Both the position numbers and the translations under genes were made by a program. From Melioribacteraceae bacterium (lineage in GTDB: Bacteria; Bacteroidota; Ignavibacteria; Ignavibacteriales; Melioribacteraceae): a stretch of DNA of 33,411 nt. Under the pieces are notes generated by a model. It searched no databases. It was not told the origin of the DNA and saw only the letters and a program-made list of their open reading frames with translations. The DNA is taken from contig JALWGH010000185.1 in NCBI GenBank assembly GCA_027013735.1, positions 1 through 33,411 on the forward strand, in the 5' to 3' direction. Below are positions 1-33,411 of this stretch, in pieces (within the stretch, counting starts at the first letter, position 1; each line of letters starts with the position of its first letter).

Positions 1-425
1 ACATTATCCTGCTTGCAAAATTTTTTCTAAACGAATTTAATAAAAAATTTAACAAGAACATTAAAGACTTTTCCCCCGAAGCAAAGGCGCTTTTGCTCAG
101 CTACAAATGGCCTGGCAATGTGCGGGAATTAAAGAATGTAATCGAAAGAATCAGCATTCTTACCACTAACGACATTGTCAAAGCGGACGATTTTCCCAAA
201 GAGTGGCGGAACAAAATTCACGTTGAAGAAAAAGACGGTGAAATGGATTTGTCAATTCATCTCGGTGAAAAATCCTTGGATGAAATTATGCAAGCCACGG
301 AGACAAAATTAATTGAATCCGCTTTCAAAATTGCCGGAAAAAACATCAGTGAAGCTGCGAGGCTCTTAAAAATACCGCGGGAAACGCTCAGGTATAAATT
401 AAAAAAATACGGCATTGAATTTTAG
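1..425 (+). CDS. Sigma-54-dependent response regulator, NtrC family (3' fragment)
   Basis: The reading frame is open from the first full codon at position 3, so the true start lies left of the window. What remains is the end of the AAA+ sigma-54 interaction domain, with the family hallmark WPGNVRELKNVIER, followed by a linker and a C-terminal Fis-type helix-turn-helix (GKNISEAARLLKIPRETLRY). Such proteins bind upstream sites as oligomers and use ATP to open sigma-54 promoters. The receiver or sensory N-terminus is not visible, so whether it is a phosphorylated response regulator or a direct ligand sensor cannot be told. The gene ends about 110 bases before a perfect sigma-54 promoter, with two palindromes in between, so the downstream porin-ABC operon is its obvious target. 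Family assignment is firm; target is inference. Confidence 0.93.
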   Translation, partial: IILLAKFFLNEFNKKFNKNIKDFSPEAKALLLSYKWPGNVRELKNVIERISILTTNDIVKADDFPKEWRNKIHVEEKDGEMDLSIHLGEKSLDEIMQATETKLIESAFKIAGKNISEAARLLKIPRETLRYKLKKYGIEF

Positions 426-427
426 CC

Positions 428-461
428 GGTGAATTTTCACCGATTCTGGCGAATTTTTTCC
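428..461. promoter_or_regulatory. Tandem palindromic sites, probable activator-binding (UAS) sites
   Basis: Two 14-base sites, GGTGAATTTTCACC at 428-441 (within a perfect 16-base palindrome at 427-442) and GGCGAATTTTTTCC at 448-461, match at 11 of 14 positions and start 20 bases apart, close to two helical turns. Their centres lie about 125 and 105 bases upstream of the predicted sigma-54 start site, the usual position for NtrC-type upstream activating sequences. The first palindrome could instead be a terminator hairpin for the regulator gene, but no T-run follows it directly and the second copy would be unexplained. Confidence 0.6.
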
Positions 462-532
462 ACCTCCCGTTTTAATCTATTTTAAAAAAATCTCTTTTTA
501 AGCTATTTTCAAGCTTTTTTTACCGAGCTTCT

Positions 533-548
533 TGGCACGTGATTTGCA
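533..548 (+). promoter_or_regulatory. Sigma-54 (RpoN) promoter of the porin-ABC operon
   Basis: TGGCACG-N4-TTGCA matches the sigma-54 consensus TGGCACR-N4-TTGCW at every fixed position. The GG at 534-535 and GC at 546-547 have the required 12-base offset. The predicted start site is about 559, leaving a 53-base leader before the porin ATG at 612. A weak inverted repeat (AAGCT-N7-AGCTT, 500-516) lies between this promoter and the upstream sites, in AT-rich DNA that could bend. Confidence 0.88.
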
Positions 549-611
549 TCACACTACAAGTGACTTTTCGGGGTCCGGTTTAATTTAATAACTTACTAAA
601 CAGGAGGTAAT

Positions 612-1676
612 ATGAAAAAACTATTATCTGTACTCACAGCTATTTTAGTTCTTGGTCTCTGGTCAAACTCTCCCGCTCAGATTAAGTGGTCGGGTGATTT
701 GCAAGTACGCCCTCGTTATGATATGAAAGACTGGGGCGATTACGGAGGTAAAAAGAACGACATGTATTACATGATGCGTGCTCGTTTGAATGTTATGGCA
801 ACAATCGGCAACGGATGGTGCGGAAAAATCCAACTTGCTCATTACAACTATGCCGGTTACTATTTCACAAACGGAATTGGTTACGAGTCCGGGGCTATCG
901 GCTCTAATGATTTGTTAGCACGTCCGTTTGTTAACTTTACCCTTATGTATTTGGGATATCACGGAAAAATGTGGGGATTTAATGCCGGTATTGTTCCGAT
1001 GAATGCATTAAAAAATCCGATGATTGACGTTCATTACTATCCGAGCAAAATGATTGATATTCCTTTTACTATTTACAACTTAGGCTCCGCAACAGGTTTT
1101 ACCGGATATGTTAACACCGGTTTTGGTAAGTTAGACCTTTCGTTAACTCTTGATCAAAACAATTTCTACGCTGAAAACCAAGCCGGCACGGCTACCAGTG
1201 ATTTACACGATGTTTACACTTTCGGTGCAAACTGGAATTTGAAATTTGGTGGTTTCGGAGTAGCCCCCGGAGTTTACAAAACATTTAACAACGACTCTCT
1301 TGCCGCACCCATGACTTACGGCGTAAATCTTACTTTCCCGAAAGTTGCAGGATTTGCAATTGGCGGTACTTTTGCAATGACTTCCAACGATGTAGATGGA
1401 AGTCTTAAATACGACGGAATGTATGTTAGAGCAAAAGTTAGTGGCAAAGTTGGTCCCGGTGCTCTTATTTTATGGTATGATTATGCAAAGAGAACCGACA
1501 AACTCTCAACAGGCGATGTTGACACAAAATACGGTTATCTTTGGGCTGCTTACAAATTTGCTCTTGCTAAAAATGTTGCGCTTATGCCCAGAGCTCGTTT
1601 GATTACGGAAAAAATTGACGGTGTTAAAGATTACTCAAGGAACAAACTCGAAGTTCTCTTGATTGCTAAGTTTTAA
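612..1676 (+). CDS. Outer-membrane beta-barrel porin
   Basis: A 354-residue exported protein with a classic signal peptide (MKKLLSVLTAILVLGLW, cleavage probably near SPAQ). The mature chain is rich in alternating aromatic and glycine residues, has no cysteine pattern, and ends in Phe (LLIAKF), as expected of a barrel inserted by BAM. Length and composition fit a general or substrate-selective porin; I cannot assign a named family. A strong Shine-Dalgarno (AGGAGGT, 602-608) sets the start. It is the first gene after the sigma-54 promoter and precedes a Liv-type ABC importer, so it probably admits the same solute through the outer membrane. The barrel call is firm; substrate unknown. Confidence 0.82.
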   Translation: MKKLLSVLTAILVLGLWSNSPAQIKWSGDLQVRPRYDMKDWGDYGGKKNDMYYMMRARLNVMATIGNGWCGKIQLAHYNYAGYYFTNGIGYESGAIGSNDLLARPFVNFTLMYLGYHGKMWGFNAGIVPMNALKNPMIDVHYYPSKMIDIPFTIYNLGSATGFTGYVNTGFGKLDLSLTLDQNNFYAENQAGTATSDLHDVYTFGANWNLKFGGFGVAPGVYKTFNNDSLAAPMTYGVNLTFPKVAGFAIGGTFAMTSNDVDGSLKYDGMYVRAKVSGKVGPGALILWYDYAKRTDKLSTGDVDTKYGYLWAAYKFALAKNVALMPRARLITEKIDGVKDYSRNKLEVLLIAKF

Positions 1677-1689
1677 TGTAAGCTAATAT

Positions 1690-1721
1690 TGGGGGAGCAG
1701 GCTCTCCCCCACTAATTTTTT
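1690..1721 (+). terminator. Stem-loop with T-run between porin and binding-protein genes
   Basis: TGGGGGAG pairs with CTCCCCCA around a six-base loop (1690-1711), then a six-T run at 1716-1721. It has the form of an intrinsic terminator, yet the next gene starts 25 bases later with no obvious promoter. It probably terminates only part of the transcripts, or protects the porin mRNA end, so the porin is made in excess over the transporter. Confidence 0.8.
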
Positions 1722-1745
1722 AATGAAATAGGTGAAGGAGGAAAA

Positions 1746-2987
1746 ATGAAAAACATAACAAAAGTCTTTTTGGCTGCTTTGCTTGCCGTTTCGTTTCTGT
1801 TCGGGCTAAACAGTTGCAGCAAAAAAGAGACAGGCCCGATTAAGATCGGCGTACTCCTTCCGCTAACCGGCTCCAAAGCCAACTTCGGAGAAATGGAAAA
1901 GAACTCCTTTGAATTGGCAAAAGCGGAAATCAACAAAGCCGGCGGAATTGACGGAAGAGCGCTTGAATTTGTTTACGAAGATGACACCGGCAAACCGGAA
2001 GTAGGACGCGCAGGAGCGGAAAAACTAATCACGGTAAACAAAGTTCCTTTGATTACCGGAGGGTATTCTTCCTCGGTTACTTTTGCCGCTGCTGCCGTTG
2101 CACAACAATATCGCGTGCCGTTCCTGGTTAACACCGGTTCCGTCGATAAAATAACCGAACCCGAAGCATTTAATTTAACTCCTAAAGACGGAGACAAATT
2201 CTACATCTACCGTTTGAATCCGCCCGTTTCGGAATATGCTTCCGGCTTGGAAAGCTTGCTGCAAGAAGTTGTTAAACCGAAATCGGTTTACATCATTCAC
2301 GAAAACACTGCGTTCGGAACAAAGGGCGCTTCCTCGTTCAAAAAATCTGCCGAAAAGTTAGGCATCGAGGTTAAAGGCGTTCAATCCTACACGGAAGGAA
2401 CGGTTGACTTCAAACCCTTACTGTTAAACGCTTGGAAAACAAAACCCGATATGTTCTACATGATTTCTTACGTAATGGACGCAGCTTTGATAATGAAACA
2501 AGCCCGTGAATTGAACATTAAACCGAAATTGTTTGTCGGCGCAGGTGCAGGTTACACGATGCCCGCATTCAAAGAAAATGCAGGTCCAGCCGCAGAGGGT
2601 GTTCTTTCCGCAACCTTGTGGCATCAATCACTGCCGATTAAGGGCGCTAAAGAATACTTCGACAACTACGTCAAGAAGTACGGTGGCGACGGACCCGATT
2701 ACCACGGCGCCGAAGCTTACTCTGCAGCTTACGTTGTTGCAAATGTTCTCAAGAGATGCAAAGGAGATTACACTCCCGAAACAATCAAAAAAGCTCTTGA
2801 CAAAACTGACATGATGACCGTATTCGGTCCTGTTAAATTCGTTTCTTACGGAAAGAAAATCCATCAGAACAAAATGAAAACTTACGTTGTTCAGTGGATT
2901 AACGGCGAACTAAAACTTGTATGGCCAAAGAATTTGGCTAACGCAAAATTCGAATATCCCATTAATTGGGACAAACTTTGGAAATAA
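1746..2987 (+). CDS. ABC transporter substrate-binding lipoprotein, Liv/amide type
   Basis: A 413-residue type I periplasmic binding protein of the LivJ/LivK/AmiC-like group (Peripla_BP_6). The signal ends at GLNSC, with Cys24 the likely lipidated residue, so it should be membrane-anchored on the periplasmic side. The mature protein opens with IKIGVLLPLTGSKA, the usual first strand and loop of the family, and has the typical length. It starts at an ATG behind an AGGAGGA-like ribosome site. It stands directly before the permease and ATPase genes and so defines the transporter's ligand. Family members bind branched-chain amino acids, urea, short amides or aromatic and dicarboxylic compounds; the sequence alone does not decide which. 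Confidence 0.92.
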   Translation: MKNITKVFLAALLAVSFLFGLNSCSKKETGPIKIGVLLPLTGSKANFGEMEKNSFELAKAEINKAGGIDGRALEFVYEDDTGKPEVGRAGAEKLITVNKVPLITGGYSSSVTFAAAAVAQQYRVPFLVNTGSVDKITEPEAFNLTPKDGDKFYIYRLNPPVSEYASGLESLLQEVVKPKSVYIIHENTAFGTKGASSFKKSAEKLGIEVKGVQSYTEGTVDFKPLLLNAWKTKPDMFYMISYVMDAALIMKQARELNIKPKLFVGAGAGYTMPAFKENAGPAAEGVLSATLWHQSLPIKGAKEYFDNYVKKYGGDGPDYHGAEAYSAAYVVANVLKRCKGDYTPETIKKALDKTDMMTVFGPVKFVSYGKKIHQNKMKTYVVQWINGELKLVWPKNLANAKFEYPINWDKLWK

Positions 2988-2997
2988 CATTTTAACG

Positions 2998-3025
2998 GCT
3001 CCGGCTATTCCCACTTAGCCGGAGC
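2998..3025 (+). terminator. Strong stem-loop between binding-protein and permease genes
   Basis: A perfect 10-base-pair stem (GCTCCGGCTA, 2998-3007; TAGCCGGAGC, 3016-3025) around an 8-base loop. Only a short TTTCCT follows, so it is a weak terminator. Such hairpins between binding-protein and permease genes are known to stabilise the upstream message, as in malE-malF, which keeps the binding protein in excess. Confidence 0.65.
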
Positions 3026-3057
3026 TTTCCTGTAAATTTAAATTCTGGGGAGACAAG

Positions 3058-3933
3058 ATGAATATATTCTTGCAATCTTTGGTTTCGGGATTGCTTGTAG
3101 GCGGACTATATGCCATAATCGGAATAGGAATGACGCTGATAATGGGCGTGTTGAAAATTATCAACTTGGCTCACGGACAAATTCTAATGGTTTCGATGTA
3201 CATCACTTGGACGTTGTGGTATTACCTTGGTGTTGATCCTTACTTGTCCGTGATTGTTTCCGTGCCCGTTGTATTTTTCCTTGCCGAAGCAATTAGTAAA
3301 TATTTGTTAAATCCTTTAATCGAGAAAGAATCGATACTACCGGAAAATCAAGTGTTGATGACCGTCGGGATCGGGATGGTCTTGGTGGAATTAGCCCGTT
3401 CTATTTTTTCCAGCGATTACCGTTCAATCCAAACCTCTTTAACCGATAAAGTTTGGTACTTGGGTAAAGTTTCCATTAGCGTTCCGCTTTTCATTGCGTT
3501 TGTGGTTTCAATTGTTCTGACTGCCGGAATGTTTTACTTGCTGATGAAAACGGACTTGGGACGCTCTATTCGTGCAGCAGCTCAGGATAAAGTTGCGGCA
3601 ACGTTAATGGGAATAAGTTCCGAAAAGATTACGATTTTTACCTACGGGCTTGGCAGCGCACTAATTGCCGCCGCAGGTTCGGTTTTTTTGCCCGTTTACT
3701 ATCTTTACCCGGACGTTGGTCCCATTTTTACGGTTAAAGCTTTTGTTATTACAATTTTAGGCGGAATGGGTTCTACGGTTGGAGCTATTGCCGGCGGGCT
3801 TGTGTTGGGAATAGCCGAAACATTCGGCGCTCAATACATTTCTCAAGGCTACCGCGATGCTGTCGGTCTGGTTATTTTCTTGCTGGTGCTTGTTTTCTTG
3901 CCCGGCGGATTGAAAAAATTCACGAAAGTATAG
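3058..3933 (+). CDS. livH: Branched-chain-amino-acid-type ABC permease LivH
   Basis: A 291-residue polytopic inner-membrane protein with about eight hydrophobic segments. It opens with the LivH pattern of an early helix followed by GLYAIIGIGMTLIMGVLKIINLAHG, and a C-terminal block ILGGMGSTVGAIAGGLVLG, both typical of this family. It pairs with LivM to form the translocation channel. The ATG follows a GGGGAGA ribosome site. The stop lies 9 bases before livM. Family call is firm; the transported solute is set by the binding protein and is unknown. Confidence 0.95.
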   Translation: MNIFLQSLVSGLLVGGLYAIIGIGMTLIMGVLKIINLAHGQILMVSMYITWTLWYYLGVDPYLSVIVSVPVVFFLAEAISKYLLNPLIEKESILPENQVLMTVGIGMVLVELARSIFSSDYRSIQTSLTDKVWYLGKVSISVPLFIAFVVSIVLTAGMFYLLMKTDLGRSIRAAAQDKVAATLMGISSEKITIFTYGLGSALIAAAGSVFLPVYYLYPDVGPIFTVKAFVITILGGMGSTVGAIAGGLVLGIAETFGAQYISQGYRDAVGLVIFLLVLVFLPGGLKKFTKV

Positions 3934-3942
3934 GTCGTTATT

Positions 3943-4938
3943 ATGAAGGAAATAAATTTGAAATGGTTTTCCGTTACGAAAACGGAGCTCTACATAATAC
4001 TTGGCGCAATTATTGCCCCGTTTATCTTCTATTTTAGTCCGTACATTCAAGGATTGCTTATTTTTATTATGATGTGGGTAATACTCGGCAGTTCGTGGAA
4101 CTTGCTTGCCGGTTACACGGGGCAGGTATCATTCGGTCACGCGGCTTATTTTGGGATTGGCGCTTATGCTGCCGCACTGCCGTTTTACCATTGGCACATC
4201 TCGCCTTGGTGGGGATTACTTACGGGCGGAATTGCCGCCGTAATTTTAGGTTACCTGTTGGGAATAATTGTTTTCCGTTTGCGGGGACCTTATTTTGCTT
4301 TGGGCACACTTGCCACCGCAGAAATTCTCCGCATTGCCTTCGGGGAAGAAGAATGGCTTACTAACGGACACAACGGAATCCTCTATATTACCACTTGGGT
4401 TACTAAACTACCCTACTATTTTATTGTGTTGGCTATTGCACTCGGAGCGGTATTTAGCATTAAAGCTGTAATGCACTCCAAAGCGGGTTTTTATTTTCTT
4501 TCCATTAGGGAAGACGAAGACGCCGCAAAGGCAATAGGAATTGACACGGCAAAGTACAAAAACATCTCAATGGCTATTTCCACCTTTTGGGCGGGAACAG
4601 CCGGCGCTTTCTACATGATCTACATGGGCTTTATTGACCCTGAAATTGTGTTCGCTTTGCACAACATTTCAATTATTACAATTCTTGTAGGAATACTTGG
4701 CGGCGTGGGAACAATTTGGGGACCTGCCGTTGGCGCAGTAATAATGGTGTTTGTACAAGAGCTCTTCCGCTCCGCGTTCTTCGGACTTGCCCCCAGATGG
4801 GTCGGTAACATTCATGCGCTCGTATTCGGCTTGCTCGTTATTTTTGTTATTCTTTACATGGCAGGCGGAGTTGTGGGTGACTGGGATTTAATTGCGAAGA
4901 AATTTAGAAGAACAAAACCGAAGGAGGCAAAGGCATGA
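3943..4938 (+). CDS. livM: Branched-chain-amino-acid-type ABC permease LivM
   Basis: A 331-residue membrane protein, the second permease subunit. It carries the LivM motifs GYTGQVSFGHAAYFGIGAYA and, near the end, ILGGVGTIWGPAVGAVIM. The loop with REDEDAAKAIGID is the cytoplasmic coupling segment that contacts the ATPases. The C-terminus is basic (KKFRRTKPKEAKA). It overlaps livG by four bases (ATGA at 4935-4938), so translation is coupled. Confidence 0.95.
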   Translation: MKEINLKWFSVTKTELYIILGAIIAPFIFYFSPYIQGLLIFIMMWVILGSSWNLLAGYTGQVSFGHAAYFGIGAYAAALPFYHWHISPWWGLLTGGIAAVILGYLLGIIVFRLRGPYFALGTLATAEILRIAFGEEEWLTNGHNGILYITTWVTKLPYYFIVLAIALGAVFSIKAVMHSKAGFYFLSIREDEDAAKAIGIDTAKYKNISMAISTFWAGTAGAFYMIYMGFIDPEIVFALHNISIITILVGILGGVGTIWGPAVGAVIMVFVQELFRSAFFGLAPRWVGNIHALVFGLLVIFVILYMAGGVVGDWDLIAKKFRRTKPKEAKA

Positions 4939-5684
4939 GCATACTCGTATTGGAAAACCTGACGAAAGCCTTCGGTGGTTTGGTTGCCGTTAACAACGTT
5001 TCTCTTGAAGTGAAGGAAGGAGAAATTTTCGGGCTGATTGGTCCCAACGGAAGCGGCAAGACAACTATTTTCAACACAATAAATCATTTTTACCTCGCCA
5101 CAAAAGGCAGAATAATTTTTAAAGGAATTGACATTACAAATAAAAAAACTTTTGAGATTGCAAGGCTGGGGATTGGCAGGACGTTCCAAAAAGTAAGGCC
5201 GCTAAAAAGGCTAAGCGTTGAAGACAACGTAATGGCTGCGGCTTTCGCTCGCGAATCGACTTTCGAAGGTTCACGCAAAGTTGCGCGCGAGGTTTTGGAA
5301 TTCTGCCATTTGGGAGAAGTCAGTCACATGCCTGCCGGCAGTCTTCCTATTGCCGGCAGGAAGAGACTGGAAATAGCCAAAGCGCTTGCCACGCGTCCCT
5401 CCCTTATTTTATTGGACGAAACCGCTGCAGGACTTAACCCGGCAGAATTGGACGAAGCAATCGACATCATTAAGAAAATCCGCAGCGAACTCGGAATAAC
5501 AATCATCATTGTTGAACACATTATGAAGGTAATAATGAACATCAGCGACAGAATACACGCAATTGCATTCGGGGCAACCATCACCGAAGGTACTCCCAAG
5601 GAAGTTGCTTCCCACCCGACGGTAATTGAAGCCTATCTCGGTACGGACGCCACTTTGGTTGGAGGTGACTATGCTGGAGCTTAA
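4935..5684 (+). CDS. livG: ABC transporter ATPase LivG
   Basis: A 249-residue ATP-binding subunit. Walker A is GPNGSGKTT near residue 37, the Q-loop lies in GIGRTFQKVRPL, and Walker B is LILLDETAAGLNP followed by the H-loop IIIVEH. The signature motif is atypical: LPIAGRKRLE replaces the usual LSYGQQRRLE, and Walker B ends in DET rather than DEP. From memory, a subset of LivG proteins carries an L-x-AGRKRLE form, so this is probably a subfamily trait and not damage. The ribosome site AAGGAGG lies inside livM (4921-4927). The last 14 bases overlap livF. Confidence 0.94.
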   Translation: MSILVLENLTKAFGGLVAVNNVSLEVKEGEIFGLIGPNGSGKTTIFNTINHFYLATKGRIIFKGIDITNKKTFEIARLGIGRTFQKVRPLKRLSVEDNVMAAAFARESTFEGSRKVAREVLEFCHLGEVSHMPAGSLPIAGRKRLEIAKALATRPSLILLDETAAGLNPAELDEAIDIIKKIRSELGITIIIVEHIMKVIMNISDRIHAIAFGATITEGTPKEVASHPTVIEAYLGTDATLVGGDYAGA

Positions 5685-6375
5685 GAATGTAAACATGAGT
5701 TACGGAGACCTTCAGGTGCTTTGGGATGTTTCCTTTGAAGTGAAGCAAGGGGAAATTGTTGTTTTGCTTGGTGCAAACGGTGCGGGGAAATCTTCCACGC
5801 TTAAAACAATTTCTGGTATTCAAAAAGTAATGTCGGGACAAATTCTTTTTGAGGGAGAAGATTTAACACAAGTTTCTCCGCCGGATATTATTCAGAGAGG
5901 TTTGATTCACGTTCCCGAAGCAAGAAGACTTTTCGGCGAAATGACTGTGGAAGAAAATTTAATAATGGGCTCTCTTTACGGCGAGGCAAAAAAATTAAGA
6001 TACCAAACCTTGGAAGAATGTTACGAGCTGTTTCCACGCTTGAAAGAAAGACGCAAACAATTGGCAGGAACGCTCTCGGGCGGGGAACAACAAATGGTTG
6101 CCGTTGCACGCGGACTAATGGCAAAGCCGAAACTTTTAATGCTGGACGAGCCAAGTCTTGGTCTTGCTCCTGTTCTGGTTCAAGACATTTTTGAAATTGT
6201 TAAAAGCATTAACCACCAAGGAATTACAATTCTTTTGGTTGAACAAAACGTGCAATCAACCTTGCGTTTTTGCGACAGGGCTTATGTGCTGGAGAACGGT
6301 AAAATAGTTCTTTCCGGCACAGGGAAAGAACTGATGCAAGACGAACACATCAAAGAAGCTTATTTAGGCATTTAA
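5671..6375 (+). CDS. livF: ABC transporter ATPase LivF
   Basis: A 234-residue ATP-binding subunit starting MLELKNVNMSYGD. Walker A is GANGAGKSS, the signature is the canonical LSGGEQQMVAVARGL, and Walker B is LLMLDEPSLGLAP. It pairs with LivG to drive the two permeases. The frame is open upstream to a TTG at 5626, but ATG 5671 is chosen because GGAGGTG lies 4 bases ahead (5661-5667) and the protein then begins where LivF proteins begin. The start overlaps the end of livG. Confidence 0.94.
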   Translation: MLELKNVNMSYGDLQVLWDVSFEVKQGEIVVLLGANGAGKSSTLKTISGIQKVMSGQILFEGEDLTQVSPPDIIQRGLIHVPEARRLFGEMTVEENLIMGSLYGEAKKLRYQTLEECYELFPRLKERRKQLAGTLSGGEQQMVAVARGLMAKPKLLMLDEPSLGLAPVLVQDIFEIVKSINHQGITILLVEQNVQSTLRFCDRAYVLENGKIVLSGTGKELMQDEHIKEAYLGI

Positions 6376-6389
6376 TTAAGGAGAATAAA

Positions 6390-7052
6390 ATGTTAGTTAA
6401 AAATTGGATGTCCAAAAAGGTTGTTACCATTCAATACGACGACACGCTGTCCGAAGCAATAAATACCCTTAAGAGAAATAAAATCAGGCGTTTACCCGTA
6501 ATGAAGGGAGAAAAACTTGTGGGCATTGTTTCCGACAGGGATTTGAAGGAAGCAGCTCCGTCCAAGGCAACCTCGCTCGACATCTGGGAAGTCCACTACC
6601 TAATGTTCAAAATGAAAGTGAAGGACGTAATGGTAAAAAAGGTAATTACCATTTCGCCCGACGCTACGGTTGAGAGTGCGGCAATATTAATGCACGATAA
6701 TAAAATAGGCGGCTTGCCGGTAATTGAAAATAAAAAACTCGTTGGAATAATAACCGAGACCGACATCTTTGACGCACTTATTCAAGTAACGGGCGCAAGA
6801 ATTCCAAGTTACAGGGTTTCATTATTAATACCGGACACACCCGGCTCGATTAAGGAAGTGTGCGATATTGTTAGAGAATACGAATTTAAATGCGTTAGTA
6901 TTCTTACTACCTACGCAAAGGTTAAAAAAGGAAAACGTAAGGTTATTATGCGTTTCCAAATGGGCTCGGGAGACATTAAAAAAGTCAAGAGTGTACTTGA
7001 AAAGAAATACGGCGAAGTGCTTTTGGTTGACGAGACCAAAAAGAAAAAATAA
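6390..7052 (+). CDS. CBS-CBS-ACT domain protein (AcuB-like)
   Basis: A 220-residue soluble protein with two CBS domains (about residues 1-60 and 73-133; repeats of VGIVSDRDL and VGIITETDI) and a C-terminal ACT-type domain (about 140-210, beginning YRVSLLIPDTPGSIKEV). CBS pairs bind adenine nucleotides or similar ligands; ACT domains often bind amino acids. The order and length match Bacillus AcuB, whose mechanism is unresolved. It is the last gene of the Liv operon, 14 bases after livF, so it may sense energy charge or the imported solute and adjust its use. The C-terminus is very Lys-rich (DETKKKK). Domains are clear; role is inference. Confidence 0.88.
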   Translation: MLVKNWMSKKVVTIQYDDTLSEAINTLKRNKIRRLPVMKGEKLVGIVSDRDLKEAAPSKATSLDIWEVHYLMFKMKVKDVMVKKVITISPDATVESAAILMHDNKIGGLPVIENKKLVGIITETDIFDALIQVTGARIPSYRVSLLIPDTPGSIKEVCDIVREYEFKCVSILTTYAKVKKGKRKVIMRFQMGSGDIKKVKSVLEKKYGEVLLVDETKKKK

Positions 7053-7081
7053 TTATTACCTCCGGGAGTATTCTTTGAAAG

Positions 7082-7108
7082 ACGTCCGCAACTGCGGGCG
7101 TTTTTTTT
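7082..7108 (+). terminator. Intrinsic terminator of the porin-ABC operon
   Basis: An 8-base-pair stem (ACGTCCGC, 7082-7089; GCGGGCGT, 7094-7101, one G-T pair) with loop AACT, ending in eight T (7101-7108). Confidence 0.9.
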
Positions 7109-7136
7109 GAAATTTTATCAGATTACTTTATCTTTG
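7106..7136 (+). promoter_or_regulatory. Bacteroidota-type promoter for the PadR gene
   Basis: TTTG (7106-7109), a 19-base spacer, and TATCTTTG (7129-7136) fit the Bacteroidota housekeeping pattern TTTG-N19-21-TAnnTTTG exactly. The -33 element uses the last T's of the preceding terminator. The predicted start site is about 7143, giving a short leader to ATG 7166. TGTACTACA (7138-7146), a small palindrome over the start site, could be a PadR contact. Confidence 0.7.
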
Positions 7137-7165
7137 TTGTACTACATTAGAATAGTGGAGTGCCT

Positions 7166-7747
7166 ATGTTACCAAAATTATCTGCAATTATTTTGGGTAT
7201 TCTCAGGGAGGGGGAGAAGAATCCTTACGAAATTAAAAAACTTTACGAAACTCTTGAAATGTCCAAATGGTTTCCGGTTGCGGAATCTTCCATTTACGCC
7301 GCAATTACAAAATTAAAGCAGAAGGGGTTAATTAAGGGCAAGGTTATTAAACAATCGGGACTTCCGGCTAAAACCGTTTACACAATTACGCCGGAAGGGG
7401 AAGAAAAGTTAAAAGGAACAACCGCCCTTTATTTTGACACCATTGATGCGGACTTTTCAAAGTTCGAGGTGGGTCTGCTTTTAATGGACTTACTTTCCCG
7501 CGAAGAGCTAATGAAAAAACTCAAGAACAAGCTCTCCGAAATCGACAAAAGATTTTACGAAGTAAAAAAGCACATTTTGAACTTGGAGAGAAGTCCGCAC
7601 CCCGTTCCCGTACCGACTATTGCCGTGTTCAAGTACAAATACCACGCGCTTGATGCGGAACGGAAAACAATTAATGACATTATTAGAATTCTCAACACGC
7701 GCCGCGGTCGCAAACCCGCACGAACGGTTTTCGATTTGAGAGCGTAG
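7166..7747 (+). CDS. PadR family transcriptional regulator
   Basis: A 193-residue DNA-binding protein. Residues 1-90 are a PadR winged helix (LSAIILGILREGEKNPYEI, then the recognition part ESSIYAAITKLKQKGLIKG and the wing with TVYTITPEGEEKL). The remainder is the helical dimerisation domain of the long PadR class. ATG 7166 is preferred over GTG 7160 because GGAG (7157-7160) sits 5 bases ahead. It has its own promoter directly after the transporter operon and is convergent with an FAH-family gene 13 bases away. PadR proteins usually repress genes for stress, efflux or aromatic compounds; its targets are unknown, and autoregulation is likely. Confidence 0.9.
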   Translation: MLPKLSAIILGILREGEKNPYEIKKLYETLEMSKWFPVAESSIYAAITKLKQKGLIKGKVIKQSGLPAKTVYTITPEGEEKLKGTTALYFDTIDADFSKFEVGLLLMDLLSREELMKKLKNKLSEIDKRFYEVKKHILNLERSPHPVPVPTIAVFKYKYHALDAERKTINDIIRILNTRRGRKPARTVFDLRA

Positions 7748-7760
7748 GGTGTTTGAACTT

Positions 7761-8414
7761 TTAAGCGGTTACCTCAACACTTAAAACCGGTAAGCCGTTA
7801 ACGCTCGCTTCGAGTCTGTCCCCGGGGACGGTTCTACCCACACCTGCGGGAGTGCCTGTAAAAATTAAGTCTCCTTCTTCGAGCGTCATTTTTTCCGAAA
7901 TGTATTTTACAATCCCGGCAGGTTTGAAAATCATATTTTTCAATTGGGATTTTTGTCTTGTTTCCCCGTTTAATTTCAGCTCGATGAATTCTTCAAATGT
8001 CGGATTAAACTTTTCTGCGGAAACAAAATCCCCCACTGCAGCCGAGCCGTCAAAAACTTTTGCCAGCGTCCAAGGGTGTCCTTTTGCTTTCAGCTTGCTT
8101 TGAATGTCCCTCAGGGTCATGTCCAAACCAACTGCGTAACCGCCAATGGCTTTTAGCGCTTCCTCACTGTCCGCATTTTTTATTTGCTCCGTGATTAACA
8201 AAACAAGCTCCGCTTCGTAATGCATTTCGTCGGAATACAGAGGGTGGATTATTTTATCGCCCGAATGAATTAAAACCGAGGCCGGTTTCAGAAAGATTAA
8301 AGGAAATTCCGGCACTTCGTTGCCTAATTCTTCCGCGTGTTTTGCGTAATTCCTTCCAACGCAAACAATTTTGCCTACCGTAAATTCCTTGTTTTCTAAT
8401 TTTACTTTCTTCAT
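7761..8414 (-). CDS. Fumarylacetoacetate hydrolase family protein (FAHD1/YcgM-like)
   Basis: A 217-residue metal-dependent hydrolase or decarboxylase. The FAH core is complete: GKIVCVGRNYAKHAEE near the start, metal ligands Glu67 and Glu69 in HYEAEL and Asp98 in GLDMTLRD, and the C-terminal DLIFTGTPAGVG. This short single-domain form resembles FAHD1/YcgM, which act on acylpyruvates or oxaloacetate. It is probably cytosolic. It starts 10 bases after the exported-protein gene 8425-9678 and is likely co-transcribed with it. A frequent alternative annotation is 2-hydroxyhepta-2,4-diene-1,7-dioate isomerase; nothing nearby suggests a homoprotocatechuate pathway, so the generic call is safer. Confidence 0.9.
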   Translation of the reverse strand: MKKVKLENKEFTVGKIVCVGRNYAKHAEELGNEVPEFPLIFLKPASVLIHSGDKIIHPLYSDEMHYEAELVLLITEQIKNADSEEALKAIGGYAVGLDMTLRDIQSKLKAKGHPWTLAKVFDGSAAVGDFVSAEKFNPTFEEFIELKLNGETRQKSQLKNMIFKPAGIVKYISEKMTLEEGDLIFTGTPAGVGRTVPGDRLEASVNGLPVLSVEVTA

Positions 8415-8424
8415 TAAACTGCCT

Positions 8425-9678
8425 TTAGGTTTTTAATTTCTTCTTCTTTGCCGCGGGGTAAAGAATGTTGTTAAGTATCAGTCTGTATCCCGGAGAGTTT
8501 TTGTGCAGACTCAAATCCGTTGGGGGGTCGCCTACGGCGTGGCGGTAATCTTCCGGGTCGTGACCGCCGTAAAAAGTAAACGTTCCTCTACCGTAATTGC
8601 CGTGAATGTATTTTACTTGGTCCGTGCCTGCGCGCTTGGCAAGAATGACTACCGATTTTTTAATCAATTCCTGGCGGAACATTGTAGTCTGTCCCATAAA
8701 ACCGTGAATTACATTAACGTGGTCTTGTGTCAGCATTGTGGGAACGGGATCGTACTTTGCGGAAAAATCAAAGAGCGTGAAGTAGTCATTTTTCTCGTCG
8801 CCAATTTCCGCCGGCTGAATGTCGATGTTGGAATATTCGTAAACCAGCGGATTCATTTCAAGCTTAAAATTAGTAAAGGCAAGGGTTTTCGAAAAGTCCA
8901 ATTTTTCCTGTGCGTGCGGGTCGGGCGGGTCGCCGTCGTACATTTTGTCAACAATATCAACATTCTCTGCCGCAAGCGCAATGTCGTAGGTGTCCGTTGC
9001 AGAGCACATTGCAAAAAGGAAACCGCCTTTGCCGATGTATTTTTTAATTGCCCTCGCAACTGCTTTTTCCATTTTGGAAACTTTTTTAAATCCCAATTTC
9101 TTTGCTTCGGCTTCGTAAATCATTTGTCGTTGGCGGTACCACTGCGCACCTGCGTAGCTTGCGTAGAACTTCCCGTACTGTCCTGTGAAATCTTCGTGGT
9201 GCAGATGCAGCCAATCGTATTCGTAAATCTTGCCGTTCAGGATTCCGTCAACCCAAATTTTGTCGTAAGGAACTTCGGCATATTCCAGAGCAAGCGTAAC
9301 GGCGTCGTCCCACGGTTTAAATCCGGGCGGCACGTAAACGGCAATCTTGGGCGCTTTCTCAAGCCGTACAACGTCCATGTTAACGTCGTCGCTTTGCACG
9401 TAGGCATAAAGTTTAACGGCTTCTTGAGGTGAAAGCACCTTGAAAGCAACGCCTTTCAATCTGCATTTTGCGGCAAGTTTGTCCGAATAGTTCAACAGAA
9501 ACGAACCGCCTCTGTAGTTCAAGAGCCAGTCCGCCGTGTTGCCTTCGCGCAGGGCATTAAAGGTGATCCCGTAAGCTTTCAGGTGGTCGGTTTGCTGCAA
9601 GTCCATGTAAATTAGCAGTTTTTGCTGCCCGAAAAGCAGGGACGAAAAAAGCAGTAAGATTAAGATTTTTATTTTCAT
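8425..9678 (-). CDS. Exported protein of the 'asparagine synthetase B' label family; function unknown
   Basis: A 417-residue protein starting MKIKILILLLFSSLLFGQQK, a signal peptide, so it acts outside the cytoplasm. ATG 9678 is chosen over an upstream in-frame start at 9732 because the signal begins there. The region after the signal (DLQQTDHLKAYGITFNALRE, then WLLNYRGGSF) matches my memory of a Bacteroidota family that databases often call asparagine synthetase B. That label looks wrong: there is no N-terminal catalytic Cys and no ATP-binding SGG-D motif, and the protein is secreted. The middle section GGFLFAMCSATDTYD and the end GTFTFYGGHDPEDYRH suggest a flavodoxin-like or class I amidotransferase-like/ThuA-like fold. 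It heads a two-gene unit with the FAH-family gene. Confidence 0.7.
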   Translation of the reverse strand: MKIKILILLLFSSLLFGQQKLLIYMDLQQTDHLKAYGITFNALREGNTADWLLNYRGGSFLLNYSDKLAAKCRLKGVAFKVLSPQEAVKLYAYVQSDDVNMDVVRLEKAPKIAVYVPPGFKPWDDAVTLALEYAEVPYDKIWVDGILNGKIYEYDWLHLHHEDFTGQYGKFYASYAGAQWYRQRQMIYEAEAKKLGFKKVSKMEKAVARAIKKYIGKGGFLFAMCSATDTYDIALAAENVDIVDKMYDGDPPDPHAQEKLDFSKTLAFTNFKLEMNPLVYEYSNIDIQPAEIGDEKNDYFTLFDFSAKYDPVPTMLTQDHVNVIHGFMGQTTMFRQELIKKSVVILAKRAGTDQVKYIHGNYGRGTFTFYGGHDPEDYRHAVGDPPTDLSLHKNSPGYRLILNNILYPAAKKKKLKT

Positions 9679-9768
9679 ATTTTCAAAAAGATTTTCATGG
9701 TACAAGTTCAAATCCGGCGGAGAAAAGCACATTTTCCAAATATTTCAAAAACCGTTCTCCTTTTTTTG

Positions 9769-9857
9769 AACTCTCCCCCTATTCAAACCAACTTAAAAAT
9801 TCCTGCGCACCAGGATCCCCCTCTCTTTGAAAGAGAGGGGGAATTAGGGGGTGAGTT
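9769..9857. repeat. Nested palindromic intergenic repeat (REP/MITE-like)
   Basis: A perfect inner hairpin with 12-base arms (CCCCCTCTCTTT, centre G, mirrored; 9817-9841) lies next to an outer imperfect pair: left arm 9769-9784 (AACTCTCCCCCTATTC) and right arm 9841-9857, whose reverse complement is AACTCACCCCCTAATTC. The G/C runs contrast with the AT-rich surroundings. No reading frame is present. It resembles dispersed non-autonomous palindromic elements, though only one copy is in this window. Confidence 0.65.
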
Positions 9858-10028
9858 GGCAATAATATATTTTCTAAAATTAAAACTCTGTTGCTGATTT
9901 CAAATCTGTACCATTTTCATGGTTGTGAAAAAACCGCAAATAAGATAAGTTCCAATTTAGCAAAAAAAATTAAACTCTCCTTTCTTCAAAAACAAATTAT
10001 TCTTATTTTAAGTTTTTGATTGTAAAAT

Positions 10029-10044
10029 TTTGACAACGGTCAAA
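10029..10044. promoter_or_regulatory. Inverted repeat, possible operator upstream of the T9SS protein gene
   Basis: TTTGAC-AACG-GTCAAA is a perfect 6-base inverted repeat 64 bases before ATG 10108, embedded in AT-rich DNA. It could be an operator or chance; no promoter consensus is clearly placed around it. Confidence 0.3.
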
Positions 10045-10107
10045 TTTTTAGATTTTAAACCGTGAAACGAAAATTTTTGTCAAAGGAAATAAAAAAAGGA
10101 GAGCTTG

Positions 10108-12441
10108 ATGAAAAAATTATTTTTGTTAATCGCAGTTTTAGTTACTTTCATTTCCACACAAGGACAGACTTTAATTGAATTTCAGGAACACAATAATTTC
10201 ACACGCATACCTACTGGTAACATCACTCCGATTTCCACCACAAAAGCAAACGAGAAATCTCCGTTCATTACAGGGCACGAAAATGATCTTTACGCCGTAA
10301 TTGAAGTAACGGACACATCCCGCCTTACGAATTTGGCGCTCTTTTATTCTTCCGACGGCGGCGCAAATTGGCAATACAAAAAAACTCTGAAGATTGACGG
10401 TGGAAACTCCCTTTCTCCTCAGGGGTTTTATTTCAAGGACAGATTTTACGTCGTGTTCAAATATTTAACTCCTCAGGAACAAGGAATAATAGTTTACGAA
10501 GCAGGGGACAAGACATTAGACAAAGCAGGAGATTTTAGCAAGGTTATTTCCACTACTGACACTGTGATTAGTCCGTCGATTATTGTAAAATACGGGAAAA
10601 CAGGTTCGCCGATTATTTTTATTGCGTACTACAATTTCACGACATCCGAATTTTACATTTTGAAAGGAACGATAGACAACGGTTTCCTTGTTGACTATTC
10701 AAGAACATTCGGACATCCCGACGGCGGGATGAACATTGACGCTACCTCCGGCTTGGGGCGTGACATGTTTGCCTTTAACGCAAAAATCCAATCTCAGGAT
10801 CAGATTATTGTAATTGAACACACTTACATTAAGGAGTGGGCAATAAAATTCATTACCCGCGGAGACGTGGAAAAATTCAATCCTGTCATCGACTCCTACG
10901 CCGAAGATTGGATTGTTACTTACCAATCCCCCACGGCAATAAGATATTTCGGGCAATTTAGAAGTTACGGAATTATTAAAGATGAAGTGCTTGAGCCCGG
11001 CGCAACTCTGCCGGCTGTGGGAATTACGGAAACGCCTGCTGGTAAAATTGCTTTTGTATTTAAGAAGAACGGAAGACTTTTCAAGCGTTTCAGCACAATT
11101 GAGAACCCGACCGGCTGGAGCGACGAAGTGGCAATGTTTGCCGACACGTTGAAGCCGGGAGGCAAACGTATTTCACTTATCCCCGACAACCTCAACGGCG
11201 GTGTTGCATTTGCAAGTTTAAACCGTTTCGGAGATTACGATGTTTATTTCTCTTCCCTTACGCCTGAAGTTGCTGAAATTCCCGCGCCGTCCGATTTGAC
11301 GGCAATGCTTTCCGACTCGACAGATGTGCTTTTACAATGGACGGACAACTCGGAAAATGAAAAGGGCTTCAAAATCTTCAGAATGGAAAAGGGAATCGGC
11401 TATTGGATGAAAATCGATTCGGTGAAAGCAAACGAAACAAGTTTTCACGACACGACGGTAAAGAAAAACAGGTCTTATTTTTACAAGGTCAGAGCTTTTG
11501 GCGAAGAATCGCTTTCAAAATTTTCCGCTTTCGCACAGGTTAAAACTCCGCAGGGAAAAGTGCCGAATGTGTTCTACTACCGCTTGAATGTGCTTCTTAA
11601 AAACACTTCCGTCGGGAATATTTACTCCACAATTTCCGAAGGGACAATGGTAGAAGACAGAGTACGTTACATTCCGCCTTACAGATTGAACGACATTTTT
11701 GCTTCCGCATCCTCGCCTTACGGAGCGGTTGCTGGAAGCTATTTCAAAATCGGGAACATCAGCGACGACGACCTTTTCCTCGATATGCTATTTGTTTACG
11801 ATTTTAACACACGGCGTCCGCCGACGGTAAAAGACCGTAAGCTGTTTTTCTATTTTATTGTGAACGTTTACAAAATGCCGGGCTACGTTAAGGTTGACAC
11901 GACTTACAAATTTAATGCGGGTGAGTATTTTTACTTTTCCTTCCCGAGGCAAAAGAACTTTACGAATTTTCTCGACTCCCTGAATATTAACCCGGACAGT
12001 GTCGGCTTTGCTTACATTACTCCCTCGGGCTTCGACACAACCGGAATCAAAACCGTAATCACAAAAGACTACGTAAAATTCAGAGCAAGCCACTTTTCGA
12101 AATTCGGCGGCGGGAGGCACAGCATTACCTCAGACGTGGAAAGGGTTGGAACAATTCCGAAAAGCTTTAGCCTTGGGCAAAACTACCCGAATCCGTTTTC
12201 GTCCGGCTCTTCGGAAACACCTTTCACGAACATTACCTTCTCAATAATGAAGGGCGATTTTGTCAGATTAGAAGTCTTTAATATTCTCGGGCAAAAAGTT
12301 ACTACACTTGTGGACAAACCATTGGCGGTAGGCGAATACAAAGTTAGATTTAACGCTGTGGATTTGCCCGCGGGAATTTATTTTTACAGATTAACCGCCG
12401 GGAATCTTAGTGAAGTCAAAAAAATGATTTTAATCAAATAG
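10108..12441 (+). CDS. T9SS-exported protein with Asp-box, FN3 and C-terminal sorting domain
   Basis: A 777-residue secreted protein. It has a signal peptide (MKKLFLLIAVLVTFISTQGQ), an N-terminal region of about 370 residues rich in beta strands with a sialidase-type Asp-box (YSSDGGANW, residues 80-88), which suggests a beta-propeller, then a fibronectin type III domain (about 392-484), a beta-rich module, and a type IX secretion sorting domain (about 686-777: SLGQNYPNPF, LEVFNILGQKV, LPAGIYFYRL, ending KKMILIK). The sorting domain directs transport across the outer membrane. ATG 10108 follows GGAGAG; a TTG three bases upstream is less likely. No catalytic residues are recognisable, so it may be a binding or surface protein and not an enzyme. 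Confidence 0.88.
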   Translation: MKKLFLLIAVLVTFISTQGQTLIEFQEHNNFTRIPTGNITPISTTKANEKSPFITGHENDLYAVIEVTDTSRLTNLALFYSSDGGANWQYKKTLKIDGGNSLSPQGFYFKDRFYVVFKYLTPQEQGIIVYEAGDKTLDKAGDFSKVISTTDTVISPSIIVKYGKTGSPIIFIAYYNFTTSEFYILKGTIDNGFLVDYSRTFGHPDGGMNIDATSGLGRDMFAFNAKIQSQDQIIVIEHTYIKEWAIKFITRGDVEKFNPVIDSYAEDWIVTYQSPTAIRYFGQFRSYGIIKDEVLEPGATLPAVGITETPAGKIAFVFKKNGRLFKRFSTIENPTGWSDEVAMFADTLKPGGKRISLIPDNLNGGVAFASLNRFGDYDVYFSSLTPEVAEIPAPSDLTAMLSDSTDVLLQWTDNSENEKGFKIFRMEKGIGYWMKIDSVKANETSFHDTTVKKNRSYFYKVRAFGEESLSKFSAFAQVKTPQGKVPNVFYYRLNVLLKNTSVGNIYSTISEGTMVEDRVRYIPPYRLNDIFASASSPYGAVAGSYFKIGNISDDDLFLDMLFVYDFNTRRPPTVKDRKLFFYFIVNVYKMPGYVKVDTTYKFNAGEYFYFSFPRQKNFTNFLDSLNINPDSVGFAYITPSGFDTTGIKTVITKDYVKFRASHFSKFGGGRHSITSDVERVGTIPKSFSLGQNYPNPFSSGSSETPFTNITFSIMKGDFVRLEVFNILGQKVTTLVDKPLAVGEYKVRFNAVDLPAGIYFYRLTAGNLSEVKKMILIK

Positions 12442-12450
12442 AGGTTGGAA

Positions 12451-12477
12451 AGGGGGCGGAGTTAAGCTCCGCTCCCT
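12451..12477. terminator. Bidirectional stem-loop between convergent genes
   Basis: AGGGGGCGGAG (12451-12461) pairs with CTCCGCTCCCT (12467-12477) with one G-T pair and loop TTAAG. It lies between the convergent stops at 12441 and 12479. T-runs are poor on both sides, so termination may be partial. Confidence 0.65.
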
Positions 12478-12478
12478 C

Positions 12479-13741
12479 TTAAAATCCGTATTTCAATTCT
12501 AAAAAGAATCTCGAATATTTTTTATTTCTGCCGAAGGGTGAACTTTCCTTTCCCGAAAATATTGTAGCTCCGCAATAAAGATTAACGGCATCGGCAAGGT
12601 TGTAATTTAAAATCGGAAGCAGAAAGAAATCTTTGTCCTTCAAATTAACAACGGAAATTATTTGCACCGTAAAGAAATCTCCGCTATTGATTTTCAGCAT
12701 TGCAGAAGCGGACTGTTCCGTTTTGTCCGGCGCAGTGTCCGGAGGCATTCCGTTTTGTGTCCTTGCCTTCTCTTCCGTAGTCTTGTCGTAATTGAAACGG
12801 ATGTTTTGAATGAACTGCAAGTTAAGGGTTACTTTGTCGCTGAAGTAATAATCTGCGCCGAGAACGTATTTCAAATGATTGTTTTCAACGAAAATATTTT
12901 TACCGTCTTTGTCAGTGGTTTTAAAAAAGGCGCCTTCGCCTTGGAGGGCAAACTTGTCAAAGGTAGTAACAAAATCAGCACCGAAGATGTCAATCTTTTC
13001 GTACTTGGGAGTAAAAAATATTTGCGGGTTTTGCCCGAACATCGTTTCTGAATAGAGCGAAAAGTTTTTATCGTAGCCGTGAAAATAACTCAACGAATAG
13101 TCGAACCAAGGCAGCGAGGAAGACAATCTGAAAGCAAATTGCGAGTTTGCCAGTTTCGTTTCCGGTAATTCAGGCGAGTTTAAATTAACGGCAAGTGGTC
13201 CCATTCGATCAGGCAATTCAATCGGAATTTTATTTGCCTGAAAAACCGGAAGCCAAACAAACTCAAGCGTAAAAGAATCCGAGGGGTAAAAATCAAATTT
13301 TGCTGCGGTTACGGGCACACGGTAATCCTCAACTTCGGCAGAGATGTTCACGTAATCCCACGGGTTAATGTTGTCCGTCGGATTAATCCAATTTGTTGTT
13401 CCCCAAAAGATGAATTGATTACCGATGCGAATGTCCAGCCAATCGACTAAAAACAAATCGATGTAGCTTTCCACGGGGTAAATTCTCATTTTGCCGGGGT
13501 TCAACGAATCGGCAAGGTCGTTGTTAAAATCGATTGCCGTAAAAAAGTCAACAGCTTCGGAAGCCGAGCCCTGAGCTTTTAATTGCAGACGCGTTCCCAG
13601 TTTGTCCAGCCTGTAAGGAGAATTTAAGTTCGGGTGTGCAAAAAACTTCACGTACCCGCCAAAGGAAAAATCCTGTGCGTTTGTTTTTGTGGTTGCACCG
13701 GCTAAGAAAAACAAAACAACAAATATTAGAAGCTTTTTCAT
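12479..13741 (-). CDS. Outer-membrane beta-barrel protein (DUF1302-like)
   Basis: A 420-residue exported protein with a signal peptide ending near TKTNAQ. The mature part starts FSFGGYVKFF and ends LELKYGF, with the terminal Phe of outer-membrane barrels. Residues around 105-130 (RIGNQFIFWGTTNWINPTD, then NPWD) resemble the WG-NPTD-NP motif of DUF1302-type barrels, which often accompany RND exporters. It is the last gene of the TetR-RND-LolA operon and overlaps its upstream neighbour by four bases. It is likely the outer-membrane partner or acceptor for what the RND and LolA-like proteins move. The barrel call is strong; the role is inferred from context. Confidence 0.8.
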   Translation of the reverse strand: MKKLLIFVVLFFLAGATTKTNAQDFSFGGYVKFFAHPNLNSPYRLDKLGTRLQLKAQGSASEAVDFFTAIDFNNDLADSLNPGKMRIYPVESYIDLFLVDWLDIRIGNQFIFWGTTNWINPTDNINPWDYVNISAEVEDYRVPVTAAKFDFYPSDSFTLEFVWLPVFQANKIPIELPDRMGPLAVNLNSPELPETKLANSQFAFRLSSSLPWFDYSLSYFHGYDKNFSLYSETMFGQNPQIFFTPKYEKIDIFGADFVTTFDKFALQGEGAFFKTTDKDGKNIFVENNHLKYVLGADYYFSDKVTLNLQFIQNIRFNYDKTTEEKARTQNGMPPDTAPDKTEQSASAMLKINSGDFFTVQIISVVNLKDKDFFLLPILNYNLADAVNLYCGATIFSGKESSPFGRNKKYSRFFLELKYGF

Positions 13742-14523
13742 TTGACTCCCCTTTGCAGAAATCTTTTCGTGAAAAACTTTGAGGGAATAATATTATTGAT
13801 TTTAATGTCGCTGAAAATCATTTCGCTTGTGTGGTTGTTTTGAATATCCCGCAGCACCATATCGGTTTGAAACCACACTCCGCCAATCTGACTGTAATCG
13901 GGAACGGTAAGAATTTTCCACTTTGCCAGACCCTTGTCGTAGTAAACGGATTTGACGGTTAGAAAAATGTCCTTTCTAATCCAGCGGATTATTTTGCCGT
14001 AGCCTGTTTCCTCTTTTATTTTTTCGCTCGCTGGCAGGCATTCGATTTTGTAGCAAGCTTTTCCGCCGACGGTTTCCGTGCCGAGAAGTTTGTATTTCCA
14101 GTCGTCAAGTTTAGGTTTACCAATGTCGTAGTAAGTAAAATCCGAAGACATGAAATTTCCGCCCTTGCCGCTCGAAGCAATTCGTTTTATTCTTCTCAAT
14201 GCCGGAAGATAAAGGTAACGCAGGTCGTCTGCGTTCTCTCTTTCGATTAAGAGGAATCCCGTCCCTTTAACGTCCGCCGGGTAAACAAAGCGCATGAGCA
14301 TGTCGCTTTCATTCTCGGTGCGTTTGCGTGTGTACATTTGGATTATTCTCCGCCGCATTTTACCGGAGGCATTTGTAAGAATCATTTCAACGCTTGCGCT
14401 CATTGTTTTCCAGCCGCCTTTGTTAAGAGCCGTTTTCATTATTTCGTAGCCGGTAAGTTTTTTTGCCGGCAAAATGGTGGCGGCGGTTAGAAAGACAACA
14501 ACTAAAATCCCGAACTTTCTCAT
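13738..14523 (-). CDS. LolA-like periplasmic protein (outer membrane lipoprotein-sorting family)
   Basis: A 261-residue protein with a signal peptide (MRKFGILVVVFLTAATILPA). The body matches the LolA-like family often named outer membrane lipoprotein-sorting protein: strands with FVYPADVKGTGFLLIER, LYLPALRRIKRIAS and DFTYYDIGKP are characteristic. The fold is an open half-barrel that shields acyl chains. True LolA is shorter and unlinked to RND genes, so this is a lipid or hydrophobe carrier linked to its exporter rather than the housekeeping LolA. It sits one base after the RND gene and overlaps the barrel gene by four bases, which implies equal, coupled expression. Confidence 0.87.
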   Translation of the reverse strand: MRKFGILVVVFLTAATILPAKKLTGYEIMKTALNKGGWKTMSASVEMILTNASGKMRRRIIQMYTRKRTENESDMLMRFVYPADVKGTGFLLIERENADDLRYLYLPALRRIKRIASSGKGGNFMSSDFTYYDIGKPKLDDWKYKLLGTETVGGKACYKIECLPASEKIKEETGYGKIIRWIRKDIFLTVKSVYYDKGLAKWKILTVPDYSQIGGVWFQTDMVLRDIQNNHTSEMIFSDIKINNIIPSKFFTKRFLQRGVK

Positions 14524-14524
14524 T

Positions 14525-16879
14525 TTATTTTTCTCCGTTTTTAATTTTCAAAATTTTCGGATTGAGATTCAAAAAGAACACGGGTAAAATTGCAATTGCG
14601 CCAAAGCAGGAAGTAAACATTGCTATTGCGATGAGCAGTCCCATGTGCCTTACGCCGAGGAAAGTTGAAAAGGTTAAAATCATAAATCCGAGCCCTACCG
14701 TAACGGCGTTTATTATTATCGGCACGCCTGCTATTCGCAAAGTGTTTTTTACCGCCGTTTTCTGATCGCCTTGTTTGAGCTCCAATCTGTGCCGGTAAAT
14801 GTAATGAACGGCGTAATCGACACCCACACCAATGGCAATGGAAGAGGTAAGCATCGTAACAATGTTCAAATCGATTCCAACCCAACCCATGTAGCCGAAG
14901 TTAAATATCATTGCGAAAAAGAGGGGTATGGTGTTGTAAAGCCCTAATTTTATTGACTTAAACAATATTGACGTGATAATTGAAACGAGAATCAAGGAGA
15001 CAATAATGGAAAGGAATTGTCCCTCAACCACAAGATTGTTAATTGCAAGGAATAATTCCGAAGTGCCTGTTAATTCAACTTTTGTTTCCCGCAAATATTT
15101 TTTAATGTAGTCACGTGTCTCTTGGTCAAGTCTGGTAAGGGTTTCGCTGGACTCATCGTCGATAAATGCTGTTATTCTTGCGTTTTGGTAATCGTAATCA
15201 ACAAGGTTGGCAAGGTCGTCCGGTTTGCCGGACATTTCGTAGAGCTGTAAATATTGTGAAATTACCTGCTCGCCCGGCACTTTGAATTTAATTTCTTTCT
15301 CAACCCATTTGCCGTTTTCAAGCACCCAATCCGTTCCCGTTTCTTCAACGGTGTCGGCAGGCACAACGTTGTAAGCGGGATTTTCGGCATGCAGAACTTT
15401 GTTAATTCTCTTAATGTAATCGGCTAACGAGAGCGCCGAGCCGACGTTCTTCCGGGATTTGAGGAATGTTTCGAGCTTGTCCATTTCCCGCAATACTTTC
15501 GGCTGTTTAATGTAATTTGCCGAATCTCCTTCGAACATTACCGAGAGAAAAGTCGTGCCGCCGAATTTCTTGTTGATTTCTTCGTAAGCAATTCTACCGG
15601 GATGGTCTTCGGGGAAATTATTAATCGTGTTGTTTTCCAAAACTATTTTCGGAAACCCCGCTATTGAAAAAAGAATGATTAAAATAATTATTCCGAACAT
15701 TAGTCTGTAATGTTTGATTAAAAAGTCTGCGTAAACATTCACGGCTTTGGTCAGCAAACCTGTCTTGTTGCTTACGCGGAGTTTCCGCGGTATTTTCATC
15801 AAAGCCAAAGAAGCCGGAATAAAACTAAGTGAGAAAAACATTGCGGCAATTACGCCGATTGAAGTAAAGATTCCCAAATCTCCCACCGAGCCTATTTGCG
15901 AAGTGTTCAGCGCAAGGAATCCGGCAGCGGTAGTAACGGAAGTAATGATTACGGGACCATTCAGCTCGTACATTACGTTGCGAATTAACTCTTTCGAGTT
16001 CGGGTAGTTCTTTGCCTCGCCGTGGTAATGGTTCAGAATGTGAATGCCGTCGGCAACGGCAATGGAAGCAAGCAATATCGGCAGCATATTGGTCGAGTGA
16101 CTAATCGGCGTGCCGGTTAGCGCCATTATTCCGATTGTCCAAGTAACGCTAATTAGCACAACCGAGAGCGGAAGCAGAACGCCGCGGAGATTTTTGAAGC
16201 TCAGCCACAAAATCACGATTATTAAAATCAGAACGAGCGGGAACAAAATCCCCATATCGCGCGCCATTCCGCGCCCGAGGTAAAGAGTGAGAACAGGTTT
16301 ACCCGTAACGTAAATTTTACCGTTGAATTTATTTCCGTTAACGTAATCCAGAATTTCTTTTGCTGCATCTTCCGGTTTAATATTGTTTTTCAGGAAAACC
16401 ATTATTCCCGCCATTCTGTTGTCCTTGGAAATAATGTTCTCCGTGGGTAAATCCGAATGAAACAAAGTAAACCTGTATTTTTCAACGTCCGCGGTTGTTT
16501 TTGGCGGCTGGGAAAGGATTTCCTTTACCTCGATTCCTTCTTCAGAGCCCTTAATTACTTTAATATTCGTGGGGCTCATTACCGAATAAACGCTCGGTAT
16601 TTGTTCAATGTGACGGGTAATGTTAAAAATGTCCTGTAATGTTTCCGGCGTAAAGAGTGAATCGGTTTCGTAAGCAATCAGCACAAAATCACGGCTTGGA
16701 AAAATCTTGTTCATTTTGTCGTAAAGTTTTTTTGCCGGAATATGCTTTGGAAGAGAAGATGTAATGTCGGGATCAACCTTAATATTCTTGATGCTGTAAC
16801 CGAAGAACAGAGTTAAAATAACAATAAAGATAATTGTTGTTAGCGGATTGCTAACAACCCAGTCGGTAAATTTTTTCAT
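14525..16879 (-). CDS. RND/MMPL superfamily exporter
   Basis: A 784-residue inner-membrane transporter with a duplicated layout: one helix (residues about 10-30), a large periplasmic domain, five helices, then the same again, giving 12. The candidate proton-relay acids are Asp in SIAVADGIHILNHY (first half) and in IAIGVGVDYAVHYIY (second half), both in the expected fourth helix of each half. This is the MMPL/hopanoid-type class that handles lipids and other hydrophobic molecules, not the three-part AcrB drug pump; no membrane-fusion gene or TolC is present. It stands between a TetR gene and a LolA-like carrier, so a path from inner membrane to periplasmic carrier to outer-membrane barrel is likely. 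Confidence 0.92.
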   Translation of the reverse strand: MKKFTDWVVSNPLTTIIFIVILTLFFGYSIKNIKVDPDITSSLPKHIPAKKLYDKMNKIFPSRDFVLIAYETDSLFTPETLQDIFNITRHIEQIPSVYSVMSPTNIKVIKGSEEGIEVKEILSQPPKTTADVEKYRFTLFHSDLPTENIISKDNRMAGIMVFLKNNIKPEDAAKEILDYVNGNKFNGKIYVTGKPVLTLYLGRGMARDMGILFPLVLILIIVILWLSFKNLRGVLLPLSVVLISVTWTIGIMALTGTPISHSTNMLPILLASIAVADGIHILNHYHGEAKNYPNSKELIRNVMYELNGPVIITSVTTAAGFLALNTSQIGSVGDLGIFTSIGVIAAMFFSLSFIPASLALMKIPRKLRVSNKTGLLTKAVNVYADFLIKHYRLMFGIIILIILFSIAGFPKIVLENNTINNFPEDHPGRIAYEEINKKFGGTTFLSVMFEGDSANYIKQPKVLREMDKLETFLKSRKNVGSALSLADYIKRINKVLHAENPAYNVVPADTVEETGTDWVLENGKWVEKEIKFKVPGEQVISQYLQLYEMSGKPDDLANLVDYDYQNARITAFIDDESSETLTRLDQETRDYIKKYLRETKVELTGTSELFLAINNLVVEGQFLSIIVSLILVSIITSILFKSIKLGLYNTIPLFFAMIFNFGYMGWVGIDLNIVTMLTSSIAIGVGVDYAVHYIYRHRLELKQGDQKTAVKNTLRIAGVPIIINAVTVGLGFMILTFSTFLGVRHMGLLIAIAMFTSCFGAIAILPVFFLNLNPKILKIKNGEK

Positions 16880-16886
16880 CGTTTCC

Positions 16887-17513
16887 TCATTTCTTTTTGT
16901 CTAATAGCACGCCGTTAAAAAATATCTCGTTGATTAATTTCATTCTTTTCTTAATGTCGGATTTTCGTTTGTAATGACCAAACATCCCCACGCCCATTAT
17001 TAAAGTGCCAAGAACGTTTACAAGATTCTGAGGAGGAATAGGTTTAACCAGTTTTTCTTTCACGGCTTTTTTAAATAGCTGAATGAACACTTTGTTCTTG
17101 TTTTGAACAAGCGGACGAAGAGACTCACTGGTTATTTTGTTCAACTTGGGGTGAGTAGAAAGGTAAAGGTAAAGCCTGAAGTAATCCGGGTGCTCGGCAA
17201 AAAACTCTCCTGCCGTAATTGAAATTGCCTCAATCTTTTCACGGGTGTCTTCGAGAGATTCCCACGCTTTGGTCATATTCTCGAAAAACAGTTCGAGTCC
17301 GGTTTTCAAAACTTCAAGGAGTAACTCGTCCTTATTTTTGAAATAATAATAAAGTGTCGCTTTGCCAAGCTCCGCCTCCTCAGCTATTAAATCCATACTG
17401 CATTTGTGGTAGCCGTGTTTTGCAAAGCTGTAAAGAGCAGACTTTAATATCGTTTGCTTCCGGTTCTCTTTTTCTCTTTTTTTTCGGTCTTCTTTTGCCA
17501 TTTGACTTACCAT
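16887..17513 (-). CDS. TetR/AcrR family transcriptional regulator
   Basis: A 208-residue repressor-type protein. The N-terminal helix-turn-helix is clear: TILKSALYSFAKHGYHKCSM, then AEEAELGKATLYYYFKNKDE. The remainder is the helical ligand-binding domain. ATG 17513 is given; ATG 17501 is also possible, and neither has a strong ribosome site. The stop is 7 bases before the RND start, so it is the first gene of the exporter operon. A perfect palindrome overlaps its promoter, consistent with autorepression relieved by a hydrophobic ligand, probably the exported compound. Confidence 0.93.
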   Translation of the reverse strand: MVSQMAKEDRKKREKENRKQTILKSALYSFAKHGYHKCSMDLIAEEAELGKATLYYYFKNKDELLLEVLKTGLELFFENMTKAWESLEDTREKIEAISITAGEFFAEHPDYFRLYLYLSTHPKLNKITSESLRPLVQNKNKVFIQLFKKAVKEKLVKPIPPQNLVNVLGTLIMGVGMFGHYKRKSDIKKRMKLINEIFFNGVLLDKKK

Positions 17514-17517
17514 TCTA

Positions 17518-17539
17518 TTTTCGACTAAGCAGTCGAAAA
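17518..17539. promoter_or_regulatory. Palindromic operator of the TetR-RND operon
   Basis: TTTTCGACT-AAGC-AGTCGAAAA is a perfect inverted repeat with 9-base arms, ending 5 bases before the TetR start codon. It overlaps the predicted -10 box and start site. Length and place are typical of TetR operators. Confidence 0.75.
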
Positions 17540-17565
17540 ATAAAAAAGATTTGATTTTTAGTCAA
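17537..17565 (-). promoter_or_regulatory. Promoter of the TetR-RND-LolA-barrel operon
   Basis: On the minus strand, TTGACT (17560-17565), 17 bases, then TATTTT (17537-17542). The same bases also read as CTTG-N21-TATTTTTC, close to the Bacteroidota pattern. The start site should be about 17530, inside the palindrome. Confidence 0.6.
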
Positions 17566-17595
17566 GAGAAAATACAAGTTTAACTTTTGCGCTTT

Positions 17596-18024
17596 GGATG
17601 AATGGATAATTGGATGGTTGGATGGGATGGGTTGAATCGTTGAACAACAATCGTTTTTCTCTGTTCTCTGTTATCTGTTCTCTGAAAGGCTGTTTCTTGC
17701 CACGCAAAGAACGCAGAGGTTTTGCGCAGAGAACGCAGACAAACATTTTGCCACCCTAATTTTTCCACCACAATGAATGACGACCCCGCCACGTTAGCGG
17801 AGGCAAATGACAAATCATCTTGTCACAAATTCCCGCTCTCAATTTTCTCTGCTCTCTGTTATCTGTCCTCTGAGTGTGGCGTCTTGCTTGTCGCGCCGAG
17901 GTTAAGCGAAGCGAAAACGAAGGCGGGCATCTTGCTTCTTGCTTGTCACGGCGTAGTCCCGCAAAATGCGGGACGAAGACGGACCTGTCGCGCCGTAGTC
18001 AAGCGTAGCGCAGACGAAGGCGGA
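17596..18024. repeat. Mosaic of short repeats in a 598-base non-coding region
   Basis: The gap between the TetR gene and gatB (17514-18111) is packed with repeat modules: a GGAT-rich stretch (17596-17630), two copies of a 25-base unit (17661-17685 and 17849-17873, two mismatches), a 14-base tandem pair (17704-17717 and 17726-17739, one mismatch), and three hairpin units of the form GTCGCGCCGTAG...GACGAAGGCGGA (17890-17927, 17945-17984, 17987-18024). The middle hairpin unit has a perfect stem (GTCCCGC-AAAAT-GCGGGAC). Modules of three of these kinds recur at 27191-27413. A frame is open through here in phase with gatB, but its translation is unlike any protein. Confidence 0.75.
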
Positions 18025-18079
18025 CGTCTAACGTCTTGTTCAATTAGCATCCTTATTCTCCCCTTATTTTTCGCTTTAC

Positions 18080-18087
18080 TATATTTG
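18080..18087 (+). promoter_or_regulatory. -7 element of the gatB promoter
   Basis: TATATTTG matches TAnnTTTG. No TTTG is well placed at -33. The predicted start site, about 18092-18095, leaves a leader of roughly 20 bases to ATG 18112 and excludes longer versions of GatB. Confidence 0.5.
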
Positions 18088-18111
18088 CAAATGAATTTTA
18101 AGGAAAAACTG

Positions 18112-19545
18112 ATGTTGGAAAAATACGAAGCCGTAATAGGTCTGGAAGTTCACGCACAGCTATTAACCGAGACAAAACTTTTTTGCAGTTGTTCAACAAA
18201 ATTCGGAGCGCCGCCGAACACTAACGTTTGTCCTGTTTGTTTGGGACATCCGGGTGCGCTACCCGTATTAAACAAAAAAGCCGTTGAATATGCAGTACTA
18301 ATGGGTCTGGCAGTTAATTGCAGAATAAACAAGCGTTCCGTTTTTGCAAGGAAAAATTATTTCTACCCCGACTTACCAAAAGGTTACCAGATTTCCCAAT
18401 TTGACGAGCCGCTTTGTGAATTTGGTTTTGTGGAAATTGACAGTGGTAAAGAAAAAAGAAAAATCAGAATCAAAAGAATTCACATCGAAGAAGACGCTGG
18501 GAAATTAATTCACGACAGAGGCGGCGATTCACTTGTTGACCTAAACCGCTCGGGAACACCGTTGATTGAAATTGTTAGTGAGCCGGACATTCGAACTCCT
18601 CAAGAAGCAAGTGAATATTTGAAAACACTCAGAAAAATTGTTACCTACCTCGAAATTTGCGACGGTAATATGGAGGAAGGTTCTCTCCGCTGCGATGCAA
18701 ATATTTCCGTAAGGTTAAAGGGCAGCACAGACTTAGGCACGCGGACGGAAATTAAAAATATGAATTCCTTCAGGAATGTTGAGAAAGCCTTGCAGTTTGA
18801 AATTGAGCGGCAGGTTGAAATTCTTGAAGAAGGCGGGAAGGTTGAACAGGAAACTTTGCTGTGGGACGCCGACAATTACGAAGCACGTTCAATGAGAGGG
18901 AAAGAGGAAAGCCACGATTACCGCTACTTCCCCGAACCGGATTTACTCCCGCTTCAAATTACCGACGAATGGATTACTGAGATTAAAAACAAAATGCCCG
19001 AGTTACCGAACGCTAAAAAAGAAAGATTTCAAAAAGATTACTCCCTCCCCGAATACGACGCTGAAATTTTAACTTCTGAAAAACCGCTTGCAGATTATTT
19101 TGAAAAAGCGGCGGAAGTAACTACCGATTTCAAAGCCGTTTCCAATTGGGTGATGAGCGAAGTGTTAAAAGTTTGCAACCGCGACAAAATTTCCATTGAA
19201 GAGTTTCCCGTTCCTCCCGAAAACTTGGGTAAACTTGTCGGGTTAATTTCGAAAGGAACTATTTCCGGCAAAATTGCAAAGGACGTTTTCGAGGAAATGC
19301 TTTCAACACGACAGACGCCGGAAGAAATTGTAAAGGCAAAAAATCTTGCACAAATTAGCGACTCTTCTGCGATTGAAAAAGCGGTTGAAAAAATAATAGC
19401 AGACTTTCCCGCTCAAGTCGAACAATTCAAAAACGGGAAGGAAAAAGTTTTAGGTTTCCTTGTGGGACAAGTAATGCGGGAAACAAAAGGCAAGGCAAAC
19501 CCTCAAATGGTTAACAAAATTTTAATTGAAAAATTGAGGCAGTAA
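18112..19545 (+). CDS. gatB: Asp/Glu-tRNA amidotransferase subunit B
   Basis: A 477-residue subunit of GatCAB, which converts Asp-tRNA(Asn) and Glu-tRNA(Gln) to the amidated forms. It begins [17 protein letters not shown]. The kinase-like cradle domain is complete: Zn-site cysteines 25, 27, 40 and 43, [48 protein letters not shown] and [14 protein letters not shown]. The C-terminal helical and YqeY-like tRNA-binding part runs to residue 477. ATG 18112 is chosen over ATG 18091 because AAGGA lies ahead, the promoter would start about 18093, and the length fits the family. gatA and gatC are not in the window. The next gene begins 3 bases after the stop. Confidence 0.97.
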
Positions 19546-19548
19546 AAA

Positions 19549-21636
19549 ATGCCGTCAACAAACGAAAACATCCGCAGTTTTTTTTACCCCGTATCCGTTT
19601 GCGTTGCGGGTGCATCCACAAAAGGAAAAAGCATTGGCTACGAACTACTGAAAACGATTATGGTTTACGGCTACAAGGGCAAAGTGTTTCCTGTCAATCC
19701 GAAGGCGGAAGAAATTCTCGGATTCAAATGCTACCGTTCAATTGCGGATTTACCCGAAGCGCCTGAACTTGGCATTGTAGTTACACCGAAAAAGTTTGTT
19801 GAGGATTCGATTAAGCAATTACTCGCAAAAGGGACCAATGCAATTATTTTAATTACGGCAGGCTTTAAGGAAACGGGAGAGAAAGGCGCTGCCGAAGAAG
19901 AAAAAATAAAACAAATCATTTCGGAAGGAGGGGCAAGCTTAGTTGGGCCTAACTGTATGGGGGTAATCAATACGCTTGACGATGTAAAACTCAATGCAAC
20001 CTTTGTAGCGGAGAAGCCGGAGAAAGGCAGCATTGCTTTCCTTTCGCAGAGCGGGGCGCTCGGCGCCGCCGTGCTGAATTCATTGAGGGAAACGGACATC
20101 CGGTTTGCCCATTTTATTAGCGTGGGAAACAAAGCGGACTTAACCGAAAACGATTTTACGCTTTTCTGGAAAGACGACGAGAACATTAAAATTTTAACTT
20201 ACTACTTGGAAAGCTTTGAAAACGGTTTTGAATTTTTAATTCCGTTCATTAAAGGAGAAATCACTAAGCCCGCCATAGTTTTAAAAGCAGGCAGAACCAA
20301 AAGCGGAATGAAGGCGGCTTCTTCTCACACCGGGGCGTTGAGCGCAAAGGACGTTGTTGTTGATTCCCTCCTTAAACAGTTCGGAATAATACGCGCGCAA
20401 GACATCACCGAATTGTTCAATATTGCCAAGGGTTTTGAGAACTTCCCACTGCCTAAAGGCAATAGAATCGGGGTTGTAACGAATGCCGGAGGTCCGGCAA
20501 TTCTTGCCGTTGACGCACTCGAAAAAAACGGCTTGAGGTTGGCTGTGTTTTCGGAAGAGACAAAAACAAAACTGCGCACAATTGTTCATCCCAACGGCAG
20601 CATTGAAAACCCGGTTGATTTACTCCCCGGCGGCACGGCGGAAAATTACAAAAACGCAGTTGAGACGGTTCTCAAGGACGACAACGTTGACGCTGTAATT
20701 TCAATATTTGTTGAACCCGTAATGGTTGAACCGTTTGGTGTAGTGGAGAGCATTAATTTAATTCAATCTGAAAAACCTGTTTTGCAAGCGGTAATGCCTT
20801 TGCCCGAGTTCTGGGAAAAATACCGTGCAGAGTCGAACTTTAACAAACCTTTGTTCCGAAAGCCCGAAGAGCCTCCCGTTGTTATTTCCCAAATGCTTTT
20901 CCACAAACGGAAACAAGAACAGTTAAACAGGAATAGAAAAAAATATGCTGAGCTTCTCTCTCGACTTAAAACAACGAAAGTAAACGGGACGTCGGGATTT
21001 TTAAATCCTACGGAAACAAAAAGAATTTTAAATGAGTCCGGTTTTCCTTTGGTCAAGGAGGTGGTGCTTTTACCCGAAAAGGTAGAGGAATTTAACGACA
21101 TTGATTTTCCCCTTGTATTAAAGGGCTTTGCCGAGGGTGTCTCTCACAAAAGCGAATTTAAGGGAGTAAAATTAAATATTAAAAATAAAACCGAATTGCT
21201 CGAAGCGGCGGAAGAAATAAAAAGCTCCTACTTTGAAAAAGGAAAACAGCTTGAATATTTTGTTGTTCAGCCCTTCTTAAATTTTAAGCACGAATTGTTA
21301 ATAGGTGCTTACAGAGATGCTTCCTTTGGTCCAATCGTAATGTTTGGTAGCGGGGGTAAATACGTTGAGGTTTTCAATGATGTTTCCTTACGTTCGGCAT
21401 TGCTTTGTGAAGAAGACATCGAAGAAATGATTACTGAAACAAAAATGGGAGAAATATTAAAAGGCGTGCGGGGCGAAAAGCCCGTGAATATTGAGCAAAT
21501 TAAATCCGTAATTCAAATGACTGCCAAGCTAATGCTTGTTAATCCGCTGATTACGGAATTTGATTTGAATCCCGTTGGAATTACCGATAACGACGAGCTG
21601 ATTATTGCAGACGCACGAATAAAAACCATTCAATAA
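19549..21636 (+). CDS. ADP-forming acyl-CoA synthetase, fused alpha-beta subunits
   Basis: A 695-residue enzyme of the acetate-CoA ligase (ADP-forming) family. Order: CoA-binding Rossmann domain (1-130, with GASTKGKSIGYELLK), two succinyl-CoA-synthetase-like domains with the phospho-acceptor His260 in SSHTGAL and the P-loop-like NAGGPAIL, then a C-terminal ATP-grasp domain (about 480-695, with FPLVLKGFAEGVSHKSEFKG). It makes ATP from an acyl-CoA and ADP plus phosphate, or runs in reverse. This route is typical of fermenting archaea and anaerobic bacteria, so it suggests acetate or branched-acid formation. Translation is likely coupled to gatB (TAA-AAA-ATG), an uncommon pairing. Acyl specificity cannot be read from sequence. 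Confidence 0.9.
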   Translation: MPSTNENIRSFFYPVSVCVAGASTKGKSIGYELLKTIMVYGYKGKVFPVNPKAEEILGFKCYRSIADLPEAPELGIVVTPKKFVEDSIKQLLAKGTNAIILITAGFKETGEKGAAEEEKIKQIISEGGASLVGPNCMGVINTLDDVKLNATFVAEKPEKGSIAFLSQSGALGAAVLNSLRETDIRFAHFISVGNKADLTENDFTLFWKDDENIKILTYYLESFENGFEFLIPFIKGEITKPAIVLKAGRTKSGMKAASSHTGALSAKDVVVDSLLKQFGIIRAQDITELFNIAKGFENFPLPKGNRIGVVTNAGGPAILAVDALEKNGLRLAVFSEETKTKLRTIVHPNGSIENPVDLLPGGTAENYKNAVETVLKDDNVDAVISIFVEPVMVEPFGVVESINLIQSEKPVLQAVMPLPEFWEKYRAESNFNKPLFRKPEEPPVVISQMLFHKRKQEQLNRNRKKYAELLSRLKTTKVNGTSGFLNPTETKRILNESGFPLVKEVVLLPEKVEEFNDIDFPLVLKGFAEGVSHKSEFKGVKLNIKNKTELLEAAEEIKSSYFEKGKQLEYFVVQPFLNFKHELLIGAYRDASFGPIVMFGSGGKYVEVFNDVSLRSALLCEEDIEEMITETKMGEILKGVRGEKPVNIEQIKSVIQMTAKLMLVNPLITEFDLNPVGITDNDELIIADARIKTIQ

Positions 21637-21650
21637 TTTCTGTGGGCTTA

Positions 21651-24125
21651 TTAAAATTCCTGCTGATTAAAAAGGATTTTGAACGTTGTGCCTTTGTCTT
21701 TTTCAGTGTTTGTGGATATTTCCGCACCAATTATTTCACAATATTTTTTAACGAGCGTTAACCCGAGACCGAGCCCTTGGTACTGCCTCGTAGAGCCTTC
21801 GGACTCCTGTGAAAACGGAGTAAATATTTTATTGAGAAATTCTTTTTTAATCCCTATTCCCGTGTCGCTTACTTCAAAATAAAGACGGTTTAAATTGTCC
21901 CTGCCAACAACAATGTTAACGCTTCCTTCATTTGTAAACTTCACGGCATTGTCAATCAGTTGCTCGGCTATTTTATTCACAGCGTTAAAGTCGGATTTCA
22001 AAAGTGTGTTTTTTGTGTTCTTTTTTAACGAGATTTTAATCCCTTTCTTTTCGGCTTTTTCTTTGTAAGTGTAATAGACGTTAAACAAAACGTCATCGTG
22101 AAGGTCAAACTCCCTGATTTTAGGAGAGTAGTAGTTCAACTCCATTTCGGTAACATTTAAAATTAAATCTACCGTTCGTTCAAGCCTGCGGCTGCCTTTC
22201 TTAATTGTTTCCAATTCCATTTCGTGTTTTTCTTTAAAGTCTTCGTCCATTTCTTCTTCGAGCAAAGCCAAATAATTAAAAATAATGTTTAACGGTGTTC
22301 TCATTTCGTGGGAGACTTGCGCGATGAACTCCGTTTTTAGCTTGTCCGCTGCCTCGGCTTTTTTTTGTGCAAGTTTTATTAGCTCTTCGCTCTTTCTAAT
22401 TTCCGTAATATCGTAAATGTAACCTTGCACTGCCGGCTTGCCCTCGTATTTAATGTGTTGTGCGTAAATTAATACGTTTACAAGGGTGTCATCTTGACGA
22501 ACAAATATTTCTTCTTGTCCATTAACACTTTTTTCTCCGGCAAATAGATTTTCCATCCTTTCTTTTGCAGATTGCAAATAATCCGGGTGGATAAAGCTAA
22601 AAATTTCTTTTCCGATAATGTCTTCCGCTTTTTCGTAACCAAGAGTTTTGGCAAGAGCGTCATTAGAGAAAACGATTTTCCCTTCCTGAACTATTAACAT
22701 TCCGATTGGCGAAAGGGAAATTAGTTTCCTGTATTTTTCTTCATTATCCCTGATTTCCTTCTCTGCTTTTTTTATTTCAGTCAAGTCTCTGAAAAATATC
22801 TGGATCTCGTTTGCCTCGGTTTTTTTAGCCCGTATTTCTACCGGCACCAATGCCCCGTCTTTTCTGAGCAGTTCCCTCTCCATTGAGATTTCTTGCCCGA
22901 TTTGCAATACCGAATATTGAGCCGGCTTAACTTTTAATTCTTCCTTTGTGAAAAAATTAGTAATGTGTTGATTTAACATTTCTTCTTTTTCGTACCCTGT
23001 AAGGTCAATCATTTTTTTGTTTGCTTCAATAATAATACCGTTATTGTCAAGTAATAAGATTCCGGCTAAAGCATCGTTGAAAACTCTAAAATATTTTTGC
23101 TCGGCATGGAACAGCTTTTCGCTCATTGATTTTAATCTCGTAATGTCCGCCAAAACGTAGAGTTTATAATTAACTTCGCTAACAGAAAAATCGTACGAAC
23201 TTATTGAAATAAAACTTGAAGTGCTTCTAATTGATTTAATCATTGCTTTAAAATTTTCGAACCGAGAGCCTGACAATATCTCTTTTTTTAGCTTTTCCCT
23301 TTCCGATTCGTTTTCCCAAATGTCGGCATCAATAAAATTTTCTCCCAATATGCTTTCCTTTGGCAAACCTGTAATTCTCAAAAAAGCTTTGTTTACTTCA
23401 ACGATTACGTGGTCTTCCGCTCTTGTTACAACCAAGGCGTGAGGAGAAACGTCGATTAAAATCTCATTTAGAGATTTGTCCCAAGCATACGCCCCGTTTG
23501 TCTTTTTAATACGAGCCTCAAGAAGTTTGTTTTTCTTTTCGAGGTTTTCCGTCAAGTAAATGTTTTCAATTCTTAATTTAATTAAATCGAGAGCGCTTTG
23601 TATTGCAATAATTTTCTTCCTCAAGCGGGACAAGTCATTTCTGCTTGTAACAAAAAAGAAAAATTCTTTTGTGCCGGAAAAATCAACTGCGATTGCAAGA
23701 GCGTAGGCGGGAGTAAAGTCATTAAAGTTTAACTTGAATTTTATTTCATCGTTGCCGTCAGATATTTTTCTAATGAAAAGTCCTTCTTCTGAAAATAATT
23801 TCTTAATTAGACTTCTGCCGATACTAAACTCCGAAAGCGCATTACCCTCTATTGGCAAGGATGTGTATTCCCTTGTTATTTTTGCTTTTCCTTCTTCGGA
23901 CACTTTGCAAAAAGCAACGTAGGGAAAATTTTCCGCAAGGGAAAAGCGCCTCAAGGTAAAATCAATGATGCTTTCCCTGTCGTTTAATTTCAAGAGCTCG
24001 CGGCTAACTTCTATTATCTTAGCCGTCTCGGTAGTTCGTTCGGACAAAGTTTGGTTTGTAACCTTTAACCGTTCAAGCTCCGCAAAAAGATTTTCTACCT
24101 TTTCTCTTTGTTGATAGTTGCTCAT
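21651..24125 (-). CDS. Soluble multi-PAS sensor histidine kinase with intact H-box
   Basis: An 824-residue protein without membrane segments. Order: N-terminal coiled coil (1-35), a GAF-like region (about 40-185), three PAS domains (about 218-331, 338-453, 459-581), a HisKA helix pair with the phospho-acceptor His606 in VSHEMRTPLN, and a HATPase domain with N-box EQLIDNAVKFTN, G1 DTGIGI and G2 GLGLGLTL. All catalytic parts are present. ATG 24125 is used because GAGGG precedes it; a GTG at 24137 overlaps the previous stop (GTGA), so translation is coupled either way. It is last in an operon with a PhnD-like protein and a second, degenerate kinase. No receiver-domain gene is near. Confidence 0.92.
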   Translation of the reverse strand: MSNYQQREKVENLFAELERLKVTNQTLSERTTETAKIIEVSRELLKLNDRESIIDFTLRRFSLAENFPYVAFCKVSEEGKAKITREYTSLPIEGNALSEFSIGRSLIKKLFSEEGLFIRKISDGNDEIKFKLNFNDFTPAYALAIAVDFSGTKEFFFFVTSRNDLSRLRKKIIAIQSALDLIKLRIENIYLTENLEKKNKLLEARIKKTNGAYAWDKSLNEILIDVSPHALVVTRAEDHVIVEVNKAFLRITGLPKESILGENFIDADIWENESEREKLKKEILSGSRFENFKAMIKSIRSTSSFISISSYDFSVSEVNYKLYVLADITRLKSMSEKLFHAEQKYFRVFNDALAGILLLDNNGIIIEANKKMIDLTGYEKEEMLNQHITNFFTKEELKVKPAQYSVLQIGQEISMERELLRKDGALVPVEIRAKKTEANEIQIFFRDLTEIKKAEKEIRDNEEKYRKLISLSPIGMLIVQEGKIVFSNDALAKTLGYEKAEDIIGKEIFSFIHPDYLQSAKERMENLFAGEKSVNGQEEIFVRQDDTLVNVLIYAQHIKYEGKPAVQGYIYDITEIRKSEELIKLAQKKAEAADKLKTEFIAQVSHEMRTPLNIIFNYLALLEEEMDEDFKEKHEMELETIKKGSRRLERTVDLILNVTEMELNYYSPKIREFDLHDDVLFNVYYTYKEKAEKKGIKISLKKNTKNTLLKSDFNAVNKIAEQLIDNAVKFTNEGSVNIVVGRDNLNRLYFEVSDTGIGIKKEFLNKIFTPFSQESEGSTRQYQGLGLGLTLVKKYCEIIGAEISTNTEKDKGTTFKILFNQQEF

Positions 24126-24133
24126 CTTTTCCC

Positions 24134-26191
24134 TCACGAAAATATTAGTCTGAAAACACTTCCCTTATTCTTTTTGCTTTCAACCTCAAGTTTGATATTG
24201 TTAATTTCGCAATACTTTTTAACGAGCGCAAGCCCCATTCCGATTCCACCTGTCATGTTGCTTTCGTAAACATCAATTGAAAAAGGTTTAAAAATATTTT
24301 GCATAAATTCTTCCGACATTCCTATTCCGGTATCCTTAACCTCGGAAACAACGTGCCCGTCTTTTACAAAAAGGGTTACTTCAACGCTTCCTTCGGGTGT
24401 GTATTTTATTGCGTTGTCAATAAGGTTTAAGTAAATATTTCTCAAAGAATTAATATCACCTTGAACTGAAACGTTTTCTGCTTCATTGTTAATTTTAAAA
24501 CGCAAGCCTTTTCTTTCTGCTTCGGGTTTTAATTTCTGAAATACTTCAAGAATAACCTCCTCAAACAAATCAATGTAATCAATTACAGGTTTGTAATCGC
24601 CAAGTTCTATTTCGGCGTAATTTAGCACAAGCTCGGTGTTCCGCATTATTCGGATTCCGTTTTTCTGTAAATTCTGAAGAATATAATTGACTTCCCCATC
24701 TTCCTCCGCAGACATATATTTCAGTAAGAGTTTACCGTATTTAAGCGAGGATTTAACAGGTACTTCAATTTCCTGATAAATCTGTTTAAGGAATCTTCCT
24801 TTCATTGCGTCGGCGGCTTCGGCTCTTTCTTTTGCTTCTTTTAATAATTTCTTTGCTTTCACCTCCTCTGTAATGTCTTTCTGAATTGCCAAAAAGCCAA
24901 TTATTTCGCCGTCGGAAATAATAGGCGAAGCCGATGCGGCTACGGTAATTAACTTACCGTCTTTGGTTTTGTTTACAATTTCTCCCGTAAATGTCTCTTT
25001 GCTAAGCAAAGTATTCCAAAGTTTTTCGTAAACTTTTGGGGGATGTTTGCCTGATTTTAATATCCTTGGAGTTTTACCAAGCACTTCCTTGGGCTCGTAG
25101 CCGTAAAGTTTCTGAAAACCTTGATTTACAAAGTCAATTTTGCCGTCAATATCCGTAATAAATACCGCTTCTTCTAACTTTTCTATTCCAAGCTTTAATT
25201 TGAATAATTCTTCCTCTTTAGCCTTTAATTCGGTAATGTCAACGTTGTACTCAATAAGTTGAATGAGTTCGCCCGATTCGTCAAAGACAGGATAACCGTA
25301 AATCCGGAAGATTTTTTCAGCGCCTAATTTATCCCGATGTTTATGTTCAACCACACTGGGCTTGCCGGTCTCTTTTGCAATTTTTAATGGACAGGGGTAA
25401 TTTTCTCCACTGCACGGCTCAGGTAATCCGTGAGTTTCCCAATGGCAGTAGATTTTGTTCCGCCCTATTTCCAATTGGGACGCTGGATTTGCGTAAACTA
25501 TTGAATAATCAAGGGCATCTATTACATAAAAAGGATTTGTTACTGTTTTCATTACTTTTTCAAGGAAGTCGCTTTTCTCACGTGTTTCTTTTTCCAGCTC
25601 TTTTCTTTTTCTAACTTCTTCTTGAAGGTCATCATAAGCTTTTCTTAACTCCTGGTTTTTATTATTTAAACTTTCTAATGTTCTTTTTCTGACGAGATAT
25701 TCTTTGTTGAGTATTAAAAGTAGGATGCTCGAAGCAGTAATAATTACTAACAAAACAAAAAACAGGTATAAAGTATTGATGTAAAGATATTCCGTGGTAA
25801 ATGTAATGGTTAATATTGCTTTGCCCCTGTAAGAATAATGTATTGAAATTTTCTTTTTTAGGTAATGCTCGGGATCTTTTATGTTTGTTTTTTGAAATAT
25901 AACAAACTTATTTTTTGAAACTAACGAAATACTAGCGCAAGAATGTTTTTTTATAAGCATATATTTATTCAAATAAGAACGGGCTCCTGTGTAATCACCC
26001 TTTTGTAAATAATCTTTTAATGTTACTATTACAATTGAAAGATTAGTATTAAAATTTTTTGCAGCCTTTTTCTTTTGTAGATTAAAATAATAAAATAAAG
26101 TTCCCCCACCTACTAACACTTGAAAAAAAATGAGTCCCCAAACTATAAGCCTGCTTTTTTCTTTTTGCAATATTTTTTTTAGACTAAACAT
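24134..26191 (-). CDS. Membrane PAS sensor kinase lacking the phospho-acceptor His (pseudo-histidine kinase)
   Basis: A 685-residue inner-membrane protein: helix 1 (about 14-36), an external domain of about 100 residues, helix 2 (about 138-161), a coiled coil (163-207), PAS A (about 208-322, with Cys249, Cys260 and Cys267), PAS B (about 330-442), a DHp-like helix pair and a HATPase domain. In the DHp helix the usual SHEIRTPLN reads YQEIEVPVK, so His is Gln473 (codon CAG at 24773-24775). The R-T pair after it is also lost. The ATP site looks intact: NLIDNAIKYT, DTGIGM, GGIGMGLAL. It cannot autophosphorylate at the normal position, but may bind ATP and pair with the downstream kinase. It begins 8 bases after the PhnD-like gene. 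Confidence 0.9.
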   Translation of the reverse strand: MFSLKKILQKEKSRLIVWGLIFFQVLVGGGTLFYYFNLQKKKAAKNFNTNLSIVIVTLKDYLQKGDYTGARSYLNKYMLIKKHSCASISLVSKNKFVIFQKTNIKDPEHYLKKKISIHYSYRGKAILTITFTTEYLYINTLYLFFVLLVIITASSILLLILNKEYLVRKRTLESLNNKNQELRKAYDDLQEEVRKRKELEKETREKSDFLEKVMKTVTNPFYVIDALDYSIVYANPASQLEIGRNKIYCHWETHGLPEPCSGENYPCPLKIAKETGKPSVVEHKHRDKLGAEKIFRIYGYPVFDESGELIQLIEYNVDITELKAKEEELFKLKLGIEKLEEAVFITDIDGKIDFVNQGFQKLYGYEPKEVLGKTPRILKSGKHPPKVYEKLWNTLLSKETFTGEIVNKTKDGKLITVAASASPIISDGEIIGFLAIQKDITEEVKAKKLLKEAKERAEAADAMKGRFLKQIYQEIEVPVKSSLKYGKLLLKYMSAEEDGEVNYILQNLQKNGIRIMRNTELVLNYAEIELGDYKPVIDYIDLFEEVILEVFQKLKPEAERKGLRFKINNEAENVSVQGDINSLRNIYLNLIDNAIKYTPEGSVEVTLFVKDGHVVSEVKDTGIGMSEEFMQNIFKPFSIDVYESNMTGGIGMGLALVKKYCEINNIKLEVESKKNKGSVFRLIFS

Positions 26192-26199
26192 TATTAAAA

Positions 26200-27042
26200 T
26201 TACTTCATATATTCTCTTAAAACGTCATAATTCTTGTCGTTCGCAGGTTCTATTCCCGTTGCTTCCGAGTTTATTGATTTCAAAACATTTAAGCCTTCCT
26301 TGGTTTTATTCAGGTCAAAAAATGCTTGTTGTATTTTGCGAAAAAACTTATTAGGCATAGTCCTTTTAACCAAGAACAAATGCTCAGGCATTAGAGGAGT
26401 TGTCGCAATTACTTTTATTGCATTGTTTTTGAATCTGTTGTAAACTTCTTCTTTAACCGCCCCCGCGTCATAGTCTCCGGCAAGAATTCCGTAAACCACA
26501 TTCTCGTGGGTTCCAACAAAATTGTAGTATTTTAAAGAACTTAATTTTACTCCTGCTTTTAGCAGCATTTTCTTAGGGACAATAAATCCCATCGTAGATT
26601 CTTTTTGTACAAAAGCAAAGGATTTGCCAATTAAATCTTTTATTGAAAATATTGGTGCATCTTTAGAAGCAATAATTTTTCCCCTAAAGAATGGCTTACC
26701 GTTAACATCCAAAGTCCCCACTGTCTTTTGATAGCCATATTCATTTAGAAGTAAAACGTATTCGGAGGGACCAACAAATGCAATATCAACTTTATTTAAT
26801 CCGATACTTTTAATATGGTTTGCATAAGAGTAGCCAATTTTAATAATTATTCCTCTTTTTAATTTTTTAGAAAGGTAAATTCTTAAAGGCGAGAATCTTT
26901 TAATAATTTCTTTTCTTGACAGATAGGGATGAATGCCAAAAACAAGGTAATCCTGAGCCGTAGTGGTTGTAAACCCCAATAAAATCAGAGTTAAAACAAG
27001 AATGCTTTTTTTAAAACCACGTTTCGGCTTGACAGGCATCAT
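26200..27042 (-). CDS. PhnD-like periplasmic substrate-binding protein
   Basis: A 280-residue exported protein of the phosphate/phosphite/phosphonate-binding (PhnD) family. After a basic stretch and signal (SILVLTLILLGFTTTTAQ) come DYLVFGIHPYLSRKEIIKRF, the ligand-loop part VDIAFVGPSEYVLL and the lobe-two part GDYDAGAVKEEVYNRF, all characteristic. ATG 27042 is chosen because a promoter places the transcript start at about 27081, which excludes an upstream TTG at 27090. No permease or ATPase gene follows; instead two sensor kinases do. It is therefore probably a sensory co-receptor that presents a ligand to the membrane kinase rather than a transport component. PhnD-family ligands are diverse, so phosphonate is not assured. 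Confidence 0.87.
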   Translation of the reverse strand: MMPVKPKRGFKKSILVLTLILLGFTTTTAQDYLVFGIHPYLSRKEIIKRFSPLRIYLSKKLKRGIIIKIGYSYANHIKSIGLNKVDIAFVGPSEYVLLLNEYGYQKTVGTLDVNGKPFFRGKIIASKDAPIFSIKDLIGKSFAFVQKESTMGFIVPKKMLLKAGVKLSSLKYYNFVGTHENVVYGILAGDYDAGAVKEEVYNRFKNNAIKVIATTPLMPEHLFLVKRTMPNKFFRKIQQAFFDLNKTKEGLNVLKSINSEATGIEPANDKNYDVLREYMK

Positions 27043-27087
27043 TTTCTCACTTCCAAGATTTCCTTGAATTTCTTTAACAACTCGAAA

Positions 27088-27119
27088 CAAAATTATGGAA
27101 TCGAGTAGATAAATTCAAA
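27088..27119 (-). promoter_or_regulatory. Bacteroidota-type promoter of the PhnD-kinase operon
   Basis: On the minus strand, TTTG (27116-27119), 20 bases, then TAATTTTG (27088-27095), an exact fit to TTTG-N19-21-TAnnTTTG. Start site about 27081, leader about 39 bases. Confidence 0.7.
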
Positions 27120-27190
27120 TCCTTTACGAAATAAAATTTTATTTTTGCTGATTTTAAGAGAAGGGAGAAGTCAAACGTGGGAAGTAAGCA

Positions 27191-27413
27191 ATCCAATTGT
27201 CCATTCATCCATGCATCCAATCATCCAGCGCTGTAAAATTTTCCACTTTCAATTTTCAATTAAATAAGTCTTAAGTAACGCGTGACGAGTCTTAAGTCTC
27301 TGTTCACTGTTATCTGTTCTCTGAATAGTCCTAACGTCTTACTTCTAGCGTCTCGCGTCTAGCGAAAGACACCTGTCGCGGCGTAGCCCGAACAAAGTGA
27401 GGGCGAAGACGGA
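27191..27413. repeat. Second copy of the repeat mosaic
   Basis: The 444-base gap between the PhnD-like and hisN genes holds an ATCC-rich stretch whose first 20 bases (27191-27210) match 17596-17615 in reverse complement at 19 of 20, one copy of the 25-base unit (27300-27324, one mismatch to 17661-17685), a stretch sharing CTAACGTCTT with 18028-18037, and one hairpin unit (27375-27413). GGAT-type, 25-base and hairpin modules come in the same order as upstream of gatB. No gene is seen in the rest of the gap. Confidence 0.7.
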
Positions 27414-27486
27414 TTTCTTATTTCTCGTTTCTTCTTTCTTATATTTAACGCCAATTAAGAACTCGCACCAGAAAAGGCAGCATCAA

Positions 27487-28260
27487 TTAGTTCAAAATTT
27501 GAATTATCTTCCCGTGAATTCCCGGAGCTGCTGCAATTGTACTGTCCCCTTTAACCGGGTCTCTACCTTCGTAATCGGTAATTATTCCGCCTGCACCTTT
27601 AATGATAGGAATTAACGGGAGCAAATCCCATGGGGACATTATCGGGTCAATCATTGCGTCCGCCCGACCCGTGGCAAGCAAATAGTAGCCGTAAGAATTC
27701 CCCCAAGTCCTGTAAAGACGGACTTCTCTAATTAATTTTTCAAACTTTTTGCCGTTCTTGTACTTGTAAACATTCAAGTGGTCTGTTGTTAAGAGCAAAG
27801 CTTTGTTTAAAGAATCACATTGCCTAACCGTTGTTTTAATACCGTTTAATTCGCAAGTAAAATTATCTCCTATTAAAAGTTCTTCCAAAACAGGTTGATT
27901 AATTACTCCCAAAACAGGCTTGCCGTTTTTCAGCAGTGCAATCAATGTGCCGAAAGTAATCATCTTCGCAATAAAGCTTTTTGTCCCGTCAATCGGGTCT
28001 AAAACCCAAGTGTACTCCGAGCCGGTTTCCTTTTTACCAAACTCTTCTCCGATTATTCCGTGATTAGGAAAATGTTTTTCAATCAAATTACGGATTAACT
28101 CTTCCGCTTTTCTGTCTGCAGCCGTAACGGGGGTCGAATCGTCTTTTGTTTGTACGCTCAAATCACTGAAGAAATAAGGTTTAATAACTCTGCCGCTTTC
28201 CAACGCAAGGTGTTCGGCAAATTTTTTAAATTCTTTTAACTCTTCTTTTGTAACAGTCAT
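27487..28260 (-). CDS. hisN: Inositol-monophosphatase-family phosphatase, HisN-type histidinol phosphatase
   Basis: A 257-residue Mg-dependent phosphatase. Metal-site motifs are in place: STPVTAADRKAEELI, GEEFG (residues 71-75), DPIDGTKSF (from Asp88) and the later SPWDLLP. The section GTLIALLKNGKPVLGVINQP and the overall length agree best with the HisN type that dephosphorylates L-histidinol phosphate in His synthesis. SuhB/CysQ-type activity is the main alternative, since the family is hard to split by eye and no other his gene is in the window. It is cytosolic, and transcribed divergently from tsaC with a promoter whose -7 box lies 21 bases before the start codon. Confidence 0.82.
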   Translation of the reverse strand: MTVTKEELKEFKKFAEHLALESGRVIKPYFFSDLSVQTKDDSTPVTAADRKAEELIRNLIEKHFPNHGIIGEEFGKKETGSEYTWVLDPIDGTKSFIAKMITFGTLIALLKNGKPVLGVINQPVLEELLIGDNFTCELNGIKTTVRQCDSLNKALLLTTDHLNVYKYKNGKKFEKLIREVRLYRTWGNSYGYYLLATGRADAMIDPIMSPWDLLPLIPIIKGAGGIITDYEGRDPVKGDSTIAAAPGIHGKIIQILN

Positions 28261-28276
28261 TGCTTTTTCTTTCCTT

Positions 28277-28308
28277 TTTACAAAGTTAAAATCCTTTGAG
28301 TATATTTG
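28277..28308 (+). promoter_or_regulatory. Promoter of tsaC
   Basis: TTTA (28277-28280), 20 bases, TATATTTG (28301-28308): a full -7 match with a one-base deviation at -33. The start site is about 28315, so the leader is only about 14 bases and has no ribosome site. Confidence 0.6.
28281..28288 (-). promoter_or_regulatory. -7 element of hisN
   Basis: TAACTTTG on the minus strand matches TAnnTTTG; the -33 region (TTGG) is weak. It lies inside the spacer of the tsaC promoter, so the two divergent promoters overlap and probably compete. Confidence 0.5.
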
Positions 28309-28328
28309 CCAATAAATTTTGATTTTAA

Positions 28329-29291
28329 ATGAACGTTTACAAAGCCACAGAAGAAAATATTAAAGCAGCAGCGGAAATAATTAAGTCCGGCGGGCTGGTT
28401 GCTTTCCCTACCGAAACCGTTTACGGCTTGGGCGCTAACGGCTTAAACGAGATTGCGGTTGCAAAAATATTCGAAGCAAAGCAACGCCCTACTTTTAATC
28501 CGTTAATTCTGCACATTGCTTCTTTTGAGCAAATTAACCTAATAGCCGAAGCGGAAAACAAAATTGCCAAAGAATTAATTAAAATATTTTGGCCGGGACC
28601 ATTAACGCTTGTTTTGAAGAAGAAAAAGATTGTGCCGGAAATCGTAACCGCCGGAAATACCACCGTTGCCGTGAGAATGCCTGCAAATAAGGTTGCGCGG
28701 AAATTAATTGAATACTCCGGCGTGCCTGTTGCAGCACCAAGTGCAAATGCTTTCGGGTTTCTAAGTCCCACAACCGCCGAGCACGTAGCTAACCAATTGG
28801 GAAACAAAGTGGAAATGATTCTTGACGGCGGAAGCACTGAAATAGGAATAGAATCAACAATAATCGAAATTTCCGACGAAGGAATTTTCTTATTGCGTCC
28901 GGGCGGTTTGCCGGTTGAAGAAATTGAAAAAATCACAGGAAAATTAAAAACAAAAACGGAGACTCAAAAACCCAACTCTCCCGGTCAACTTCCTTTCCAC
29001 TACTCTCCCAAAATTCCATTGAGATTTTTCGAAAGTGTAAAAGAGGAAGAAATTTCAGGAAAGAAAAAAGCGGCATTGTTTTTCTGCAAAATAAAAAACG
29101 AGGAGGAATTTGTTTCGGTTAAATGCCTTTCGTGCAAAGGAGATTTAAGAGAAGCGGCGGCGAATTTGTTTTCATTCCTGCACGAGTTGGAAGCCTCCGG
29201 CGCGGAAATTATTCTGGCGGAAAAGCCTCCCGCAGAAGGGCTCGGCGTTGCTATTCTGGACAGGCTCACAAGAGCTTCGCGTAGGTATTAG
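28329..29291 (+). CDS. tsaC: L-threonylcarbamoyladenylate synthase (TsaC/Sua5)
   Basis: A 320-residue enzyme that makes threonylcarbamoyl-AMP from Thr, bicarbonate and ATP for the t6A37 modification of ANN-decoding tRNAs. Residues 1-200 are the YrdC domain: SGGLVAFPTETVYGLGAN, KQRPTFNPLILHI, WPGPLTLVL, VAVRMPAN and PVAAPSANAFGFLSPT. A linker (PGQLPFHYSPKIP) leads to the C-terminal Sua5 domain (about 225-320), so this is the long Sua5-type rather than the short YrdC-type. It is convergent with the decarboxylase gene, 4 bases apart at their stops. Confidence 0.95.
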   Translation: MNVYKATEENIKAAAEIIKSGGLVAFPTETVYGLGANGLNEIAVAKIFEAKQRPTFNPLILHIASFEQINLIAEAENKIAKELIKIFWPGPLTLVLKKKKIVPEIVTAGNTTVAVRMPANKVARKLIEYSGVPVAAPSANAFGFLSPTTAEHVANQLGNKVEMILDGGSTEIGIESTIIEISDEGIFLLRPGGLPVEEIEKITGKLKTKTETQKPNSPGQLPFHYSPKIPLRFFESVKEEEISGKKKAALFFCKIKNEEEFVSVKCLSCKGDLREAAANLFSFLHELEASGAEIILAEKPPAEGLGVAILDRLTRASRRY

Positions 29292-29295
29292 CTTT

Positions 29296-30759
29296 TTACA
29301 AAAACTCCCCGAGTTTCTTTTCGTAAAAATCGTTAATAATTTTCCACGCTTTTTTAACGCCGTCCTCGTTGTGCCTTATTCCCGAAACAACAAAACGCAA
29401 AGAGAAAACTCCATTTAAAACCGTGTGCGAAATAAAAATCCGTCCGTCGGAGTTTACCGCGTTCATTAACTCAAGATTGAATTTGTCGGTTGTTTCTTCG
29501 TCCAACTTGTGGTGCTTGGCGCGGAAGCAAACCGTGGAAAAAGGAACAGGCGCGAGTTTTTCAAAGCGGTCGCTTCTTTCCACCCATTCCTCAAACAGCC
29601 TTGCCAGCCTGATGTGTTCCCGGAGTCTTGCCCGGAGTCCTTCCACCCCGAAGTAACGAAAGATGAACCACAACTTAAGAGAACGAAACCGCCTGCCCAA
29701 TTGAATTCCGTAATCCATGTAGTTGGTAACTTTTTCGTCTTTGTCTGTTTTTAAATATTCAGGTACGAGGCTAAAGGCGTCCTTCAAATGTTTAAAATCA
29801 CGGACAAAAAACACGCTCAAGTCAATCGGCGTAAATAACCATTTGTGCGGATTGATTACAATCGAATCGGCTTTTTCCATTCCCTCGAAATATTTGCGAA
29901 ACTCGGGCAGCATTGCTGTTACTCCGGCGTAAGCGGCATCAACGTGCAGCCAGAGATTTTCTTCCTGGCAAATTCCCGCAATTTCGTTTACGGGATCAAT
30001 GCTTGTTGTGGAAGTTGTGCCGACCGTTGCCACAACGCAGAAAGGAGTTTTGCCGTTTTTCTTGTCTTCGGCAATTGCTTCTTTGAGCAAGTCCGTCCGC
30101 ATCTCGAAATTTTCGTTTACGGGAATCTTACGTACGTTTTCCAAACCAATCCCTGTTGTAATTGCTCCTTTCTCGATTGAAGAATGAGCCTGCTCGGAAA
30201 TGTAAATAGTTAAAGGGCAGAGCTCCTGCCGTCCGGCCATTCCTTTTTCCCGAATGTTTAATCCTTTCAGCCTTTCCCGCGCGGCAACAATTGCATGCAT
30301 CGAGCTTACGGAGGCAGTGTCGTAAATGATTCCCCGGAAAGTTTCGGGCAGTTTAATCTCCCGCCTGAACCAATCCAAAACAACTTCCTCCAACTCAGCC
30401 GAAGCGGGGGAAGTTTTCCAAAGCATTCCGTTTTGGTTTAGCGCCGCGGAGAAAAGCTCGGCAATAATTCCGGGAGCGCTGGATGTCGAATTAAAATAAG
30501 CGTGAAATCCCGGGTGGTTCCAATGCGTAGCAGCGGGAAGGATTTTTTCCCGAAAATCTTTGAATATTTTTTCGAATTCTTCTCCTTCTTCAGGCGGTAA
30601 TGGGGGCAAATTCCGTTTTAATTCTCCCTCTTCAATCCACGGCAGGACGGGGTAGTCTTCAATTTCTTCAAAATAATCGGCAACAGTATTTGCCGCTTCA
30701 ATTAGTCTTTCCCTAAGTTCTGAGGGAGACATATCGCCAAAAGATTTTTGCTTGTTCAA
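29296..30759 (-). CDS. PLP-dependent group II decarboxylase (aromatic amino acid/glutamate type)
   Basis: A 487-residue enzyme of the DDC/Gad family. PLP contacts: His192 in SEQAHSS, Asp274 in HVDAAYAG and the Schiff-base Lys306 in INPHKWLF. The early part GDMSPSELRERL and HPGFHAYF are usual for aromatic-L-amino-acid decarboxylases, so a tyrosine, tryptophan or phenylalanine substrate is more likely than glutamate, but not certain. The start codon is TTG 30759; ATG 30732 is an alternative, though it would remove the conserved FGD before MSPSEL. The product would be a trace amine and CO2. It is divergent from proS with a perfect palindrome between them. Confidence 0.9.
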   Translation of the reverse strand: MNKQKSFGDMSPSELRERLIEAANTVADYFEEIEDYPVLPWIEEGELKRNLPPLPPEEGEEFEKIFKDFREKILPAATHWNHPGFHAYFNSTSSAPGIIAELFSAALNQNGMLWKTSPASAELEEVVLDWFRREIKLPETFRGIIYDTASVSSMHAIVAARERLKGLNIREKGMAGRQELCPLTIYISEQAHSSIEKGAITTGIGLENVRKIPVNENFEMRTDLLKEAIAEDKKNGKTPFCVVATVGTTSTTSIDPVNEIAGICQEENLWLHVDAAYAGVTAMLPEFRKYFEGMEKADSIVINPHKWLFTPIDLSVFFVRDFKHLKDAFSLVPEYLKTDKDEKVTNYMDYGIQLGRRFRSLKLWFIFRYFGVEGLRARLREHIRLARLFEEWVERSDRFEKLAPVPFSTVCFRAKHHKLDEETTDKFNLELMNAVNSDGRIFISHTVLNGVFSLRFVVSGIRHNEDGVKKAWKIINDFYEKKLGEFL

Positions 30760-30806
30760 CTTTCACACCAAATTGTTTGAGATTTTTCTATCGTAAAATA
30801 AGCAAA

Positions 30807-30822
30807 GCAAATTTAAATTTGC
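30807..30822. promoter_or_regulatory. Perfect 16-base palindrome between decarboxylase and proS genes
   Basis: GCAAATTTAAATTTGC is fully self-complementary and lies in the 115-base divergent promoter region, overlapping the -33 area proposed for proS. It may be an operator or the paired edges of two promoters. Confidence 0.45.
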
Positions 30823-30842
30823 GCTCCCCTTTATTATCTTTA
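30812..30842 (+). promoter_or_regulatory. Possible promoter of proS
   Basis: TTTA (30812-30815), 19 bases, TATCTTTA (30835-30842): each element is one base off the Bacteroidota pattern. The start site would be about 30849, 26 bases before ATG 30875. Confidence 0.4.
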
Positions 30843-30874
30843 CGGTTTATTTTTCAATTAATTTATACGGCACA

Positions 30875-32563
30875 ATGAGACAAAGTAAAAATTTTATTCC
30901 GACATTAAAAGAAGTACCTGCCGATGCGGTTATTCCCAGCCACATTTTAATGGTTCGCGCGGGAATGGTACGGATGCTTTCGGCGGGAATTTATTCCTTC
31001 CTTCCGCTTGGCTACAAGGTACTGAAAAAAATAATCGAAATAATCCGCGAAGAAATGGACGCAATCGGCGGGCAGGAATTCCACCTGCCGGCATTAAACC
31101 CAAAAGAGATTTGGGAACAAACGGGCAGAGTAGAAGCCTTTGGCGATACGATGTTCCACGTCAAAAACCGCGATTACGTTTTGGCGCCCACTCACGAAGA
31201 AATAATGACTTACCACGCAAAAGGCGCATTAAAATCTTACAAAGACCTCCCGCAGATTTGGTACCAAATCCAGACAAAATTTCGCAACGAGCCGAGACCC
31301 CGCAGCGGAGTAATTCGCGGACGGCAATTCCTGATGAAAGATGCTTACTCTTTCGACTCTTCTTGGGAGGGACTGGACAAATCTTACGAAATGCTCGACA
31401 AAGCGTACAGGAAAATTTTCGACCGCGTCGGAATTAAATATTTTGTCGTAGGCGCTTCCAGCGGCGCAATGGGCGGAAGTAAATCGGAAGAATTTATGGT
31501 GCGCTCCGATGCCGGCGAGGACACAGTTGCTTATTGTGAGCATTGCGGTTACGCCGCTAACGTTGAAGTAGCTCAATCGGTAATTGAACCGGTTAAAAGA
31601 CACACAGAAAGCAGAGAAATTTACGAAATTTCCACTCCGAATGTGAAGTCGATCGATGAGCTATGCGAGTTCCTAAAAATTGACGAGCGCGAAACGGCAA
31701 AATCCAGAATTTACATTTACAACGACGAACCGGTGCTTGTGCTGATGTCCGGCAACGACGAAGTGAACGAAACAAAATTGGAAAACGTTTTGGGCGGAGC
31801 GGTTCGTCCGGCACACCCGGACGAGCTCAAAGAAATAACCGGTGCAGACGCCGGCTCAATAGGACCAATCGGATTTAAGGGCAGAATAATAGCCGACCTC
31901 CGCTTGAAAGACGGCAACAACCTTTACTCCGGCGCAAACAAGAACGATTACCACATCGGCGGAATCGATTTGAAACGGGACGTGCCTCAAATTGAATACT
32001 TCGATTTGCGTACAGTGCAAAGCGGCGAAAAATGTACCCGCTGCGGTAAAGAACTTGAAGTCTTTAAAGCAATTGAACTCGGACACATTTTTAAACTCGG
32101 CACGAGATACTCGGAAGCTCTCGGTGCTGAATTCCTTGACGAAAACGGGCAGTCCCAGCCGATTATCATGGGCAGTTACGGAATCGGGGTTGAGAGAGTG
32201 CTTGCTTGTTTCATTGAGCAAAACCACGATGAGAAGGGAATACTCTGGAAAAAACCGCTTGCACCTTTCGATGTTCACTTGCTCGGGCTTAATATGAAAA
32301 AAGAAGTCGTAAGCGAGACATCCGAAAAAATTTACAAAGAGCTTACCGGTGCAGGATACGACGTCCTTTTTGACGACAGAGTTGACGCACAGGCAGGTTT
32401 TAAATTTAACGACGCAGATTTAATCGGTTTACCCGTGCAGGTTATTGTAGGCGAACGAGGCTTGAAAGAAGGAACGGTTGAGGTTAAAGTTCGCAAGACA
32501 GGCGACAGAGCAAAGGTTAAAACCGAAGACTTATTAGCTTATCTAAAAGAAATTTTTAAGTGA
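30875..32563 (+). CDS. proS: Prolyl-tRNA synthetase, bacterial type with editing domain
   Basis: A 562-residue class II synthetase that charges tRNA(Pro). Motif 1 is in the N-terminal block (MVRAGMVRMLSAGIYSFLPLG), motif 2 is FRNEPRPRSGVIRGRQFLMKDAYSF in a split form, and motif 3 is GSYGIGVERVLA. Between motifs 2 and 3 is the YbaK-like INS editing domain (about residues 230-385), which clears Ala-tRNA(Pro). The anticodon-binding domain follows (from DVHLLGLN). Four cysteines in two CxxC pairs (YCEHCGYA and KCTRCGKE) flank the insertion and could hold a zinc. Length matches the type I bacterial form. No strong ribosome site precedes the ATG. Confidence 0.97.
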   Translation: MRQSKNFIPTLKEVPADAVIPSHILMVRAGMVRMLSAGIYSFLPLGYKVLKKIIEIIREEMDAIGGQEFHLPALNPKEIWEQTGRVEAFGDTMFHVKNRDYVLAPTHEEIMTYHAKGALKSYKDLPQIWYQIQTKFRNEPRPRSGVIRGRQFLMKDAYSFDSSWEGLDKSYEMLDKAYRKIFDRVGIKYFVVGASSGAMGGSKSEEFMVRSDAGEDTVAYCEHCGYAANVEVAQSVIEPVKRHTESREIYEISTPNVKSIDELCEFLKIDERETAKSRIYIYNDEPVLVLMSGNDEVNETKLENVLGGAVRPAHPDELKEITGADAGSIGPIGFKGRIIADLRLKDGNNLYSGANKNDYHIGGIDLKRDVPQIEYFDLRTVQSGEKCTRCGKELEVFKAIELGHIFKLGTRYSEALGAEFLDENGQSQPIIMGSYGIGVERVLACFIEQNHDEKGILWKKPLAPFDVHLLGLNMKKEVVSETSEKIYKELTGAGYDVLFDDRVDAQAGFKFNDADLIGLPVQVIVGERGLKEGTVEVKVRKTGDRAKVKTEDLLAYLKEIFK

Positions 32564-32568
32564 TTTTC

Positions 32569-32597
32569 AGCGGGTTTTGCTTATTGTGAAACCCGCT
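32569..32597 (+). terminator. Stem-loop after proS
   Basis: AGCGGGTTT (32569-32577) and AAACCCGCT (32589-32597) form a perfect 9-base-pair stem with an 11-base loop, then CCTCTTTT. It probably ends proS and may also act on the convergent gene. Confidence 0.75.
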
Positions 32598-32639
32598 CCT
32601 CTTTTGCGAGACTTTTTAAATCGTTTACTGGAAATGAGT

Positions 32640-33194
32640 TTACTTTAAAATTTTTTCAAGCCTTACGTCATCAAACAATTGTTGATACGGTATTATCTCC
32701 GTCGACGGTGAAGAAAGAAACACCCATATCGTATCTGTTTGAGCCAAAGTTAAAGTATCGGTTATTGATATTTGAGTCCAAACGGTATCGTACCCGGATG
32801 AAACACTTTTCGCACTATCTCCGTCAAGCAGTCCGATTATTCCTCTTCCGCCATAGCGTCCGTAACCACGCACGTAAGCTGATAAAACAACTATATCTCC
32901 GGCTTTTAAGTTAGTAACCGGAGTATATGCAAAACCTGTTGTGGGAGCCCAATCAGATGTTAATTGCAGAGACCAGTTCCCGCTGTTTGGCGCACCTTTG
33001 TTAACCGGCTCGGCGAGCTTCGGGTTTCCAAACCCCCAACCTTCCAATGACGGCTGATTGTCGATTTCAAAACTTCCGTTGGCAATAAGATTTTCGCTAA
33101 ATTGAGGTTCAACAACGGAGTCATTACAACTTATTGAAGAAAAAATTAAAATCCCCAATACAATAAAAATATGCTTTTTAATACTTGTGTTCAT
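32640..33194 (-). CDS. Small lipoprotein with possible carbohydrate-binding jelly-roll
   Basis: A 184-residue protein with a lipoprotein signal (IFIVLGILIFSSISC, lipidated Cys23), then NLIANGSFEIDNQPSLEGW, a phrase typical of CBM4/9-like or other galactose-binding-like beta-sandwich domains, and the closing QLFDDVRLEKI, which is the last strand of that fold. It should be tethered to a membrane, perhaps facing outward. ATG 33194 has GAAGG ahead. I recognise no catalytic residues; sugar binding is inference from the fold pattern. No partner gene is seen in the window. Confidence 0.75.
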   Translation of the reverse strand: MNTSIKKHIFIVLGILIFSSISCNDSVVEPQFSENLIANGSFEIDNQPSLEGWGFGNPKLAEPVNKGAPNSGNWSLQLTSDWAPTTGFAYTPVTNLKAGDIVVLSAYVRGYGRYGGRGIIGLLDGDSAKSVSSGYDTVWTQISITDTLTLAQTDTIWVFLSSPSTEIIPYQQLFDDVRLEKILK

Positions 33195-33411
33195 TTTGTA
33201 CCTTCAATCAAGTAATTCTATTGATTCAGAATGCTCAATATCGTTCTCCTATTCCGCTTCAATCTTATCTTTAAGATTAGCCATATATTTGAACACCTTC
33301 CGAAGTAAGTATTTCAGAGAATTTGTTTTTTTTGGTTCTATGTCGAATAGTGTGGGTAATTAAATTTGAGCTTACCCGCGATAAATAAAATCATATTTAT
33401 AAAATTAGTAG
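33195..33411. other. Right-edge non-coding stretch
   Basis: No gene is seen in these 217 bases. A small perfect hairpin (AATCTTA-TCTT-TAAGATT, 33261-33278) is present, and a plus-strand TATATTTG (33284-33291) could be a -7 element for something beyond the edge, but it lacks a -33 partner. Confidence 0.4.

Follow-up and report, generated by a model that had tools for sequence, protein, structure and literature searches.

A PhnD-like protein, a kinase lacking its acceptor histidine and a soluble histidine kinase as a candidate three-gene sensor in one genus of Melioribacteraceae

Three adjoining minus-strand genes encoding a PhnD-like periplasmic binding protein, a membrane kinase (HK1) and a soluble kinase (HK2) occupy positions 21651-27042 of the window, that is, of the whole stretch of 33,411 nucleotides analysed here (Table 1). 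The window is part of contig C185 (33,990 bases) of source genome G000, a 3.1 Mb assembly in 356 contigs with a completeness of 97.7%, and was compared with two congeners, G001 and G002, both of which are MAGs. All three genomes are drafts broken into 356 to 640 contigs, and contamination in G001 is 7%. The open reading frames and domains are those claimed in an earlier note on this DNA, as is their spacing: a gap of 8 bases separates the PhnD-like gene from HK1, and the HK1 and HK2 genes then overlap at GTGA, with an AGGG-led ATG sitting just within HK2. From the list of open reading frames, an alternative upstream start of the PhnD-like gene, a TTG at 27090, is possible.

Table 1. Features of the PhnD-HK1-HK2 locus, in window coordinates.
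Feature	Position	Strand	Basis or detail
PhnD-like periplasmic binding protein	26200..27042	-	280 aa from ATG 27042; PF12974 8e-62, TIGR01098
HK1, two-TM PAS kinase without phosphoacceptor His, 685 aa	24134..26191	-	domain profiles, alignment, AF2 model
HK2, soluble kinase, 828 aa	21651..24137	-	PAS x3, HisKA and HATPase_c profile matches
HK1 residue 473 (Gln) codon, phosphoacceptor His position	24773..24775	-	alignment; congeners Glu, Asp
HK1 first PAS Cys/His set C249, H254, C260, C267	25391..25447	-	invariant in 3 species
HK2 phosphoacceptor His codon	22308..22310	-	HisKA match
Promoter-like sequence TTTG-N20-TAATTTTG	27088..27119	-	pattern proposed by the earlier note

The promoter that the three genes had been said to share gained no support. 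The promoter-like sequence fits TTTG-N20-TAnnTTTG exactly, but the window has two such matches where 1.05 would be expected, and the pattern is absent 5' of the PhnD-like gene in both congeners, so a shared promoter is unproven, and it was rejected as evidence for an operon because the pattern is found at chance level. In the intergenic sequence at 27100-27480, pieces of 20-80 bases recur at 83-97% identity elsewhere in the window, on further contigs of the source genome and in one of the congeners, which on sequence marks it as a dispersed intergenic repeat.

By profile and fold, the PhnD-like protein belongs to the PhnD-family substrate-binding proteins (PF12974). It scores 209 bits against PF12974 (cut-off 27; E = 8e-62), passes the TIGR01098 cut-off without reaching the PhnD equivalog cut-off, carries an N-terminal signal-like stretch, and has a confidently predicted fold (model pLDDT 93.9) whose nearest solved structures are PtxB, ArrX, AioX and PhnD. 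In the pocket region Ser149 and His179 are retained, and Met/Val at 151, Phe119 and EHL at 220-222 stand where the copies linked to ABC genes have Ser, Tyr and NDP. Five residues on one pocket face, two Ser, two Tyr and one His, are common to AioX and PhnD (PMC5908839). Against the AioX pocket set (Tyr88, Cys106, Tyr131, Ser161, Ser163, His192 and Asp210, the position of Cys106 being unmapped), aligning the profile to ArrX and PtxB places Met/Val at the second Ser, and Phe119 probably corresponds to one of the Tyr. As residues shared by AioX and PhnD are thus partly changed here, the protein may possibly bind an unusual ligand.

HK1 comprises two PAS domains, an HATPase_c domain and two hydrophobic transmembrane segments, and HisKA (PF00512) was unmatched in it by profile search. 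In the kinase alignment, the position of the phosphoacceptor histidine holds Gln in HK1 of the window, Glu in G001 and Asp in G002. The histidine is kept in 53 of 59 aligned rows, some of which repeat one gene, and the six rows without it are all copies of HK1, so HK1 cannot take phosphate at the usual site. After the acceptor position the Glu and Pro are retained and EVP replaces RTP in all three species; the Thr of the HExxTP motif has been associated with phosphatase function. In the alignment, HK1 has intact N, G1, F and G2 boxes. Between the window and G001, identity reaches 67% in the CA domain and 59% in the DHp, compared with 37% in the transmembrane and periplasmic part, and the frame is open and conserved across the three species at 42-55% identity. 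The label of pseudokinase given to HK1 in the earlier note is therefore half right: the acceptor histidine is gone, but the ATP-site boxes are intact and the CA domain is conserved, and with an intact ATP site HK1 need not be dead. Judged from the alignment, HK1 resembles the DivL type in that its phosphoacceptor histidine is replaced, kinase activity being a separate matter.

The AF2 model of HK1 (mean pLDDT 77.6, pTM 0.38, with an unreliable relative placement of domains) contains, at moderate confidence, a long DHp-like helical hairpin and a CA fold. The Cys/His set of the first PAS domain is a possible metal or cofactor site. Further proteins of the class contain PAS stretches related to this domain; the whole N-terminus of HK1 was not found outside the genus, matches elsewhere being to its PAS part alone.

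HK2, in which no transmembrane segments were found, consists of a conserved, unassigned N-terminus, three PAS domains, HisKA (PF00512, 3e-12) and HATPase_c (PF02518, 8e-22), and by these matches it is assigned as a HisKA histidine kinase with His, N and G boxes. Its phosphoacceptor is residue 606 when counted from the ATG, confirming the His606 named beforehand, and residue 610 when counted from the GTG. The DHp of HK2 is 84% identical between the window and G001. Both kinases fall in one subclade of nine rows (support 97/92) inside a larger, genus-rich kinase clade, where two further kinases from the genus cluster with HK1 (94/80) and HK2 is not its nearest sister. Several kinases of this clade in the genus likewise have no adjoining receiver gene.

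The three-gene order holds within the genus. G001 has the same genes in the same order, complete and syntenic with the window; as there, gatB and a gene resembling an acyl-CoA synthetase, both identified by translation, lie downstream. In G002 the unit is split by a contig end: the PhnD and HK1 genes run to the end of their contig and the HK2 homologue begins at the end of contig C41, and we infer the linkage of HK2 across this break. As the upstream neighbour in G002 differs, being a MATE-like transporter gene, the unit there is not merely old synteny. The objection anticipated in the earlier note, that the order might not be conserved in relatives, thus finds no footing in the genus, to which the unit is confined in the genomes searched. 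A second HK2 allele of G001, on C380 beside the same synthetase gene, is perhaps from another strain. On C41, genes with many CxxCH motifs (multihaem cytochrome-like) lie convergent to the HK2 homologue of G002 (L155:4644-9000).

Each of the three genomes in the genus has the PhnD group, whereas the 161 others of the order lack it; in the scan of the order (164 genomes), the three genus members scored 500-540 bits and the next best matches 134-143. No further members were found in the class sample (391) or the phylum sample (395), which overlap. A scan of genome contigs gave no hit for the PhnD protein; with the HK1 N-terminus, such a scan yielded both congeners plus a single weak match.

As had been stated beforehand, no response regulator is encoded at the locus: none of the 33 receiver matches in the genome lies on C185, and a neighbouring regulator was ruled out on this ground. 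The three HPt matches in the genome are likewise all outside C185. On contig C104 of the source genome (L157:702-5044), a receiver gene lies between two HisKA kinases of the larger, genus-rich clade, one of them with a dCache domain. This receiver is one candidate output, with no link to the PhnD-HK1-HK2 locus.

The reading we prefer, at a probability of roughly 0.55, is that ligand-bound PhnD controls HK1, that HK1 controls HK2, and that phosphate passes from the HK2 histidine to an unlinked receiver. The PhnD-family protein would bind an anion-like ligand in the periplasm and dock on the periplasmic part of HK1, feeding no importer. HK1, which on its sequence would accept no phosphate at the usual site and keeps an ATP-binding CA domain, would then control HK2 through a mixed dimer or contact complex, most likely by pairing of their related DHp helices. 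The HK2 histidine would be phosphorylated by the CA domain of either HK1 or HK2, and its phosphate would go to a receiver encoded elsewhere. The flow from PhnD to HK1 to HK2 is plausible given the gene order and spacing, the confinement of histidine loss to HK1, the retained CA boxes and the common subclade. Counting against it, neither kinase is the nearest sister of the other in the tree, and the linkage of HK2 in G002 crosses a contig break.

As the CA domain of HK1 is conserved, we favour, on sequence, use of its ATP site in a mixed dimer over an unused site in a DivL-like adaptor. The strongest of the rival explanations, which we consider unlikely yet worth serious attention, is that HK1 is such a non-catalytic adaptor, sensing a phosphorylated receiver or the ligand and altering HK2 by contact with its ATP site unused. 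DivL, with Tyr in place of His, does regulate CckA (PMC4211667, PMC5361649), and HK1 has also lost the HExxTP Thr; ATP binding by DivL is weak, however, whereas HK1 keeps all ATP-site boxes and a well-conserved CA domain. An obligate mixed dimer driven by the binding protein, with the histidine-less membrane kinase giving the ATP domain and the soluble partner giving the histidine, is a speculative form of pairing that we would not expect. If true, ligand sensing and phosphate acceptance would lie in different chains.

Less probable still is that the two are separate kinases sharing only an operon, HK2 sensing a cytoplasmic signal and HK1 decaying or otherwise partnered. HK2 is indeed soluble with several PAS domains, and in the genus, orphan kinases from its clade that are likewise soluble and multi-PAS are common; against this, HK1 has stayed open and conserved over three species, near PhnD and HK2, and G002 carries the unit in another neighbourhood.

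A role of the PhnD-like protein as a receptor, and not as part of an importer, is well supported. A PhnE-type permease gave no match in the three fragmented drafts of the genus, an absence that rests on incomplete assemblies, since all three are fragmented and G001 is contaminated. Sister genomes with PhnD-PhnC-PhnE loci do carry PhnE, with strong matches (about 1e-75) in G018 and G050, relatives of ABC type, which makes import unlikely in the genus. In the neighbourhood of the PhnD-like gene, no adjoining PhnC ATPase was found. In a tree of 53 PhnD proteins, the ABC-linked set lies on one side of a single branch (support 100/100), and the three proteins of the genus form their own clade outside it (100/98). 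Together with co-inheritance with the kinases, these results support the receptor role proposed in the earlier note. An importer subunit using another ABC permease is very improbable: PF12974 is, by description, a family of binding proteins of ABC transporters and the protein is over the TIGR01098 cut-off, but it lies outside the ABC clade, its pocket is unlike that of the ABC copies at 151, 119 and 220-222, and the idea was rejected chiefly for the missing PhnE.

PhnD relatives in the class, with neighbourhoods assigned through phmmer and motif rules, some of them also inspected by eye, lie in ABC loci, in HK-NtrC loci, in a pair with a chemotaxis receptor, or with single kinases. The source genome itself has a second PhnD-like gene, encoded together with a kinase resembling NtrB and a regulator of NtrC type (L034:187-3902, contig C194). 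In a relative, a PhnD-HK-NtrC-type locus (L040) stands beside CYTH, DASS-like, PhoU-like and Pit-like genes, named by translation only, and in two genomes of the same family a PhnD-like gene lies directly 5' of a methyl-accepting chemotaxis-like receptor gene (L041:7078-9141, L111:4919-7846).

Finally, a limited literature search found no published description of a PhnD-type protein with a histidine-less kinase and an active kinase, an order that was also unfamiliar to the earlier note. Roughly 1% of histidine kinases reportedly lack the histidine, and studies of such bacterial pseudokinases are few (PMC5361649). A receptor protein, an acceptor-less kinase and a normal kinase together in three species provide a natural case, and because the three proteins stay together across these species, a division of labour between kinase chains is directly testable.

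Both halves of the unit, by analogy, have known parallels. For the receptor, these are AioX-AioS-AioR, ArxX and ArrX (PMC5908839), where a PhnD-fold periplasmic receptor, matching in structure, is likewise encoded with a sensor kinase and is not an importer. The AioX pocket differs from the one described here as far as it could be mapped, and AioX-AioS-AioR has one active kinase and a response regulator, whereas here there are two kinases, the first without the histidine. As no regulator is encoded with the locus, it is not of AioXSR type, and by this comparison the unit looks like a rewired three-gene oxyanion sensor, a variant of the AioX-AioS-AioR-like kind. In the tetrathionate and thiosulfate sensors TtrSR and ThsSR (PMC5408782), a PhnD-like sensing domain drives a kinase, as proposed here, although in TtrS and ThsS that domain is fused to the kinase and the regulator is adjacent, neither of which applies to the window. 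The PhnD-HK-NtrC loci of Ignavibacteria, such as that on C194, share the PhnD family and a downstream kinase gene with the window, but their kinase is NtrB-like and keeps its histidine, their regulator is of NtrC type, and their PhnD proteins form a separate clade.

For the kinases, the parallels are histidine-less or split pairs. In DivL-CckA of Caulobacter (PMC4211667), a histidine-less PAS kinase works with an active kinase, as is proposed for HK1 and HK2, but DivL reads a phosphorylated receiver, whereas HK1 is encoded next to a PhnD gene. FasB and FasC of group A Streptococcus are, like HK1 and HK2, two kinase-like proteins of one operon, and are reported to heterodimerise with labour divided between CA domain and histidine (PMC12675982). 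The HK1/HK2 locus differs in that FasC, the proposed pseudokinase, keeps its histidine and has a dispensable CA domain, and in that the regulator FasA is encoded in the operon.

Follow-up and report, generated by a model that had tools for sequence, protein, structure and literature searches.

Does a membrane histidine kinase that has lost its phospho-acceptor His, and that is encoded next to a kinase that has kept it, represent a decaying gene or a maintained protein, and if maintained, how might it act? This question is raised by a stretch of 33,411 nucleotides from a Melioribacteraceae bacterium (contig JALWGH010000185.1), which we refer to as the window. We compared the genome it comes from (G000) with the two other genomes of the genus in our set (G001 and G002).

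A Membrane Kinase without the Acceptor Histidine

The gene lies at positions 24134–26191 on the minus strand, as do the two neighboring genes of the cluster described later; an earlier note on this DNA had omitted the strand. As that note had it, the frame runs undamaged and without a stop over 685 residues. Full-length orthologs are present in both G001 and G002 (L054 5885–7945 and L055 3616–5691; 55% and 42% identity), and Pfam analysis revealed PAS domains and a HATPase_c domain (e value 9e-22), with no score for the HisKA domain model. According to hydropathy in all three orthologs, residues 1–168 (25688–26191) consist of a transmembrane helix, a periplasmic domain of approximately 105 residues, and a second transmembrane helix. 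This is the least conserved part of the protein, with a per-domain identity of 21–38% among the three orthologs, and a single-sequence model of the periplasmic domain was too poor for use (pLDDT 61). It is followed by PAS domain 1 (residues 206–330; 25202–25576), PAS domain 2 (PAS_9, NifL-like by sequence; residues 331–445; 24857–25201), a DHp region (residues 446–545; 24557–24856) that forms two long helices in the model described later, and the ATP-binding (CA) domain (residues 546–685; 24137–24556). PAS domain 1 contains six residues that are invariant in the three orthologs (Cys249, His254, Cys260, Cys267, His283, and His285) and may serve to sense a metal or the redox state; PAS domains of two further genomes (G035, L135; G046, L136) have a related C-x4-H..PC..C pattern, and no relatives of PAS domain 1 were found in the PDB.

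In alignments with active kinases and with HK853, the motif QIYQEIEVPVK in the first DHp helix coincides with the H-box, which places Gln473, encoded by CAG (24773–24775), at the position of the acceptor His, as the earlier note had proposed. The residues that follow are Glu474, Ile475, Glu476 (usually Arg), Val477 (usually Thr), and Pro478. Across 81 aligned kinase cores, which were picked by similarity and are not a census from which a genome-wide rate could be read, the acceptor column is His in all 78 other kinases, and the only three exceptions are the three orthologs. G001 encodes Glu (GAG) and G002 encodes Asp (GAC) at this position, and EIEVP takes the place of the EIRTP of active kinases in each of the three orthologs. 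Given the GAG and GAC codons of the other two species, the fact that a single base separates CAG from a His codon means little. Neither an ortholog with the acceptor His nor a frameshift in this gene was found in the three genomes. The Thr of the H-box region serves the phosphatase action of HisKA kinases, and the residue at this position is Val in all three orthologs. Acceptor substitutions, Gln and Asp among them, occur in approximately 1% of histidine kinases according to a commentary by two DivL authors (PMC5361649). A single case would therefore be unremarkable, and it is the conservation of the loss that counts. The protein lacks the acceptor His in DHp helix 1 that marks active HisKA-type kinases, and it combines what defines a pseudo-histidine kinase, that is, a kinase fold and a substituted acceptor whose substitution is conserved in orthologs.

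The ATP site had been described as wholly intact, which holds for the N box, the G1 box, and the core G2 glycines of the CA domain but overstates the case because the lid is degenerate. Asn593, Asp620, Gly622, Gly624, Gly651, and Gly653 are present in all three orthologs, and among the 21 columns that are conserved in at least 85% of the active kinases, nearly all those of the ATP core are kept, with the acceptor His lost in all three. The lid, however, is without its usual basic and polar residues: Arg, present in 51 of the 78 active kinases, is replaced by Asn, Gly, or Val, and Gln, present in 50 of 78, by Ile, Ile, or Thr. In G001, the first Gly of the G2 box is Ser. Nucleotide binding by this domain is plausible from these residues, and catalysis is doubtful. 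A model of the DHp-CA region built from five sequences (pLDDT 83, with confidence below 50 in the lid only) matches HK853, GacS, DivL, and RetS, including DivL 4q20 with a TM score of 0.73. The kinase fold is predicted to be retained, and the model does not discriminate between active and inactive kinases.

Maintenance of the Gene within the Genus

The three orthologs form one clade with a support of 99 in the kinase tree. No full-length orthologs were identified outside the genus among 79 genomes of the family and 396 genomes of the phylum, where matches were mostly confined to PAS-type stretches, and a scan of genome contigs for orthologs returned distant kinases only. Because the orthologs form one clade, the loss of the His is most simply explained as a single event that preceded the radiation of the genus.

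Synonymous sites are saturated among the three species, and all three frames are intact. Between G000 and G001, dN amounts to 0.34 for the pseudokinase and to 0.33 and 0.29, respectively, for the adjacent active kinase and for the protein encoded upstream (referred to as X); because dS is saturated, we do not quote dN/dS ratios. For the same pair of genomes, the CA domain is the best conserved part of the pseudokinase (68% identity). The DHp-CA region has evolved approximately 1.6–1.7 times faster than that of the active kinase (tree paths of 0.64 versus 0.37 and of 2.0 versus 1.27), as would be expected if selection for catalysis has ended. Saturated synonymous sites together with a rate of protein change that matches that of the active neighbor argue for a gene that is maintained and not decaying, and the earlier view of this protein as a maintained pseudokinase is well supported by them, by the absence of the His from three of three orthologs, and by the common EIEVP motif. 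One might also take the missing acceptor His and the faster DHp-CA rate as marks of a decaying gene or of an error in sequencing or assembly. This reading is effectively ruled out by the agreement of three independent genomes, by frames that remain intact at saturated synonymous divergence, by the shared EIEVP, and by the retention of the ATP-core residues.

An Operon with a Binding Protein and a Soluble Kinase

The gene that adjoins the pseudokinase gene downstream (21651–24137) encodes, as had been claimed, a kinase with a normal acceptor His: its HisKA domain (22140–22337) is scored by Pfam and contains the H-box SHEMRTPLN. Pfam and hydropathy analyses additionally reveal three PAS domains and no transmembrane segment in this partner kinase, compared with two such segments in the pseudokinase. 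Its start is either a GTG that overlaps the stop of the pseudokinase gene by 4 nt or an ATG at 24125, a few nt beyond that stop and behind GAGGG. Both the solubility of this kinase and gene X at the head of the operon were missed earlier. X (26200–27042) is a periplasmic binding protein of the PhnD/PtxB/AioX/ArrX class with a signal peptide and without cysteine; it matches PF12974 with an e value of 8e-62 and scores above the cut-off of TIGR01098. Its best relatives in the PDB are PtxB, a phosphite binder, followed by PhnD, ArrX, and AioX. X has its ATG start at 27042, and its gene lies 8 nt from the pseudokinase gene or overlaps it by 4 nt; an alternative, longer frame of X begins with TTG at 27090. 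Elsewhere in the window, the listed gatB frame (17722–19545) has a long and doubtful TTG extension, and comparison with G001 puts the start approximately 390 nt further in.

G000 and G001 both show the complete order X, pseudokinase, and kinase, and orthologs of X are found at the matching place in both G001 and G002. The contig with the pseudokinase gene of G002 ends eight codons into the next frame, and the sole close homolog of the partner kinase in that genome (46% identity) runs from the edge of contig C41, from which we infer that the two genes are adjacent across the contig gap. The kinase–pseudokinase gene pair is real, and its order is kept in at least two species and probably in three, a co-occurrence that is based on three draft genomes, one of them with 7% contamination. 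No receiver or response regulator gene is present in the cluster. Contig C104 of G000 (L056 702–5044) encodes a triplet of kinase, receiver, and kinase in which both kinases have a normal His.

The number of PAS domains in the partner kinase varies among the genomes from one to at least three, and this kinase may therefore have inputs of its own. The G001 bin includes two versions of it (L092 on contig C380 and L054 on contig C112), which differ in PAS content (a single domain in one, at least three in the other), are 92% alike over their common part, and are each encoded beside the same acyl-CoA-synthetase-like gene; these probably represent two strains in one bin. In the G002 partner (L093 6–3152), one additional PAS domain is similar to PAS domain 1 of the pseudokinase (34%) but differs in its Cys pattern, as though the domain had been transferred between the two genes.

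AioX and ArrX are the X components of X-S-R systems (PMC5908839), in which, as here, a PF12974 periplasmic binding protein adjoins a membrane histidine kinase, and X is a sequence relative of both. The present cluster also has its PF12974 gene directly upstream of the membrane kinase gene, but its S is without an acceptor and there is no operon-encoded R for S to phosphorylate; a second, soluble kinase follows instead. Arsenite sensing of the AioX type, which involves Cys106, was considered and rejected because X has no Cys and its orthologs have none in common. At nine further loci in the order, the gene directly after that of an X homolog encodes a kinase with an intact His, showing that an X gene beside a kinase gene is a recurrent pairing. 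Within the stretch read, eight of these nine kinases carry AHEINNPLNG/L, and another X homolog in G000 (contig C194) is also encoded near a kinase of this type. These kinases belong to another subclass in the tree, and the pseudokinase therefore does not descend directly from them.

A Possible Relay from Binding Protein to Soluble Kinase

We propose, with a probability of approximately 60%, that the three genes encode one sensory unit in which the dead membrane S relays the signal of X to the soluble kinase. Because the partner kinase has no transmembrane segment and the pseudokinase has two, the pseudokinase is the only protein in the cluster that can connect X with the active kinase, and because it has neither an acceptor His nor the phosphatase Thr, which is Val here, it can act only by contact. 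We infer that secreted X, as a member of an oxyanion- or phosphonate-binding class, would take up its ligand and dock on the periplasmic domain of the pseudokinase, which itself would neither accept phosphate on a His nor carry out dephosphorylation by the usual route. The two PAS domains and the DHp helices would then relay the change to the soluble kinase, most likely by direct helix contact in a heterodimer or in a complex of two dimers that sets the activity of that kinase, and the soluble kinase would subsequently phosphorylate a response regulator encoded elsewhere. The outside signal is thus probably passed on by contact and not by the chemistry of the pseudokinase, and the system may be a variant X-S system whose transmembrane S is catalytically dead and serves as an allosteric adaptor. 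Our more specific suggestion that the dead kinase is a dedicated adaptor, which couples ligand binding outside to control of the soluble kinase by DHp contact alone, is tentative. Points that speak against the relay are the variable PAS content of the partner, the faster change of the DHp-CA region of the pseudokinase, and the small number of draft genomes in which the genes co-occur. Control of one sensor kinase by another via a heterodimer is known from RetS and GacS; unlike the proteins described here, both are hybrid kinases that also homodimerize and, to our knowledge, their genes are not paired in one operon.

Other readings of the same pair have to be weighed against this relay. FasB and FasC of group A Streptococcus are likewise two kinase-like proteins from one operon, one of them a proposed pseudokinase, that form a heterodimeric pair (PMC12675982). 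In a complementing heterodimer such as that proposed for them, catalysis would be shared and the CA domain of the pseudokinase would phosphorylate the partner His in trans, for which one could cite the retention of the N, G1, and core G2 residues by every ortholog and the high conservation of the CA domain between G000 and G001. That domain has nevertheless lost the lid Arg and Gln in every ortholog and one G2 Gly in G001, and the partner has a complete CA domain of its own, so that no division of labor is needed. The Fas case is moreover the reverse, in that the Fas pseudokinase is the one that carries the His, with FasC keeping the His and having a dispensable CA domain, whereas the pseudokinase here has no His and its partner has both parts, and the Fas regulator is encoded within its operon and none is encoded in this cluster. 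We regard shared catalysis as rather unlikely. It is distinctly unlikely that the DHp region binds a phosphorylated response regulator and conveys the state of that regulator to the partner in the manner of DivL of Caulobacter, the comparison offered in the earlier note. Among pseudo-histidine kinases, DivL has been studied in most depth; it is also PAS-rich and HisKA-type with the acceptor replaced (Tyr, or Ala in one ortholog), and it acts on the active kinase CckA, and the DHp-CA model fits it as well as it fits active kinases. Binding of DivK~P requires Arg553 of DivL, three residues after the acceptor position (H+3), but this position is Glu476 or an equivalent Glu in all three orthologs, and the cluster includes no receiver gene; DivL also differs from the pseudokinase in that only the latter is linked to a periplasmic binding protein and placed in an operon with an active kinase.

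The pseudokinase might also act alone or with another kinase, its neighbor sharing nothing but expression, and the differences in domain content of the partner among genomes would agree with this. Genes that overlap or nearly overlap, in an order conserved in at least two and probably three species, make such independence quite improbable. Phosphorylation of another helix residue is suggested by His at positions 466 and 472 in G001 and at 467 in G002; because these lie off the acceptor position, are not common to all three orthologs, and have no counterpart in G000, whose DHp region contains no His at all, this is very unlikely indeed.

The relay from X through the pseudokinase to the soluble kinase remains our preferred reading. 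At the locus itself, the gene of a conserved pseudo-histidine kinase is flanked by those of a periplasmic binding protein and a soluble kinase. A partner is known for few bacterial pseudo-histidine kinases and is usually hard to identify; here, gene order gives both a likely partner and an input protein, in a cluster small enough to be rebuilt in E. coli. With such a system, one could test whether a kinase fold that lacks catalysis is able to relay a signal across the membrane to a different kinase, and whether the change of H to Q, E, or D together with that of T to V locks the DHp domain in one signaling state.
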